Part shown: piece by piece, positions 1 to 64,000 of the stretch
Numbering within the stretch: position 1 is the first letter of the stretch
Layout of the letters: each line of letters starts with the position of its first letter
Assembly (NCBI RefSeq): GCF_900107375.1
Contig: NZ_FNPT01000001.1
Coordinates: 310,001-374,000, forward strand
Source of the DNA: Lysobacter sp. yr284
Lineage (GTDB): Bacteria > Pseudomonadota > Gammaproteobacteria > Xanthomonadales > Xanthomonadaceae
DNA: 64,000 bases
Reading direction: 5' to 3'
Notes under the pieces: generated by a model
The model's input: only the letters and a program-made list of their open reading frames with translations
What the model was told of the DNA's origin: nothing
Databases searched by the model: none
Translations under genes and position numbers: made by a program

Positions 1-169
1 GGATAGCAAAGCGGGGCGCGATCTCAATCGATGCGACGGTGGCCAGAATATGGCCAGCGCGCCGGCGCGGCATCTGCCATAGGTCCCGCCCGCACTGCGC
101 CTGCGGTCGGTTGCCGCACGCGCGCGGCTGTGAGCAACTATGCGGCGATGGCGGGACTAGAATGCGGCC
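1..169. other. Left-edge non-coding stretch
   Basis: I see no gene, RNA or clear promoter here. It precedes the NRDE gene and may hold its promoter, but no consensus -35/-10 pair stands out. Confidence 0.4.
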
Positions 170-1000
170 ATGTGCCTGATCGCCCTCGCCTGGCAACACC
201 ATCCCCGCTATCGCCTGGCGTTGATCGCCAACCGCGATGAAGCCCACGCCCGCCCGACCTCGCCGGCCGGACCCGATCCCGACGATGCGCACGTCTTCGG
301 CGGCCGCGATCTCTCCGCCGGCGGCAGTTGGCTGATGGTCTGCGCGCGCGGCCGCCTGGCCGCCGTCACCAACGTGCGCGACGGCCGCCAGCCCGAGACC
401 GCGGCGCGCTCGCGCGGCGCGCTGGTGCGCGACTTCGCGCGCGGCGCGATGAGCGCGCAGCAGTACCTGGACGCATTGCGCGCGGACGCCGCGCAGTTCG
501 GCCGCTTCAACCTGCTGCTGTGGGACGGCGAAGCGCTGCGCTTCGGCAGCAACCACCCGCCCGCCGGCGCCGGCGGCTATCAGACCTTCGCCGTCGCTCC
601 CGGCGTGCACGCGATGACCAACGGCGCCTTCGACGCCGCCTGGCCCAAGAGCGGCCTGGCCACGCGCGCGTTGTCGGCATGGCTGGATTCGCCGGCCTCG
701 CTGCAGGCGCCGCTGCGCCGCGACGGCGACGCGCCGTCGAGCGCCGATCCGGGCCTGGCGATGCTGTTGGCGGCGATGGCCGACACCACCCTCGCGCCCG
801 ACGAGGCGCTGCCCGATACCGGCGTCGGCCTGGAACTCGAACGCCTGCTGTCGCCGCCGTTCGTGCTCGGCGAACGCTACGGCACGCGTTGCAGCACCAT
901 CGTGCTGGTCGGCGCCGACGGCATCGACTTCATCGAGCGGCGCTACGGCCCGAACGGCGCCGACGCCGGCGAAAGCGCGGCGCGGCTGCCGCTGCGCTGA
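170..1000 (+). CDS. NRDE (TANGO2) family protein
   Basis: This 276-residue protein begins Met-Cys-Leu-Ile and carries the family-defining Asn-Arg-Asp-Glu at residues 21-24. Cys2 is the expected N-terminal nucleophile of an Ntn-hydrolase-like fold, so the ATG at 170 is well supported. TANGO2/NRDE proteins are linked to haem or lipid handling, but the reaction is not established. No signal peptide or membrane segment is visible, so it is probably cytoplasmic. It is monocistronic: the next gene lies on the opposite strand and is separated by a hairpin. The family call is firm; the function is open. Confidence 0.9.
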   Translation: MCLIALAWQHHPRYRLALIANRDEAHARPTSPAGPDPDDAHVFGGRDLSAGGSWLMVCARGRLAAVTNVRDGRQPETAARSRGALVRDFARGAMSAQQYLDALRADAAQFGRFNLLLWDGEALRFGSNHPPAGAGGYQTFAVAPGVHAMTNGAFDAAWPKSGLATRALSAWLDSPASLQAPLRRDGDAPSSADPGLAMLLAAMADTTLAPDEALPDTGVGLELERLLSPPFVLGERYGTRCSTIVLVGADGIDFIERRYGPNGADAGESAARLPLR

Positions 1001-1024
1001 GGCGCGCGAGCGCGCGCGGGAAAA

Positions 1025-1051
1025 CGCCGCGGGGATGCGATCCCCGCGGCG
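1025..1051 (-). terminator. Hairpin terminator of the secreted-protein gene
   Basis: A perfect 12-bp stem (1025-1036 with 1040-1051) and a 3-nt loop lie just past the stop of the minus-strand gene at 1073. On the minus strand it is followed by TTTT, as in a rho-independent terminator. It may also stop read-through from the convergent NRDE gene. Confidence 0.7.
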
Positions 1052-1072
1052 TCGCAACCGCGCTCGATCAGA

Positions 1073-1609
1073 TCAGAAGAAGCACTTGCCGACGTACGGC
1101 GGGCTGAAGTCCGGCGAATAGCCGCGCACGACGAAGTAGCCGATGCCGCCCGGCTCGCGGTAGCTGGGCTCGCCCTTGCAGCCGATCAGGCCGTAGGTCG
1201 CGCGCCGCGACGGCGTGGTGTAGGCGCGATAGAGCTGGTTGTCCAGGTAGATGTCGCTGTCGGCCAGGGCCGGGCGGGTGCCGTTGAGGGTGTCGATCTG
1301 GTCGATCAGCCAGTCCTCGCGCGAGAACGCATCGAGGTGGTGGCCGCAGCGGGTGCGCACGTCCTGGGTCTGCTTGCAGCGGTAGTACTTGACGATCAGC
1401 GCCGGGCCGAAGCCGGTCGGACGCTGGTAGACCTTGCGGCCGTTGTAGAAGACCTGGGTGATCGCGCCGCTGGTGTTGTTGGCGTTCCACCAGTTCACCA
1501 CCGCCTGCTCGTCGGCGAACGGGCCGTTGGGGATGGTGAACTGGGCATGCGCGGGTTGCAGCGCGGCCAGCCCGAGCAGGCCGGCCAGCGCGATTGCGAC
1601 GATTTTCAT
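1073..1609 (-). CDS. Secreted hypothetical protein, four cysteines
   Basis: This 178-residue protein starts with a clear signal peptide: Met-Lys, a hydrophobic run, then Ala-His-Ala-Gln near residue 20. The mature part is about 155 residues, rich in Tyr, Asn and Gly, with four cysteines (two near the middle, one in Gly-Cys-Lys and one in the last four residues). These could form two disulfides. The start at 1609 is chosen because AAGGAGC sits a few bases upstream and the signal peptide begins there, although the frame stays open further upstream. I do not recognise the family. It is probably periplasmic or extracellular. Confidence 0.7.
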   Translation of the reverse strand: MKIVAIALAGLLGLAALQPAHAQFTIPNGPFADEQAVVNWWNANNTSGAITQVFYNGRKVYQRPTGFGPALIVKYYRCKQTQDVRTRCGHHLDAFSREDWLIDQIDTLNGTRPALADSDIYLDNQLYRAYTTPSRRATYGLIGCKGEPSYREPGGIGYFVVRGYSPDFSPPYVGKCFF

Positions 1610-1933
1610 GAAAGCTCCTTTTCGATGGAAGAGCGGCGGCTTCGGTGGAAGCGCGGCGATCGCGCATCGGCCGCTGCGCGAATCCGGGAGCGCGCGCACG
1701 CCGACGGCGCGGCGCATCCTGCGCTCGCGCGGTCGTCGTGTTGAAGGGGCGTCCCGAACGCGCTTATTAGAGCGCAGCGGCGTTGCGCCGACTGCGACGG
1801 CGTGCCGCGCGGCGTGCGCGAATGAATAGGCTGGAAGCGCCATTTTTCCGCGCCAGCGTGCGATTCGCGCGGCCGGCGGGGCAACACGCGCACGACGCCG
1901 CGCCAAGCGCGCGCCGAACCGACGCGCAAATGA

Positions 1934-2027
1934 GAAGGCCCAGGCCTCGAGGAGATTCCTCGGGTGTCCGGGCCTTCCGTTGTCGGAGCGGTTCCAACGG
2001 ACTGGCGTCCACTGGTTGTTCTCCGAC
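1934..2027. ncRNA. Candidate structured RNA (two hairpins)
   Basis: GAAGGCCC (1934-1941) pairs with GGGCCTTC (1970-1977), and CGAGG (1948-1952) with CCTCG (1958-1962) inside it. Four bases later GTCGGAG (1982-1988) pairs with CTCCGAC (2021-2027), enclosing GGAC/GTCC (1999-2010). There is no poly-T tail and the strand is unknown. It matches no RNA family I recognise. Confidence 0.3.
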
Positions 2028-2143
2028 GCGCGCAGGTTAGCGCCGGCTGCGTTAGCCGGCGATCAAATCCGCGTTAGCGCGGCGCGGGGGCGGCAGCGAC
2101 TTCGGTCGCGACGCGGTTCGGCCGGATCTCCGCGCGCGGGAAC

Positions 2144-2174
2144 GAAAGCGTCGGGACTGAAGGCCTTCCCATAA
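2144..2174. repeat. Family B palindromic repeat, degenerate copy
   Basis: The core AAAGCGTCGGGACTGAAGG followed by CCTTCCCA matches copies near 4240 and 36394 (inverted) in this window. It is an intergenic REP-like element with a short GGGACTGAAGGCC-type hairpin. Confidence 0.5.
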
Positions 2175-2265
2175 CCGTGGCTGCGCGACCGCCAGCGTGC
2201 GGATCGAAGAACGCTAGTGTGTCCGGCCGTCGCGGGACGGAATTAATGCCTGGGAACCGCCGCGC

Positions 2266-2709
2266 TCAACCCGGCCACGGCCACCAGCCGCGCCCGGTCT
2301 GGGCGTAGCGGTCGGCCGCGCGCTCGAAGCGGTTGCGTACGCTGATGCCGCCGCAAGCCAGGTACAGCGGCAGGAACAGCGGCCCCAGCACCATGTACTG
2401 GTAGACATGAGCGCGCTCGTGGTCGGCCAGGCAGATCGGCGGCTCTTCGCCGTGGCCGGCGTCGTGGGCGTAGGTGTGGCAGAGCGAATCGAGATCGTGG
2501 CCGGTGTGCAGGATCACGTTGCCGAGCGTGATCGCCCCGCCCGGCCCCCACGGCCAATGCTGGAACACCAGCGCCAGGTCGCGCCGGCGCCAGCGCGCGC
2601 GCGCGCCGAACGGCATCGCCAGCAGGCCGGCGAGCAGGCCGAGCGCGCTGATCGGCGAAGTCCACGCCACGCCGAGCGCGGTACCGGCCGCGCGCGCGCA
2701 GGTTCGCAA
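2266..2709 (-). CDS. Putative membrane-anchored HEXXH metalloprotease-like protein
   Basis: This 147-residue protein has an N-terminal hydrophobic segment (about residues 8-33) and a second one after residue 100. Between them lies Asp-His-Glu-Arg-Ala-His, an HEXXH zinc-binding pattern, and about 25 residues later Phe-Glu-Arg-Ala-Ala-Asp, which could supply the third ligand as in gluzincin peptidases. The likely start is TTG at 2709, 12 bases after the PspC stop, which suggests translational coupling. An internal ATG would remove the first hydrophobic part. I do not recognise a named family; peptidase activity is inferred from the motif only. Confidence 0.6.
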   Translation of the reverse strand: MRTCARAAGTALGVAWTSPISALGLLAGLLAMPFGARARWRRRDLALVFQHWPWGPGGAITLGNVILHTGHDLDSLCHTYAHDAGHGEEPPICLADHERAHVYQYMVLGPLFLPLYLACGGISVRNRFERAADRYAQTGRGWWPWPG

Positions 2710-2721
2710 CGCCGCGCCCAG

Positions 2722-2925
2722 TCAGCAGCCCTCTTCCGGGATCAACAACCACAGCACCAGATAGGCCAGCGCGACCGGCAGCACGAAGGTCGCCAGGGCC
2801 AGCACGACGAACCCGGCGCGCACCAGCACCGGATTCCAGCGCAGACGCAACGCGAGGCCGCCGCAGACGCCGGCCAACATCCGGTCGTGGCGCGAACGGC
2901 ACAGGGATCGGGTGGCGCTGCTCAT
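2722..2925 (-). CDS. PspC domain protein
   Basis: This 67-residue protein consists of one PspC domain: a basic start (Arg-Ser-Arg-His-Asp), the Ala-Gly-Val-Cys-Gly-Gly-Leu-Ala signature near residue 20, then a long hydrophobic segment ending Leu-Leu-Ile-Pro-Glu-Glu. PspC proteins are small inner-membrane proteins of the phage-shock envelope stress response. The ATG at 2925 begins exactly at the domain; the upstream open frame is Arg-rich noise. No pspA or pspB is nearby. Its close partner is the HEXXH protein gene 12 bases downstream. Confidence 0.85.
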   Translation of the reverse strand: MSSATRSLCRSRHDRMLAGVCGGLALRLRWNPVLVRAGFVVLALATFVLPVALAYLVLWLLIPEEGC

Positions 2926-2971
2926 CGTCCGCGGGCGCTCCGGGCGCAAGGTCCGCGGCCAGTCTAGCGCG

Positions 2972-3379
2972 TCACGGCGACGGCGGTGTCGGCGGCGGCG
3001 GCGCTTTCGCGTTGCGTAGCTGAACGAGCCTGGCGCGCAACCACGCGGCCGCCGGCGTGGCCGCATCGCCGCCGCAGCGCACGTGGTACGGCTTGCCGCT
3101 CAGACTGCTTTGGCTGGCCGCGCGCTCGATGAACAGCTCGGCGCTGTCGGCCAGGCCGCGCTTGCGCAGGTAGGCCAATTTCTTGCGCAGGTGCGCCTGC
3201 GCCTGGGCCGCGTCGTACCAGCTGCCGTTGCGCTCGAACTGGCAGCCCGAGCGCGCCAGGGCCTGGATCAATTGTTCGGTCTCGCGCTCGGCCTGGGCCG
3301 AGGGCGCGGCCTGCGCGGACGCGGCGGCGGCCAGCGCCAGGACCAGGGCGAGGCCGAAACGGGGGGCCATTGCATTCAT
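2972..3379 (-). CDS. DUF5329 family secreted protein
   Basis: This 135-residue protein has a signal peptide (hydrophobic Ala/Leu run, cleavage likely after Ala-Gln-Ala-Ala near residue 25). The mature domain carries Ser-Gly-Cys-Gln-Phe-x-x-Asn-Gly-Ser-Trp-Tyr and Gly-Lys-Pro-Tyr-x-Val-Arg-Cys. These two conserved cysteines are typical of DUF5329, whose function is unknown. The start at 3379 is supported by a 4-base ATGA overlap with the stop of the upstream hydrolase gene. The C terminus is a Pro-rich tail. Confidence 0.8.
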   Translation of the reverse strand: MNAMAPRFGLALVLALAAAASAQAAPSAQAERETEQLIQALARSGCQFERNGSWYDAAQAQAHLRKKLAYLRKRGLADSAELFIERAASQSSLSGKPYHVRCGGDAATPAAAWLRARLVQLRNAKAPPPPTPPSP

Positions 3380-4098
3380 GCCGGCGAGGGTAGCTTGGCC
3401 AGCCACGGGCCGACCACGCCGATCCAGATTTCGTAGCCGGCGCGGTTCATGTGCAGGCGGTCGGCGAGGAACAGCTCCTCGCGCGGTGCGCCGCCGGCGT
3501 CGAGCATCGGCGTGTACACGTCGAGATAGTCGACGTTGCGCACGCCGCGGGCGAAGTCGCGGACCAGGGCGTTGGCCTCGCGCACCTGCGGCAGCAGCGC
3601 CGCGCGCGACGGGCTGGGCTTGATCGAAACGAAGGCGATGCGCGCCTTCGGCGCGGCCGCCTGCACCTTGCGCACGAACGCGGCGAAATCGTCGCGCACC
3701 TGGCGCGGGGTGCGGCCGTCGCTGAGATCGTTGTCGCCGGCGTAGAACACCACCGCGCGCGGCTGGTAGGGAACGACGATGCGCTCGGCGTAATAGACCG
3801 AGTCGTACACGCGCGAGCCGCCGTAGCCGCGGTTGATCAGGGCGACGCCGGGGAAGTCGTCGGCCAGCGTGGTCCACATCCGGATCGAGGAACTGCCGAC
3901 GAAGACCACGCTGCCGGGCATGCGCCGCACGCGCGCGTCCTGCTCCTCGAAGGCGCGGATCGCCGACGCCCATTCGGCCGAATCGCGCGGCGCGGTGCCG
4001 GCGGGTGCGGGCGCCTGGGTGGCGGCGCTGCCCGCGTGCTGCGCGCTGGCGCAGGCGGCGAGCAAGGCGAACAACAGCGGCAGCAGGAAACGGCGCAT
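3376..4098 (-). CDS. Lipoprotein SGNH/GDSL-family hydrolase
   Basis: This 240-residue lipoprotein has a lipobox Leu-Ala-Ala-Cys at residues 13-16, so it is probably anchored in an outer or inner membrane leaflet. Block I is Phe-Val-Gly-Ser-Ser-Ser (nucleophile near Ser70), block II is Asn-Arg-Gly-Tyr-Gly-Gly, block III is Gly-Asp-Asn (121-123), and the Asp/His pair lies in Leu-Ala-Asp-Arg-Leu-His-Met-Asn near the C terminus. All SGNH catalytic blocks are present, so esterase or lipase-like activity is expected; the substrate is unknown. It overlaps the DUF5329 gene by four bases, indicating a two-gene operon. Confidence 0.88.
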   Translation of the reverse strand: MRRFLLPLLFALLAACASAQHAGSAATQAPAPAGTAPRDSAEWASAIRAFEEQDARVRRMPGSVVFVGSSSIRMWTTLADDFPGVALINRGYGGSRVYDSVYYAERIVVPYQPRAVVFYAGDNDLSDGRTPRQVRDDFAAFVRKVQAAAPKARIAFVSIKPSPSRAALLPQVREANALVRDFARGVRNVDYLDVYTPMLDAGGAPREELFLADRLHMNRAGYEIWIGVVGPWLAKLPSPA

Positions 4099-4232
4099 GC
4101 GGGGCTCCGCGATGGGGACCGTGGGAGACTAACCCGTGTGGCGTTAAGGCGCGTGGGCGCGCAGCGATCCGGGCGAAAGACGGCGGGCTTGGCTGCGGCG
4201 TTGCACGCGGCTGCGAGCATGTGGGGCGCAAT

Positions 4233-4304
4233 GATCGGAGCAGAAAGCGTCGGGCCTGAAGGCCCTGCCACAACGGCCCTTCACTGAGGCCCTTTCACAA
4301 GGGC
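4233..4304. repeat. Family B palindromic repeat plus small hairpin
   Basis: AAAGCGTCGGGCCTGAAGG then CCCTGCCACAACGG is a family B REP-like unit. It is followed by GCCCTT-TCAC-AAGGGC (4289-4304), a small stem downstream of the phaC stop. Together they fill the gap between phaC and the SGNH gene and may act as a weak terminator for phaEC. Confidence 0.5.
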
Positions 4305-4344
4305 ATCCCACGATGCGTCGGCATCGCGGGAGGCGCCGGCGCGC

Positions 4345-5415
4345 TCAGCGCGAGCGCTGGCTCAGCCAGTCGTGGATCGCGCCGGGCACTTCGCGCTGGG
4401 CGCGGCCGGAGACGTAGATGCCGATGTGGCCGCCCTTGAACGACAGTTCGCTGTAGTCCTCGCTGCCGACCAGTCCCTTGAGCGCCTTCGACGCGGCCGG
4501 CGGCACCAGGTGGTCCTGCTCGGCGTAGATGTTGAGCACCGGCATGTCGACATAGCCCAGGTCGACCGCGCGGCCGCCGATGTCGATGCCGCCGTTGACG
4601 AAGCCGTTGCCCTGGTAGAACTGCTTGATGAACTGGCGGAACGCTTCGCCGGCCTGGTCGGGCGAGTCGAAGATCCACTTTTCCATGCGCAGGAAGTCTT
4701 CCAGCGCGCGCTTGTCGTCGAGGATGTCGACCAGGCCGACGTACTTCTGCACGAACAGCCGCCACGGCTTGAGGGTCAGGTAGCACCAGTTCATGACGTC
4801 GGCCGGCACGTTGCCGAGGGTGTCGACGAACTGGTCCACGTCCAGGCCGCGGGTCCAGTTCGACAGCATGTTGTCGCGGGTGTGGAAGTCGACCGGCGTG
4901 ACCATGGTGATCAGGTTGCGCACCTTGGCCGGGTTCAAGGCCGAGTAGCACAGCGAGAACGCGCCGCCCTGGCAGATGCCGAGCAGGTTGATCGCGTCCT
5001 GGCGGTACTCGCGGCGCAGATGATCGACGGCGCCGCCGAGGAAGCGCTGGATGTAATCCTCCAGCTCCAGGTAGCGGTCGGAGCGGTCGGGATAGCCCCA
5101 GTCGAGGATGTACACGTCCTGGCCGCGTTCCAGCAGGCCGCGCACGATCGACTTGTCGGCCTGCAGGTCGACCATGTACGGGCGGTTGACCAGGGCGTAG
5201 GCGATCAGCAGCGGGGTCTTGGCGGTCGGCGCCTGCTCGCCGCGGAAGCGGTACAGCGCGACCTTGCCGTCGCGCCAGACTTCCTCGCGCGCGGTCGCGC
5301 CGTAGTCGATGTCGTCGACCTCGTGCAGGGTGTCGAGCCCGGCGCTGAGCTTGCGCTGGGCGGTGAGCGCTTCCTGCGCCAGCGACTCGGCGGTGAAGTT
5401 GATCGGTGCGGTCAT
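4345..5415 (-). CDS. phaC: Class III PHA synthase subunit PhaC
   Basis: This 356-residue alpha/beta-hydrolase-fold protein matches the length of class III PhaC. The lipase-like box is Gly-Ile-Cys-Gln-Gly-Gly with nucleophile Cys148; Asp301 (Ala-Glu-Gln-Asp-His) and His330 (Lys-Gly-Gly-His) complete the triad. With PhaE it polymerises (R)-3-hydroxyacyl-CoA, mainly 3-hydroxybutyryl-CoA, on granules. Its ATG follows the phaE stop by a single base, so the two are translationally coupled. No phaA or phaB lies in the window, so monomer supply is encoded elsewhere. Confidence 0.95.
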   Translation of the reverse strand: MTAPINFTAESLAQEALTAQRKLSAGLDTLHEVDDIDYGATAREEVWRDGKVALYRFRGEQAPTAKTPLLIAYALVNRPYMVDLQADKSIVRGLLERGQDVYILDWGYPDRSDRYLELEDYIQRFLGGAVDHLRREYRQDAINLLGICQGGAFSLCYSALNPAKVRNLITMVTPVDFHTRDNMLSNWTRGLDVDQFVDTLGNVPADVMNWCYLTLKPWRLFVQKYVGLVDILDDKRALEDFLRMEKWIFDSPDQAGEAFRQFIKQFYQGNGFVNGGIDIGGRAVDLGYVDMPVLNIYAEQDHLVPPAASKALKGLVGSEDYSELSFKGGHIGIYVSGRAQREVPGAIHDWLSQRSR

Positions 5416-5416
5416 C

Positions 5417-6778
5417 TCAGCGCGCTCCCTGCTTGGCGGACTTCACGGACTTCGCGGCCGGGGCCGGCTTGGCGGCGCGCCGGGACGGCGCGGCGGCCTT
5501 GGCCGCGGCCGGCCGGGCCGGCGGCTGCGGACGGGCGATCGCGGTTTTCTTCGCCGCGCGCTTGCCCGCGGGCTTGGAAGCGGCCGGTTTCGGCGCAGCC
5601 TGCCTGGATGCGGCTTGCTTGGGAGCGGCTTGCTTGGGAGCGGCTTGCTTGGAAGCGGCCGGCCTGGACGCCGGCTTCGCGGCAGCGGGCTTGACCGCCA
5701 CCGGCGCGGCTTCGGCCGGCGCAGCCTGCGCGGCGCGGCTCGGCGCGGCCGCGGCGGCCTGGGCCGCGCGCGGCTTCGGCTTGGCGCCGGCGCTCTTGTT
5801 CGCCGCCGGCGCGGACTTGGCCTCGGGCTCGCCGCCGTCGCCGCCGCGCAGCTGCTGCACTTCGTCGCGCAGCCGGCGCAGTTCGCGCTCGAGCTGGACG
5901 ATCTTGCGGTGCGCGGCGTCGATCTCGGTGCGGGTCGGGATGCCGTACTGGCCGCTGGCCTGCTCGACCTCCTTCTGCACGCCGGCGCGCAGGCGCATCT
6001 GCGAATTGACCAGCGCCGCGTAGGCGTCGCGGAAGCGCGGCGACAGCGCGATCTCGGCGTAGGCGTCCTCGGCCGCGTCGATCCACAGGTCGAACAGCGC
6101 GCGCGCGCTGCCGATCTGGCGGCCCGGCTCGCTGCGTTCGGCCAGCTTGTCTTCGAAGCGCTTGAACGCGTCCTGCCCGGCCTCGGCCATCAGCGCGTTG
6201 TAGGCCTGGCTTTGCTGCTGGTAGTTCAGGTAGGACTGGGCCAGGTGCTGCACGCGCTCCTGGTGCTCGCGCGCGAAACCGAACGCGGGCAGGCCCAGCA
6301 GGCTGCTGCCGCCGTCCTGCAGGCGTTCCAGGAACGGCCTGGCCTGCTCGACCCAGCGTGCGAAATCCTGCTGGCCGGGGCCGCGCATCGCGCCGAACAC
6401 GTCGGCGAACGGATTGGCGCCCTGCCCGCCCATCGCCTGTTTCCAGGCGCCGGCGATGTCGGCGGCGGAGGCGTCGCGGCCGGCGAACTGCGCGGCCAGT
6501 TTCTGGATCTCGCCGAACCAGCCGCGCGCCTGGCTGTTGAAGCGGTCGAGCGTGTCCTGGACCTGCGGCTGGGCGCCGCCCTTGGCCAGTTGCGACCACC
6601 AGTTCAGCGCCTCGTTCCAGCCCGGCATCGACGGTTGCGGCGGCGGCTGCGGCTGCGCGCCGCGCATCATCTCGCCCCATGCGCCCCAGTACTGTCGCGC
6701 CAGGCGCTCGAAATCCTGCGGGTTGAAACCGGCGCCGAAATCGCCGGGATTGTTCGAGCCGAAACCGAAATTCGCCAT
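5417..6778 (-). CDS. phaE: Class III PHA synthase subunit PhaE with basic tail
   Basis: This 453-residue protein has a PhaE region (about residues 1-320, with a Trp-rich start and coiled-coil near 290-320), which is the length of a typical PhaE. An extra stretch of about 120 residues is almost entirely Ala, Lys, Pro and Ser, with Lys-Gln-Ala-Ala-Pro repeats, like histone-H1-like or PhaF tails. At DNA level 5611-5655 is a 15-bp unit repeated three times. The start at 6778 is preceded by GGAGGCGGCG. PhaE is needed for activity of PhaC; the tail could bind DNA or granules (inference). Confidence 0.92.
   Translation of the reverse strand: MANFGFGSNNPGDFGAGFNPQDFERLARQYWGAWGEMMRGAQPQPPPQPSMPGWNEALNWWSQLAKGGAQPQVQDTLDRFNSQARGWFGEIQKLAAQFAGRDASAADIAGAWKQAMGGQGANPFADVFGAMRGPGQQDFARWVEQARPFLERLQDGGSSLLGLPAFGFAREHQERVQHLAQSYLNYQQQSQAYNALMAEAGQDAFKRFEDKLAERSEPGRQIGSARALFDLWIDAAEDAYAEIALSPRFRDAYAALVNSQMRLRAGVQKEVEQASGQYGIPTRTEIDAAHRKIVQLERELRRLRDEVQQLRGGDGGEPEAKSAPAANKSAGAKPKPRAAQAAAAAPSRAAQAAPAEAAPVAVKPAAAKPASRPAASKQAAPKQAAPKQAASRQAAPKPAASKPAGKRAAKKTAIARPQPPARPAAAKAAAPSRRAAKPAPAAKSVKSAKQGAR
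5611..5655 (-). repeat. 15-bp tandem repeat inside phaE
   Basis: CGGCTTGCTTGGGAG occurs at 5611 and 5626 and with one change at 5641. It encodes successive Ala-Pro-Lys-Gln-Ala units of the PhaE tail. The repeat could vary in number between strains. Confidence 0.8.
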
Positions 6779-6892
6779 CGCGCCGCCTCCAGGGTTTGCC
6801 CGGATGATAGCAATCGCGCGTTGCCGGGCGCTGCCTGTGTCGTGGGGCACACAACGGCGTGAATGCGCTGGCGCGGATTTACGGCAGCTACC

Positions 6893-6979
6893 TGTAGGAG
6901 CGGCGCGAGCCGCGACCGCGGGGCCGCAATCTTGCGCCGCACGCCGCGATTCGCGGTCGCGGCGTGCGCCGCTCCTACA
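6893..6979. repeat. Family A REP pair (GTAG type)
   Basis: TGTAGGAGCGGCGCGAGCCG at the left end is answered by an inverted copy ending GCCGCTCCTACA. Each unit carries a GTAG end and a GCGGC-GCGA-GCCGC hairpin. The pair forms a REPIN-like cruciform between pssA and phaE. Confidence 0.8.
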
Positions 6980-7005
6980 AAAAACGGTCGAGACCGCGCC
7001 GCAAA

Positions 7006-7620
7006 TCAGGGCTTGGGAATGCGCAGGGTCTTGCTGATCATCAGCGAGCCCGACAGCGCGAACATCAGCACCAGCGGATGGAACAGCCACGGGCCGATGC
7101 GCACGCCGCCGAACCACAGGTCGGCGCCGATCGCGCCCTGCCACGCCGCCACCGCCAGCACGATCACCAGCAGCAGGCTGGTCGGGATCGGCGTGCCTTC
7201 GAAGTGCTTGACCTTGCCCTCGTCGCCGGCGAGCGCCTCGGCGGTGACGTTGTAGCGCGCCAGCCGGCTGACGCCGCAGCCGACGAAGTAACTCAGCACC
7301 ACCCAGTCCCAGCCGCCCTGCAGGCCGCAGGCGTAGGCCAGCGCGGCCGGGGCGACGCCGAAGGAGATCACGTCGGCGAGCGAATCCAGCTCGCGCCCGA
7401 GCGTGGAGGACGACTTGCGCCAGCGCGCGACGCGGCCGTCGAGCGCATCGAACACGAACGCCAGCGGGATCAGCGCCATGCCGATCATCAGGTTGCGCAC
7501 GTCGCCGTCCTGCAGGAAGCGCATCGCGGCGAAGATCGCGCCGGTGCCGCAGAAGGCGTTGGCGAGGGTGAACCAGTCCGCGAGGTGGAACTCGCGGAGC
7601 ATCGAGAAATGACGCGGCAT
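7006..7620 (-). CDS. pssA: CDP-diacylglycerol-serine O-phosphatidyltransferase
   Basis: This 204-residue integral membrane protein has the full CDP-alcohol phosphatidyltransferase motif: Asp61-Gly62-x2-Ala65-Arg66-x8-Gly75-x3-Asp79-x3-Asp83. Several hydrophobic segments surround it. It fits the type II PssA that makes phosphatidylserine, precursor of phosphatidylethanolamine. The start at 7620 is chosen because the upstream open frame is Arg/Pro-rich, and GGAG lies about ten bases before this ATG; Met at 7602 is an alternative. Other family members (PgsA-like, PcsA) use the same motif, so the serine specificity rests on overall resemblance. Confidence 0.85.
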   Translation of the reverse strand: MPRHFSMLREFHLADWFTLANAFCGTGAIFAAMRFLQDGDVRNLMIGMALIPLAFVFDALDGRVARWRKSSSTLGRELDSLADVISFGVAPAALAYACGLQGGWDWVVLSYFVGCGVSRLARYNVTAEALAGDEGKVKHFEGTPIPTSLLLVIVLAVAAWQGAIGADLWFGGVRIGPWLFHPLVLMFALSGSLMISKTLRIPKP

Positions 7621-7779
7621 GCGGCGCAGCTCCGTGGCGGGCGGCCGCGCGGCCGCCGGGGGGCGTTCAGCCTGCCAAAGCCGGCGCGTGCGCCGCAAGG
7701 GGCCAAGGTCGCAGGCCCGGCGCGCGGGCGGCGCGGCGCGCGGCGGCGGAACCCCGCGCGAGCGCCGCCGCGGCGGCGC

Positions 7780-9735
7780 TTACTTCGGCACCGCCAGGTT
7801 GTCGGCCTTCAGGCCCTGGCCCTGCGCGCGCGGCACGGTCTCGACCACCGCATCGCCCGGCAGCGCCGCGCCGCCGGCCAGGTGCGCCTCGACCCGGTCC
7901 AGCGCCGCGTACACGTACGGCAGCAGCGGCAGGTAGCGCGCGCCCAGCGCCGGCAGGCCGAGGAAGGCGTCGAAGTGCTGGACGTTGCTGACCTGCCAAT
8001 AACTCACCTGCGCGCCGGCCTTGCGCGCCATCGCCACGTACGGCGCGCTGCTGAACGCCGGCGGGATCAGGCCGTCGTCCAGGCCGTGCACCACCACCAT
8101 CGGCAGGCCCTTGCGCGGCGCGCCGGCGCGGGTCTGCTCCACGCCCTTGCGCACGCGCTCGCCGGCGCGGCGCAACGCGGCCTTGTCCACGCCCTCGCGC
8201 AGCGGCTGGCCGGTCCACAGTTCGCGCAGGCCGGCCATGCCGTCCAGGCGCGGCGCCGCGCCCGCGGCCGGCGGGCCGAACAACTGCACGCCCGCGCCCG
8301 GCGGAATGCCGCTGGCGTCGGCCCACCACGCCGCGCGTTCGCCTTCGCTGGCCGCGCGCGCCAGCGGCGGCGCGTCGGGGCCGGCCGGCGTCGCCGCGGA
8401 ATAGACGTAGCGCACCCACGGCTGTTCGGCCGCCGCGCCTTCGCCCAGCGCCGGCGCGTAGCGGCCGTAGGCCGAGGCGTAGGTGGCCGCGACCGCGCGC
8501 CACAGATCGAAGTTGACCGACAGCGCGCCGGCGCGCAGCGCCGCGTCGCTCCAGCCGTCGGCGCGCATGCGCTCGTAGGCCGCCTGCGCGCGCGCGGCGG
8601 TGTCGCCCGCGCGCGCGGCTTCGCCGAGCAGGCCGCGTTCGGCGGCGAAGTCGCAGAACGATTGCGCGCTGTCGCCGGTCAGCGGCGCCACCGGCATCGC
8701 GCCGAGCGGCTTGTGCAGCAGCGCGCACGGCATCAGCAATGCGGCCTGGGTGGTGTAGTCGTACAGCGGCCGCGCGCCGGCGGCGTAGACGTTGGGTTCG
8801 CCGGCCACCACCGCGTCGAGCCAGGGCTCGTCGTTCAATTCGGCCGCGCGCAACACCGCGCCGCCGCCGTTGGAGATGCCGACCGCGATCACCCGGGTGT
8901 TGGCCCAGGTGAACGGCGCCGCGTCGGGAAACGCGCGATCCAGCGCGCGCAGCGCGAACTGCGCCGCCTGGCGCACGTGCCGGCCCCAGTCGGCCTCGGG
9001 ATTGTCCTGCGAATGCGCATGCTTGAACGCGACGCCGCCGGCCTTGCGCGCCTGCGCATCGGGCTCGAACGCCAGTTCGCCCTCGCCCGGCTTGCCGACG
9101 GTGCCGTCGGCGCGCACGCCCAGGCCGGCGTCGAGATCGAAGTAATCGGTGCCCGCGCCCTTGTCGGTGTAGGCCACCGCGCAGCCCTTGGGCAAGCCCC
9201 AGGCGCCGGCCACGGCGATCGAGCCGTAGATGCCGCGCGAACCCGACGACGCGCTGACCACGATGCAGCGCTTGTCGCGATCGAAACCGTCGGGCACCTG
9301 CACCAGCACGCGATGCGGCTGCCTGGCGCCGGGCAGGCGCGCGAACGCGCTGTACTCGCGGCCCGGCACCGGCGCCACGCTGCCGTAGAGCTCGCCGTAG
9401 CCGCCGCCGGGCGCGAGGTCGGCGATGCCGCGCCAGTTCGACCACAGCGCGCGCCGGCGCAGTTCGGCCGCGGTCGGATGGGCTGCGTCGGCGAACGCCG
9501 GCGGCGCCATCGCGCGCAGGCCGTCCAGGCCGAGTCCGGCGCTGAGCAGGTCGTCGCGGTCGCGATGGTCGGTCTGGCGTTCGGAGCTGAACATCGCGGC
9601 GGAGTCCTGTGCGGTGGCCTTGCCGGCCGGCTTGGCCGCGGACGTGCGCGCCGGCGCGGCGCTGGCGGCGCCGGCCGTGCAGGCCAGCAGCAGGGAGGCG
9701 GCCAGGGCCGCGGTGCGTAGGGTGTGGGCGCTCAT
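7780..9735 (-). CDS. Secreted D-(-)-3-hydroxybutyrate oligomer hydrolase
   Basis: This 651-residue protein has a signal peptide (about residues 1-26) and the large single-domain architecture of the 3HB-oligomer hydrolase family, whose members are usually close to 700 residues. The nucleophile lies in Gly-Ile-Ser-Asn-Gly-Gly-Gly (Ser288). Such enzymes cut 3-hydroxybutyrate oligomers released by PHB depolymerases to monomers. It is divergent from the response-regulator gene at 9839 and about 1 kb beyond the phaEC-pssA block, a context that fits PHB metabolism. Periplasmic or extracellular action is inferred from the signal peptide. Confidence 0.88.
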   Translation of the reverse strand: MSAHTLRTAALAASLLLACTAGAASAAPARTSAAKPAGKATAQDSAAMFSSERQTDHRDRDDLLSAGLGLDGLRAMAPPAFADAAHPTAAELRRRALWSNWRGIADLAPGGGYGELYGSVAPVPGREYSAFARLPGARQPHRVLVQVPDGFDRDKRCIVVSASSGSRGIYGSIAVAGAWGLPKGCAVAYTDKGAGTDYFDLDAGLGVRADGTVGKPGEGELAFEPDAQARKAGGVAFKHAHSQDNPEADWGRHVRQAAQFALRALDRAFPDAAPFTWANTRVIAVGISNGGGAVLRAAELNDEPWLDAVVAGEPNVYAAGARPLYDYTTQAALLMPCALLHKPLGAMPVAPLTGDSAQSFCDFAAERGLLGEAARAGDTAARAQAAYERMRADGWSDAALRAGALSVNFDLWRAVAATYASAYGRYAPALGEGAAAEQPWVRYVYSAATPAGPDAPPLARAASEGERAAWWADASGIPPGAGVQLFGPPAAGAAPRLDGMAGLRELWTGQPLREGVDKAALRRAGERVRKGVEQTRAGAPRKGLPMVVVHGLDDGLIPPAFSSAPYVAMARKAGAQVSYWQVSNVQHFDAFLGLPALGARYLPLLPYVYAALDRVEAHLAGGAALPGDAVVETVPRAQGQGLKADNLAVPK

Positions 9736-9771
9736 GGGCGCAGGCTAGCAAGCCGCCGGCTCGCGCTCATC

Positions 9772-9784
9772 GTACTTTGGTACA
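9772..9784. promoter_or_regulatory. Candidate regulatory motif GTACTTTGGTACA
   Basis: This 13-mer lies in the divergent region between the oligomer hydrolase (start 9735) and the response regulator (start 9839). A similar 13-mer (10 of 13 identical) lies at 16911-16923 between the TonB receptor and the permease. It may be the binding site of the nearby NarL-type regulator. This is inference from co-occurrence. Confidence 0.35.
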
Positions 9785-9838
9785 CCTGCGCGCCGCGAGC
9801 GCGCGGCGCCGCTGCCGCGGCCTGCTACGCTTGCGGCG

Positions 9839-10501
9839 ATGCCGACCCTGCTGATCGCCGACGACCACCCCCTGTTCCGCGCGGCGCTGCGCCAGGCCGC
9901 CGCCGACGCCGTGCCCGAGACCGTGGTGCGCGAGGCCGGCACGCTCGACGACGCGCTGGCCGCGCTGGAAGCCGAACCCGGCATCGACCTGGTCCTGCTC
10001 GACCTGCACATGCCCGGCAACCACGGCCTCGCCGGCCTGGCCGCGATCCGCGCGCAGTTCCCCGGCACCGCGGTGGCGGTGGTGTCGGCCAACGACGATC
10101 CGCGCGTGGTCCGGCGCGCGCTCGACCACGGCGCCGCCGGTTATCTGCCCAAGAGTTCGGGCCTGGACGAATTGCGCGATGCGATCCGCGCGGTGCTGGC
10201 GTGCGAGCAATGGCTGCCGGCGACGCTGCGCGCGGCGGTCGCGCGCACCCACAGCGAGCGCGGCGACGCCGACCTCGCCGCGCGCCTGGCGAGCCTGTCG
10301 CCGCAGCAGTTCCGGGTGCTGAGCCTGGTCGCGCAGGGCCTGCTCAACAAGCAGATCGCCGATCGCCTGGACGTCCAGGAGCGCACGGTCAAGGCGCACC
10401 TGTCGGCGATCTTCGACCGCCTCGGCGTGCGCAACCGCACCCAGGCCGGGGTGGTGCTGCGGGAACTGGAACTGGCCGATCCGGCGCGACGGCTCGATTG
10501 A
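9839..10501 (+). CDS. NarL-family response regulator (CrbR/ErdR-like)
   Basis: This 220-residue protein has a receiver domain (residues 1-120) with acidic pocket Asp8-Asp9, phosphoacceptor Asp55, Ser83 and Lys105. A LuxR-type helix-turn-helix follows (about 150-210), containing Gly-Leu-Leu-Asn-Lys-Gln-Ile-Ala and Glu-Arg-Thr-Val-Lys-Ala-His. It is convergent with the hybrid kinase gene that follows. A transporter-fused kinase paired with a NarL-type regulator is the arrangement of CrbS/CrbR (MxtR/ErdR), which controls acetyl-CoA synthetase and acetate or alcohol use in Vibrio and Pseudomonas. The orthology is inferred from architecture and pairing. Confidence 0.88.
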   Translation: MPTLLIADDHPLFRAALRQAAADAVPETVVREAGTLDDALAALEAEPGIDLVLLDLHMPGNHGLAGLAAIRAQFPGTAVAVVSANDDPRVVRRALDHGAAGYLPKSSGLDELRDAIRAVLACEQWLPATLRAAVARTHSERGDADLAARLASLSPQQFRVLSLVAQGLLNKQIADRLDVQERTVKAHLSAIFDRLGVRNRTQAGVVLRELELADPARRLD

Positions 10502-10865
10502 GCCAGCGGGACCGGGAACAAGCCGAACGAGCGAACGGCGCAAGGCAAGAACGCCGACTCGCGGTCGCTTCGGCCGCCGCCACCGATCGCCGCTCCCGTT
10601 GCGCCCCCGATTCCCTGCGCCCTAACCACTCACCCACCCTCACGTCAAGCTCTCCCGGGCTCACCGCGAGGCCCGATGTTGTCCACACAGCCTGTGGACA
10701 AACCTGCGGACAGCCGGGGTGGGAGGGGGCGCAATCCTTTGTTACATAAGCATTGCAACAGATTTGGCTAAAAAATCGCCAGTGGATTTCTCGACGTCGG
10801 TCGCGGAACCGCTGGTCGCTCGCCGGGACCGCTCCGGGCCGCCCCCGCCCCTGCCCTGCGCCCGT
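10502..10865. other. Convergent intergenic region with palindrome and AT-rich patch
   Basis: It holds no gene. A perfect inverted repeat lies at 10679-10701, and a patch of unusually low GC (about 10738-10785) contains ACATAAGCATTGCAACAG. Both stand out from the surrounding sequence. Confidence 0.5.
10679..10701. promoter_or_regulatory. Inverted TTGTCCACA pair (DnaA-box-like or hairpin)
   Basis: TTGTCCACA (10679-10687) and its inverse TGTGGACAA (10693-10701) are separated by five bases. The nonamer differs by one base from the DnaA box TTATCCACA. It could equally be a stem-loop between two convergent genes. Confidence 0.4.
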
Positions 10866-13800
10866 TCAGCCGGCCGTCGCGGCGGCCGCGAGCAGGCGGT
10901 CGAGCACCGACTTCAGCGCCAGCGGCTTGACCGGCTTGGCCAGCAGCGTGCGGCCCGCGGCCTGCACCGCGGCGCGCACCGACGCGCTGCCGTCGGCGCT
11001 GAGCAGCAGGCACGGGCGCGCGCCGAACTCGGCCTCCAGGCGCGCGGCCAAGGCCACGCCGGTGTCGTCGCGGTCGAGGTGGAAGTCGAACAGCCACAGC
11101 TGCGCCGGCGCCGCGCGCAGCGCCGCGCGCGCGCCGGCGTCGTCGGCGGCGGTGGCCACCTCGCAGCCCCAGCGCCGTAGCGTTTCGGCCAGCGCCGCCA
11201 GCGCCTGCGCGTCGTTGTCGACCGCGAGCACGCGCAAGCCCGCCAGCGCGCCGCGCGCGCCCGCCGGCAGCGGCGCCTGCGCCGCGCGCACCGCCGCCAC
11301 GCGCACGCCGAACGCGGTGCCGCGGCCGACCTCGCTGCGCAGGCTCAGCGGCGCCTGCAGCAATTGCGCGATGCGGTCGGCGATCGACAGGCCCAGGCCC
11401 AGGCCCTGCCCCGGCGCGTCCGGGCCGCGGCGGAATTCTTCGAAGATCGCCTCGCGCTGGGCCGGCTCGATGCCCGGCCCGGTGTCGTGCACCTCGATGC
11501 GCAGGCCGCCGCCGGCGCGGCGCACGCCCAGCAGCACGCGGCCGCGCGCGGTGTAGCGCACCGCGTTGGCGAGGAAGTTCTGCAGCACCCGCCGCAGCAG
11601 TTGCGGGTCGCTGCGCGTCCACGCGCGCGTGGGCACGTAGCGAAAGCGCAGGCCGCGCGCGGCGGCGATCGCGGCGAACTGCGCGGCCAGCGGGTCGAGC
11701 ACTTCGGCCAGCGGGAACTCGCGCGGCTGCGGCACCAGGCCGCCGGCCTGCAGCCGCGACATGTCCAGCAGCCCGGTCAGCAGATCGCCGGTGGATTCCA
11801 GCGCGCCGCCGATGCGCGCGACGGTGTCGCGCTGGGCCGGATCGTCGACCTGCTGGCTCAGCGCATCGGCGAACAATTGCGCGGCGTGCAGCGGTTGCAT
11901 CAGGTCGTGGCCGACCGCGGCGAGGAAGCGGCTCTTGGCCTCGTTGGCGCGCTGCGCCTCCTGGGTGGCCACTTCCAGGTCGGCGGTGCGCTCGGCCACG
12001 CGCTGCTCCAGGGTCTCGTTGGCCTGGATCAATCCGGCTTCGGCGCGGCGGAACGCGGTGACGTCGGTGAAGGTGGCGACGAAGCCGCCGCCGGGCATCG
12101 GATTGCCGCGGATTTCCAGGATGCTGCCGTCGGCGAGCACGCGCTCGGACAGGTGCGCGGTGCCGGCGCGCATGTAGGCCAGGCGCCGCTGCAGGGCGCG
12201 CTCGAGATCGCCCTGGAACGGCAGCCGGTGCATCGCCCAGCGCGCGAGGTCGGCGATCGGGCGGCCGACCTGCAGCAGCTCCGGCGGAAACGCGAACAGC
12301 TCGGCATAGCGCCGGTTCCACGCCACCAGCCGCAGTTGCGCGTCGACCACGCTGATGCCCTGGCTCATGTTCTGCAGCGCCGCTTCCAGCACCCGCTGGT
12401 TGAAGCGCAGGTCGGCCGAGGCTTCGCCGACGATCGCCGCGACCGTGTCGAGATCGCGCCCGGCCTCGCGCCGCGCCGCGTCGAGCAACACCCGCGCCGA
12501 CGACGAGCCCAGCACCGCGGCCAGTTCGCGCTCCACCCCGGCTTCCACCGCCGCCGCCACCGGCGCGCCGGTCGGCACGCCGTCGAGCAGCTGCGCCACG
12601 CGTTCGCGCGGCAAAAAGCGCAGGCCGGCGTTGCGCAGGGTCTGCGCGTCGAGGCCGCGGCGCGCGTGGCGGGCCGGCTCGCGCCGCCACAACGCGGCCA
12701 GGATCGTGACCAGGGTGCCGGCGAACAGGCTGGCGCCGACCGCGCGACCGAGCCGGCTCCAGCCGGTCAGGCCGAACAACCGCTCCGGCGCCAGCCATTC
12801 CAGGCCGAACGGGCCGTGCGCGAACCACGCCGGCGCGGCGCCGCGCACCTCGAACAGCATCGGCAGCAACAGCGTCCAGCACCACACCGCGAAGCCCGCG
12901 GCGATGCCGGCGATGGCCGCGCGCGCCGGCGTCTGCGGCCGCCACACCGCGAACGCCAGCGCCGGCGCCAGCGTCGCCAGCGCCGAGAACGAGACCGCGC
13001 CGACGTCGGCCAGCGCCTCGCTGCCGGCGATCAGGCGGCTGTAGCCCCAGGCCAGCAGCATGATCGCGAAGATGCCGGCGCGGCGCAGCGCCAGCACCCG
13101 CCCGCGCAGGTCGCGGTTGCGCGACCACGCGCCGCGCAGCAGGTTCGGCGCGAACCAGTGGTTGCCGATCATCAGGCTCAGCGTGAGCGTGCTGACCACG
13201 ACCATGCCGGTGGCGGCGCTGAGCCCGCCGAGGAAGGCGAACAGCGCCAGCGCCTGCTGCCCCTGCGCCAGCGGCAGCGCCAGCACGTACAGGTCCGAGG
13301 GCACCTGCGCACCGAGCAGGCGCTGGCCGAGCATCGCCACCGGCAGCACCGGCGCTGCGATCAGCAGCAGGTACAGCGGGAACTGCCAGCGCGCGGTGCG
13401 CACGTCGCGCTCGTCGCGGCATTCCACCACCGCGACATGGAACTGGTGCGGCAGGATGAACATCGCCAGCGCGCCGAGCAGCACCAGCGGCGCGAACCCG
13501 CCGGCCGGGGCGCCGGCCGGCGCCGGCGCGGCCGGCGCCGGCGGCAGCGCATCCAGGCCGAACCACACGAACGCGCCCAGCGCCAGCATCGCCGCCAGCT
13601 TGAACACCGACTCGAACGCCATCGCCAGCACCAGGCCGCGGTTGTGCTCGGCGGCGCTGGCGCGGCGGGTGCCGAACAGCATCGCGAACAGCGCCATCGC
13701 CAGCGCCACGTACAGCGCGCTGTCGCGCCAGGCCGGCAGCGCGGCGCCGTCGGTGGCGCGGGTGGTGAGCATGGCGAAGCTCATCGCCACCGCTTTCAAC

Positions 13801-14204
13801 TGCAGCGCGATGTAGGGAATCAGGCCGAGCGCGGCGACCAGGGTCACCAGCGCGGCCAGCCACGCGTCCTTGCCCAGGCGGGTGGCGATCAGGTCGGCCA
13901 GCGAGGTGGCGTTGGTCTCGCGCGCCAGCCGCACCAGCTTGACCATGAAGCCCACGGCCAGCGCATAGAACAGGATCGAGCCGAGGAAGGTCGGCGGCAG
14001 CGGCCAGCCGTAGCGCGCGGCCTGGGTGACGGTGCCGTAGAAGGTCCACGAGGTGCAGTGCACCGCCAGCGACAGCGCGTAGATGTGATGCCAGTGGCGC
14101 GCCAGCACGCCCGGCCGGCGCTCGGCGAACAGCGCGGTGCCGAACATCAGCGCCAGCCAGGCCAGGCTGGCCAGGGCGACGGTGGTAAGGCTCAGCATGG
14201 GCAT
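10866..14204 (-). CDS. Transporter-fused hybrid histidine kinase (CrbS/MxtR-like)
   Basis: This 1112-residue protein combines a sodium:solute symporter-like membrane domain of about 12-13 helices (residues about 1-530), a linker with a PAS domain (near 620-740), a HisKA domain with phosphoacceptor His766 in Gly-His-Asp-Leu-Met-Gln-Pro-Leu, an HATPase_c domain with Asp-Thr-Gly-Pro-Gly-Ile, and a C-terminal receiver with Asp1040. This order is that of CrbS/MxtR acetate-switch kinases. It is probably an inner-membrane sensor that couples solute passage to phosphotransfer, with the convergent NarL-type regulator as target. Met at 14198 is an alternative start. The ligand (acetate or another short acid) is inferred. 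Confidence 0.9.
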   Translation of the reverse strand: MPMLSLTTVALASLAWLALMFGTALFAERRPGVLARHWHHIYALSLAVHCTSWTFYGTVTQAARYGWPLPPTFLGSILFYALAVGFMVKLVRLARETNATSLADLIATRLGKDAWLAALVTLVAALGLIPYIALQLKAVAMSFAMLTTRATDGAALPAWRDSALYVALAMALFAMLFGTRRASAAEHNRGLVLAMAFESVFKLAAMLALGAFVWFGLDALPPAPAAPAPAGAPAGGFAPLVLLGALAMFILPHQFHVAVVECRDERDVRTARWQFPLYLLLIAAPVLPVAMLGQRLLGAQVPSDLYVLALPLAQGQQALALFAFLGGLSAATGMVVVSTLTLSLMIGNHWFAPNLLRGAWSRNRDLRGRVLALRRAGIFAIMLLAWGYSRLIAGSEALADVGAVSFSALATLAPALAFAVWRPQTPARAAIAGIAAGFAVWCWTLLLPMLFEVRGAAPAWFAHGPFGLEWLAPERLFGLTGWSRLGRAVGASLFAGTLVTILAALWRREPARHARRGLDAQTLRNAGLRFLPRERVAQLLDGVPTGAPVAAAVEAGVERELAAVLGSSSARVLLDAARREAGRDLDTVAAIVGEASADLRFNQRVLEAALQNMSQGISVVDAQLRLVAWNRRYAELFAFPPELLQVGRPIADLARWAMHRLPFQGDLERALQRRLAYMRAGTAHLSERVLADGSILEIRGNPMPGGGFVATFTDVTAFRRAEAGLIQANETLEQRVAERTADLEVATQEAQRANEAKSRFLAAVGHDLMQPLHAAQLFADALSQQVDDPAQRDTVARIGGALESTGDLLTGLLDMSRLQAGGLVPQPREFPLAEVLDPLAAQFAAIAAARGLRFRYVPTRAWTRSDPQLLRRVLQNFLANAVRYTARGRVLLGVRRAGGGLRIEVHDTGPGIEPAQREAIFEEFRRGPDAPGQGLGLGLSIADRIAQLLQAPLSLRSEVGRGTAFGVRVAAVRAAQAPLPAGARGALAGLRVLAVDNDAQALAALAETLRRWGCEVATAADDAGARAALRAAPAQLWLFDFHLDRDDTGVALAARLEAEFGARPCLLLSADGSASVRAAVQAAGRTLLAKPVKPLALKSVLDRLLAAAATAG

Positions 14205-14273
14205 GAGGCGCGGCGCATCGGCGCAGGATAGCGGTGGGGAGCACCCTGGAACAGCGCGCCTGCGGTGGCTACC

Positions 14274-14371
14274 TGTAGGAGCGGCGCGAGCCGCGACTGC
14301 GACGGCGCAACTACGCCGAAACTTTCTCCGCGACCTGCAACCCCGCAGTCGCGGCTCGCGCCGCTCCTACA
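14274..14371. repeat. Family A REP pair (GTAG type)
   Basis: An inverted pair of TGTAGGAGCGGCGCGAGCCG-like units with outer GTAG ends lies between the kinase gene and the TonB receptor terminator. Confidence 0.8.
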
Positions 14372-14439
14372 GTCGCTGCGCCGGGCATCGTCGCGACCCG
14401 CGGCCACGAAAGCGAACGGGGCGTCCCTGCCCCGCCCTC

Positions 14440-14477
14440 AAAAAAACACGGGCCTGCGTCCCCCGGACGCAGGCCCG
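14440..14477 (-). terminator. Rho-independent terminator of the TonB receptor gene
   Basis: A 13-bp perfect stem (14449-14461 with 14465-14477) is followed on the minus strand by G and then seven T residues within a few bases. It lies about 45 bases past the receptor stop and is the strongest terminator in the window. Confidence 0.85.
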
Positions 14478-14522
14478 ACGCGGCGTCCCGGCCGCACTCC
14501 CCATTCGACGCTTGGAACGAAA

Positions 14523-16775
14523 TCAGAAGTCGTACTTGACCGTCAGCGAGTACTGGCGCGGCGCGCCGTAGAACCCGGTGTACACGCCCAGCGCGGAGTT
14601 CAGGCTGTAGCCGGTGGTGCGGTATTCCTTGTCGGCCAGGTTGCTGCCCTGCAGCGACACCGTCCACGGGCCCTGGCTCTTCCAGGTGACGCCGGCGTTG
14701 ATCAGGCCGTAGCCGTCCTGGGTGATCGGCACCGCGCCGGTGCGCACGATCTCGGTAGTGGCGACCACCTCGCTCTGGTAGCTGTAGCCCACCCGCGCCG
14801 ACAGGTTGCTGCCGTCGGACAGGTCGGTGCGGTACTCCACGTTGAGCGCGCCGGAGAACTCGGGCGCGTTGGTGAACTCCTGCTCCTTGGCGATGTTGAC
14901 GCCGGCGTACATGAACTCGTCGTACTTGGCGTCGAGCCAGGCCAGGTTGCCCGAGATCAGCCAGTTCTGGCTCGGCAGCCACTGGTACTCGACTTCCAGG
15001 CCCTGCACCGTGCCCTTGCCGGCATTGGTGAAGTCGCCGAAGAACGCGTCCTCGGTGCCGTCGCCGTTGCTGTCGTAGGCGGTGAACACCGACAGCTGGA
15101 TGTCCTTGTACTTGTTGTGGAAGTACGACAGGTTCAGGAACATGCGCTGGTCGAAGAAGGCCATCTTGGTGCCCAGCTCGTAGCTGTCGACGACCTCGTC
15201 GTCGAACGGCTCGGCCGAGCGCGGCACCGCCGCGGCCTGGGCGCGGATGTTGTAGCCGCCGGACTTGAAGCCGCGCGTGGCCAGGCCGTAGACCATGACG
15301 TCCGGCGTAACCTGGTAGTCGAGCGAGACCTTCGGCGAAGTGTTCTTGAAATTGATCTTGCGGTCGAAGTTGGCCAGGATCGCGCCGCTGGGCACGGTGA
15401 AGCTGGCGTCGCGGTAGCCCTGGTTCAACACCTTGGCGCGCTTGTCCTCGTCGGTGTAGCGCGCGCCGACGTCGAGCTTGAGCTTGTCGGTCAGGTCGAA
15501 CGTCCAGTCGGCGTAGAACGCCAGCGACTCGGTGTAGACCGTGCCCTGGGTGTCGCCGAAGCTGGCGTTGAAGAAGTTGTTGAGCACCTGGCCGCCGGCC
15601 GAGCCGTCGAAGGCGTACACGCCCATCACGCCGCGCGCGCGGCCGCCGCCGTCGTAGTTGGCCTGCAGCTCGTGGCTGACCTGCTCGTCGCTGTAGAACG
15701 CCTTCACGTCGGCGATCTTGTTCGGCAGGGTGTCGAAGTCGATGTTGGTCTCGGTGTCGGACTCGCGCTTGGCGATGACGTACTTGAACGCCCAGTCCTC
15801 GTTGGCGCGCCAGTTGACCACCGCCGACACGCCCTTGATCGTGGTGTCGTTGACGTTGGGCATGCCGCTGCGGATGTCGTAGCGGTCGTCCAGCGGCGCC
15901 AGGCCCGGGGCGAAGCGGTTGGGCGCCAGCATCCTGGCGCCGCGCACGCCGGACTGGTCGTCCATCCAGTCGAACGCGAACTGGATGTCGAGCGCGTCGC
16001 TGACGTAGGCGCCGAGGCTGCCGCGCAGGGCCAGGATTTCCTTGTCGCTGACGTCCTGGCCGGTGAGCCGGTTCTCGCCGAAGCCGTCGCGGTTGAGGCT
16101 GGCCACCGACAGGCGCCCGCGCAGGGTGGCGTCGCCGCCCTGGGTCGGGCCGCCGATCGGGCCGGCGACCGCGGCCTTGACGTCGAGCTGGCCGTAGTTG
16201 CCGACGGTGACCGCGGCGAAGCCGTCGAACTGGGTCGGCAGGCCGCGCGAGATGTACTTGATCGCGCCGCCGATGGTGTTCTTGCCGTACAGCGTGCCCT
16301 GCGGGCCGCGCAGCACTTCGATGCGCTCGACGTCGAACACGTCCAGCAGCGCGCCCTGCGGACGGGCGATGTAGACATCGTCCATGTAGATGCCCACGCC
16401 CGGATCCACGCCCCACAGCGGATCGGACTGGCCGACGCCGCGGATGTAGGCGGTGATGGTGCTGGAGGAACCGCGCGCGGCGTAGATGGTCAGGTTCGGC
16501 ACCTGCGCGTCGAGGTCGCTGAGGTCCTCGACGTTGAGCCGGTCCAGCGCCTCGGGCGTGAACGCGGTGATCGCCACCGGCACTTCCTGCAGGGTTTCCT
16601 CGCGCTTGCGCGCGGTGACGGTGATCGCGCCGAGGTTCTTGGCTTCGGCCGCGGCCGGCGCGGCGTCCTGCGCCCAGGCCGCCGGCGCCAGCAGCGCGGA
16701 GGCGACGGCGCACGCGAGCGCGGCGCGGCGGGCGCCGCCATGACGGCCTTGGGAGTGTCGGTTGATGCGGATCAC
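14523..16775 (-). CDS. TonB-dependent outer-membrane receptor
   Basis: This 750-residue protein starts with a signal peptide ending Ala-Trp-Ala-Gln. An N-terminal plug follows (Ile-Thr-Val-Thr-Ala-Arg-Lys-Arg-Glu-Glu near residue 52, later Arg-Ile-Glu-Val-Leu-Arg-Gly-Pro-Gln-Gly and Thr-Ile-Gly-Gly-Ala-Ile), then a beta-barrel ending in Phe after Ser-Leu-Thr-Val-Lys-Tyr-Asp. It should import a ligand using TonB energy. GTG at 16775 is chosen because the signal peptide starts there and GGGAGGG lies upstream. It is divergent from a GntP-type permease, so both may serve one substrate. No siderophore genes are nearby. Confidence 0.9.
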   Translation of the reverse strand: MIRINRHSQGRHGGARRAALACAVASALLAPAAWAQDAAPAAAEAKNLGAITVTARKREETLQEVPVAITAFTPEALDRLNVEDLSDLDAQVPNLTIYAARGSSSTITAYIRGVGQSDPLWGVDPGVGIYMDDVYIARPQGALLDVFDVERIEVLRGPQGTLYGKNTIGGAIKYISRGLPTQFDGFAAVTVGNYGQLDVKAAVAGPIGGPTQGGDATLRGRLSVASLNRDGFGENRLTGQDVSDKEILALRGSLGAYVSDALDIQFAFDWMDDQSGVRGARMLAPNRFAPGLAPLDDRYDIRSGMPNVNDTTIKGVSAVVNWRANEDWAFKYVIAKRESDTETNIDFDTLPNKIADVKAFYSDEQVSHELQANYDGGGRARGVMGVYAFDGSAGGQVLNNFFNASFGDTQGTVYTESLAFYADWTFDLTDKLKLDVGARYTDEDKRAKVLNQGYRDASFTVPSGAILANFDRKINFKNTSPKVSLDYQVTPDVMVYGLATRGFKSGGYNIRAQAAAVPRSAEPFDDEVVDSYELGTKMAFFDQRMFLNLSYFHNKYKDIQLSVFTAYDSNGDGTEDAFFGDFTNAGKGTVQGLEVEYQWLPSQNWLISGNLAWLDAKYDEFMYAGVNIAKEQEFTNAPEFSGALNVEYRTDLSDGSNLSARVGYSYQSEVVATTEIVRTGAVPITQDGYGLINAGVTWKSQGPWTVSLQGSNLADKEYRTTGYSLNSALGVYTGFYGAPRQYSLTVKYDF

Positions 16776-16910
16776 GATGGCTGTCCCTCCCCCGGGAGCT
16801 GGATGCGAATGGTTGCCGGTGGCTGTGCGCAAGCGGCGCGCAGCGCCCCGCGCCGCGCAGTCCCCCGTCATGGCGCACAGCCTAGGAGGCGGCCGCCGCG
16901 CCCGGCAGCT

Positions 16911-16923
16911 GTACCTTCGGACA
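16911..16923. promoter_or_regulatory. Candidate regulatory motif GTACCTTCGGACA
   Basis: This is the second copy of the 13-mer at 9772-9784, placed between the divergent TonB receptor and permease starts (136 and 82 bases away). It may be a shared operator. The match is 10 of 13 bases, so chance cannot be excluded. Confidence 0.35.
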
Positions 16924-17004
16924 ATGCCGCCGGCGCGGCCGCATTGCCGACACTGCGCGCAGCCGGGCCCGCCGCCCGCGCCGCAATGAGGGGAATCCGA
17001 ACCG

Positions 17005-18402
17005 ATGGCGTTCTTGATCGTGCTGGCCGCGCTGTGCTTCCTGATGTACGTCGCCTACCGCGGCCACAGCGTGATCCTGTTCGCGCCGGTGGCGGCGCTG
17101 GGCGCGGTGCTGCTGACCGACCCGGCGCTGGTCGCGCCGATGTTCACCGGCCTGTTCATGGACAAGATGGTCGGCTTCCTCAAGCTGTATTTCCCGGTGT
17201 TCCTGCTCGGCGCGATCTTCGGCAAGGTCATCGAGACCTCGGGCTTCTCCAAGTCGATCGTGGCCGCGACCATCCGCCTGGTCGGACGCGAACGCGCGAT
17301 GCTCGCCATCGTCGCGGTGTGCGCGCTGCTGACCTACGGCGGCGTGTCGCTGTTCGTGGTGGTGTTCGCGGTCTATCCCTTCGCCGCCGAGCTGTTCCGC
17401 CAGAGCGACATCCCCAAGCGGCTGATCCCCGGCACCATCGCCCTGGGCGCGTTCACCTTCACCATGGACGCGCTGCCGGGCACCCCGCAGATCCAGAACA
17501 TCATCCCGACCGCGTTCTTCGGCACCAACACCTGGGCCGCGCCGTGGCTGGGCACGCTCGGCGGCGTGTTCATCCTGATCGTCGGCCTGGTCTACCTGAA
17601 CTGGCGCCGGCGCAGCGCGTTCAAGGCCGGCGAAGGCTACGGCACGCAGCTGCTCAACGAACCGGCGCCGTTCGCCGGCGGCAAGCTCGCCCACCCGCTG
17701 GTGGCGATCGCGCCGCTGCTGATCGTCGGCGTCGCCAACAAGCTCTTCAGCGAATGGCTGCCGCAGTTCTACGGCAAGCAGCACAGCTTCGTCCCGGCGG
17801 TGATCGGCGACGCCGCGCCGGTGGTGCAGGAGGTGTCCAAGGTCGCCGCGATCTGGGCGGTGGAAGGCGCGTTGCTGCTCGGCATCGCCGCGGTGCTGGC
17901 GTTCGCCTGGAAGCCGGTCGCGGCGAGCTTCGCCGAAGGCAGCAAGGCGGCGATCGGCGGCGCCCTGCTGGCGGCGATGAACACCGCCAGCGAGTACGGC
18001 TTCGGCGCGGTGATCGCCGCGCTGCCGGGCTTTTTGGTGGTCGCCAACGCGCTCGGCGCGATTCCCAACCCGCTGGTCAACGAGGCCATCACGGTAACCG
18101 CGCTGGCCGGCATCACCGGTTCGGCCTCCGGCGGCATGAGCATCGCCCTGGCGGCGATGTCGGAGACCTTCATCGCCAACGCCCAGGCCGCCGACATCCC
18201 GATGGAGGTGCTGCACCGGGTCGCGTCGATGGCCTCCGGCGGCATGGACACCCTGCCCCACAACGGCGCGGTCATCACCCTGTTGGCGGTCACCGGCCTG
18301 ACCCATCGCCAGGCCTACAAGGACGTGTTCGCGATCACCCTGATCAAGACCGCGGCGGTGTTCGTGGTGATCGCGACGTTCTACGCCACCGGGTTGGTCT
18401 GA
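17005..18402 (+). CDS. GntP-type permease (organic or hydroxy acid)
   Basis: This 465-residue protein is built of about 12-14 hydrophobic helices and resembles the GntP/CitMHS side of the ion-transporter superfamily. It has a Gly-rich Gly-Ser-Ala-Ser-Gly-Gly-Met-Ser segment near residue 375 and Ser-Gly-Gly-Met-Asp-Thr-Leu-Pro-His-Asn-Gly near 415. AGGGGAATC before the ATG supports the start. Relatives carry gluconate, citrate or D-3-hydroxybutyrate. The phaEC, oligomer hydrolase and acetate-type two-component genes nearby favour a short hydroxy acid; that choice is inference. It sits in the inner membrane. Confidence 0.85.
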   Translation: MAFLIVLAALCFLMYVAYRGHSVILFAPVAALGAVLLTDPALVAPMFTGLFMDKMVGFLKLYFPVFLLGAIFGKVIETSGFSKSIVAATIRLVGRERAMLAIVAVCALLTYGGVSLFVVVFAVYPFAAELFRQSDIPKRLIPGTIALGAFTFTMDALPGTPQIQNIIPTAFFGTNTWAAPWLGTLGGVFILIVGLVYLNWRRRSAFKAGEGYGTQLLNEPAPFAGGKLAHPLVAIAPLLIVGVANKLFSEWLPQFYGKQHSFVPAVIGDAAPVVQEVSKVAAIWAVEGALLLGIAAVLAFAWKPVAASFAEGSKAAIGGALLAAMNTASEYGFGAVIAALPGFLVVANALGAIPNPLVNEAITVTALAGITGSASGGMSIALAAMSETFIANAQAADIPMEVLHRVASMASGGMDTLPHNGAVITLLAVTGLTHRQAYKDVFAITLIKTAAVFVVIATFYATGLV

Positions 18403-18418
18403 GCGGTCGCGCTTTTGC

Positions 18419-18497
18419 GGGAGGGGCTTCGGCCCCGATGCTGTTCGTTCCGCTCGCGGCGATCCGGCACAAGAGCATCGGGGCCGAAGCCCCTCCC
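18419..18497. repeat. Long inverted repeat (family B variant)
   Basis: A perfect 24-base arm (18419-18442) is repeated inverted at 18474-18497 around a 31-base loop. Its core GGGAGGGGCTTCGGCCCCGA resembles the GGGAGGGCCTTCAGGCCCGA core near 36397. It could terminate the permease transcript and insulate the following operon. Confidence 0.8.
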
Positions 18498-18587
18498 ACA
18501 ACAGCCGCCCGCAGGCGATGGTTACAACAGTCCCCGCTCCTTAGGTATGCTTCGCCCTCGTTTACCAACGCAGGCAAGGAGCCCCAC

Positions 18588-19499
18588 GTGACCATCGGCG
18601 AATACTCGCAGATCTACCGCGGCAAACGCGTCGTCGAATTCCGCATGGGCGCCACGCCCGCCGGCGGCGACGTGGTCTACCGGCTGACCCAGGACTACGA
18701 CAGCGAAGAGAGGCAGCGCGACCTGCTCGACGACTTCCTGTCCAAGGTCGATCCGGCCGAACTGGAAACCCTGATCGTCGGCGCCTGGAGCGAGGCCCAC
18801 GACGAAGGCCCGCAGGGCTACATCGACGCGCTGATCGAATACCGCGCCAAGCTGCCCAAGCTCACCGCGCTGTTCTTCGGCGACATGACCTACGAGGATT
18901 GCGAGATCTCGTGGATCACCCAAAGCGCCTACAACCCGCTGCTGGCCGCGTTCCCGCAGCTGCAGTCGCTGCGCATCCGCGGCTCGACCAACCTGGAGCT
19001 GCAGGCGTTCTCGCACGACGCGCTGGAAGAGCTGGCGATCGAATGCGGCGGCCTGCCGAGCAAGATCGTCGACGCCGTCGCCGGTTCCACCCTGCCCGCG
19101 CTCAAGCACCTGGAGCTGTGGCTGGGCAGCGACAACTACGGTTTCGACGGCGGCATCGCCGCGTACCAGAACCTGCTCGCCAAGATCGGCCCCGAGCGCC
19201 TGCGCTACCTGGGCCTGCGCGATTCGGAAATCAGCGACGAGCTGGCCGTGTGGCTGGCGCAGCAGCCGTGGCTGGGCTCGCTGCAGAGCCTGGACCTGTC
19301 GCTGGGCACCATCGGCGACGTCGGCGCGCAGGCGCTGGCCGAAAGCCCGAACCTCGGCGCGCTGGAGCGCATCGACCTGAGCCACCACTACATTTCGGAA
19401 CAGTGGCAGGCCAAGCTGCGCGCGCTGCCGTGCCAGGTGGTGCTCGACGATCCCGAGGAAGAGGACGACGGCGACCGCTACGTGGCGGTATCCGAGTAA
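18588..19499 (+). CDS. STM4015 family leucine-rich-repeat protein
   Basis: This 303-residue acidic protein has leucine-rich-repeat-like segments across residues about 120-290 (for example Leu-Gln-Ser-Leu-Arg-Ile, Leu-Lys-His-Leu-Glu-Leu, Leu-Gln-Ser-Leu-Asp-Leu). No signal peptide is present. It is the first gene of the STM4015-4014-4013-4012-4011 cassette; families are named after Salmonella Typhimurium loci and have no known function. The GTG at 18588 is supported by AAGGAG seven bases upstream. A large open frame continues upstream but crosses the permease gene in another frame and is not coding. A scaffold or recognition role is possible. Confidence 0.85.
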   Translation: MTIGEYSQIYRGKRVVEFRMGATPAGGDVVYRLTQDYDSEERQRDLLDDFLSKVDPAELETLIVGAWSEAHDEGPQGYIDALIEYRAKLPKLTALFFGDMTYEDCEISWITQSAYNPLLAAFPQLQSLRIRGSTNLELQAFSHDALEELAIECGGLPSKIVDAVAGSTLPALKHLELWLGSDNYGFDGGIAAYQNLLAKIGPERLRYLGLRDSEISDELAVWLAQQPWLGSLQSLDLSLGTIGDVGAQALAESPNLGALERIDLSHHYISEQWQAKLRALPCQVVLDDPEEEDDGDRYVAVSE

Positions 19500-19506
19500 A
19501 CAGCGC

Positions 19507-20658
19507 ATGGCCCCGCCCGGCTGGCTGTTGATCGGCCCGCGCGACAGCCGTCGGCTGCGCGGGCTGCAGCTGGCCCTGCGCGAGCGCGGCCTGGCCGCGG
19601 CCGAGGAGCTGCACTACGAGGACCTGCTCGCCGCGCCGCAGCGCGCGGCCGAGCGCATCGCCGCCCGGCCGGGCGCGCTGGTCAAGATCGAATCGCCGGG
19701 CGAAGCCCCGGCCCTGCATGCGGCCCTGGTCGAGCGCGGCTGGCGCGCGCTCGGCGCGCCCGGCGCGCCGCCGCAGCCGCTGCGCCACGGCGAACTGGCG
19801 CACCAGCATTACTGGTACGCCGGTTTTCGCCAGTTGCTCGACGCCCTGCCCGCGCGCGCCGGGTATCTGAACCCGCCCGATGACATCGCCGGCATGAGCG
19901 ACAAGCTCGCCTGCCAGCTGCGTTTGCGCGCGCAGGGCATCGCGATCCCGCCGCTGCTCGGCGAACTGCACGGCTACGAACACCTGCGCGCGCTGCTGCG
20001 CGAGCACGGTACCGGCCAGGTGTTCGTCAAGGCCCGCTACGGGTCCTCCGGCGCCGGCGTGCTGGCCTATCGCGCCAATCGCGGCGGGCGCGAGGCGGCC
20101 TACGGCTCGGCCGAGCTGGACGCCGACGGCAACGGCGCGCGCGTGTTCAACTCGCTCAAGCCGCGGCGCTACGACGCCGCCGCGCAGATCGCCGCGCTGG
20201 TCGACGCGATCGCCGCGCAGGGCGCCTATGTCGAGCGCTGGATTCCCAAGCCGCGCGCGCCCGACGGCGACGGCGGCCACTACGACATCCGCGCGGTCGC
20301 CCTGGACGGCTTCCTGCGCCACCGCGTCGCCCGCGTCGGCCGCGGCCCGCTGACCAACCTGCACCTGGGCAACCGCCGCGGCGCGCTGGCGCACTGGCTC
20401 GACGACGCCGCCATGCACGCGCTGGAGATCGCCACCCAGCAGGCGGCGATGGCGTTCCCGCGCAGCCGCATGATCGGCTTCGACCTGATCCTGCGCGAGG
20501 GCCGCAGCTGGGTGCTGGAAGCCAACGCCTTCGGCGACCTGTTGCTCGACCTGCCGTGGCAGGGCCTGAGCACCTACCAGGACCAGGCGCTGCTGCGCCC
20601 GGTGCCGGCGTCCAACGCCCCGCAAGCGCCGCACGCGCCGGAGCCGGCGCATGCCTGA
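19507..20658 (+). CDS. STM4014 family ATP-grasp protein
   Basis: This 383-residue protein has an ATP-grasp layout: Met-Ser-Asp-Lys-Leu near residue 132, the nucleotide-lysine strand Val-Phe-Val-Lys-Ala-Arg-Tyr-Gly-Ser-Ser-Gly-Ala-Gly near 173-185, and the metal-binding Val-Leu-Glu-Ala-Asn-Ala-Phe-Gly-Asp near 338. ATP-grasp enzymes join a carboxylate to an amine or thiol through an acyl-phosphate. It starts seven bases after the STM4015 stop and overlaps the next gene by eight bases. The substrate is unknown. Confidence 0.85.
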   Translation: MAPPGWLLIGPRDSRRLRGLQLALRERGLAAAEELHYEDLLAAPQRAAERIAARPGALVKIESPGEAPALHAALVERGWRALGAPGAPPQPLRHGELAHQHYWYAGFRQLLDALPARAGYLNPPDDIAGMSDKLACQLRLRAQGIAIPPLLGELHGYEHLRALLREHGTGQVFVKARYGSSGAGVLAYRANRGGREAAYGSAELDADGNGARVFNSLKPRRYDAAAQIAALVDAIAAQGAYVERWIPKPRAPDGDGGHYDIRAVALDGFLRHRVARVGRGPLTNLHLGNRRGALAHWLDDAAMHALEIATQQAAMAFPRSRMIGFDLILREGRSWVLEANAFGDLLLDLPWQGLSTYQDQALLRPVPASNAPQAPHAPEPAHA

Positions 20659-21484
20659 CGCCGGCGCCCGCTACGACAACCCCGACATGCGCGCCGTGGT
20701 CGGCCGGCGCGACCTGTTGCTGGTCACCCTCGACACCCTGCGCTTCGACGCGGCGCAGGAATGCTTCGCGCGCGGCGAGCTGCCGGTGCTGGCGCGGCAC
20801 CTGCACGCGCAAGGCTGGGAACGCCGGCACACGCCCGGCAGCTTCACCTACGCCGCGCACGCCGCGTTCTTCGCCGGCTTCCTGCCGACGCCGGCGCGGC
20901 CCGGGCCGCACCCGCGCCTGTTCGCGCTGGAGTTCGAAGGCAGCGAGACCACCGCCGCCGGCACCCACGTGTTCCGCGACCGCGCCGACATCGTCTCGGG
21001 CCTGCGCGACGCCGGCTACCACACGATCTGCATCGGCGGCGTCGGCTTCTTCAACAAGCGCAATCCGCTGGGCTCGCAGCTCCCCGGCCTGTTCGACGAA
21101 AGCCACTGGCACCCCGGCCTGGGCGTGACCGCGGCGGATTCGACCGAGCGCCAGGTCGCGCTGGCCTGCGAACGCCTGGGCAGCCAAGCGCTGCGCGACC
21201 AGCGCTGCTTCGTGTTCGTCAACGTCAGCGCCCTGCACCAGCCCAACCGCCACTACCTGCCCGGCGCGGACGCCGACGGCTACGCCAGCCACTGCGCCGC
21301 GCTGCGCTACGTCGACGCCGCGCTGGCGCCGCTGCTGGACGCGCTGCGCGCGCGCGGCGGCGCCTTCGCCATCGTCTGTTCCGACCACGGCACCGCCTAC
21401 GGCGAGGACGGCTTCCACGGCCATCGCCTCGCCCACGATACGGTGATGACCGTGCCCTACGCGCATTTCTTCCTCGATCCATGA
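20651..21484 (+). CDS. STM4013/SEN3800 family hydrolase
   Basis: This 277-residue protein belongs to the alkaline-phosphatase/sulfatase superfamily. The first metal-ligand strand is Val-Thr-Leu-Asp28-Thr29-Leu-Arg-Phe-Asp, and the distal site is Cys-Ser-Asp-His-Gly-Thr with a downstream His-Gly-His-Arg. The Cys/Ser-x-Pro-x-Arg sulfatase signature is absent, and Thr29 or a residue in Gly-Ser-Phe-Thr-Tyr-Ala may be the nucleophile. No signal peptide is visible, so it acts in the cytoplasm. The start overlaps the STM4014 stop and the stop overlaps the STM4012 ATG (ATGA). Confidence 0.85.
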   Translation: MPDAGARYDNPDMRAVVGRRDLLLVTLDTLRFDAAQECFARGELPVLARHLHAQGWERRHTPGSFTYAAHAAFFAGFLPTPARPGPHPRLFALEFEGSETTAAGTHVFRDRADIVSGLRDAGYHTICIGGVGFFNKRNPLGSQLPGLFDESHWHPGLGVTAADSTERQVALACERLGSQALRDQRCFVFVNVSALHQPNRHYLPGADADGYASHCAALRYVDAALAPLLDALRARGGAFAIVCSDHGTAYGEDGFHGHRLAHDTVMTVPYAHFFLDP

Positions 21485-22869
21485 ACGCCGTCGCCGACCC
21501 AACCGCTGCCCCGAGCCTGGCCGAACTGCTGCGCCTGCCGCCGTACCAGGCCTATTCGTATTCCTATCCGCACAAGACCGCCTACCGCCCGCTGCAGCCG
21601 CCGCGCGGCCTGCGCGAACTGTGGGCCGGCGAACCGCGCGACTCGCTGTTCCTGTACCTGCACGTGCCGTTCTGCAGCTACCGCTGCGGCTTCTGCAACC
21701 TGTTCGCGCTGGCGCGGCCGGAGCCGGCCAAGGTCGAGCGCTACCTCGACCAGATGGAGCGCCAGTTGCGCGCCACCTGCGAGGCGCTGGACGAGCACCG
21801 CTTCGTCCGCTTCGCCATCGGCGGCGGCACCCCGAGCTATCTCGACGCGGCGCAGCTGCGGCGCCTGTTCGCGATGGTCGAGCGCCACGCCCGCATCGAC
21901 CTGCACGCGATCCCCGCCGGCATCGAGGTCTCGCCGGAAACCGTCGACGCCGAAAAGATGCGGCTGTGCCGCGAGCGCGGCATCGACCGGGTCAGCATGG
22001 GCATCCAGAGCTTCAGCGAGGCCGAGGTGCGCGCGCTGGTGCGGCCGCAGCAGCGCGCGGTGGTCGAGCAGGCCATCGCCGAGATCGGCGCCGCCGGCAT
22101 GCCTACGCTAAATCTCGACCTGATCTACGGCATCGCCGGGCAGACCGTCGCCAGCTTCCTGGCCTCGATCGACAGCGCGCTCGAACACCGCCCCGAAGAG
22201 CTCTACCTGTATCCGCTGTACGTGCGCCCGCTGACCGGCCTGGGCCGGATCGAGGCCAAGTTCGAAGCCAAGGCCGGTGCGCGCCTGCCGCTGCAGGCCG
22301 AGCCGATGGACGAACGCCTGGCCCTGTACCAGGCCGGCCGCGACCGCCTGCTCGCCGCCGGCTACCAGCAGGTGTCGATGCGCATGTTCCGCGCGCCGCA
22401 CGCGCCCGACATCGCCGCGCCGGTGTACTGCTGCCAGAGCGACGGCATGGTCGGCGTCGGCTGCGGCGCGCGCTCGTACACCTCGAGCCTGCACTACTCC
22501 AGCGAGTACGGCGTGGCCCGGCGCAGCGTCGCCGAGATCCTCGACCATTACCTGGAACGCGACCAAGCCTCCTTCGCCGCCGCCGACTACGGCATCGCCC
22601 TGGGCGAGGAAGAGCGCCGGCGCCGGCACGCGATCCAGTCGCTGCTGATCCGCCCCGGCCTGGACCGCGCCGACTACCGCCGCCGCTTCGGCGCCGACTG
22701 CCTGGAGCAATTGCCGCAGCTGCGCGAACTGTTCGAGCATGGCCTGGCCAGCGCGGGCGCCGAGCTGATCGAGCTGACCGACGCCGGCCTCGCCCGCGCC
22801 GACACCATCGGCCCGTGGCTGGCCTCGGCGGCCATCGTCGAACGCATGCGCGACTACCGCCTGGGCTGA
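21481..22869 (+). CDS. STM4012 family radical SAM protein
   Basis: This 462-residue protein carries the radical SAM cluster Cys65-x3-Cys69-x2-Cys72 in a His-Val-Pro-Phe-Cys context and Gly-Gly-Gly-Thr-Pro-Ser, as in the HemN/HemW group. A C-terminal domain of about 180 residues follows the barrel. HemW-like proteins may be coproporphyrinogen-oxidase relatives or methyltransferases; the cassette context argues against haem synthesis. The start overlaps the preceding stop by four bases, and the next gene starts four bases after its stop. It should use a 4Fe-4S cluster and S-adenosylmethionine. Confidence 0.88.
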   Translation: MNAVADPTAAPSLAELLRLPPYQAYSYSYPHKTAYRPLQPPRGLRELWAGEPRDSLFLYLHVPFCSYRCGFCNLFALARPEPAKVERYLDQMERQLRATCEALDEHRFVRFAIGGGTPSYLDAAQLRRLFAMVERHARIDLHAIPAGIEVSPETVDAEKMRLCRERGIDRVSMGIQSFSEAEVRALVRPQQRAVVEQAIAEIGAAGMPTLNLDLIYGIAGQTVASFLASIDSALEHRPEELYLYPLYVRPLTGLGRIEAKFEAKAGARLPLQAEPMDERLALYQAGRDRLLAAGYQQVSMRMFRAPHAPDIAAPVYCCQSDGMVGVGCGARSYTSSLHYSSEYGVARRSVAEILDHYLERDQASFAAADYGIALGEEERRRRHAIQSLLIRPGLDRADYRRRFGADCLEQLPQLRELFEHGLASAGAELIELTDAGLARADTIGPWLASAAIVERMRDYRLG

Positions 22870-22873
22870 GCGC

Positions 22874-23725
22874 ATGCACCTGTCCGTGCTCTATCGCGGT
22901 CGCCTGAGCAGTTGCAACTACGACTGCGGCTACTGCCCGTTCGCCAAGACCTACGACAGCCGCGAGGCGCTGCGCCGCGACGCCGCCGACCTCGCCCGCT
23001 TCGTCGAATGGGCCGGGCAGCAGCGCATGGATCTGTCGATCCTGTTCACCCCCTGGGGCGAAGGCCTGGTCCGCCGCCACTACCGCGAGGCCCTGGTCGC
23101 GCTGAGCCGGATGGCGCACGTGCGCCGCGCCGCGATCCAGACCAACCTGTGCGTCGGCCTGCGCTGGCTCGACGACGCCGACCTGGGCAAGCTCGCGCTG
23201 TGGTGCACCTACCACCCGACCCAGGTCGGCCGCGCCGCGTTCCTGGCCCGCTGCCGCGAACTGAGCCGGCGCGGCGTGCGCCACAGCGTCGGCATGGTCG
23301 GCTTGATCGAGGACCTCGACGAGATCGAGGCGGTGCGGCGCGAACTGCCCGCGGCGACGCCGATGTGGGTCAACGCCTTCGACCCGCGCCCGCCGGACTA
23401 CTACGACGCCGCCCAGATCGCGCGGATCGAAGCCATCGACCCGCACTTCCGCTACAACCTCGCGCCGTCGCCGAGCCTGGGCGCGCCGTGCCTGACCGGC
23501 GAGAGCGTGGTCTCGGTCGACGGCAACGGCGACGTGCGCCGCTGCCACTTCGTCGACCAGCCGCTGGGCAACCTCTACGACGGCAGCTTCGCCGCCCAGC
23601 TGCGCCAGCGCGCCTGCCCGAACGCGCGCTGCGACTGCTACATCGGCTACGCCCACCGCCCCGACCTGCCGTTCCAGCGCGATTACGCCGGCGGCGTACT
23701 GGAACGGGTGCCCTCGTTCGTCTAG
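22874..23725 (+). CDS. STM4011 family radical SAM protein
   Basis: This 283-residue protein has the cluster motif Cys14-x3-Cys18-x2-Cys21. Near the C terminus are further cysteines (Arg-Arg-Cys-His-Phe, Ala-Cys-Pro-Asn-Ala-Arg-Cys-Asp-Cys), which could bind an auxiliary cluster as in SPASM-type enzymes. It is the last gene of the five-gene operon. Two different radical SAM enzymes beside an ATP-grasp protein suggest stepwise modification of one substrate (inference). No short precursor-peptide gene is evident next to it. Confidence 0.88.
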   Translation: MHLSVLYRGRLSSCNYDCGYCPFAKTYDSREALRRDAADLARFVEWAGQQRMDLSILFTPWGEGLVRRHYREALVALSRMAHVRRAAIQTNLCVGLRWLDDADLGKLALWCTYHPTQVGRAAFLARCRELSRRGVRHSVGMVGLIEDLDEIEAVRRELPAATPMWVNAFDPRPPDYYDAAQIARIEAIDPHFRYNLAPSPSLGAPCLTGESVVSVDGNGDVRRCHFVDQPLGNLYDGSFAAQLRQRACPNARCDCYIGYAHRPDLPFQRDYAGGVLERVPSFV

Positions 23726-23726
23726 C

Positions 23727-23751
23727 TGTAGCGACGGCCGTTGCGGCCGCG
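23727..23751. repeat. Single family A REP unit, variant
   Basis: TGTAGCGACGGCCGTTGCGG then CCGCG has the GTAG end and a GGCCG-TTG-CGGCC stem. It lies at the end of the STM4011 gene. Confidence 0.6.
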
Positions 23752-23814
23752 CCCCCCTCCCAGGCCGCCGCATCGAGCGGCCCCGCCTCCTACTTTCCGC
23801 AAAGGACCGCCACC

Positions 23815-24561
23815 ATGGCCTCCACCACCCTGCGCAACGCGCTTCTCGCCGCCATCTTGATCCCGGCCGCGCTGGCGCCGGCGTTCGTTCCGGCCCACGC
23901 CGCCAAGCCGTCGAAGTCCAAGGCCGCCAAGGCGGCCAAGGCCGCGGCGCCGAAGAACACGCTCAAGCCCGAACTGGTCGCCGAACTCTACGCCCGGGTC
24001 TCGCTGCGCCAGGACGCCGAAGCGACCGCCCAGCTCAACGACTACCTCAAGCCGCTGCACGCCAGCGGCGAGAACGCGATCGTCCTGACCGACCCGGCCG
24101 GCATGGACGCGCAGTACGACGGCTTCGCCGACGCGATGCTCGAGGACATGCCCAAGGTCGACAAGAAGAAGGCCAAGCCGGCCGTCGCCGCGGCGATCAA
24201 GCGGGTCAACCTGCTCGCCTCCGGCGCCGAATGCCGCAGCGTGTCGAGCCGCGAATACGCCAACGAGTACGTCAAGAACGGCCGCATCGCCGAGGTCGAG
24301 ATGCAATGCACCGTGCCGGCCCTGGGCGCGCGCCTGCAGGAAGTGCTGGCAAGCAAGGGCGCCCCGGCCAAGCTCAAGACCAAGAAACTGCTCGAAGGCG
24401 TCGCCGAGTTCGACCGCGCGCTCGGCCAGGCCGGCAGCCGCACCATCCCGGCCAAGCTGACCCTGTACGCCTCGGCCAAGGGCCAGCCCTGGAACACCGG
24501 CAGCGCCGACGACATCGTCGAGACGGTGCACAACGGGATGTACGGCGCCGCCGCCGAGTAA
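23815..24561 (+). CDS. Secreted Lys/Ala-rich hypothetical protein
   Basis: This 248-residue protein has a signal peptide (cleavage near Ala-His-Ala-Ala, residue 32), a short Lys/Ala-rich stretch, and a mature domain of about 200 residues with one conserved-looking Cys pair (Glu-Cys-Arg and Gln-Cys-Thr). AAAGGACC before the ATG supports the start. It lies 89 bases after the STM4011 gene with its own ribosome site and a strong terminator behind it, so it could be co-transcribed with the cassette or independent. I do not recognise the family. Confidence 0.7.
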   Translation: MASTTLRNALLAAILIPAALAPAFVPAHAAKPSKSKAAKAAKAAAPKNTLKPELVAELYARVSLRQDAEATAQLNDYLKPLHASGENAIVLTDPAGMDAQYDGFADAMLEDMPKVDKKKAKPAVAAAIKRVNLLASGAECRSVSSREYANEYVKNGRIAEVEMQCTVPALGARLQEVLASKGAPAKLKTKKLLEGVAEFDRALGQAGSRTIPAKLTLYASAKGQPWNTGSADDIVETVHNGMYGAAAE

Positions 24562-24599
24562 GCCCGCGCCCGCGGCCGCAGCGCGCGGCGCGATGAAGC

Positions 24600-24630
24600 A
24601 AAACCCCCGGTCGCGCCGGGGGTTTTGCTT
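24600..24630 (+). terminator. Rho-independent terminator
   Basis: AAAACCCCCGG (24601-24611) pairs with CCGGGGGTTTT (24617-24627) across a five-base loop and ends in a T run. It closes the plus-strand transcript of the 18588-24561 region. Confidence 0.85.
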
Positions 24631-24726
24631 GGAGGCTCATGGCAACCCCGCCCTTGCCGCCGCGACGGCGACCGCACCGCACTCGCAATCGGCGCCCGGC
24701 ACCGACGATTCGCGCGGCGCGAGCCG

Positions 24727-25368
24727 CTAGACGCGCCCGTCGAGCAGCAGATCGGTCAGCGCGCGCGCCCAGCCGCTATGCACGGCGGCGGCCACGGCGG
24801 CCAGGTTGAGCAGCGCCGTGACCCAGAATTTGGCCTGGAACGACGCCTTCGCCGTCTTGTGGCGGAACTGCTGCTGCGCGATCAACGCACCCGGCCAGCC
24901 GCCGAACAGATCCAGCAGATGCAACGTGCTCTCCGGCGTACGGCGCCGGTTCGCGCCCGCCGCATTCTTGTCCCACCGATAGGCGATGTAGGACGCGAAG
25001 CTGAAAAACCCCTGGACCAAGGGCATCGCGGCCGGCACCGATCCCAGCGCGCCCAGCGCCGCGACCAGCAGCAACGCCGACACCCCGATGGCCCGCCGCG
25101 GCATACGGCGCGACAGCGCAGGCTGCGCGGACGACGATGAAGACCGCCGCTCGGCCCGCTGCCCGGCGAAGCGCGCATCGACCGCGTTCGTGCGGCCCCT
25201 GGCGTCCTTTACGGCCCGATAGGAAATGAGGTCGCCGACCGCCGGCCGGCGCGAACCGGGCTGGAACGCCTTGACGTGCACGAACGCACGCGCCCCACCG
25301 TCGTGCGCGGCGACGAAACCGAAACCCTTGTCGTCGTTCCACTCGCAGATCCGGCCGGCCAGTCGCAT
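24727..25368 (-). CDS. Cold-shock-domain DUF1294 membrane protein
   Basis: This 213-residue protein starts with a cold-shock domain (residues 1-65, including Lys-Gly-Phe-Gly-Phe-Val and Phe-Val-His-Val, the RNP-like strands). A Ser/Arg linker follows, then a DUF1294 membrane domain with about three hydrophobic helices and Tyr-Arg-Trp-Asp-Lys and Gly-Gly-Trp-Pro-Gly-Ala. The fusion is common in proteobacteria; an RNA-sensing membrane role is speculative. The start at 25368 matches the domain start, with GGAACG upstream. It is the last gene of a minus-strand run behind mcrC, about 50 bases downstream of it. Confidence 0.85.
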   Translation of the reverse strand: MRLAGRICEWNDDKGFGFVAAHDGGARAFVHVKAFQPGSRRPAVGDLISYRAVKDARGRTNAVDARFAGQRAERRSSSSSAQPALSRRMPRRAIGVSALLLVAALGALGSVPAAMPLVQGFFSFASYIAYRWDKNAAGANRRRTPESTLHLLDLFGGWPGALIAQQQFRHKTAKASFQAKFWVTALLNLAAVAAAVHSGWARALTDLLLDGRV

Positions 25369-25417
25369 TGCATCGTTCCTTTCGCAGGGTTCGCGGGTTC
25401 CGGCGGCGGGCGACGCC

Positions 25418-26695
25418 TCAAGCGCCGCCTGTGGCGAGACGCGCCAACCGGGACGACGCGGCCACGGCCCGCAACGGCAAGTCGTCGCTGCCCACGTCGA
25501 TGCACACCACACGCAGCAGCGGCTGTCTCGCACCGGCGCCCGGCAGGCGGAACGCAGTCGGATGCGCGCCTTCCAGGCCGCGATGCCAGGGATAGATCAG
25601 CGCGACCTCCTCGCAGGGATACACGCTGGCGTAGGCGTTGAGCTGATACACGTGCGCGTCGCCCGGCACCAGTCGGCCCACTCGGTCCATCTCCAGCCGG
25701 CTCCACTTGGTGTCGGCGACCGCCAGCACCTGCGTCCCCTCGCGCAAAACCAGATCGGGGCGCAGCCGGAAGAACGGACGATCCGGCTCGGACTCCAGGG
25801 TCGCCAGGCTGAAGCCTCCGTCCTGCGCGCTCAGGTGCCAGCCGGCGGCGAAGGCGCGGCCACGCAGGCGGGTCGCCACCGCGGCCTCGAACAAGCGGTT
25901 CATGTCGAACAGCAACTCCGGCGCCTGGCTCGCGCCTGCGCGCAGGTCGGGCGAAAGCAGCCTCAGGATCCATCCGGCCCACTGCAGCGCGGCCGCATAG
26001 TGATGCACCTGGCGGTCCGAGGCCAACGTCGCCTGCAACGCCAGCGCATCGTGCCGGACCGACACCTCGTCCAAAGCCGCCGCCATCTCCAGCCACAGCC
26101 GGCCCGACTCCAGTCCGCGCGCCCATGGCCGCACCGCCAGCAGCGCGGCCTTCAGCACCTGATTCCAGGGATTGTCGAGGGTCAGTTCGTCGAACCGGCA
26201 GGCGAGCCGGTCCACCCGCATCGCATGCACCGCGGCCTGGCGCTGCAGCAACATGCGTCCGCGCACCACGCCGAGGTCGTCTTCCCGGGTCCGGTAACGC
26301 CGCAGCAGACCGGCCCGCACCAGTTGCAGCAAAGCCCGCAGGTAGGCCAGGACGAACACGTCCAGCAGCTCGCACTGGCGCAGCCCATGGCCGACTCCGC
26401 CCTGCTCGAACGCGGGCAGGTCGTAGGCCAGGCGCAGCATCCGCAGCAGCGTGCCGCGCCCCTGCGCGGGATCGGCGTCCTCGCCGATCTTCGGCAGCAC
26501 TTCGAGCACGCGCCCGCCCAGGTTCACCAGCCCCACATACTGCGCGAGCCGCAGCGAACGGTGGCCGAGCGAACAGAACCCGCGGCGTTGCTGGGCCACG
26601 CGCGCGAGCAGCGCGGCTTCCGCCGGGGTCAGGTCGGCGCCTTCGCCGACCGAAAGCGTCTGGTGTTCGCTGGCGGTAAGCGCGGGCGCGGCCAC
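25418..26695 (-). CDS. mcrC: McrC family nuclease subunit
   Basis: This protein of about 425 residues belongs to the McrC family. The N-terminal part has Glu-His-Gln-Thr-Leu and Gln-Tyr-Val-Gly-Leu-Val, and the C-terminal PD-(D/E)xK nuclease core is Arg-Pro-Asp-Leu-Val-Leu then Ala-Asp-Thr-Lys-Trp. With McrB it cleaves methylated DNA in type IV restriction. I prefer GTG at 26695, four bases past the mcrB stop; ATG at 26776 would give a 77-base overlap and an Arg-rich leader outside the family. It forms an operon with mcrB. Confidence 0.88.
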   Translation of the reverse strand: MAAPALTASEHQTLSVGEGADLTPAEAALLARVAQQRRGFCSLGHRSLRLAQYVGLVNLGGRVLEVLPKIGEDADPAQGRGTLLRMLRLAYDLPAFEQGGVGHGLRQCELLDVFVLAYLRALLQLVRAGLLRRYRTREDDLGVVRGRMLLQRQAAVHAMRVDRLACRFDELTLDNPWNQVLKAALLAVRPWARGLESGRLWLEMAAALDEVSVRHDALALQATLASDRQVHHYAAALQWAGWILRLLSPDLRAGASQAPELLFDMNRLFEAAVATRLRGRAFAAGWHLSAQDGGFSLATLESEPDRPFFRLRPDLVLREGTQVLAVADTKWSRLEMDRVGRLVPGDAHVYQLNAYASVYPCEEVALIYPWHRGLEGAHPTAFRLPGAGARQPLLRVVCIDVGSDDLPLRAVAASSRLARLATGGA

Positions 26696-26699
26696 CGCG

Positions 26700-28910
26700 T
26701 CAGTCCACGCCGGCCGCGGTTTCGTACAACGCTCGGAACGCCTGCGCCGTCCATCGCGACGGATCGGTGGTTTCATGGCGGGCGCGCTCCATCGCGCCCA
26801 CGTCCTGATGGCCGAACAGTTCGGCCGCGCGCACCACCCGCGTTTCCACGAACGGCGAGCGGCCGTCGCGGCCCGACAAGACCTGCGCGATGCGGCTCCA
26901 ATCGTCGAAGAAGTACTCCTGCAGCAGCGGAATCACCTGCAATCGGAACGCCGCGCGCAAGTCGTCCAGGCTCGCCACCCGGCTGAAGTAGGCGTGGCCG
27001 ATGCGACGATCGCGGTCGAGCAGGAATTCCAGCCGGTCGTTGACCGCCTGGAGCAGCCGCCCCAGGTGAACGTCCTCGATTCGGCGCTCCAGCACCTGGT
27101 AATTAGGCGGCACCTCCTCGAATTCGAAGCGCCGGCGCAGCGCGATGTCGAGCAACGCGATGGAGCGGTCGGCGGTGTTCATCGTGCCGTAGAGGTCCAG
27201 GTTCTCCGGCACGCCGAAGCGCTCGTCGTCGCCGTCCTCGCCGCCGGTCCCTGGCAGTTGCACCTCCATGCCACGCGCCAGCGCGCCGCCGGCGTCGTAG
27301 CGCGCGCGCTTGTCCGGCTCGATCAGGGTGATGAGTTCCCCGAACACCTTGGCGATGTTGGCACGGTTGATTTCATCGATGAACAGCGCGTACGGCTTGC
27401 TCGGATTGGCCCGCGCTTCGGCGCAGATCTGCTTGAACACGCCATCGACCATGCGAAAACCGGTCGAGACCGCCCCGTCGCCGCCTTCGGCGGCCACCGG
27501 GCGCAGCCCGATCACGAAGTCCTCGTACGAATACGACGGATGGAACGTCACCACGCGATAGCGCAGGATCGGCCGCCCGGCCGAACCCGGCCCAGCCTTC
27601 CAGGCATCGGCCAGTTCCGCCGCCTCGGCATCGACCTCGCGCCAGTCTCCGACCACCGACCAGTCGGAGCTTTCGCTCTTGACGAACACGTAGGGCGCGC
27701 GCCGGTCCGCGACGTTGACCGTGGCGACCTCAAGCGGGGTATGGCTCTGCATGTACCCCCATAAGGTTGCGCGGACGCCGTTTCGCTTGCGCTGCGCTGC
27801 CTTTGCCTTGATCAGTTCGTGCTGTTCCAGCGCGGTGACCTTGACCGGCTTGCCGAGGTCGGCCAGCGCCGCGGCGATCACCGCGCGCCAGCCGAACCGC
27901 GACACCAGGCCCAACGCCCAGGTCGGCCGATCCACGTCGGCCGGCTGGTCGGTGTACTGCTTGAACAGTTGCTGCAGGCGCCAGGTCTTGCCGGTGCCGG
28001 GCGGTCCGTACAGGATCAGGTTGCGCGCGGCCGGCCGCAGCGCGTAGGCGACGTCCGGCTCCCTCACCGCAAGCGCCTCCTCGTCCTCCTCGGCGCTGTC
28101 GTCGGTTTCGTTGGGCTCCTTCCAGCTCTCGCGCAGCGGTTCCAGGTAGAAATCCAGGTCGGTGGTGGCGTAGCGCTGCTCCTGCTGCCCGCGCAAGGCC
28201 AGCAACGCCTCGTCCAGATCGCGGTCGCTCCAACGCCGGGTCTGCTTCATCGACGCCACGCCGAATCCCGCCAGCACCTTGCGCCGGTCGCCGTTGGTCG
28301 ACATGCGCTCGACCCGCTCCGGAAACAGGAAATAACGCAGCATGTGACGGAACTGGCGGTCGCCGTCGCGCGGCACCGTAGCCATCCAGTCCATGAATCG
28401 GTCGTAGTCGGCGAACGCCGCGGCGCGGTCCTGCGGCGGCAGCGCCTTGATCGCCCGCCCCAGCGCAATGATGTAGATCACTTCGCGCCAACGGTTGGTG
28501 TTGACCCCCATGCCCGCGGAACCAATGCCGCCCAGCAGCGCGTCTGCCAGCATCGGATGGCTCGGGTCCAGCGCCTCGCCGGACCAGTCCCACACCCGCA
28601 CCACGCCTTCGCGCTTGGTCTGCGCGGTGATGTTGCTGGGGAACAGGAACAGCGCCCACAGCACCTCGGCCATCAACTTTCGCGCGTCCGGCGGCGCATC
28701 CGCCAATTGGATGCGCAGCTTGTCGTAGAACCCCCCGTCTCCCGCCTCGGGCCGCTGCACGAAATAAAGGTCCAGGGCATCGAAGTTCGCAGCCGTGCCG
28801 GTTGCGTCGGCGCCGAACACGCTGCCGTCGCCGACCAAGCTGGCCTGCACCCAACGGCGGCCGGCGGCGACGACGGCCGGCGCATCGTGGTGATAAGTGT
28901 AAAGCGACAT
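26700..28910 (-). CDS. mcrB: McrB family AAA+ GTPase/ATPase
   Basis: This 736-residue protein has an N-terminal region of about 250 residues of unknown specificity and an acidic linker. The AAA+ motor carries Walker A Gly-Pro-Pro-Gly-Thr-Gly-Lys-Thr (302-309), Walker B Phe-Ile-Asp512-Glu513-Ile-Asn-Arg, and the McrB signature Met-Asn-Thr-Ala-Asp-Arg-Ser followed by an Arg-rich finger. It powers McrC on modified DNA. It is longer than E. coli McrB (about 460 residues), the extra length being N-terminal. The start at 28910 is preceded by GGGAGGT. The operon lies beside a tRNA array, a usual defence-gene position. Confidence 0.9.
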   Translation of the reverse strand: MSLYTYHHDAPAVVAAGRRWVQASLVGDGSVFGADATGTAANFDALDLYFVQRPEAGDGGFYDKLRIQLADAPPDARKLMAEVLWALFLFPSNITAQTKREGVVRVWDWSGEALDPSHPMLADALLGGIGSAGMGVNTNRWREVIYIIALGRAIKALPPQDRAAAFADYDRFMDWMATVPRDGDRQFRHMLRYFLFPERVERMSTNGDRRKVLAGFGVASMKQTRRWSDRDLDEALLALRGQQEQRYATTDLDFYLEPLRESWKEPNETDDSAEEDEEALAVREPDVAYALRPAARNLILYGPPGTGKTWRLQQLFKQYTDQPADVDRPTWALGLVSRFGWRAVIAAALADLGKPVKVTALEQHELIKAKAAQRKRNGVRATLWGYMQSHTPLEVATVNVADRRAPYVFVKSESSDWSVVGDWREVDAEAAELADAWKAGPGSAGRPILRYRVVTFHPSYSYEDFVIGLRPVAAEGGDGAVSTGFRMVDGVFKQICAEARANPSKPYALFIDEINRANIAKVFGELITLIEPDKRARYDAGGALARGMEVQLPGTGGEDGDDERFGVPENLDLYGTMNTADRSIALLDIALRRRFEFEEVPPNYQVLERRIEDVHLGRLLQAVNDRLEFLLDRDRRIGHAYFSRVASLDDLRAAFRLQVIPLLQEYFFDDWSRIAQVLSGRDGRSPFVETRVVRAAELFGHQDVGAMERARHETTDPSRWTAQAFRALYETAAGVD

Positions 28911-29171
28911 CCGATACCTCCCTGTGGACCGGCAGACGACGGCGACTGCCGACCCGATGCCATCGGCGACTGCGCCGAGCGGCAAAGCTACCGCGAAACC
29001 GGAGCTAACGATGCGGGCGCGAACAAAAATCGACGACGAAGCCGCATGGAGTTTGCCTGCGCCCCCCCGCGGGCGGCGGGGCTCGACTGAGTCGGGCAAG
29101 ATGCGGCGAGAGGCCGATAGCGTCCTGCGACGCCCGGCCCGCCACGAGGGGCGGAAAACCACGAAAACAAA
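28911..29171. other. Gap between tRNA array and mcrB
   Basis: No gene is supported. It should hold the mcrBC promoter, but no clear -35/-10 pair is visible. Confidence 0.4.
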
Positions 29172-29195
29172 CAGGGCCGCCTTTCGGCAGCCCTG
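29165..29195 (-). terminator. Terminator of the tRNA operon
   Basis: A stem CAGGGCCGCC/GGCAGCCCTG with loop TTTC (29172-29195, one mismatch) is followed on the minus strand by TTTGTTTT. It lies just past the last tRNA-Glu. Confidence 0.75.
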
Positions 29196-29217
29196 ATTGC
29201 TCGATTCGATATCGATT

Positions 29218-29293
29218 TGGCGTCCCCACGGGGATTCGAACCCCGGTCGCTACCGTGAAAGGGTAATGTCCTAGGCCTCTAGACGATGGGGAC
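29218..29293 (-). tRNA. tRNA-Glu (TTC), copy 2
   Basis: This 76-nt cloverleaf has acceptor GTCCCCA/TGGGGAC, discriminator G, encoded CCA and anticodon loop CTTTCAC (anticodon TTC). It is identical over the visible arms to the copy at 29507-29582. It is last in the Ala-Glu-Ala-Glu transcription order. Confidence 0.95.
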
Positions 29294-29345
29294 AAAACTG
29301 GTCGAGTTTTCCGGAAAACCCTGCGGCCCCTTTCATTCCGAGGAT

Positions 29346-29421
29346 TGGTGGAGCCAGCCGGGATCGAACCGGCGACCTCCTGCATGCCATGCAGGCGCTC
29401 TCCCAGCTGAGCTATGGCCCC
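29346..29421 (-). tRNA. tRNA-Ala (GGC), copy 2
   Basis: This 76-nt cloverleaf has acceptor GGGGCCA/TGGCTCC, discriminator A, encoded CCA and anticodon loop ATGGCAT (anticodon GGC). It is 52 bases upstream of tRNA-Glu copy 2 in transcription order. Confidence 0.95.
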
Positions 29422-29478
29422 ACGCGCTGGAAACTCTCTGTGTCGCATCGAAACCCCGAAAACGCAGGGCTTCAATAT

Positions 29479-29502
29479 AAAACCCCCTGGACAGGGGGTT
29501 TT
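29479..29502 (-). terminator. Internal terminator between tRNA pairs
   Basis: AAAACCCCC and GGGGGTTTT form a stem around a six-base loop, followed on the minus strand by TTTTATATT. It separates the first Ala-Glu pair from the second, so the second pair may need read-through or its own promoter. Confidence 0.75.
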
Positions 29503-29506
29503 GGTG

Positions 29507-29582
29507 TGGCGTCCCCACGGGGATTCGAACCCCGGTCGCTACCGTGAAAGGGTAATGTCCTAGGCCTCTAGACGATGGGGAC
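29507..29582 (-). tRNA. tRNA-Glu (TTC), copy 1
   Basis: Same structure as the copy at 29218-29293: anticodon TTC, encoded CCA, 76 nt. It follows tRNA-Ala copy 1 by 50 bases. Confidence 0.95.
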
Positions 29583-29632
29583 AAACCTTTGAAACTTCAT
29601 TCCCTTCGAAACCCTTTCACCAGTTCGAAGAG

Positions 29633-29708
29633 TGGTGGAGCCAGCCGGGATCGAACCGGCGACCTCCTGCATGCCATGCAGGCGCTCTCCCAGCTGAGCT
29701 ATGGCCCC
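29633..29708 (-). tRNA. tRNA-Ala (GGC), copy 1
   Basis: This 76-nt tRNA has anticodon GGC and an encoded CCA and is first in the operon. A consensus-like promoter lies directly upstream at 29728-29757. Confidence 0.95.
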
Positions 29709-29727
29709 ACGGGCTGGAAAGACGAAC

Positions 29728-29757
29728 ATCTTAGCGGGCGTTCAGCGAAGTCGTCAA
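29728..29757 (-). promoter_or_regulatory. Sigma70-type promoter of the tRNA array
   Basis: On the minus strand TTGACG (29757-29752), an 18-base spacer and TAAGAT (29733-29728) form a near-consensus promoter about 20 bases before tRNA-Ala. Its -35 overlaps the end of the DUF1249 gene. Confidence 0.75.
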
Positions 29758-30305
29758 GCGTTCATCGCTGAATTTTTTGCCGCTCCATCGTGCCCTGCTT
29801 CGCGAGGATCGTCCTCGTTCGGATCGGGCGGCGACGGGTCGAGTTCGACGGGGCGCAATCTTGTCATGCCATGCCCGCGTTCGGCTAGATACTCGAGCCA
29901 CTTTCCTAAAAAAGTATTCATGCGCATGCGATGGCCGAGCACCTGCGCCGGCGGCGGGTACATGCCGATCGCGTCCTGCCAGCGCCGCCCCACATAACAG
30001 TGGGTGGCCTCGACCTGGTGCGCATCGTGGTACAGCCGCACGTAGGCCGAAGGATCGGGCTCGCCGGTCAGCGGGTCCTGCATGGCGTAGGTCAGGCGCA
30101 GCTCGGTGGTGTAGCGATGCTGCTCGAGCACGTCCAGGCGCAGGTCCAGGCCGTCGCCGACCTGCGACAGGTACACGCCGCGCGCGAGACCGGCCGGCTC
30201 GAACATGCGGGTGAGGCGTTCGTGGTTCTCCGCGTACAGGCCCATCAACCAGCCGAAACGGCTGAGTTTGGGGATGCGCGCGAAACGGGAGGCGGCTTGC
30301 GTCAT
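29754..30305 (-). CDS. DUF1249 family protein (YqiB-like)
   Basis: This 183-residue soluble protein matches the DUF1249/YqiB family: an N-terminal Tyr-Ala-Glu-Asn-His-x-Arg-Leu, a central Tyr-Thr-Thr-Glu-Leu-Arg-Leu-Thr-Tyr, and Val-Arg-Leu-Tyr-His-Asp-Ala. The family is about 140 residues in E. coli; here a charged C-terminal tail of about 30 residues is added. Its function is unknown; in enterobacteria it sits near nudF and cpdA. A TATAAT on the minus strand lies about 66 bases upstream (30376-30371). Confidence 0.85.
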   Translation of the reverse strand: MTQAASRFARIPKLSRFGWLMGLYAENHERLTRMFEPAGLARGVYLSQVGDGLDLRLDVLEQHRYTTELRLTYAMQDPLTGEPDPSAYVRLYHDAHQVEATHCYVGRRWQDAIGMYPPPAQVLGHRMRMNTFLGKWLEYLAERGHGMTRLRPVELDPSPPDPNEDDPREAGHDGAAKNSAMNA

Positions 30306-30344
30306 GCACGCGATGCTACACGCTGGAAGGCGTTCGCGGCAGGA

Positions 30345-30373
30345 TTGACGAAATCGCGAAAAACCCTTAAATT
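30345..30373 (+). promoter_or_regulatory. Orphan sigma70-type promoter, plus strand
   Basis: TTGACG (30345-30350), exactly 17 bases, then TAAATT (30368-30373) resembles a strong vegetative promoter, but no plus-strand gene follows before the ppsR end. The same AT-rich patch also reads TATAAT on the minus strand, facing the DUF1249 gene. ATCGCGAAA (30353-30361) and TTTCGCGAT (30382-30390) are inverted around it. Confidence 0.45.
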
Positions 30374-30594
30374 ATAGGCTCTTTCGCGATGCCGGCGGGC
30401 ACGAAGAAGGGCCTCGCGCAATGCGATCGCCGCCCGCCTCCATTCAGCATCGCGCTTCCCCGCCACGCCCTGCTCCGCTGCCGGCCGCTTCGCCCGCGCG
30501 CATCGCCGCGGCGCGCACGCGCACAAAGAGCCCGGCGCACCTGCGCGCGCCGGACGGTTGCGTATCGCTGCGGCGCAGCCTGCGCCTGAATCGT

Positions 30595-31416
30595 TCAGAA
30601 CATCTCGCGATGGATCCCCAGCGTGGTCATGACCTTGCTGGAAATCTCCTCGATCGAGGTGTGGGTGGTGCTCAGCGTCGGGATGCGTTCGGCGCGGAAC
30701 ATGGCCTCGGCCGCGGCGACCTCGCGCTTGCAGGTCTCGAACTTGGCGTAGCGCGAATTCGGCCGGCGCTCCTGGCGGATCTGCTGCAGCCGCACCGGAT
30801 CGATGGTCAGGCCGAACAGTTTCTGCCGGAACGGCCGCAGCCGCGGCGGCAGCCGGTCGTGCTCGAGGTCTTCCTCGGTCAGCGGGTAGTTGGCCGCGCG
30901 CACGCCGTAGTGCAGGGCCAGGTACACGCAGGTCGGGGTTTTGCCGGCGCGCGAGACCGCCACCAGGATCAAGTCGGCCTCGTTGTAGTCCACGCTCTGC
31001 CCGTCGTCGTGGGTCAGGGCGTAGTTCATGGCGTTGATGCGGCGGTGGTAAGTGTCGAAGTCGACGATGCCGTGGGCCTGGTTGACTCGGCGCTGGCGGG
31101 TCTCGTGCAGCTCGCGCTCCAGCGGTTCGATGAACGGCGCGAAAACGTCGAGCATCAGCGCCCCGCTCTCGGCCAGGGCCGCGCCGACCTCGCCGTCCAT
31201 GCAGGAATTGATGACCACCGGGCGCACCCCGTAGGCCACCGCCGCCTCGCGGATCTTGCCCGCGACCTCCTGCGCCCGCTCCACCGTATCCACGAACGCG
31301 ATGCGGTCGGTGACGAAGCGGGTCTCGGTGAACTGCGTCAGCAAGCTGTGCCCGATGGTCTCGGCGGTGATGCCGGTGCCGTCGGAAATGTAGAAGACCG
31401 GGCGGGTTGCTGCCAT
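30595..31416 (-). CDS. ppsR: PEP synthase regulatory protein (kinase/pyrophosphorylase)
   Basis: This 273-residue DUF299 protein starts [13 protein letters not shown] and has the P-loop [10 protein letters not shown] near residue 153. It is full length. PpsR inactivates PEP synthase by ADP-dependent phosphorylation and reactivates it by Pi-dependent dephosphorylation. It is divergent from ppsA, its target, across about 160 bases, so the pair can be co-regulated. Confidence 0.95.
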
Positions 31417-31574
31417 CGATAACCTCGTCTAAGAAAACGGTGCCAGTCGGAAAAAGCCCGGGGGCCAGTACAAAAAGCCCGCCGGATCAAGCTTGTATGC
31501 CCCGGACGCACGGGCGATCATATCGTCTTGGCCGCGCCCTGATGCGTCCCAGTCCCCCTCGGAGATAGTGTGTC

Positions 31575-33953
<2,379 letters not shown>

Positions 33954-33961
33954 GTCCGGGC

Positions 33962-34942
33962 ATGGCGAAAACCGACGCGTCCCAGGCCGCTGCCAAGGCC
34001 GCCGCCGCCAAGGCGCAGGCGTCCGAGCCCGTGATGGGGCTCGGCGCCGGCTTCGACTTCGACAAGCTGATGGGCTGGGCCCAGACCCAGGGCCTGAAGC
34101 TGCTGGCCGCGCTGGCGATCCTGCTGATCGGGCTGTGGATCGCCAAGCGCCTGTCGCGCGCGCTGGAGCGGGTCATGACCCGCGCCAACATGGAAGTCAC
34201 CCTGCGCGGCTTCCTGCGCAACATCGCCTATGCGGTGATGGTGGTGGTGGTCGCGGTGGCCGCGCTGCAGGCGCTCGGCGTGCCGACGACCTCGGTGCTG
34301 GCGGTGCTCGGCGCCGCCGGCCTGGCGATCGGCTTGGCGCTGAAGGACTCGCTGTCCAACATCGCCTCCGGGGTGATGCTGATCGTGCTGCGCCCGTTCC
34401 GCGCCGGCGACTACGTGCAGGCCGCCGGCGTCGAGGGCACGGTCGAGCAGATCCGGGTGTTCCAGACCCGCCTGCGCACCATCGACAACCGGGTGATCGT
34501 GCTGCCCAACAGCCTGATCACCACCGCGGTCATCGTCAATTTCACCGCCAATCCCCGGCGCCGCATCGACCTCACCGTCGGCGTGGGCTACGACGACGAT
34601 CTGAAGGTCGCCAAGGACACCCTGCTGGCGCTGGCCGCGGCGCATCCCAAGGTGCTCAAGGACCCGCCGCCGGAGGTGCTGGTGACCGCGCTGGCCGAGA
34701 GCAGCGTCAACCTGGAGCTGCGCGCCTGGGCCAAGACCGGCGACCTGGTCCACACCAAGAGCGACCTGGTCGAGGGCATCCGCAACGAGCTGATCGGCAA
34801 GGGGCTCAACATCCCGTATCCGCAGCGCGACCTGCACGTGTACCACCACGATGCCGATGGCCGGCCGATCGGCGAGGTGCTGGCCAAGTCGGTGGCCGAC
34901 GACGGCGACATCCCGGCGCCTGCGGTCAAGCCGAAGGCTTGA
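33962..34942 (+). CDS. Small-conductance mechanosensitive channel (MscS)
   Basis: This 326-residue protein has an Ala-rich cytosolic start, membrane helices at about 40-60, 85-110 and 115-140, and the pore helix Gly-Ala-Ala-Gly-Leu-Ala-Ile-Gly-Leu-Ala-Leu-Lys-Asp. The Arg-Pro-Phe-Arg-Ala-Gly-Asp beta domain and a C-terminal alpha/beta domain follow. It opens under membrane tension to release osmolytes. It starts eight bases after ppsA, so the two are probably co-transcribed, although no functional link is known. Confidence 0.92.
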   Translation: MAKTDASQAAAKAAAAKAQASEPVMGLGAGFDFDKLMGWAQTQGLKLLAALAILLIGLWIAKRLSRALERVMTRANMEVTLRGFLRNIAYAVMVVVVAVAALQALGVPTTSVLAVLGAAGLAIGLALKDSLSNIASGVMLIVLRPFRAGDYVQAAGVEGTVEQIRVFQTRLRTIDNRVIVLPNSLITTAVIVNFTANPRRRIDLTVGVGYDDDLKVAKDTLLALAAAHPKVLKDPPPEVLVTALAESSVNLELRAWAKTGDLVHTKSDLVEGIRNELIGKGLNIPYPQRDLHVYHHDADGRPIGEVLAKSVADDGDIPAPAVKPKA

Positions 34943-35000
34943 GCGATTCCACGCAGGGCGCCATGCGCCCTCGCCTTTGCCGCGAATGTGGGTATCCCGC

Positions 35001-35182
35001 TGTAGCAGCTGCGCGAGCTGCGACCCACGCAGCGGTGTACGCGAGCGCAGTTCGTCGAAGCCGCGCCGCGCAGGTTTTCCGTTTCGATACGCCGCTCAAA
35101 GCGCCGGCCGACTGCCAAGGGCTTCGGCGAACCGCGCTCGCGTACATCGCTGCGGTGGGTCGCAGCTCGCGCAGCTCCTACA
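35001..35182. repeat. Long inverted repeat with family A ends
   Basis: The left arm begins TGTAGCAGCTGCGCGAGCTG and runs about 65 bases; an inverted, slightly diverged copy ends at 35182 with CAGCTCCTACA. Arms share CGACCCA, GCAGCG and GTACGCGAGCGC segments. It lies between the convergent MscS and orn genes and is the largest REP-derived palindrome here. Confidence 0.75.
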
Positions 35183-35222
35183 GTGGCTGCGTTGCGGTCC
35201 CGCGCGAGACCGAGGCCAAGAC

Positions 35223-35804
35223 TCAGCCCGCGAGCCCGCCGAGCTTGCCCATGAACCCGCGGTAATGCCGCAGCTCGGCGATCGAGTCGTGCACGTCGCT
35301 CAGCGCGGTGTGCTTGCTGTCCTTGTGCATCCCGGCGAGCACCTCCGGCGACCAGCGCCGCGCCAGTTCCTTGACCGTGCTGACGTCGAGGTTGCGGTAG
35401 TGGAAGTACTTCTCCAGCTTCGGCATGCAGCGGTGCAGGAAGCGGCGGTCCTGGCAGATCGAGTTGCCGCAGATCGGCGAGGCGTTCGGCGCGACCCACT
35501 TGGCCAGGAACTCCAGGGTCGACCGCTCGGCGTCGGCCATCTCCACGCCCTGCTCGACCACCCGCTTCCACAGCCCGGACTTGCCGTGCTGGTTGCGGTT
35601 CCACTCGTCCATCGCCTCCAGCCGTTGCAGCGGATGGGCGATGGCCAGTTCCGGGCCTTCGGCGAGCACGTTGAGTTGGGCGTCGGTGACCACCGTGGCG
35701 ATCTCCAGGATCGAGTCGCGGTCGGTGTCCAGCCCGGTCATTTCCAGGTCGATCCAGATCAACCGGTGTTCGTGTCCGTGCTCGTGTCCGGGGTGTCCGC
35801 TCAT
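35223..35804 (-). CDS. orn: Oligoribonuclease
   Basis: This 193-residue DEDDh exonuclease has [11 protein letters not shown] (exo I), Ser-Ile-Cys-Gln-Asp-Arg-Arg-Phe (exo II) and His-x4-Asp-Val-His-Asp (exo III). It degrades 2-5-nt RNAs, including pGpG from c-di-GMP breakdown. The N terminus carries five histidines within 13 residues ([10 protein letters not shown]), an addition to the usual domain. Monocistronic on the minus strand. Confidence 0.95.
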
Positions 35805-35868
35805 GGCCTCGCCGTAGGGTTGCAGGTCGCGGCATCATAGCCCACCCGACCCCGATGGCCGCGCCGCG

Positions 35869-36354
35869 ATGACCGCCAACGCCCCCGACGTCCACTACGC
35901 GATCCTGACCGCGATGCTGGCGCCCGCGTTCTTCCTGACCGCGACCGCCTCGCTGCTGCTGTCGGCCAACAACCGCCTGGCCCGGGTCATCGACCGCGCG
36001 CGGGTCCTGCTCAAGGAACTGGCCGAGACCGAGGACGCCGAAGAGCGCGAACTGATCGAACGCCACATCCTGCGCCAGAAGAAGCGCAGCCGGATCATCC
36101 TGCGCGGCAGCCAGCTGCTGTACACCGCGATCAGCTTCTTCGTCGGCACCAGCCTGACCGTGGCCGGCGACGCCGTGCTCGGCTATCGCCTGGGCCTGGT
36201 GCCGACCGTGCTGGCCGCGCTCGGGGTGCTGTCGATGTTCGCCGCCAGCCTGCTGCTGGCGCGCGAATCCTCGCTGGCGGTGGAGGCGGTCAACGAGGAG
36301 ATGGACCACGGCCACGCCAGCGCGGTCAAGCGTTGGGCCAAGCCGCGCAGCTGA
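35869..36354 (+). CDS. DUF2721 family membrane protein
   Basis: This 161-residue protein has three hydrophobic segments (about 10-32, 85-105, 112-130) and the family signature Pro-Ala-Phe-Phe-Leu-Thr-Ala-Thr-Ala-Ser-Leu-Leu with Asn-Asn-Arg-Leu-Ala-Arg-Val-Ile-Asp-Arg. A charged helical loop follows the first segment. DUF2721 function is unknown. A paralogue lies about 200 bases downstream on the same strand. Confidence 0.85.
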   Translation: MTANAPDVHYAILTAMLAPAFFLTATASLLLSANNRLARVIDRARVLLKELAETEDAEERELIERHILRQKKRSRIILRGSQLLYTAISFFVGTSLTVAGDAVLGYRLGLVPTVLAALGVLSMFAASLLLARESSLAVEAVNEEMDHGHASAVKRWAKPRS

Positions 36355-36393
36355 GCGGCCGGCGGCCCCACCCGCGCCGGATCGGCTTCGCCC

Positions 36394-36430
36394 GGTGGGA
36401 GGGCCTTCAGGCCCGACGCTTTTCGATCCG
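36394..36430. repeat. Family B palindromic repeat
   Basis: GGTGGGAGGGCCTTCAGGCC then CGACGCTTTTCGATCCG is the inverse orientation of the copies near 2144 and 4240. It sits between the two DUF2721 genes. Confidence 0.7.
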
Positions 36431-36554
36431 CCGCCGCGACCCCATACCGCGCTGCGAGCCGGCCGAAACGCGTCCCACCATCGCGCCTGGCGCCGCCGCT
36501 TCCGGCTTGCGGCATGATGGAGGCCCGCGCCGTTCCGCCGCCCCGCTCCACGCC

Positions 36555-37049
36555 ATGGCCATGCCCGATCCGTTGCAGCTGAGTTCGCACTACGCCGTGG
36601 TCTCGGCGATGATCACGCCGGCGTTCTTCCTCACCGCCACCGCCTCGCTGCTGGTGTCGTCGAACAACCGCCTGGCGCGCGTGGTCGACCGCATGCGCCA
36701 GCAACTGGCGACGCTGGAGGACACCGTCGACGAGCACGCGCGGCAGTACCTGGAGGCGCGCATCATCCTGCACCGCCGGCGCGTGCGCCTGATCCTGACC
36801 TGCCTGCAGTTGCTGTACGGCGCGATGACCGCGTTCGTCGGCACCAGCCTGGCCATCGGCATCGACCAGTTCGCCGACTACCGCCTGCGCGGCGTGCCGA
36901 CCGCGCTGGCGATGTGCGGCGTGCTGCTGGTGCTGGCCGCCTGCATCAACATGGGCCGCGAAGCGCGCATGAGCGTGAGCATGCTCGACGCCGAAGTGAA
37001 GCGCGAGTTCGATCGCGACAACGGGCGCAGGAAACGCGAGCGCGACTGA
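36555..37049 (+). CDS. DUF2721 family membrane protein, second copy
   Basis: This 164-residue paralogue of the previous gene shares Pro-Ala-Phe-Phe-Leu-Thr-Ala-Thr-Ala-Ser-Leu-Leu and Asn-Asn-Arg-Leu-Ala-Arg-Val-Val-Asp-Arg, with the same three-segment topology. Its C terminus is very basic. ATG at 36555 or 36561 are both possible. The two are tandem duplicates separated by a family B repeat; they may form a hetero-oligomer (inference). Confidence 0.85.
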   Translation: MAMPDPLQLSSHYAVVSAMITPAFFLTATASLLVSSNNRLARVVDRMRQQLATLEDTVDEHARQYLEARIILHRRRVRLILTCLQLLYGAMTAFVGTSLAIGIDQFADYRLRGVPTALAMCGVLLVLAACINMGREARMSVSMLDAEVKREFDRDNGRRKRERD

Positions 37050-37804
37050 CCGGCAACGCGCGCCGCTTCGCGGCGACTCGGCATTGCATCACAAAGCGCG
37101 ATCGCGCCGGCGCCTTCGCGACGACCGCCGGCATGCGCACGCTTCATGCGCGCATGCGCAGGGCCGGGGCCCGTATCGCCACATCGCCGGCGCAGCGACG
37201 CGGCAGGCGATCCGCAGGCGATCCGCGGGCGATGAGCGCGAGCCGATCGACGCAGGTTTTCTGCCGCGCCCGCGCCGCGCATTGCGCATGCGCCCCGCTC
37301 CCGCCGGCGCAAGCGTATACGCGATACGGCCGCATCGGCGGCCACGCGCAGGACGCCGCCGTGTGTCGGCCAGCACATGCTGGGTAAGCCTTCCGCACAG
37401 TTCGCAAGGTTCGCCGGCGAGCGTGCGGCGACCGCGAATTCTTCTGCGACTGCACGCACGAACCGTCGGCGCGCGCTGCCGATAAGCTGCGCCCACGACC
37501 GGCCTGCAACCTGCGCTTGCGCGTGGCGCGCCGACCTTCCCGCCTCACGCGCGCAGCGCATCGGATCCACGGCAACCACCCGCACGCCACACCGTCGGTA
37601 CGCCGGCCACGTTCGCAGACGCGCTCGCCGCGCCGCTGCGCAGGCCACGAACGCGTTGTGCGACAAAAAACGATGCCGCTATCTTCGGGCCGCCGTCCGG
37701 CCGTCGATGCGCATCGGGCAAGGAGCGCCCGCCGCATCGCCCGCGCCAATGCGCGGCTGCGGCCCGAACCGCCTTCATCAACGCGCTCCAGGGGAATGAA
37801 TCCG
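37050..37804. other. 750-bp intergenic region without a supported gene
   Basis: Open frames occur in several phases but look like GC-driven noise, rich in Arg and Ala with no ribosome sites. A short run of GGCGATCCGC-like decamers (37205-37235) is present. It probably contains the promoter of the downstream receptor gene. Confidence 0.5.
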
Positions 37805-38941
37805 ATGTTTCTTCACTCGTTGCGGGTGCGCCTGCTGCTGCCCGTGCTGGCGCTGGTGCTGGTCGCGGTGACCGCATTGACCGTCGCGCTCGCCCTGGTC
37901 CAGGCGCGCCACGTGCGCGACGACGCCGCCCAGTCGATCGAACGCCGCACCCTGGCGCTGCAGAGCCTGTTCGGCGTCACCCGTTCGGTCATGCTCGAGC
38001 GCACCCACGACGCCATGCGCCTGCTGCGCAGCGAAGGCCGCCGGCTCGGCGCGGCCAGCCTGGGCGGGCGCGTCGTCGTCGGCGGGCGCATCGCCAACGA
38101 CCTGGTGCTCGGCGGGGTGTCGCAGGCCAACAACTTCGCCCTGGTCGACAGCGTCACCGCCATCGCCCAAGGCACCGCGACCTTGTTCGCGCGCGACGGC
38201 GAGGACTTCGTCCGCGTCGCCACCAACGTGCGCAAGGACGACGGCAGCCGCGCCATCGGCACCCAGCTCGATCCGCTCGGCCAGGTGATCCCGCACATGC
38301 GCAAGGGCGAAAACTTCTACGGCGTGGTCGACATCCTCGGCACGCCCTACGTCACCGGCTACGAGCCGATCTTCGCCGACGCCGACGGCCGGCGCCCGAT
38401 CGGCGTGTGGTACGTGGGCTACAAGACCGACCTGCAGGCGCTGTCGGAGGTCGTCGACGCCAGCCAGGTGCTCGACTCGGGTTTCATCGCGGTGTTCGAC
38501 GGCAAGGACACGCTGCGCTTCTACTCCAAGACCGGCGCCACCACCGACCCTGCGCAAATCGTCCGCATCGCCGAGCAGGCCCCGGACGGTTGGGTGGTCA
38601 GTCGGCAGGAGGTGCCGAACTGGGGCTTCACCCTGGTCTCGGCCTATCCCAAGAGCGACGTGGACAAGGCGATCGCGCGCCAGTCGCTGTGGATCGGCGG
38701 TATCGGCCTGCTGGTGTGCGCGTTGATCCTGGGCCTGCAATGGGGCCTGATCTGGAGCCGCGTGCTCAAGCCGATCCAGCGCCTGACCACGGTCGCCGAG
38801 GAGCTGAGCGTGGGCCAGTGGGGCCACGCCATCGAGGAAACCGAACTCAAGGACGAGATCGGCAAGCTCGCCCGCGCCATCTCGCGCCTGTCCTACAGCG
38901 TGCGCGTGGCGATGGAGCGGTTGGCCAAGCTCTCGCGCTGA
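37805..38941 (+). CDS. Cache-HAMP membrane sensor lacking an output domain
   Basis: This 378-residue protein has one N-terminal membrane helix (about 8-30), a periplasmic Cache-type sensor (about 35-290, with Tyr-Val-Thr-Gly-Tyr-Glu-Pro-Ile and Pro-Ile-Gly-Val-Trp-Tyr-Val-Gly-Tyr-Lys), a second helix (about 295-318) and a HAMP domain (about 320-372). The chain stops there: no MCP, kinase or cyclase domain follows. AGGGGA is well spaced for ATG 37805 and too close for the ATG at 37796, which would add three residues. Output probably runs through a partner such as the next gene product (inference). Confidence 0.85.
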   Translation: MFLHSLRVRLLLPVLALVLVAVTALTVALALVQARHVRDDAAQSIERRTLALQSLFGVTRSVMLERTHDAMRLLRSEGRRLGAASLGGRVVVGGRIANDLVLGGVSQANNFALVDSVTAIAQGTATLFARDGEDFVRVATNVRKDDGSRAIGTQLDPLGQVIPHMRKGENFYGVVDILGTPYVTGYEPIFADADGRRPIGVWYVGYKTDLQALSEVVDASQVLDSGFIAVFDGKDTLRFYSKTGATTDPAQIVRIAEQAPDGWVVSRQEVPNWGFTLVSAYPKSDVDKAIARQSLWIGGIGLLVCALILGLQWGLIWSRVLKPIQRLTTVAEELSVGQWGHAIEETELKDEIGKLARAISRLSYSVRVAMERLAKLSR

Positions 38942-38999
38942 TCCGCTCTTGCGCCGATCCGCTCCGCCCCGCCCCCGACAGCGCCCCAGGAAGCGTCGC

Positions 39000-39641
39000 A
39001 TGAGCAATGAGTTCCGACCGCTGGTGCAGGTGCTGCGCGAGCTCAAGACGCTGGCGCACAAGCGCGTCTCGGGCTTCGCCTACATCGTCACCGAAGACAA
39101 CCATTCCTGCATCGTGCGCGTGCACCAGGGCCAGGTGCAGGAAGTGGTGTACCGGATGCTGCGCAACGAAGAGGCGGTGCAGCGCCTGTCGATGGTGGCC
39201 GCGGCCAGGGTGCGCTTCGAGAACAGCGGCGTCGCCGCGCTGCCGGCCGGGCGCGCGCCGTTGAGCGAAGGCTCGGTGGAGTGGCTGCTCGGCGGGTTCG
39301 AACACGACCTGGGCGGCCAGCGGTATCAATACGCGCCGCCTTCGATGCCCGCGTCGGCGCCACGAGCGAACGGCGCAGGCGCAGGCGCGGCGCCCGCACC
39401 CGCGGCGCTGGCGGGCGCGGCGCCGGCGGGCGCGGCCAACCCGCGCGCGCGCCAGGCGCTGGAGCAGGTCGCGCTGAGCTATCTGGGGCCGATCGCCGGC
39501 CTGCTGTGCCAGGAAGCCCTGGACGCCAGCGGCGGCGATCCGCACAAGGCCATCGCGCAACTGGCCGGGCAGTTGTATTCGCAGCAGGAGGCGCAGCGCT
39601 TCAGCGAGCAGGCGCGCACGGCGCTGGCGGCGTTGCGCTGA
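39000..39641 (+). CDS. DUF8082-like two-domain cytosolic protein
   Basis: This 213-residue protein has an N-terminal domain of about 95 residues (Val-Leu-Arg-Glu-Leu...Gly-Phe-Ala-Tyr-Ile-Val) resembling DUF4388-type sensory modules, an Ala/Pro-rich linker, and a C-terminal helical domain with Tyr-Leu-Gly-Pro-Ile-Ala-Gly-Leu-Leu resembling the Gly-Pro-Ile-Ala core of DUF8082. GGAAG precedes the ATG. It lies 58 bases after the Cache-HAMP receptor gene, on the same strand. The domain names are assigned from memory of the patterns and need a profile search. Confidence 0.6.
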   Translation: MSNEFRPLVQVLRELKTLAHKRVSGFAYIVTEDNHSCIVRVHQGQVQEVVYRMLRNEEAVQRLSMVAAARVRFENSGVAALPAGRAPLSEGSVEWLLGGFEHDLGGQRYQYAPPSMPASAPRANGAGAGAAPAPAALAGAAPAGAANPRARQALEQVALSYLGPIAGLLCQEALDASGGDPHKAIAQLAGQLYSQQEAQRFSEQARTALAALR

Positions 39642-39689
39642 CGGGCGCGGGCGCGCGGGCGCGGCGCGGGTTTCGTCGTCGTCGGAATG

Positions 39690-39772
39690 TCGCGGTCGCG
39701 ACTCGCGTCGCTCCTACAGGGCGAGGCCGCGGCAACGTCCTGCCTGCAGGAGCGACGCGAGTCGCGACCGCG
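39690..39772. repeat. Family A REP pair, divergent orientation
   Basis: Here the GTAG/GCAG ends face each other: CGCTCCTACAGG at about 39709-39720 and CCTGCAGGAGCG at 39744-39755, each with a GACTCGCGTC-type stem outward. Other family A pairs have GTAG at the outer ends. Confidence 0.75.
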
Positions 39773-39811
39773 GAGCCTGCCGATCGCCGCGAACCCGCAA
39801 ACCCGCCCCGC

Positions 39812-41038
<1,227 letters not shown>

Positions 41039-41050
41039 TCAACGAATTTA

Positions 41051-41064
41051 ATATCGATCGTTAT
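41051..41064. promoter_or_regulatory. Candidate TetR operator
   Basis: ATATCGATCGTTAT is palindromic at 12 of 14 positions and lies in the divergent DUF1993/TetR region, overlapping the TetR start codon. It resembles other TetR-family operators with a CGATCG centre. Confidence 0.5.
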
Positions 41065-41794
41065 GAAATTCGGCGTTGCAAATCCGGAACCGTCCGGCGA
41101 CGCGGGACTGGCCGCCTCGTCGCCCGATCCGGCGACCGGCGCGGACGCCGGCGCTGCAGCCGGCGCTGCAGCCGGCGCCGCCGCGGCCAAGCCGCGCCGC
41201 CCGCGTGGCCGCCCGCGCGGCTTCGATCGCGACCAGGCCCTGGAAACCGCGATGCGGATGTTCTGGCAACGCGGCTTCGAAGCGACCTCGATGAGCGAGC
41301 TGACCGCCGCCATCGGCGTCGCCGCGCCCAGCCTCTACGCCGCCTTCGGCAGCAAGGACGACCTGTTCCGCGCCGCCCTGCAACGCTACCTGGAGCAGTT
41401 CCGGCGCGGACACGGCAGCGTGCTGGCGGCGCCCGGGCTGCCGGCGCGCGAGGCGTTCGCGCGCCTGTTCGACGCCCTCGCCGAGGGCTTCGCCGCCTGC
41501 CCGACCCGCTCGGGCTGCATGCTGGTCGCCGCCGAGACCGGCGGCCTCGGCGGCGCGGCGCACCTGCGCGAGGAACTCGGCGCCCACCGCGCCGGCGTCG
41601 AGGCCGGCTTCCGCGCGCGCATCCAGCGCGGCCAGCGCGAAGGCGACGTGCCCGCCGGTGCGGATGCGGCCGCGCTGGCCAAGTTCCTGTCGACGGTGGT
41701 GCAAGGCCTGTCGATCCAGGCCCGCGACGGCGCCGACGCGGCGCAGTTGCGCGAGGTGCTGCGCACCGCCCTGCGCGCCTGGCCGGCGGCGTAG
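41063..41794 (+). CDS. TetR/AcrR family transcriptional regulator
   Basis: This 243-residue protein has an Ala/Gly-rich leader of about 45 residues, then Arg-Gly-Arg-Pro-Arg-Gly-Phe-Asp-Arg and a TetR helix-turn-helix (about 52-98, with Thr-Ser-Met-Ser-Glu-Leu...Pro-Ser-Leu-Tyr-Ala-Ala-Phe-Gly-Ser-Lys). A ligand-binding domain follows. The leader contains a GCTGCAGCCGGC tandem repeat and may not be translated, but no better ATG is visible. It likely controls itself and the divergent DUF1993 gene. Confidence 0.88.
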   Translation: MKFGVANPEPSGDAGLAASSPDPATGADAGAAAGAAAGAAAAKPRRPRGRPRGFDRDQALETAMRMFWQRGFEATSMSELTAAIGVAAPSLYAAFGSKDDLFRAALQRYLEQFRRGHGSVLAAPGLPAREAFARLFDALAEGFAACPTRSGCMLVAAETGGLGGAAHLREELGAHRAGVEAGFRARIQRGQREGDVPAGADAAALAKFLSTVVQGLSIQARDGADAAQLREVLRTALRAWPAA

Positions 41795-41801
41795 ATCGCG
41801 C

Positions 41802-42035
41802 TTACGGCTGCAGATAGGGCTGCTGGGCGAACCCGACGAAGCCGCGGCGCGCCGCCGCGCGCGAAGCCGACGTCGCCGGCGGCCGCAGCGCGGCGCAGTG
41901 CGCGCTCGCCGGCATCGACAGCGCGCGCGGCGGCGCCATCGCCGCAGCCGCGGGCGGCTCGTGCCGGGCCGCGGCGATCGACAGCAGATGCGGCAGGGCC
42001 AGCAATGCGGCGGCCACGGGCAGATATCGCTCCAT
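41802..42035 (-). CDS. Small secreted Ala-rich protein
   Basis: This 77-residue protein has a signal-like start (Met-Glu-Arg-Tyr-Leu-Pro then a Leu/Ala run) and an Ala/Pro/Arg-rich remainder ending Gln-Gln-Pro-Tyr-Leu-Gln-Pro. AGGAGAA lies six bases before the ATG, which is the best argument that it is real. It is convergent with the TetR gene. No family is recognised. Confidence 0.5.
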   Translation of the reverse strand: MERYLPVAAALLALPHLLSIAAARHEPPAAAAMAPPRALSMPASAHCAALRPPATSASRAAARRGFVGFAQQPYLQP

Positions 42036-42443
42036 GCGTTTCTCCTGATCGGATTCGGATCGCCGGCCGCGGGGGATGGTTTCGGCCGGCTTCGATACGA
42101 CGACGAACCGCAAGGCGCTGGATCGACATCGCCGCGGCGGCGGGCGCGCGATGCGCCGCGGCCGTCCGTGTGCCCATAGGCTACGGACCATTGCGGCCTG
42201 GAATTGTCCTAATTACGGCAATTGGCGCCGGCTGCGGCGATGGAGCGCAGGCTCGCGGCAGTGACGGCGGCGGCAACGGGCGCGTGCGGCCCGCACTCGC
42301 CGGCCAGCCGCGCAAGCGCGCGCCTCAGGCGGCGCGATGCGCAGGATGCGGGAACGCGCGACGGCATCGCCGCGCCGGCGCGGCCTCGCGCCGCGCCCGA
42401 CGGCAAGGGGGCCGGTCGCCGCCCCCTTGCCGCGATACCGGGG
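42036..42443. other. Intergenic stretch with hairpin and low-GC patch
   Basis: No gene is supported. It contains an AT-rich inverted repeat AATTG/CAATT (42202-42223), which may mark a promoter, and the hairpin at 42401-42432. Confidence 0.4.
42401..42432 (-). terminator. GC-rich hairpin downstream of the Cys-rich peptide gene
   Basis: CGGCAAGGGGGC (42401-42412) pairs perfectly with GCCCCCTTGCCG (42421-42432) around an eight-base loop, 11 bases past the peptide stop. There is no T run, so it may stabilise the mRNA rather than terminate it. Confidence 0.55.
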
Positions 42444-42602
42444 TCAACAGCCCGGCGTGCAGATCGCCCAGCAACGCGAATCGGGCTGGCTCTCGTCGCA
42501 GCTGCTGCAGCACGGCCGCGCGAACGCGGACAGGCTGACGGTCAGGCCGAACGCGAACGCACAGCAGGTCAGGAACAGCTTGGCGCGGGACATCCTCTTC
42601 AT
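42444..42602 (-). CDS. Secreted six-cysteine mini-protein
   Basis: This 52-residue protein has a signal peptide (Met-Lys-Arg, hydrophobic run, cleavage likely after Ser-Ala-Phe-Ala). The mature peptide of about 24 residues has six cysteines in the pattern CC-x2-C-x8-C-x3-C-x3-C. AGGAG lies six bases before the ATG, and a strong hairpin follows the stop. The density of cysteines predicts three disulfides or metal binding. Antimicrobial or toxin-like activity is possible, but no family is recognised. Confidence 0.65.
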   Translation of the reverse strand: MKRMSRAKLFLTCCAFAFGLTVSLSAFARPCCSSCDESQPDSRCWAICTPGC

Positions 42603-43302
42603 GACGCACTCCTGTCTTCGGTGGCGAAGGCCGTGCGCGCGCATCCGGCGGCGCGCGGCGCGGACGCCGGCGGCGCAGGCCGTCCGGCAGCGGAACCGCG
42701 GCTCCGTCCGCGGCACGGCATCGCCGCCGCGAGGGCGTGCGATACGGTTGGTCGCGGCGGGGCGCGCGAGGTCGTGGAGCACGCCATTACGCCGGAGCGG
42801 CGCGTCGCCGCCGCACCCGCAGCTCGCAGGCGGGTGCGCGAACGAGGGCATCGGTACCGCGCGCTGGCGCACATGCGGGGCCTCCGGCGCCGCGGCGCAG
42901 ACAGCTGCGCGCGGGCGAAGCCGCACCGTAACCGCCGCGCCCGCGCGGTAACGCGCCGCATATCACACAACGCGACGGCGGCCCGGCCGCTGCGCGGGCG
43001 CGCGCCGCCGCGCTCCCCACCGGCGGGCAAGCATCCGCCGCTGCGCGCACAGTTCGCGCGTTGGCCGCGGCCGGAGCCATGCCGCGTCGCACGGCATCAT
43101 GCCGCCTGGTGCGGCGACGCGGCTGCGCCGCACTGCGGCCGGCGCAGCCGCGGTCGTTCACGCCTGCGGCACCCGCCTTGCCTGCACGGCTTCGCGCTGC
43201 CGCACGGGTATCGATCTCCAGCCTTCGTGCGCGTTCGAACGCAGGCGAACAGGCATCGCCAAACCGCTTCCGGCAGCGACGCGAGCGCCGCCGCCGAACC
43301 GC
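42603..43302. other. 700-bp intergenic region without a supported gene
   Basis: Open frames in all phases are Arg/Ala-rich and lack ribosome sites. No RNA structure or repeat family of this window was recognised in it. It presumably includes the promoter of the Cys-rich peptide gene. Confidence 0.5.
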
Positions 43303-44175
43303 TCAGAACGCCAGCGCCAGCCGCGCCTGCACGCCGTCGATCTGCGGCCCCTCGCGCACGCTCAGGTCGCGGGTGTACTGCAGCTGCACCTGCACGCGCT
43401 CGTTGACCTGCTGCGCCCAGGTCAGCATGAGGTTGGTGTCGTTCTTCGACCCGAGCACGCGTTCGCCGTGCAAGCGCTCGCTGGCGCCGAAACTCTGGCG
43501 CAGGCTCACCGCGAACCGCGTCGCCGGCGTCGGGTTGTAGCTCAGGTGCGCGGTCGCGCGCAGCGTCGGGTCGCGCCGCACCCGGCTGGTGTCGTCGCGG
43601 GTATAGAACTCGGCCTGCCCCATCAGTTCCAGGCTCCAGCGCTCGGCCAGGCGGGTCATGTAGCCGCCCTGCAGTTCCAGCGCGTAGCGGTCCTCGCCGG
43701 TGATCAGCCCTTCGCCCGCGCGCGCCGAGGTCGGCAGGCTCAGGTACGCCGCCCAGGTCACGTAGCGGCCGGCGCTTTCGTCGGCGTGGGTCCACAGCGA
43801 GGAACCGACGATCAGGTTGCCCACGCCGCTGAGGCCGTCGCGATCGAAGGCATCGCGCTGGCGGTTGCCCGGCAGCACCAGTTCGAAGGTGGTGGTCTTG
43901 CCGCCGAGCGCGAAGAAGTGGACGTAGCGCGCCGCGGCCAGATCCACGCGCAGGTCGAGGTCGTCGAGCACGCGCTTGCCGTCGGCGTAGACGCGATCGC
44001 CGCGCAGGTGCTGGCCGTACAACAGCAGCACGTCCACGCCCGGCGGCGCCGGCTGGATGTCGCCGGGGTCCGGCGCGCTGATCGCCCAGGCCGCGCCGAC
44101 CGGCCATGCCAGCGCCAAGGCCAACGCGGCCGGTCCGACGCGCCGGACGCGGCGGCGGTGATTGAGATTCGACAT
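43303..44175 (-). CDS. MetA-pathway-type outer-membrane transporter
   Basis: This 290-residue protein has a signal peptide (cleavage after Ala-Ala-Trp-Ala) and alternating beta strands ending in Ala-Leu-Ala-Phe, a barrel-type C terminus. It resembles the phenol MetA-degradation transporter family (channels of aromatic degradation clusters). GGGGAGGG precedes the ATG at 44175. It is the last gene of the minus-strand cluster that starts with the glutamine-synthetase-like gene, and it may pass the pathway substrate through the outer membrane. Confidence 0.8.
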   Translation of the reverse strand: MSNLNHRRRVRRVGPAALALALAWPVGAAWAISAPDPGDIQPAPPGVDVLLLYGQHLRGDRVYADGKRVLDDLDLRVDLAAARYVHFFALGGKTTTFELVLPGNRQRDAFDRDGLSGVGNLIVGSSLWTHADESAGRYVTWAAYLSLPTSARAGEGLITGEDRYALELQGGYMTRLAERWSLELMGQAEFYTRDDTSRVRRDPTLRATAHLSYNPTPATRFAVSLRQSFGASERLHGERVLGSKNDTNLMLTWAQQVNERVQVQLQYTRDLSVREGPQIDGVQARLALAF

Positions 44176-44269
44176 GGTCTTGCCCTCCCCTAGGATTGGA
44201 ACGGCCGAATCCGGGCCGCACGGAACCGTGCGGGCGCGCGCCGGCGCCCGCGCGGCGAAGCGCTGGGAT

Positions 44270-45715
44270 TCACACGCGTTCCAGGGTCTGGCCGAGGTTG
44301 CGGTAGAACTCGGCGCGGCATTGCCGCAGCCACAGCGCATAGGCGCCGCCGGCGATGGCGACGGCGGCTACGCTGGACGGAATGATCGCGACGAAGGATT
44401 CGTTGCCGCCGGCCAGCAGCGGCAGGCTGCGCCAGATCAGCGCGATCAGCCCCGACAGCGCCAGCGCCGCGGCCAGCGGCGCGATCACGGTCCGCCACGG
44501 CTGCCGCGGCAGCGGCCGCGACAGGAAGAAGAACGGCACCGCGACGCTGGCCAGCACCTGCACGGCGAGCATCGCGATCGAGGCGATCGCCGATCCCAGC
44601 GGCAGCACCGCCGCCATCGGATCGGCGCCGAACGCGGCGAACGCCAGGATGCACGCGGCCGAAATCCCGAACTGCAGCGCGCTGGCGGTCGACGGCGTGC
44701 GCTGGCGCGGATGCACGCGCGCCAGCCAGCGCCACAGCAGGCCTTCGCGGCCCAGCGCGAACAGATAGCGCGACACCGAGTTGTGCAGGCTCAGCAGCGC
44801 CGCGAACAGGCTGGTGATCATCAGCAGGTTCATCGCCGTGGCCAACGCCGGCGACACCAGGGTGCCCGCCAGCGAGAACCAGAAATTGCCGGGATCGGCC
44901 TGGGCCGCGGCGACGACGTTGGCCGGCCCGTACGCGACCGTGACCGCCCAGGTCGCCAGCGACAGGAACACGGTGATCGCGCCGAGCGCCACGTAGGTGG
45001 CGATGGCGACGCTGCGGCGCGGGTCGCGCGCTTCTTCGGCGTAGATCGCCGTGGTCTCGAAGCCGAAATACGAGCTGGCGACGAACACCAGCGAAACGCC
45101 CAGCCCCGCGGTGAACACCTGCGAAGGCAGCAGCGGCGCCAGCGTCAGGCCCTGCGGGCCGCCGCCGTGGAACAGCACCGCGGCCACGAACACCAGCACG
45201 ATCCCGACCTCGCACGCCATCAGCATCATCAGCAGCTGGCCGCTGAATTCGATGTTGCGGTGCGCGCACACCCGCACCAGCACCGCCACCGCCAGCGCGT
45301 TGATCCACCACGGCGCGCCCGCGCCGAACCATTGCTGCTGGGCCTGTTCGAGGAAGAAGCCGATCATGCCGAAACAGGCCAGCTGGATGCCCATGTAGGC
45401 CGCCAGGGCGAGGAACGCCGCGACGATGCCGAAACCGCCGCCCAGCCCCGCGGTGACGTAGGAATAAAACGCGCCGGCATTGCCGATGTGCCGGCTCATC
45501 GCCACGAAGCCGATGCTGAAGAGCAGATACGCCAAACCGGCCAGCACGAACGCGCCGGTGGTGCCGGCGCCGTTGCCCAGCGCGATCGCCACCGGCACCG
45601 CGCCGACCAGCCCGATCAGCGGGCCATTGGTCGCGATCACAAAGAACACGATCTGCGCCCAGCCCAAGGCGTTGCCGCGCAGTTCCCCCGTTTCGGTCTT
45701 GCCGCTCACGTTCAC
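44270..45715 (-). CDS. APC-family amino acid/polyamine permease
   Basis: This protein of about 481 residues has 12 hydrophobic helices and the APC start Gly-Trp-Ala-Gln-Ile-Val-Phe-Phe-Val-Ile-Ala-x-Asn-Gly-Pro. Tyr-Phe-Gly-Phe-Glu-Thr-Thr-Ala in helix 6 matches the substrate-binding segment of the family. Start codons GTG at 45715 or 45709 are both possible. It stands where PuuP (putrescine importer) stands in Puu clusters, next to GS-like, ALDH and amidohydrolase genes. The substrate is probably an amine. Confidence 0.88.
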   Translation of the reverse strand: MNVSGKTETGELRGNALGWAQIVFFVIATNGPLIGLVGAVPVAIALGNGAGTTGAFVLAGLAYLLFSIGFVAMSRHIGNAGAFYSYVTAGLGGGFGIVAAFLALAAYMGIQLACFGMIGFFLEQAQQQWFGAGAPWWINALAVAVLVRVCAHRNIEFSGQLLMMLMACEVGIVLVFVAAVLFHGGGPQGLTLAPLLPSQVFTAGLGVSLVFVASSYFGFETTAIYAEEARDPRRSVAIATYVALGAITVFLSLATWAVTVAYGPANVVAAAQADPGNFWFSLAGTLVSPALATAMNLLMITSLFAALLSLHNSVSRYLFALGREGLLWRWLARVHPRQRTPSTASALQFGISAACILAFAAFGADPMAAVLPLGSAIASIAMLAVQVLASVAVPFFFLSRPLPRQPWRTVIAPLAAALALSGLIALIWRSLPLLAGGNESFVAIIPSSVAAVAIAGGAYALWLRQCRAEFYRNLGQTLERV

Positions 45716-45749
45716 CCCCAATTGCCGAAATTGCGGCCGCGCACCGCGT

Positions 45750-46511
45750 TCACAGCGCGCAGCCGATCGCATCGCCCACGATCCGCGTCCATGCCGCGAC
45801 GCCCCCGTCCTCGCCCAACAAGTCCTGGCGCACTTCGATCGCCAGCCGGCGCAGCCCGAACGGCCGCGCATGGCGCTCGACCGTGTAGCCGTGCAGCCGG
45901 CGGCCGTCGTACGGCGCGTTGTCGCCGACCGGCGCCACCTCGCGGCGCAGCGCCGCCACTACCTGCGCCGCCGGCTCCGGCCGGTCCCAGATCACCGCCA
46001 CCGGCGGCCGCGCGACGCCGTCGAGCGAGGCCGCGTAGCTGTGCACGGCCACCAGCAGCGGCGCGATGCCGGCGCGGCGTTTGGCCGCGACGGTCTCGCC
46101 GACCAGCGCGTGGAACGGCTCGAACACCAGCGCGGCGCGCGCGTGCCGGCCGTCGGCCGACAGCCCGGCGTTGCCGGGGATCGCGGTGCCGTCGGACACC
46201 GGCGCGATCCAGTCGGCCTCGAACGGCGCGCGGTTGCAGTCGACGAACAGGCGGCTGGTGGTGCACAGCACCGCCGGCGCATCCAGATGCAGGGCCAGGC
46301 CGCGGGTCAGTTCGGCCGCGCCGATGTCCACGGCGATGTGCCGGGCCAGTTCGCGCGGACTGCAGCCCAGATCGGCATAGCCCGGCGGAATGCGGTTGGA
46401 AGCGTGCTCGCACACCAGCACCAGCGGCGCGGCGCCGGCGGGGTTGAACACTTCGCCGGCCGGCCAGTGCGGATCGGCGCCGGCCAAGACGACGGACGCG
46501 GGCGCGCTCAA
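45750..46511 (-). CDS. N-formylglutamate amidohydrolase family protein
   Basis: This 253-residue protein has Cys-Glu-His-Ala-Ser-Asn-Arg-Ile-Pro near residue 37, Asp-Cys-Asn-Arg and Ala-Val-His-Ser-Tyr, typical of the FGase/HutG fold. The TTG at 46511 overlaps the ALDH stop (TTGA), which supports this start. FGases hydrolyse N-formylglutamate in histidine breakdown, but no hut genes are here. In this cluster it could instead hydrolyse a gamma-glutamyl or N-acyl intermediate, taking the place of PuuD (inference). Confidence 0.88.
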   Translation of the reverse strand: MSAPASVVLAGADPHWPAGEVFNPAGAAPLVLVCEHASNRIPPGYADLGCSPRELARHIAVDIGAAELTRGLALHLDAPAVLCTTSRLFVDCNRAPFEADWIAPVSDGTAIPGNAGLSADGRHARAALVFEPFHALVGETVAAKRRAGIAPLLVAVHSYAASLDGVARPPVAVIWDRPEPAAQVVAALRREVAPVGDNAPYDGRRLHGYTVERHARPFGLRRLAIEVRQDLLGEDGGVAAWTRIVGDAIGCAL

Positions 46512-47908
46512 GACTGCCCCGCCCGGCGAACGTGCACGGATTTGCATTCGGTCCACTCGTCGAAGCTGGCGCTGCCGCCGATGCGGCCCAGGCCGGAGGC
46601 CTTGCTGCCGCCCCACGGCAGATACAGGTCGGCGTGGTCGCAGCGGTTGACGAACACCGTGCCGGCCTCGATCGCGCCGACCAGTTCCGCGGCCGCGTCG
46701 AGATCGCGCGTCCACACCGACGCGGTCAGGCCGTAGCGGCTGTCGTTGACCGCCGCCAGCGCCTGCGCGTCGCTCTCCACGGGGGCCAGCGCGACCACCG
46801 GGCCGAAGCTTTCCTCGTCGGCGATCGCCATCGGCGCGCGCACGTCGAGCAGGACCTCCGGCGACAGGTAAGCGCCGCGGCCGGCGAGTTCGCCGGCGCG
46901 ATGGCCCGGCATCGCCGAACGCGCGCCGGCGGCGATCGCCGCGGCGATCTCGCCGCGGATGCGCTCGGCGGCGGCGACGCCGACCACCGGACCGAGGTCG
47001 GGCGCAGTGAGCGGATGGTCCAGGCGCAAGGCGCGCGCGCGGTCGACGAAGGCGTCGACGAAGCGCGGATAGACGCTGCGCTCGACGTAGATGCGCTCGA
47101 CCGAGCAGCACGACTGCCCCGAATTCGAATACGCGCCTTCGACCAGTTGCTGCGCGGTCCAGTCCAGGTCGGCGTCGGCGCGCACATAGGCCGCGTCCTT
47201 GCCGCCCAGCTCCAGGCCGGCCGCGACCAGGCCGGCGCCGGCGGCCGCCAGCACCTGGCGCCCGCCGCGTTCGGAGCCGATGAATTGCACCGCGTGGAAG
47301 CGCCGCTGCGCCAGCAACCGCGCGACCGCCTCATGCGGCAGATGCAGCGCCTGGAACACGCCCTCGGGCAGGCCCGCCGCAGCGGCGGCGTCGGCCATCA
47401 GATCGGCGATCAGCGCGGTCTGCGGCGCGTGCTTGAGCACGAACGCGTTGCCCGCGGCCAGCGCCGTGGTCGCCATCTCCGCGGCCATCGCCACCGGATA
47501 GTTCCAGGCGCAGATGCCCAGCGCGATGCCCTTGGGCTCGCGCCGCAGCGTGCGGCGGATGCCGTCGCCGGCGGCCAGCTCGACATCGCCGAGCAACTGC
47601 GGCGCCAGCCGCCGGGTTTCGTCCCAACGCGCGCGCACCCGGCCGAGTTCGTCGGCGAACTGCTGCGGCCGGCCGATCTGCCACAGCACCCGCTCGGCGA
47701 ATTCGGCGCGGCGCGCTTGCATTGCGACGACAAAGCCCTCCACCGCGGCCAGGCGTTGGTCCAGCGCGAGCCCGCGCCAGGCCGGCGCCGCCGCCTGCGC
47801 GCGCTGCAGCGCGCGCTCGGTTTCGGCCGCATTTGCGTAGGCAAGCGTCGCGAGCGTGCGCCCGTCGACCGGGGAGACGATGTCGAATGCGTGTGCGGAG
47901 GAAGGCAT
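46508..47908 (-). CDS. Aldehyde dehydrogenase family protein
   Basis: This 466-residue NAD(P)-dependent ALDH has Gly-Gln-Ser-Cys267 as nucleophile, Glu233 in Leu-Glu-Leu-Gly-Gly-Lys, Trp-Asn-Tyr-Pro near 135-138 and Glu-Glu-Ser-Phe-Gly-Pro-Val near the C terminus. It corresponds in position to PuuC and would oxidise a glutamylated aldehyde to the acid. It starts ten bases after the GS-like gene and overlaps the FGase gene by four bases, so all three are one operon. Confidence 0.9.
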   Translation of the reverse strand: MPSSAHAFDIVSPVDGRTLATLAYANAAETERALQRAQAAAPAWRGLALDQRLAAVEGFVVAMQARRAEFAERVLWQIGRPQQFADELGRVRARWDETRRLAPQLLGDVELAAGDGIRRTLRREPKGIALGICAWNYPVAMAAEMATTALAAGNAFVLKHAPQTALIADLMADAAAAAGLPEGVFQALHLPHEAVARLLAQRRFHAVQFIGSERGGRQVLAAAGAGLVAAGLELGGKDAAYVRADADLDWTAQQLVEGAYSNSGQSCCSVERIYVERSVYPRFVDAFVDRARALRLDHPLTAPDLGPVVGVAAAERIRGEIAAAIAAGARSAMPGHRAGELAGRGAYLSPEVLLDVRAPMAIADEESFGPVVALAPVESDAQALAAVNDSRYGLTASVWTRDLDAAAELVGAIEAGTVFVNRCDHADLYLPWGGSKASGLGRIGGSASFDEWTECKSVHVRRAGQS

Positions 47909-47918
47909 CGGCGCGGGC

Positions 47919-49310
47919 TCAGGCGAACTCGAAGAAACGGCGCAGTTCCACGTCGGTGACCAGCGCGGCGAATTCCTCGTCCTGGGCGCGCTTGGTCTCG
48001 ACGTAGGCGTCGACGAAGCGGTCGCCGAACAGCTCGCGCGCCGGCGCCGACGCGTCGAAGCGTCCGATCGCCTCGCCGAAGCTGCGCGGGAAGCGGTGCT
48101 TGGGCGCGACCTTGTCGAGGTTCTCGTACACGTTCCAGGTCGATTCCTCGCCCGGCTCGATCTCGCGCTCCATACCCCACAGCCCCGCGCCGAGCACGCA
48201 GGCCAGGGCCAGATAGGGATTGGCGTCGGCGCCGGGAACCCGGCATTCGATCCGCTGCGAATGCGGCGAGCCGCCGATCAGGCGCAGCGCGCAGGTGCGG
48301 TTCTCCCAGCCCCAACTCGCCGCCACCGGCGAGAAGATCCACGGCTGGTAGCGGCGGAACGAATTCACCGTCGGCCCGAACAGGATCAGGAACTCCGGCA
48401 GCAAGGCCTGCAGGCCGCCGACGAAGTGGCGCATGCGCCGGCTCATGTTGCGCGGCTGGGACGGATCGTAGAACAGCGGATCGCCCTGCTCGTCGCGCAG
48501 CGAAACATGGATGTGCCCGCTCTGCCCGTCGGCCTGGTTGGACCAGCGCGCCATGAAGGTGATCAGCTTGTCGTGGCGCTGGGCGACGATCTTGGCCGCG
48601 GTCTTGAACAGCATCGCGTCGTCGGCCGCGCGCACGCCCTCGCGGTAGGCCAGCGCGGCCTCCATGAAGCCCGCGCCCATTTCCTCGTGCACGCCTTCCA
48701 GCGGGATGTCCAGGCATTTGCAGCTGTCCATCAGCGCGTTGTAGAAACCGCTGCCGACGCCCTGGCGCAGCATCAGGTGGTAGGAGCTGTCGAGCGTGGC
48801 CAGGCGCAGGTCGCGGTAGTCCTTCTCGCGGATCGAGCGCGGCGTTTCCTCGAACAGGGTGAATTCGTATTCGCTGGAGTGGAACGCGCGCAGGCCCTGG
48901 GCGCGCGCGCGGGCCAGCACCCGCAGGTAGAGGTTGCGCGACTGCAGCGGCCCCTCGGGCTCCTCGAAGTCGGCCAGGAACAGAAGATTGCGCGTCGGGC
49001 TCTCCCACGGGATCTCGCGCACGCTGTCGGGAACGATCTTGCACAGGCGGTCGCCGAACACCACGCCCTCGCCGGTGCTGACGCCGCGCGCCGGCCGCTG
49101 CACGTCGCCGTGGTCCAGCGCCAGCGCCGCGCCGGCGAAACACAGGCCTTTTTCCAGCGCGGCGAGGAAACGCTCGGTGGACACGTACTTGACCCGCAGC
49201 TGGCCCGGCATGTCGGCGAAGCCGACGTTGACGTGGTCGGGCTTGCGCGCGTGGATCAGGCGCACGACGTCCTCGACGGTGGCGATCGAACTCAGGCTCG
49301 GTCCGGACAT
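47919..49310 (-). CDS. Glutamine synthetase family protein (PuuA/GlnA3-like)
   Basis: This 463-residue GS-fold enzyme has Ser-Glu-Tyr-Glu-Phe, Gly-His-Ile-His-Val-Ser, the ATP segment Asn-Ser-Phe-Arg-Arg-Tyr and Arg-Ile-Glu-Cys-Arg-Val-Pro-Gly-Ala-Asp-Ala-Asn-Pro-Tyr. It lacks the adenylylation Tyr loop of GlnA. Such paralogues gamma-glutamylate amines (PuuA, GlnA3, IpuC). It heads the minus-strand operon and is divergent from the GMC oxidoreductase across a perfect palindrome. The amine substrate is unknown. Confidence 0.9.
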   Translation of the reverse strand: MSGPSLSSIATVEDVVRLIHARKPDHVNVGFADMPGQLRVKYVSTERFLAALEKGLCFAGAALALDHGDVQRPARGVSTGEGVVFGDRLCKIVPDSVREIPWESPTRNLLFLADFEEPEGPLQSRNLYLRVLARARAQGLRAFHSSEYEFTLFEETPRSIREKDYRDLRLATLDSSYHLMLRQGVGSGFYNALMDSCKCLDIPLEGVHEEMGAGFMEAALAYREGVRAADDAMLFKTAAKIVAQRHDKLITFMARWSNQADGQSGHIHVSLRDEQGDPLFYDPSQPRNMSRRMRHFVGGLQALLPEFLILFGPTVNSFRRYQPWIFSPVAASWGWENRTCALRLIGGSPHSQRIECRVPGADANPYLALACVLGAGLWGMEREIEPGEESTWNVYENLDKVAPKHRFPRSFGEAIGRFDASAPARELFGDRFVDAYVETKRAQDEEFAALVTDVELRRFFEFA

Positions 49311-49339
49311 TTCGGGATCGTTTCCTTTTAACTAACAAT

Positions 49340-49355
49340 GTTTCCATATGGAAAC
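49340..49355. promoter_or_regulatory. Perfect 16-bp palindrome, likely operator
   Basis: GTTTCCATATGGAAAC is a perfect palindrome in the divergent region between the GS-like gene (start 49310) and the GMC gene (start 49461). It is AT-rich relative to its surroundings. The XRE-cupin regulator encoded at 51171-51785 is the likely binder (inference). Confidence 0.7.
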
Positions 49356-49460
49356 GGTGCGTGATAGTTTTCGCTCATCCCGATCCGCGTGTCAAACCCC
49401 TCTCCGCCGCCCGCCCCGGCCCAGCCGACGGACGGCAGACCGAACCGGCAGCGCTCATCC

Positions 49461-51098
49461 ATGAAAAGAACCTCGTCCGCGTGGGACTACATCGTCGTCG
49501 GCGCCGGCTCGGCGGGCAGCGTCCTCGCCCACCGCCTGTCCAGCGACCCGCAGGTGCGGGTGCTGCTGCTGGAAGCCGGGCCCGCCGACCTCTATCCCTA
49601 TCTCCATGTACCGGCCGGAGAGGAAATGGCGCTGTCCAGCCGCAAGGTGGTCTGGCCCTACCGCACCGAGCCCGACCCCAGCCGCGACGGCCGCAGCGAG
49701 GACTGGCCGGCCGGCAAGGTGCTCGGCGGCAGCAGTTCGGTGAACGGGATGATCTATCTGCGCGGTTCGCGCGAGGACTACGACGACTGGGCGCGCGCCG
49801 GCAATCCGGGCTGGAGCTTCGACGAGGTGCTGCCGTGCTTCGTGCGCAGCGAGCGCAACTCGCGCGGCGCCGGACCGGGCCGCGGCGGCGACGGGTTGTT
49901 GAGCGTGGCCGACGTGCGCAGCCCGCATCCGCTCGCCGGCGCCTTCCTCGACGCGGCCGAAGAACTGGGCCTGCCGCGCAACGAAGACCTCAACGGCGGC
50001 GATTCGTACGGCGCCGGCCGCCTGCAGGCGACCCAGCGCCGCGGCTGGCGCCACAGCGCCGCGCGCGCGTTCCTGTGGCCGGCGCGGCGGCGGCGCAATC
50101 TCAGCGTGGTCACCGGCGCGCTGGTCGAACGCGTGCTGATCGCCGACGGCGCCGCGCAGGGCGTGGCCTATCGCCATCGCGGCGAGCGCCTGGTCGCGCA
50201 CGCGCAGCGCGAGACGATCCTGTGCGCCGGCGCGCTGGCCTCGCCGAAGCTGCTGATGCTGTCCGGCATCGGCCCGGCGCAGGAGCTGGCGCGCCACGGC
50301 ATCGCCGTCGTCCACGACAGCCCCGGCGTCGGCGCGAACCTGCAGGAACACCCCGGCGCGCTGATCGTCGCCGAGGTCAACGTGCCGACCTACAACGTCG
50401 AGACCGGCCCCTGGGCGGTGGTCCGCCACGGCCTGGATTTCCTGCTGCGCGGGCGCGGCCCCGGCACTACGCCGATCGGCCACGCGGTCGCGTTCGCCAA
50501 GAGCTCGCCCGCGCTCGAACGCCCCGACCTGCAGCTGGTGTTCACCCCGATCGGCTACAACACCGCCGGCGACGGCCCGACCCTGCTGCCGATGCCGGCG
50601 GTGGTGATCGCGGTCAACGTCTGCCGCCCGCGCGCGCGCGGCAGCGTGCGGCTGCGCTCGGCCGATCCGGCCGCGCTGCCGGAAATCCGCCTGGAAATGC
50701 TGGCCGACCCGCACGACCGCGAGCTGCTGCGCGAAGGCGCGAAGCTGGCGCGGCGGCTGTACGCCACCTCGGCGCTGGGCGCCTTCGTCGAGAACGAACT
50801 GCGGCCCGGCGCGGACGTGCGCAGCGACGCACAGTGGGATGCGTTCCTGCGCGCGCACGCGATGCGCTTCAGCCACCCGGCCGGCAGCTGCCGCATGGGT
50901 AGCGACGCGGCCGCGGTGGTCGCGCCGGACCTGCGCGTGCGCGGCGTGCGCGGCCTGCGCGTGGCCGACGCCTCGATCATGCCGACCCTGGTGAGCGCCA
51001 ACACCAACGCCGCGGCGATCATGATCGGCGAGAAGGCGGCCGAGCTGATCCTGGGCGACGGGTCGGGCGCAACCGCCGCTGCCGCGCAACGAGGCTGA
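49461..51098 (+). CDS. GMC family FAD oxidoreductase
   Basis: This 545-residue flavoprotein starts with Asp-Tyr-Ile-Val-Val-Gly-Ala-Gly-Ser-Ala-Gly (ADP-binding), has Gly-Gly-Ser-Ser-Ser-Val-Asn-Gly (GMC signature 1) and the C-terminal catalytic His in Phe-Ser-His-Pro-Ala-Gly-Ser-Cys-Arg-Met-Gly, with Asn in Ser-Ala-Asn-Thr-Asn. It is choline-dehydrogenase-like, so it should oxidise an alcohol to an aldehyde. GTG at 49389 would add 24 low-complexity residues. It takes the place of PuuB, which is a different fold, suggesting an amino-alcohol substrate for the cluster. Confidence 0.88.
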   Translation: MKRTSSAWDYIVVGAGSAGSVLAHRLSSDPQVRVLLLEAGPADLYPYLHVPAGEEMALSSRKVVWPYRTEPDPSRDGRSEDWPAGKVLGGSSSVNGMIYLRGSREDYDDWARAGNPGWSFDEVLPCFVRSERNSRGAGPGRGGDGLLSVADVRSPHPLAGAFLDAAEELGLPRNEDLNGGDSYGAGRLQATQRRGWRHSAARAFLWPARRRRNLSVVTGALVERVLIADGAAQGVAYRHRGERLVAHAQRETILCAGALASPKLLMLSGIGPAQELARHGIAVVHDSPGVGANLQEHPGALIVAEVNVPTYNVETGPWAVVRHGLDFLLRGRGPGTTPIGHAVAFAKSSPALERPDLQLVFTPIGYNTAGDGPTLLPMPAVVIAVNVCRPRARGSVRLRSADPAALPEIRLEMLADPHDRELLREGAKLARRLYATSALGAFVENELRPGADVRSDAQWDAFLRAHAMRFSHPAGSCRMGSDAAAVVAPDLRVRGVRGLRVADASIMPTLVSANTNAAAIMIGEKAAELILGDGSGATAAAAQRG

Positions 51099-51170
51099 CG
51101 CCTTGGGATGCCGGCCTTGCGCGCGCGCGGCCGTACGAACGCACGGAGCAGCGGCGCCGTTGCGCCCGCC

Positions 51171-51785
51171 TCAGCGCTTGCGCTTGGGCCGCAGCGCCGC
51201 GCTCGTGGCCGGATTCTGCACGCGCGCGCCTTCCGCGCCGACGGTGTTGGACATCAGCAGCACCGCCTCGCGGGTCACCGCGAAATAGGCGTGGCGGGTC
51301 TGCGCGTCGAACAGCACGCTGTCGCCGGCGGCCAGCACCAGCGGTTCGTAGGCCTCGGTGTGCAGCGCGACCTTGCCCTTGAGCACGTGCACGAATTCCT
51401 CACCGGGGTGCGATACGAACGCGTCCGCGCCGCCCGGCGGCTTGTCGCGCACCGTGACCCGCCAGAACAGGTTGGATTGCCCACTGAGTTCGCCGCACAG
51501 CATTTCGTAGGTGCGGTGGCTGTGTTCGAACTTGCGCCCGCCGTCGGCGCGGGTCACCGCGCGCCGCGCGCCGGTGCCGGCCGGGTCCGTGGGCGGACTG
51601 AGCAAGGTCGTGGCCGGCACCGCCAACGCCTCGGCCAGCACGATCAGCTCGGGATGGCGCAGGGTCGCCAATCCGTTCTCGACCTTGGACAGCTTGGCGA
51701 TGGAGATCCCCGCCCGCGCGCTGAGATCGCGCAGCGAGAGCTGCGCTTTCTGCCGCGCTTGGCGAAGCTGGATTCCCAGGGACAT
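51171..51785 (-). CDS. XRE-cupin transcriptional regulator (PuuR-like)
   Basis: This 204-residue protein has an N-terminal helix-turn-helix (residues 4-60, Leu-Arg-Gln-Ala-Arg...Leu-Ser-Lys-Val-Glu-Asn-Gly) and a C-terminal cupin (about 100-180, His-Pro-Gly-Glu-Glu-Phe-Val-His-Val-Leu-Lys-Gly). PuuR, which represses the putrescine pathway, has this layout. It is convergent with the GMC gene and probably controls the divergent GS/GMC promoters through the 49340-49355 palindrome. Confidence 0.9.
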   Translation of the reverse strand: MSLGIQLRQARQKAQLSLRDLSARAGISIAKLSKVENGLATLRHPELIVLAEALAVPATTLLSPPTDPAGTGARRAVTRADGGRKFEHSHRTYEMLCGELSGQSNLFWRVTVRDKPPGGADAFVSHPGEEFVHVLKGKVALHTEAYEPLVLAAGDSVLFDAQTRHAYFAVTREAVLLMSNTVGAEGARVQNPATSAALRPKRKR

Positions 51786-51879
51786 GGACGGCCGCGGAGG
51801 CTGGACGAGGACGCCCCAAGGCTAGGTCAGGTCCGCGCGCGCGTCCACTGCGCGGCGGCCGGCCTGGGGCGCCCGAAAC

Positions 51880-51910
51880 GACGCCGGCCCGCGAAACGCG
51901 GGCCGGCGTC
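51880..51910 (-). terminator. guaBA terminator hairpin
   Basis: A perfect 14-bp stem (51880-51893 with 51897-51910) with a three-base loop lies 24 bases past the guaA stop. On the minus strand it is followed by GTTTCGGG, a poor T run. Confidence 0.7.
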
Positions 51911-51933
51911 AGGGGTTCATCGACGCGCCAGCG

Positions 51934-53502
<1,569 letters not shown>

Positions 53503-53616
53503 GGAACCAGCAACGAATGAAGAGGAGGGGGAAACCGGGTAACGCAAGAACGGGGCCGCAATAGCCGAAGAGGAGCGGGACACGGGTTCCTCGCTCCTCT
53601 TCGCTGGTCGCCGGCC

Positions 53617-55402
<1,786 letters not shown>

Positions 55403-55433
55403 GGAAGATCCTCGACATGCCTCACTGGCGCCT

Positions 55434-56324
55434 TCAGCCCCGCCCGGCCGCCTTGTCCGCGGCCTCGGCCGCTTCCAGCGTGTTCTGCATCAGGGTGGCG
55501 ACCGTCATCGGCCCGACCCCGCCCGGCACCGGCGTGATCCAGCTGGCGCGCTGCGCCGCGGCGTCGAAGCCGACGTCGCCGACCAGGCGGCCGTCGTCGA
55601 GGCGGTTGATGCCCACGTCGATCACCACCGCGCCCGGCTTGACCCATTCGCCCGGAATCAGCCGCGGCCGGCCGACCGCGACCACCAGGATGTCGGCGTT
55701 GCGCACCGACTGCTCCAGCACCGCCTGCGGGGTGAATTTGTGGCAACTGGTGACGGTGCAGCCGGCGATCATCAGCTCCAGCGCCATCGGCCGGCCGACG
55801 TGGTTGCTGACGCCGACGATGGTCGCGCTCTGCCCGCGCACCGGGCGGTCGGTATAGCCGAGCAAGGTGGTGATGCCGCGCGGCGTGCACGGGCGCAGGC
55901 CGAACTGGCGCAGCACCAGGTGGCCGACGTTTTCCGGGTGGAAGCCGTCGACGTCCTTGCGCGGGTCGATGCGATGGATCAGCGCGGTGGCGTCGCGGCG
56001 GTCGGGCAGCGGCAGCTGGACCAGGATGCCGTGCACCTCGGGATCGGCGTTGAGCTTGTCGATCAAGGCCAGCAAGGCCTCGTCGCCGGGATCGGCCGGC
56101 AGGTCGTAGTCGATCGCGCGGATGCCGACCTTCTGCGCGGCGCGGCGCTTGTTGCGCACGTAGACCGAGGAGGCCGGATCGCTGCCGACCAACACCACCG
56201 CCAGCCCCGGCCGCGACAGGCCGCGGGCGACGCGCTGGTCGACCTGGGCCTTGAGGTTGTCGAGCAGTTCCTCGGCGATGCGCTTGCCGTCGAGGATGCG
56301 GGCCGGGTGCGAAGGAGGCGTCAT
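55434..56324 (-). CDS. folD: Methylenetetrahydrofolate dehydrogenase/cyclohydrolase
   Basis: This 296-residue bifunctional enzyme has Ser-x-Tyr-Val-x-Asn-Lys (catalytic Lys in the substrate cleft), Gln-Leu-Pro-Leu-Pro, Pro-Arg-Lys-Asp-Val-Asp-Gly-Phe-His and the NADP site Gly-Val-Ser-Asn-His-Val-Gly-Arg-Pro (the common form is Gly-Arg-Ser). The C-terminal [11 protein letters not shown] is intact. It makes 10-formyl-THF for purine synthesis and sits upstream of guaBA on the same strand. Confidence 0.96.
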
Positions 56325-56484
56325 GCGGGCTCGGCTGCGGTAGAGTCGGGCCGCGCATTATCGCCGATCCGGCCGGCCGAATTTCGCCGGCGCGCGCATT
56401 TCGCCGACGCGGCGCGCAGGCCGGCCGCCGCGCGCCGCGGCCGCATCGGCCCGCCCTCGCCCCTGCCCCGCCCGGAGCCCCGCC

Positions 56485-56811
56485 ATGAACCCGACCGACC
56501 CGACCGCCGTCCCGGACGCCGCCACCGAAGCCCTGCAGGCCGCCGCCTTCCGCCGCCTGCTCGCCCATCTGATGCACGAGCGCCGCGACGTGCAGAACAT
56601 CGACCTGATGATCCTGGCCGGCTTCTGCCGCAACTGCCTGGCCGACTGGTACCGCGACGCCGCTGGCGAGCGCGGGGTCGATCTGAGCAAGGACCAGGCG
56701 CGCGAGGCGATCTACGGGATGCCGTTCGCGCAGTGGAAGGCGCAGTACCAGCAAGAGGCGACGCCGGCGCAGCTGGCCGCGTTCGAGGCGGCGCAAAAGC
56801 GGCACGGCTGA
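56485..56811 (+). CDS. DUF1244 family protein
   Basis: This 108-residue protein has the family core Phe-Arg-Arg-Leu-x-x-His-Leu...Gln-Asn-Ile-Asp-Leu-Met...Gly-Phe-Cys-Arg-Asn-Cys-Leu-Ala-Asp-Trp-Tyr. The Cys-x2-Cys pair could bind a metal. A C-terminal charged helix follows. Function is unknown. It is divergent from folD. Confidence 0.9.
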   Translation: MNPTDPTAVPDAATEALQAAAFRRLLAHLMHERRDVQNIDLMILAGFCRNCLADWYRDAAGERGVDLSKDQAREAIYGMPFAQWKAQYQQEATPAQLAAFEAAQKRHG

Positions 56812-56867
56812 GGGCGCTTACGCGCGATTGCGGCTCCAGCGCGGTTCCTGCGCACCACCTCCCGACC

Positions 56868-56897
56868 CCGTCATTCCGGCGAAAGCCGGAATGACGG
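56868..56897. repeat. Family C repeat, single palindrome
   Basis: CCGTCATTCCGGCGAAAGCC then GGAATGACGG forms one near-perfect hairpin downstream of the DUF1244 gene. Confidence 0.75.
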
Positions 56898-56941
56898 ATT
56901 GGAGGGAAGCGACACAGCAACGACGCTGCAACGACCGCCCC

Positions 56942-57090
56942 TGTAGGAGCGGCGCAAGCCGCGACCGCGACAATCAAAAAATCCACGCAAGCACGAAGCG
57001 CCCGCCGCCAAACAAACCGGACACGTCCTCAAGACATCCGGCCCGCGCCGGCTCAGCCGTTGCCGCCGTCGCGGCTCGCGCCGCTCCTAC
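56942..57090. repeat. Family A REP pair (GTAG type)
   Basis: TGTAGGAGCGGCGCAAGCCG at the left and GTCGCGGCTCGCGCCGCTCC at the right are inverted units with outer GTAG ends about 105 bases apart. They close the 3' side of the DUF2272 gene. Confidence 0.75.
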
Positions 57091-57108
57091 CGGGACGCGT
57101 CGCCGCGC

Positions 57109-58173
57109 TCAGTCCTGCACCGGCGCCTGCCCCTGCGGCTGCAGCGACGGCGCATTCGGATTCGGGCAACGCGGGATTCCCGACCCCACCACGCAGTTGA
57201 TGCAGCACCCCGACGGCTGCTGCGACGGCGCCTGCTGCGGCGCGAACAGCGGCTGCGGCGGCGCCAGCGTGGCCAGGCTCGCATCGGGCTTGAGCTTGAG
57301 CAGCGCCGCCCAGTCGAGCTTGTTCATGTCGCAGGCCGTGGCGGTGTCGGGCGAGCACTCCACCTGGGTCTCGCTGCGCAGCGGCAGCGGCCAGAACTGG
57401 CCGCTGCGGTTGACCGCCATCATCCGCATCGTCGCGCCCTGCTGGACGTTGCCGCCGATCAGATAGGCCTTGCCGTCGTTGTCCGGATTGACCGCGACGA
57501 CCACGTCGCAATGCATCGCCAGCGAACCGTTGCCGCTGTCGAGCGCCGCCATCAACCCCTGGTAACCGTACACGCGCGTGCTCGAACGCACCGCGCACAG
57601 CAGGTCGCCCGGCGCCGCCGCGGCGCTGGCCGGGTCCAGGTACAGGAACGGGCTCTGGTCGGGATTGCGATAGGCCTCGCGCACGTAGTCGTAGTGGCTG
57701 GCCGAAGGACGGAAGCCCGGCACCGCAGCCTTCATCATCACGTAGGACACGAACGCGGCCGACCACGGATTGTCGACCAGGAACGCGCGGCAGGCCTGGG
57801 TCGAATAGCCGCTGCCGAACGGATCGAAGCACTGGTCGGCGCCGGCGAAGCCGCTCATGCGCTGGAGCAGGCCGGTCTCGCGCCAGTAGCCGGCGGTGCG
57901 CCGCCAGGTCTCGGTGGCGCCGTCGGCCAGGCGCGCGTTCTCCGACTCGCTCACCGAGGCGCTGGCCAAGCGGCCCTGCAGGTCGATGAAGGGCCGGTAC
58001 CACAGCAGGTTCTCGCTGCACGCCGCGGCCGCGACGCGGGTCGCGGCCTGGGCCGCGCCGCCCTGGTTGCGCAGCGACGGACAGGCGTCGGCGGCGCGGG
58101 CCGCGCTCCACGGCGCAAGCAGCGCCGACACAGCGGCCAGGATGGGCAAAACCATAACGAGACTGCGGGGCAT
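57109..58173 (-). CDS. DUF2272 domain secreted protein
   Basis: This 354-residue protein has a signal peptide (cleavage near Ala-Arg-Ala-Ala-Asp) and a DUF2272 domain (about 95-235) with Asn-Pro-Trp-Ser-Ala-Ala-Phe-Val-Ser-Tyr-Val-Met and Phe-Arg-Pro-Ser-Ala-Ser-His-Tyr-Asp-Tyr. In NlpC/P60 relatives the position after Trp is the catalytic Cys; here it is Ser. A Pro/Gln-rich tail has a Cys-Cys-x2-Cys cluster. GGAG lies eight bases before ATG 58173. A cell-wall role is possible but unproven. Confidence 0.82.
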   Translation of the reverse strand: MPRSLVMVLPILAAVSALLAPWSAARAADACPSLRNQGGAAQAATRVAAAACSENLLWYRPFIDLQGRLASASVSESENARLADGATETWRRTAGYWRETGLLQRMSGFAGADQCFDPFGSGYSTQACRAFLVDNPWSAAFVSYVMMKAAVPGFRPSASHYDYVREAYRNPDQSPFLYLDPASAAAAPGDLLCAVRSSTRVYGYQGLMAALDSGNGSLAMHCDVVVAVNPDNDGKAYLIGGNVQQGATMRMMAVNRSGQFWPLPLRSETQVECSPDTATACDMNKLDWAALLKLKPDASLATLAPPQPLFAPQQAPSQQPSGCCINCVVGSGIPRCPNPNAPSLQPQGQAPVQD

Positions 58174-58450
58174 GCGGCGATCTCCGGTCCATCGCAGCGT
58201 CCGCGCGGGGGCGCGAAACGCCAAGGTTGTCATGCGGGAAGGTCGTACAGGAGGACGGCGCGTGTGCGGCCGGCCCGCCTGCGCCAGCCTAGCGATCTTC
58301 CGTGCAAGTCACGTGAGCGCGCGCGCGCCGCCTCGCGCCGCTGGCGGCGCGCGTGCCCGCGGGGTATCGTCGCAACACGCACCATGCGCCCCACGGCCGC
58401 CTGCGGCCGCCCGGCGCTTTCCCGCACCGCATTCCAGGGCCCACGCATCG

Positions 58451-59248
58451 ATGGCACGCAACCCACGCCTGTTCCAATCCTTGGCCGCGATCGCCGGCGT
58501 CGCCGCCGCCGGCTACGTCAGCATTTGCGGCTGGATGTACTTCAAGCAACGCGACCTGATGTATTTCCCGCAGAACACCCGCCTGGGCGCCGACATGACC
58601 GACTACACGGTCGAGCGCGGCGATGCGGTGCTGCGCGGCTGGCGCCTCAACGCCGGGCGCGAGAAGGCGCTGATCTACTTCGGCGGCAACGCCGAGCGCA
58701 TCGAGAACATGCGCGAGACCCTCGCCCAGTGGTTTCCCGACCGCACCATCTACCTGCTGTCCTACCGCGGCTTCGGCGCCAGCGACGGCGCGCCGGCGGA
58801 ACCGGAGCTGTTCGCCGACGCGCTGGCGATCTTCGACCAGGTCGCGCGCGAGCATCCGCGCCAGCCGGTCTCGGTGATCGGCCGCAGCCTCGGCAGCGGC
58901 GTGGCCAGCTTCGTCGCCGGCAAGCGCCCGGTCGAACGGCTGGCCCTGGTGACCCCGTTCGACAGCCTCGGCGACACCGCCCAGGCGCACTACCGCTGGC
59001 TGCCCACGCGCTGGCTGGTGCGCGACCGCTACGACTCGATCGCCAACCTGCGCGGCTACTTCGGCCCGATCCTGGTGGTGCGCGCGAGCGACGACGACGT
59101 GATCCCGCCGCCCAACACCACCCGCCTCGTGCACTCGCTGCAGACCCGCCCGCAAGGCGTGGAAGTGGTGCAGCTCAAGGGCGCGGACCACCACAACATC
59201 GGCACCTATCCGGAGTACGGCCAGGCCTTGAGGGAGTTCATCGACTAG
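58451..59248 (+). CDS. Membrane-anchored alpha/beta hydrolase
   Basis: This 265-residue protein has an N-terminal membrane anchor (about 8-30), then an alpha/beta hydrolase domain with nucleophile Ser in Gly-Arg-Ser-Leu-Gly-Ser-Gly, the acid in Ser-Asp-Asp-Asp-Val-Ile-Pro-Pro and His in Gly-Ala-Asp-His-His-Asn. It resembles the BEM46/ABHD13-17 group (YfhR-like). The substrate is unknown. The start at 58451 begins the anchor; no strong ribosome site is visible. Confidence 0.85.
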   Translation: MARNPRLFQSLAAIAGVAAAGYVSICGWMYFKQRDLMYFPQNTRLGADMTDYTVERGDAVLRGWRLNAGREKALIYFGGNAERIENMRETLAQWFPDRTIYLLSYRGFGASDGAPAEPELFADALAIFDQVAREHPRQPVSVIGRSLGSGVASFVAGKRPVERLALVTPFDSLGDTAQAHYRWLPTRWLVRDRYDSIANLRGYFGPILVVRASDDDVIPPPNTTRLVHSLQTRPQGVEVVQLKGADHHNIGTYPEYGQALREFID

Positions 59249-59329
59249 CGCGGGATCCGACGGGCGCGGGCGAGGTCTGGCCCGCGATGTGCGCCCGCAG
59301 CCGCTCGCGCCTCACTTGGAGGACGCAAA

Positions 59330-59710
59330 ATGCAAATGCAGATGCAACGCAGGGCGATCCAACCCAACGACGTGTCGTACGCGCAAGCGCACGAGATCAG
59401 CGGCTTCCGACGATTGTTGTTCATCAGCGGCCAGCTGCCGCAATGCGAGAAGTGCATCCTGCCCAAGGACTTCGAAGGCCAGTGCCGGCGCGCCTGGGCC
59501 AACGTCGAGCAGCAGCTCAAGCAGGCCGGGATGGACTTCGGCAACTTGGTCAAGGTCACCACCTTCCTCAGCGAGCGGCGCCTGCGCGAGCGCAACTACG
59601 AGATCCGCCGCGAAGTCCTCGGCGAGCACACGCCGGCGCTGACGGTGATCATCGCCGACCTGTACGAGGAAGGCTGGATGGTGGAGATCGAGGCGATCGC
59701 GGCGGATTGA
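59330..59710 (+). CDS. RidA family protein
   Basis: This 126-residue protein matches the YjgF/RidA fold with Leu-Phe-Ile-Ser-Gly-Gln-Leu-Pro and the C-terminal Val-Glu-Ile-Glu-Ala-Ile-Ala. The catalytic Arg of true RidA, expected just after Pro-Ala in the sixth strand, is Leu here (Pro-Ala-Leu-Thr). A Cys-x2-Cys pair occurs near residue 40. GGAGG precedes the ATG. It is therefore probably not an enamine/imine deaminase of the RidA subgroup. Confidence 0.85.
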   Translation: MQMQMQRRAIQPNDVSYAQAHEISGFRRLLFISGQLPQCEKCILPKDFEGQCRRAWANVEQQLKQAGMDFGNLVKVTTFLSERRLRERNYEIRREVLGEHTPALTVIIADLYEEGWMVEIEAIAAD

Positions 59711-59875
59711 GCGCAGCCGCGGCGGCCACCGCACGACCACGGCGCCGGATCGTCGGCGCCGTAAGCCGCGCGCAGGGCCATCCGCGCGCGCAAGCCGCGA
59801 CGGCGCAGCGCGCTTTCGCCGCCATTGCGGCGCAAGCCCGAATCCATTACGCCGTTGCCGTTGCCCGCCCCGGCC

Positions 59876-60439
59876 TCAAGGCAACCGGCACAAATCCCCG
59901 AACGCACGCGCCAGCGCGGTGCGATGCAGTTCGTCCAGCCGATACCGTTTCGCCGCACGCTTGCGCGCGGCGTACGCGCGCCGCTCGCAATCCTGCCCGC
60001 GCGCCTGCGCCAGCGCGGCCGGCAGCGCGTCCAGCAACTGCGCGTTGATCGCGTCCAGCTTCGTCCGCACCGGCGCCAGGTCGACCGCCGGGCCGGCGCG
60101 CGCCGGCTCGGCCAGCAGCCGGTACTGCACCAGCTTGTTGGCTTCCATCTGCGCGCGGAAGAACGCCGCCGACGGTTCGGGCGGCAACGCACGCGCCGCC
60201 GCTTGTTCGCGCACCCGCGCCAGTTGCTCGCCCTCTCGCTGCGCGTCCTCGACCGGCTTGCCCGAGGCGCGCTTGCTCGCCGCCACTTCGTCGGCCAGCA
60301 ACAGGCGCTGCGCGCTGAGGTCGGCGATAGGGTCGAAGCCGGGCGCCGCCTGCGATTGCGCCGCCGCCGGCAGGACCGCCGCCAGCAGCGCGAGCGCGGC
60401 GAGCGCGGACCGGCCGGTGCTTATGGAGTGCGTTCGCAT
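59876..60439 (-). CDS. Secreted chorismate mutase (AroQ gamma type)
   Basis: This 187-residue protein has a signal peptide (cleavage near Ala-Ala-Ala-Gln) and an all-helical chorismate mutase domain: Leu-Ser-Ala-Gln-Arg-Leu-Leu-Leu-Ala-Asp-Glu-Val-Ala-x3-Lys, then Glu-Asp-Ala-Gln-Arg-Glu and Gln-Met-Glu-Ala-Asn-Lys. These Arg, Lys, Glu and Gln positions line the active site in periplasmic AroQ. GGAGG lies before ATG 60439. Exported chorismate mutases are known in Xanthomonas, Salmonella and Mycobacterium, with a suspected role in host interaction. Confidence 0.85.
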   Translation of the reverse strand: MRTHSISTGRSALAALALLAAVLPAAAQSQAAPGFDPIADLSAQRLLLADEVAASKRASGKPVEDAQREGEQLARVREQAAARALPPEPSAAFFRAQMEANKLVQYRLLAEPARAGPAVDLAPVRTKLDAINAQLLDALPAALAQARGQDCERRAYAARKRAAKRYRLDELHRTALARAFGDLCRLP

Positions 60440-60467
60440 GGTTCCGCCTCCTGGCCGCGGGCCGCGC

Positions 60468-61604
60468 TCACGGCGCGGCGCAGAACGCCTGGTAATCGAT
60501 ATAGCCCGGAAACGCGCGGCCCGCCGCGCACACCGGACACTCCGGGTCCGGCCGCAACCGGGTCTGGCGAAAGCGCATGCCCAGCGCATCGAAATGCAGC
60601 AGCCGCCCGGCCAGCGATTCGCCCAGGCCGAGGATCAGCTTGACCACTTCGGTCGCCTGCACCAGCCCGATCACGCCCGGCAGCACGCCGAGCACGCCGG
60701 CCTCGGCGCAGTTGGGCGCGGCTTCCGGCGGCGGCGGCTCGGGGAACAGGCAGCGGTAGCACGGGCACTGGCCGCGATGGCGGCCGGCGTCGAACACGCT
60801 GACCTGCCCTTCGAAACGGTGGATCGCGCCGTACACCAGCGGCTTGGCCAGCTTCACGCAGGCATCGTTGAGCAGGTAGCGCACCGGGAAGTTGTCGGCG
60901 CCGTCGAACACCACGTCGGCCGCGCCGATCAATCGCTCGACGTTGCCGGAGGCGATGCGCTCGGCGAAGGTCTCCACCCGCAGCCGCGGATTGAGCGCCT
61001 GCAGCGCGATCTTCGCCGACTCGACCTTGGACATGCCGATGCGCGCTTCGGTGTGCAGGATCTGCCGCTGCAGGTTGCTGCGGTCGACCACGTCGTCGTC
61101 GGCCAGCACCAGCGTGCCGATGCCGGCCGCGGCCAGGTAGAACGCCGCCGGCGAACCCAGCCCGCCGGCGCCGACCATCGCCACGCGCGCGGCCTGCAGC
61201 TTGCGCTGGCCGGCTTCGCCGACCTCGGGCAGGCGCAGGTGGCGCGAATAGCGGTCGTAGAAATCGAGCTCGTCGGCGGACTGGCGCAACTGCGCCAGCG
61301 GCAGGCCCTCGGCGATCCAGCGCGCGGTGCCGCCGTCGACCGAGGCCACGTGGGTGTAGCCGGCCTCTATCAAGGTTTGCGCGGCGCGCAGCGAACGCGC
61401 GCCGCTCTGGCAGATCAGCAGGATCGGCGCGTCGCGGTCGGCGACGGTGGCGGCGGGATCGGCTTCGAGCGCGTCCTTGGCCACGCCGAGCGCATGTTCG
61501 GCCTGCCCGGTCGCGCGCTCGTGCGCCTCGCGCACGTCGATCAGGACCGCGCCGGCCTGCTGGCGGGCGCGCGCCTGCGCGGGGGAAATCTGTTCGATGC
61601 TCAT
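60468..61604 (-). CDS. moeB: MoeB/ThiF adenylyltransferase with N-terminal rhodanese
   Basis: This 378-residue protein has a rhodanese domain first (residues 1-105, active-site Cys in Ile-Cys-Gln-Ser-Gly-Ala-Arg-Ser), then an E1-like ThiF/MoeB domain with Gly-Ala-Gly-Gly-Leu-Gly-Ser-Pro and zinc Cys pairs (Cys-Pro-Cys-Tyr-Arg-Cys and Cys-Pro-Val-Cys). It adenylates a ubiquitin-like sulfur carrier (MoaD or ThiS). The domain order is the reverse of MOCS3. Its place after moeA supports a molybdopterin role. Confidence 0.9.
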   Translation of the reverse strand: MSIEQISPAQARARQQAGAVLIDVREAHERATGQAEHALGVAKDALEADPAATVADRDAPILLICQSGARSLRAAQTLIEAGYTHVASVDGGTARWIAEGLPLAQLRQSADELDFYDRYSRHLRLPEVGEAGQRKLQAARVAMVGAGGLGSPAAFYLAAAGIGTLVLADDDVVDRSNLQRQILHTEARIGMSKVESAKIALQALNPRLRVETFAERIASGNVERLIGAADVVFDGADNFPVRYLLNDACVKLAKPLVYGAIHRFEGQVSVFDAGRHRGQCPCYRCLFPEPPPPEAAPNCAEAGVLGVLPGVIGLVQATEVVKLILGLGESLAGRLLHFDALGMRFRQTRLRPDPECPVCAAGRAFPGYIDYQAFCAAP

Positions 61605-61682
61605 GCGGGGATTATCCGCTTTCGCGGCCGGCACGGCGGACGTGGACGGGGATGCAGTGTTGCGGGGGTTGGCGGGTGGCCC

Positions 61683-62903
61683 TCACCCCAACGCGTAAGG
61701 CCAAACCTCCACCACCGCCCCCTCCGCCAACTGCTGCGGCCCCTCCGGCACCACCATCAAAGCATTCGAATCCGCCGCCGCGCGCAGCCGGTGCGAGGCG
61801 GTGGCCGGGTTCGGATCGACCCACAACACCCCGTCCTCGTCGCTGCGCAGCCGCGCGCGCACGAACTCGCGGCGCGGATGGCTCTTCTCGATCCCGCCGA
61901 CCACCCGCGCGCGCAGCGTCGGCCGCGGCTCCACGCGCCCTTGCAGGCCGTCGATCGCCGCGCGGCCGAAACTCAGGTAGGTCGCCAACACCGACACCGG
62001 ATTGCCCGGCAGGCCGAGGAACCGCGCCTGGTCCATGCTCGCCAGCAGCAGCGGCATGCCCGGGCGCATCTTCACCTTCCAAAAATGGATGCGGCCGAAC
62101 TGCGCCAGCACCGCCGGGATATGGTCCTTCTCGCCGGCCGACACCGCGCCGCAGGTGAACACCAGATCGAAGGCGCAGGCGGCGTCGCGCAACGCGATCT
62201 CGACCTGCCGGGGATCGTCGGGCAGGCGCGGCCACGCGGTCGGCTCCAGGCCGTCGGCGCGCAGCAGGCCCATCAGCAGTTCGCGGTTGCTGTCGTAGAT
62301 CTGCCCGCGCTGCAGCGGCATGCCCGGCTCGACCAGTTCGTCGCCGCTGGTGAACACCGCCACCGTCGGCTTGCGCCGTACCGGCAGCGAGGACAGGCCC
62401 AGCGAGGCGGCCAGCGACACCCGCGCCGGCGTCAGCGCCTGCCCGGCGCGCAGCACGGTCTCGCCGGCGCTCACGTCCTCGCCGGCGTAGCGCACGTGGT
62501 GGCCGCGCTTGGCCGGCGGCACCCACACCTGCGCGCCGTCGACGCGCACGTTCTCCTTGATCGCGACCGTGTCGGCGCCGACGGGCAGCGGCGCGCCGGT
62601 GGTGATGCGCGCGCACTCGCCGGCGCCCAGCGCCAGCTCCAGCGCGACGCCCGCGAACTGCTCGCCGACCAGGCGCAACGCGGTCTGATCGCCGTGCAGG
62701 TCGGCATGGCGCAGGGCGAAGCCGTCCATCGCGCTGTTGTCGAACGGCGGCAACGACAGCGGCGCGACCACGTCCTGGGCGAGCACGCGGCCGTGGCAGC
62801 GCGACAGCGCCGGGTGCTCGATCTCGAGGCGGTGCGCGGCGGCGACCTCGGCGGTCAGGGCCATGGCCTCGTCGAACAGCAGGCCGGTGGGGAAATCGGT
62901 CAT
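61683..62903 (-). CDS. moeA: Molybdopterin molybdenumtransferase
   Basis: This 406-residue protein has Phe-Asp-Asn-Ser-Ala-Met-Asp-Gly-Phe-Ala, Thr-Gly-Ala-Pro-Leu-Pro-Val-Gly-Ala-Asp, and the Mo-binding domain Thr-Ser-Gly-Asp-Glu-Leu with Leu-Pro-Gly-Asn-Pro-Val-Ser. It inserts molybdate into adenylated molybdopterin. ATG 62903 begins the family domain. It lies between mobA and moeB on one strand. Confidence 0.95.
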   Translation of the reverse strand: MTDFPTGLLFDEAMALTAEVAAAHRLEIEHPALSRCHGRVLAQDVVAPLSLPPFDNSAMDGFALRHADLHGDQTALRLVGEQFAGVALELALGAGECARITTGAPLPVGADTVAIKENVRVDGAQVWVPPAKRGHHVRYAGEDVSAGETVLRAGQALTPARVSLAASLGLSSLPVRRKPTVAVFTSGDELVEPGMPLQRGQIYDSNRELLMGLLRADGLEPTAWPRLPDDPRQVEIALRDAACAFDLVFTCGAVSAGEKDHIPAVLAQFGRIHFWKVKMRPGMPLLLASMDQARFLGLPGNPVSVLATYLSFGRAAIDGLQGRVEPRPTLRARVVGGIEKSHPRREFVRARLRSDEDGVLWVDPNPATASHRLRAAADSNALMVVPEGPQQLAEGAVVEVWPYALG

Positions 62904-63009
62904 GGCGGGCTCTTGGGTGCGGTGCGCGGCGAAGCCGGGACGGAAACCGGCCGGCACCGCGCGGGACGGACGACCGCGCCGGCGGGCCGGCGTCGGGCGG
63001 GACGGACGA

Positions 63010-63600
63010 TCACGCCGGCGGGTCGGCGAGGATGCCGGCCGCGGCCAGATCGGCGGGCGTGTTGAGGTTGCCCAAGCGTAGGCCAGCGAGCGGTGCCGCG
63101 GCCATGCCGATCCCGGCTTGCAACGCGCGCACCGCCAGCCGCCGTTCGGCCAGCGCCGGCGCCAGCGCGGCGCGCAGCGGCGCCAGCGGCCACAGCGCGA
63201 ACAACGGCTGCACGCCGTCGTCGTCGACCGCGTAGGCGCCCTGCCCGGCCTGGACGGCGGCGAGCGCGTCCAGCAGCCAGGGCCCGGCCTGGAGCGCGTC
63301 GACCGGCACCGTCAGCAGCCACGGCGTCGCGGCCGCCGCGGCCAGCGCGTCCAGGCCGCCGAGCGGGCCGAGATCGGGGCTGCGGTCGGCGACGGCGCGC
63401 AGGCCGTGTTGGGCGTAGCGCGGCAAGTCGCGATTGGCGCTGACCAGGGTTTGCCCGGCGCGCGGCGCGAACGCTTGCGCCAGGCGCAGCACCTGGAATT
63501 CGCCGTCGCGCCGCAGCCAGGCCTTGTCGCGCCCGCCCAGCCGGGTGGCGCGGCCGCCGGCGAGCAGGCCGAGGGTCAGATCGGCGGGAGCGATGGGCAT
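63010..63600 (-). CDS. mobA: Molybdenum cofactor guanylyltransferase
   Basis: This 196-residue nucleotidyltransferase has Leu-Leu-Ala-Gly-Gly-Arg-Ala-Thr-Arg-Leu-Gly-Gly-Arg-Asp-Lys (GTP site), Pro-Asp-Leu-Gly-Pro-Leu-Gly-Gly-Leu and an Asp-bearing Val-Pro-Val-Asp segment. It links GMP to Mo-molybdopterin to give the MGD cofactor. ATG 63600 begins the domain. It is first in the mobA-moeA-moeB run. Confidence 0.93.
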   Translation of the reverse strand: MPIAPADLTLGLLAGGRATRLGGRDKAWLRRDGEFQVLRLAQAFAPRAGQTLVSANRDLPRYAQHGLRAVADRSPDLGPLGGLDALAAAAATPWLLTVPVDALQAGPWLLDALAAVQAGQGAYAVDDDGVQPLFALWPLAPLRAALAPALAERRLAVRALQAGIGMAAAPLAGLRLGNLNTPADLAAAGILADPPA

Positions 63601-63711
63601 GCGGTGCGCGGCGGAACTGGGGGAGGCGCCATTGTGCGCGCTCGGCGGCATCGGCGCTGGCGTCGGCGGTGCCGTCCGGCGCCGGGACGTTGATGGGAAC
63701 GCAAAGTCAAA

Positions 63712-63792
63712 ATGGATTCCGGCTTTCGCCGGAATGACGGGAAGTGGAGGCGCAACCTCCAATCCGTCATTCCGGCGAAAACCGGAATCCAT
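63712..63792. repeat. Family C inverted repeat pair
   Basis: ATGGATTCCGGCTTTCGCCG then GAATGACGG is matched by CCGTCATTCCGGCG then AAAACCGGAATCCAT inverted, around a GGAGG-CGCAA-CCTCC stem. It lies between der and mobA and is a REPIN-like double palindrome. Confidence 0.8.
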
Positions 63793-63839
63793 CTTGACTT
63801 CGCCGTCGTCGGCGAAGCGAGCCGAACCAACCGCCGCGC

Positions 63840-64000
63840 TTACTTCCCGCGCTTCACATGCCGTATCAAGCGCTTCTTCTTCGCCACCTGCCGCTCGGTC
63901 AGCACGTTCTTCTTGCCTTCGTACGGGTTGCTGCCTTCCTTGAACACGAACCGCACCGGCGTGCCGACCAGCTTGAAGCGCTTGCGGAAGAAGTTCTCCA
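63840..64000 (-). CDS. der: GTPase Der, C-terminal end (partial)
   Basis: The last 52 residues are visible: [13 protein letters not shown], then [10 protein letters not shown] and a basic end. This is the KH-like C-terminal segment of the ribosome-assembly GTPase Der (EngA). The stop is TAA at 63842-63840; the gene continues beyond the window. Confidence 0.88.

Follow-up and report, generated by a model that had tools for sequence, protein, structure and literature searches.

The five genes STM4015, STM4014, STM4013, STM4012 and STM4011 form an operon that holds together as a genuine unit across at least seven phyla of bacteria, and its leucine-rich-repeat (LRR) protein, STM4015, ends in a conserved tail closed by glutamate. 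We rate the chances as about even that STM4015 is itself the substrate (carrier or precursor) of STM4014–4011, with the chemistry taking place at its C-terminal tail. The window, i.e. the whole analysed stretch of 64,000 nucleotides from Lysobacter sp. yr284, contains the five open reading frames at 18588–23725, with spacings of +7, −8, −4 and +4 bases. The features are as follows (NCBIfam scores in bits against the curated cut-off):

18588..19499, + strand: STM4015 leucine-rich-repeat protein, proposed substrate or carrier (GTG start, 303 aa; NF038076, 323.4 against 275)
19443..19475, + strand: STM4015 acidic linker, residues 286–296, joining the LRR domain to the tail
19476..19496, + strand: STM4015 conserved C-terminal tail R297-Y-V-A-V-S-E303, proposed modification site
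19507..20658, + strand: STM4014 ATP-grasp ligase (383 aa; NF038074, 317.4 against 175; RimK, LysX and ArgX nearest by profile and fold)
20651..21484, + strand: STM4013/SEN3800 alkaline-phosphatase-superfamily hydrolase (277 aa; NF038075, 388.6 against 250)
21481..22869, + strand: STM4012 HemN-like radical SAM protein (462 aa; NF006067, 578.7 against 380)
22874..23725, + strand: STM4011 radical SAM protein with SPASM/twitch-like auxiliary-cluster cysteines (283 aa; NF038073, 372.6 against 200)

The layout and spacings given by the initial annotation were reproduced, and all five products exceeded the cut-off of their family. All five families owe their database names to Salmonella loci, and three of the models belong to the type 'hypoth_equivalog', without a reaction. 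A literature search by family names returned no functional study, only two passing mentions in tables.

The operon and its neighbourhood

All five genes were found together in 82 of 87 STM4015 loci among the matches listed, across at least seven phyla, which is far above chance. One of these 82 is L068, in which STM4014 is present. Four of the five loci without the full set were limited by the contig end (L023, L040, L066 and L077). In L067 (Thiomargarita), 4015–4014 was followed by a Fic-domain gene and weak 4014-like pieces; in the same genome, STM4013 was on a separate contig and 4012 and 4011 were not adjoining. The loci from genome contigs were the best 80 of at least 591 STM4015 relatives, so the sample leans towards close kin of the window. 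Two loci (L007 and L008) had an STM4013-like gene and no STM4015; they are part of the STM4013 count (84) and lie outside the 87 STM4015 loci. L001 and L002 were excluded from one of the tallies of locus gene content, and an alignment with two rows out of frame was set aside.

In the 198 Actinomycetota genomes sampled, STM4015, STM4014, STM4013 and STM4011, the four families covered by this genome-wide comparison, all occurred in the same five genomes. The initial annotation had proposed one pathway and had named genes lying mostly apart in other genomes as the finding that would speak against it. The genes were together in the 82 loci, and four of the families coincided in the Actinomycetota sample; the five form one unit, so a single pathway is likely. 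Among the loci listed, the 4015–4014 pairing persisted where the operon order was permuted, and some loci had tandem STM4015 copies with a single enzyme set. Pairwise distance correlations were 0.57–0.66 for 4015 against the others and 0.66–0.87 among 4014–4011. The lower values would be compatible with either a faster-evolving substrate or a loosely coupled scaffold, and they carry no weight.

Flanking genes were clustered across 89 loci (clustering alone for the flanks of most), and no universal sixth gene appeared. The biggest cluster (39 members in 31 loci) was a chain of signalling-type proteins, as judged by eye from the first residues. It lay mostly 2.5–8 kb off the operon, with 4 of the 39 members within 500 bases. 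The big clusters within 1.5 kb were each limited to one lineage, except for the gene of a GEVTGHxH protein of 98–112 aa (8 loci), which recurred as a pair with a DUF6745 gene in a subset of loci. The DUF6745 model matched in 5 of the 198 Actinomycetota genomes: three matches were ≤2 kb from the operon and two were in operon-less genomes. It had no match in the window's genome and none in the controls either, so this absence is weakly shown. A HAD hydrolase gene lay between 4014 and 4013 in four loci (L072, L076, L080 and L087), and a HAD hydrolase gene was found near the operon in L005 and L009. Hence, the constant extra partners that the initial annotation had suggested looking for were not found, and the HAD phosphatase and the DUF6745 pair recur in subsets.

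To look for a precursor, we made an all-against-all comparison of 1022 stop-to-stop stretches drawn from the gaps and 800-base flanks in 21 representative loci. It revealed no small ORF (20+ codons) that was conserved at blastp E≤0.001; very short or fast-evolving peptides may escape this search. The HAD gene was alone in recurring in four loci, and each further group spanned two. A separate precursor peptide gene was thus ruled out at this sensitivity. There was no Pfam match to PqqD among the five operon proteins, and flank clustering showed no constant protease gene near the operon.

A role in anti-phage defence was rejected: the PADLOC models yielded a single weak, partial hit on the operon proteins (PDC-M51A, 36 bits, on STM4012). 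A viral or phage origin was rejected on a pattern scan of viral contigs, which revealed no STM4015 relative. Three records of the phage collection matched STM4013 at 37% identity each; they are named Salmonella or Escherichia and are probably host DNA.

The C-terminal tail of STM4015

STM4015 ends in a mostly acidic linker followed by a tail with the conserved pattern R-[YF]-x-x-[VLI]-[GSAT]-E-COOH. Variants include PALTE in Paenibacillus and a divergent tail in Salmonella. Among the matches listed, the terminal Glu was present in 93 of 93 copies (26 of 26 for copies with <60% identity) and Arg at −7 in 92 of 93. Linker and tail together comprised 18–25 residues past position 285 in 92 copies and 34 in one. 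The linker sequence was variable; the share of D/E ahead of the last seven residues had a median of 54% and a minimum of 0% (93 copies). The tail is conserved at the protein level. No such Glu-ended tail was found at the C-termini of the other four operon proteins, and none of the other ORFs scanned in the fetched loci had a tail of the STM4015 type. The tail is also a core-like conserved segment beside modifying enzymes, as expected of a RiPP.

We checked whether an ATGA overlap with the following gene dictates the terminal Glu. This was ruled out, as Glu was kept in 66 of 66 non-overlapping copies (25 copies overlapped, based on approximate predicted starts, and two had no next gene). In the window's own genome, STM4015 was the only match to the tail pattern. 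Across 14 genomes, the pattern gave 31 matches, compared with 24 for a control pattern, and 15 of the 31 were STM4015 copies by position. The pattern overlooks some true tails, e.g. that of the second STM4015 copy in G469. A widespread tag on other proteins was thereby ruled out for the fetched loci and the 14 genomes.

The AlphaFold2 model of STM4015 had a pLDDT of 92.5 overall and 82 for residues 291–300. The solved relative 2ra8 aligned nearly to the same C-terminal end and, by alignment position, has an N-terminal extension. The Bacteroidota copy in L146 bears a WGR domain.

The four enzymes

Judging by sequence, the catalytic residues of the operon enzymes are intact. The nearest relatives of STM4014 by profile and fold were ArgX/LysX and RimK, and the closest folds were ArgX-LysW and LysX; in the VIA look-up used here, the absence of a family from the list does not exclude it. 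An NCBIfam scan at E≤0.001 matched only NF038074 and no LysX/ArgX family. ArgX/LysX and RimK are described as ligating amino acids onto the C-terminal end of a protein (PMC10433800, PMC7343187). As the nearest solved relatives of STM4014 modify protein C-termini and STM4015 has a conserved Glu-ended tail, we regard the LRR protein itself as the probable precursor or carrier.

The CX3CX2C cluster was intact in 82 of 82 aligned STM4012 and 82 of 82 aligned STM4011 sequences among the matches listed; in STM4012, the cysteines are C65, C69 and C72 (82/82). STM4012 aligned along the core with HemN (1olt, E 6e-58) and NocN (9p2u, E 3e-34), but Leu74 (82/82) occupies the site of the further Cys of HemN, two residues past CX3CX2C. 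The HemN-like class binds two SAM. The HemN model TIGR00538 scored 142.9 on STM4012, far below its cut-off of 324.95. In STM4011, five further cysteines after the barrel were invariant (C206, C224, C248, C253 and C255, 82/82), and the auxiliary region of SkfB matched (E 8e-4). A SPASM profile search, proposed earlier as a check, was divided in its outcome: PF13186 reached 14.8 bits, below the gathering score of 21.5, while the conserved auxiliary-cluster cysteines and the SkfB match pointed to such a region.

STM4013 matched Pfam PF00884 with 27.3 against a cut-off of 25, and D28, T66, H70, H196, D222, D245, H246 and H262 were invariant in 84 sequences among the matches listed. At the presumed nucleophile site (position judged by eye), an invariant Thr lies in FTxxxH (T66 and H70, 84/84), and Thr66 is the likely nucleophile. 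The signature of formylglycine-type sulfatases is Cys/Ser-x-Pro-x-Arg, and this motif was absent at the site. Of the phosphate or sulfate removal assumed initially, phosphate chemistry is therefore favoured and sulfate removal looks less likely.

Proposed chemistry and alternatives

In the mechanism that we propose, the folded LRR domain of STM4015 would be the recognition 'leader', and the chemistry would take place on the tail R-[YF]-V-A-V-[SGAT]-E, held on the mostly acidic linker. The tail is fairly probably the substrate; that STM4014 acts at its terminal Glu has slightly less than an even chance. STM4014 would activate the carboxylate of this Glu and couple an amine or amino acid. Next, the adduct or the Arg-Tyr beside it could undergo C-C, C-methyl or oxidative chemistry through STM4012 and STM4011. 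STM4013, in some cases together with the HAD phosphatase, may strip a phosphoryl group or free the product, which would be either released (carrier or RiPP-like) or kept on STM4015. The order and kind of the steps after ligation are speculative. More tentatively, the folded LRR protein may be a gene-encoded carrier: a RimK/LysX-type ligase would load it at the C-terminal Glu, where the two radical SAM enzymes would build a small molecule or a redox-active Arg-Tyr-derived group.

The initial annotation saw an LRR scaffold and no precursor peptide. Neither statement is supported as worded, given the strongly conserved, Glu-ended tail and STM4015 as the probable precursor or carrier. If the tail is the substrate, the orphan enzyme set gains a testable one, and the question is no longer which metabolite the cell contains but which mass this C-terminus has gained. 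A large folded domain could then stand in for a RiPP leader or a LysW-type carrier. The carrier reading, if true, would give at least seven bacterial phyla a biosynthetic logic that lies between those of amino-group carriers and of RiPPs.

A docking role of the tail is unlikely. Here, it would act as a short linear motif that brings STM4014 or some other partner to an LRR scaffold, and the true substrate would be a diffusible small molecule. In favour, docking motifs typically combine a linker with a short conserved stretch, the pLDDT of the tail was moderate and no precursor-like extra ORF was found in the 21 representative loci. However, the most conserved tail position is the terminal residue itself, and the enzymes nearest to STM4014 have a protein C-terminal end as substrate. 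A purely structural C-terminus, which would cap the LRR domain or thread into it and owe its conservation to stability alone, would fit the pLDDT of 82, the fairly steady length of the stretch after position 285 and the nearly shared end of 2ra8. This is improbable, as the mostly acidic and variable linker is unlike a packed cap and packing alone does not explain the invariant Glu.

The pathway as first envisaged, acting on an unrelated small molecule with an LRR scaffold and a tail without functional role, agrees with the co-occurrence of the genes and with the missing separate precursor gene (21 representative loci). It does not predict the conserved tail, the tandem STM4015 copies beside a single enzyme set or the lasting 4015–4014 pairing in permuted operons, and we consider it distinctly improbable. 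The chances are poorer still that STM4014 only polyglutamylates the STM4015 C-terminus to yield a regulatory adaptor, with the radical SAM enzymes acting elsewhere. RimK is among its top relatives by profile and fold, and the WGR domain in L146 and the N-terminal extension of 2ra8 would suit an adaptor, but simple glutamylation does not need 4013-4012-4011, which are nearly always co-operonic (82 of 87 listed loci).

The proposed use of STM4015 as substrate has partial parallels. LysW is described as a zinc-binding protein that ends in EDWGE and is linked at Glu54 (PMC10433800). STM4015 likewise combines an acidic stretch with an aromatic residue and ends in an invariant Glu, next to an ATP-grasp ligase. 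Unlike LysW, it is a 303-aa LRR protein with a RYVAVSE-like tail, and the literal EDWGE motif is absent from its tails; STM4014 has no NCBIfam LysX match and sits among genes for two radical SAM enzymes and a hydrolase. RimK is reported to add glutamates to the C-terminus of ribosomal protein S6/RpsF (PMC7343187). STM4014 shares its ATP-grasp fold and motifs, but it is proposed to act on an LRR protein encoded in its own operon, alongside radical SAM enzymes and a hydrolase. On TglA, a 50-residue peptide extended from cysteinyl-tRNA, 3-thiaglutamate is described as being assembled at the C-terminal end of the ribosomal scaffold before its release (PMC9016710), whereas the present operon uses ATP-grasp and radical SAM enzymes. 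Radical SAM RiPP enzymes (PQQ, mycofactocin, Arg-Tyr-linked RRR peptide) are described as linking Glu-Tyr, Val-Tyr or Arg-Tyr within gene-encoded peptides (PMC8326336). In contrast to these systems, no short precursor ORF, PqqD match or constant protease gene was found in the searches above, and a folded LRR domain would take the part of the 'leader'; the tail itself contains Arg-Tyr, Val and Glu.

The operon and its surroundings in the window

The five open reading frames proposed in the initial annotation were recovered with their spacings of +7, -8, -4 and +4 bases, and all five family calls were above the curated NCBIfam cut-offs.

18588-19499: STM4015, LRR protein
19507-20658: STM4014, ATP-grasp protein
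20651-21484: STM4013/SEN3800, hydrolase
21481-22869: STM4012, radical SAM enzyme
22874-23725: STM4011, radical SAM enzyme

The genome has a size of 6.25 Mb. The closest STM4015 relative among the matches listed from the genome collection was found in Lysobacter enzymogenes (92% identity). The following features flank the operon.

10872-14198 (-): large hybrid histidine kinase with PAS domain and receiver
14529-16871 (-): TonB-dependent receptor
18419-18442 and 18474-18497: GGGAGGGGCTTCGGCCCCGATGCT and its reverse complement, forming a perfect inverted repeat of 24 bases a short distance upstream of the operon
25424-26695 and 26703-28853 (-): McrBC component gene and AAA ATPase gene, downstream of the operon

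The inverted repeat resembles a dispersed REP-type element and is a candidate for one. The two downstream genes are perhaps a methylation-dependent restriction pair.

Occurrence of the operon across bacteria

One genome-contig scan yielded at least 591 STM4015 relatives. The best 80 of these were fetched and combined with six plasmid loci and the window, giving the set of 87 loci on which the following counts are based. According to the titles and taxonomy lines of the records, the loci belong to Pseudomonadota, Actinomycetota, Bacillota, Bacteroidota, Cyanobacteriota, Deinococcota and Planctomycetota. The complete five-gene set was present in 82 of the 87 loci, and four of the five incomplete loci were truncated by contig ends. 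The usual gene order was 15-14-13-12-11. Among the 81 loci read as complete by automated gene picking, 74 had this order with a single STM4015 and five had it with a second, tandem copy. One locus carried an extra STM4015 on the other strand after STM4011, and one was permuted (13-12-11-15-14). Overall, two STM4015 genes per enzyme set were found in 6/87 loci, five of them tandem.

Three phylum samples were not selected by family. In Pseudomonadota (299 genomes), our genome alone was above the STM4015 cut-off, and one other gave a weak match. The Actinomycetota sample (198 genomes) was centred on, and counts, one known carrier; the identical five genomes were above the cut-off for STM4015, STM4014, STM4013 and STM4011, and each locus contained all five genes. 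Of 198 Bacteroidota genomes, two had STM4015 matches, one slightly below the cut-off and the other being the sample centre, and both had all five genes. Hence, the operon is rare, has a patchy distribution and travels as a complete set, on plasmids too. The initial annotation treated the genes as one unit, to be doubted if they were mostly apart elsewhere; in the 87 loci and the Actinomycetota and Bacteroidota samples they were together, and this doubt falls away.

Four loci were exceptions. In two Thiomargarita loci (L066 and L067), STM4015 and STM4014 occurred without the other three genes adjoining; L066 is a 4.4-kb contig, and STM4013 of the L067 genome lies on another contig. The block 13-12-11 preceded 15-14 in L069 (Pirellulales) and L146 (Bacteroidota). 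As STM4015 and STM4014 remained paired in all four loci, they look as if they were the inner pair of the operon. Behind the pair in L067 (11278-12796) lie a Fic-domain gene and weak pieces resembling STM4014.

DUF6745 proteins and proteins of 98-112 aa with GEVTGHxH adjoined the operon in eight loci (L003, L004, L005, L074, L082, L084, L086 and L089), and DUF6745, checked alone, was near it in the genomes G415, G469 and G490. The genera with these neighbours were Streptomyces, Deinococcus and Methylobacterium. The N-terminal sequence of the DUF6745 protein appeared repeat-like by eye in L004 and L005. In a Salmonella 'plasmid' record (L009, NZ_CP019203.1), ompL, typA and glnA are neighbours of the operon, and three 'phage' records (H16-H18) carry STM4013; these records look like chromosomal or host DNA.

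The C-terminal tail of STM4015

STM4015 ends in a seven-residue tail, R-[YF]-x-x-[VLI]-[GSAT]-E. Among 93 copies from the 87 loci (including the best 80 of at least 591 relatives), the terminal Glu was found in all 93, as was one of the small residues G, S, A or T at -2. Arg at -7 and V/L/I at -3 were each found in 92, and Tyr/Phe at -6 in 91. After thinning to <60% identity (n=26), Glu was kept in 26, Arg in 25 and Tyr/Phe in 24. Seven additional copies, including an unlinked second STM4015 ~100 kb from the operon in G469, all had the terminal Glu, and six had Arg at -7. The tail codons varied synonymously, and the terminal Glu was kept in all 66 copies without next-gene overlap. From position 285, the end was 18-25 residues away in 92 of the 93 copies and 34 in one. 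In the linker before the tail, a median of 54% of the residues were acidic (minimum none); in the second copies of L079 and L082, the linker was basic and the tail was unchanged.

No conserved last residue was found in STM4014, STM4013, STM4012 or STM4011 from the same representative loci, and apart from STM4015 none of the 19121 closed ORFs in the fetched loci carried the tail motif. In 14 genomes, the pattern matched 16 times outside STM4015 versus 24 times for a reversed control pattern. In our genome, STM4015 was the sole match. A weak LRR relative (L002) was without such a tail, with no other operon gene within its 3.6-kb locus.

The predicted STM4015 structure had a pLDDT of 92.5 overall, 82 at residues 291-300 and 65 at 301-303. 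The Bacteroides fragilis protein 2ra8 (profile E 1e-83) is a solved relative and is titled 'uncharacterized'. Its alignment runs through to the final residues and includes, ahead of position 354, an acidic stretch and YSYPMIT. In L146 (8329-9438, -), the STM4015 copy has a WGR domain at its N-terminus, and 2ra8 has an N-terminal extension similar in length.

The enzymes and a possible substrate role of STM4015

STM4013 is a member of the alkaline phosphatase superfamily, with a PF00884 score of 27.3 bits against a cut-off of 25. D28, T66, H70, H196, D222, D245, H246 and H262 were invariant in 84 sequences. By its position in FTxxxH, T66 would be the nucleophile, not formylglycine. A Thr nucleophile is used by phosphodiesterases and phosphotransferases. 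At least six loci (annotated flanks) have an HAD hydrolase alongside the operon, which fits phosphate chemistry as the presumed STM4013 step.

STM4012 aligned with HemN along most of its length and with the methyltransferase NocN along the core, and it retains CX3CX2C. Leu replaces a further HemN Cys in 82/82 sequences, so by this test STM4012 is not a coproporphyrinogen oxidase. STM4011 has CX3CX2C and five additional invariant Cys (82/82). The initial annotation suggested profile searches for SPASM in STM4011. The Pfam SPASM profile stayed below its cut-off, and the STM4011 profile matched the SkfB auxiliary-cluster region (E 8e-4) and also anSME.

Within gene-encoded peptides, radical SAM enzymes form Glu-Tyr (PqqE), Val-Tyr (mycofactocin) and Arg-Tyr links (RRR), as described in PMC8326336. 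By analogy, the tail Arg-Tyr and terminal Glu of STM4015 are plausible targets. The simplest account using all parts of the operon is that STM4015 is its substrate. The LRR domain would be a recognition module, joined by the linker to the tail, which would be offered to STM4014 and both radical SAM enzymes. The chief rival is that the same conserved tail is a docking motif. As a substrate, STM4015 would be similar to LysW, with a terminal Glu and an ATP-grasp enzyme, or to a RiPP precursor whose leader is a folded domain. The system lacks some defining features of each and was therefore assigned to neither.

The gene families are already known in annotation. A literature search covering few subscription papers found no functional study of STM4011-4015, SEN3800 or NF038073 and no paper naming 2ra8/Q64V53. 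Published mentions of family members were apparently in tables, and the papers found on radical SAM enzymes with LRR, ATP-grasp, RiPP and sulfatase do not concern this operon, judging by title and abstract. The operon would be a variant of protein-carried biosynthesis, a kind already known.

STM4013-like hydrolases also occurred outside the operon, on plasmids of Streptomyces albidoflavus and Kitasatospora.

L007, 7690-9853, and L008, 6765-10181: cluster different from the operon, with a small protein sharing a PIPVND stretch, the STM4013-like hydrolase and a NUDIX protein

The L008 cluster additionally contains a MoaA-like radical SAM protein and a thymidylate-kinase-like protein, and the L007 cluster a lasso-B2-like transglutaminase.
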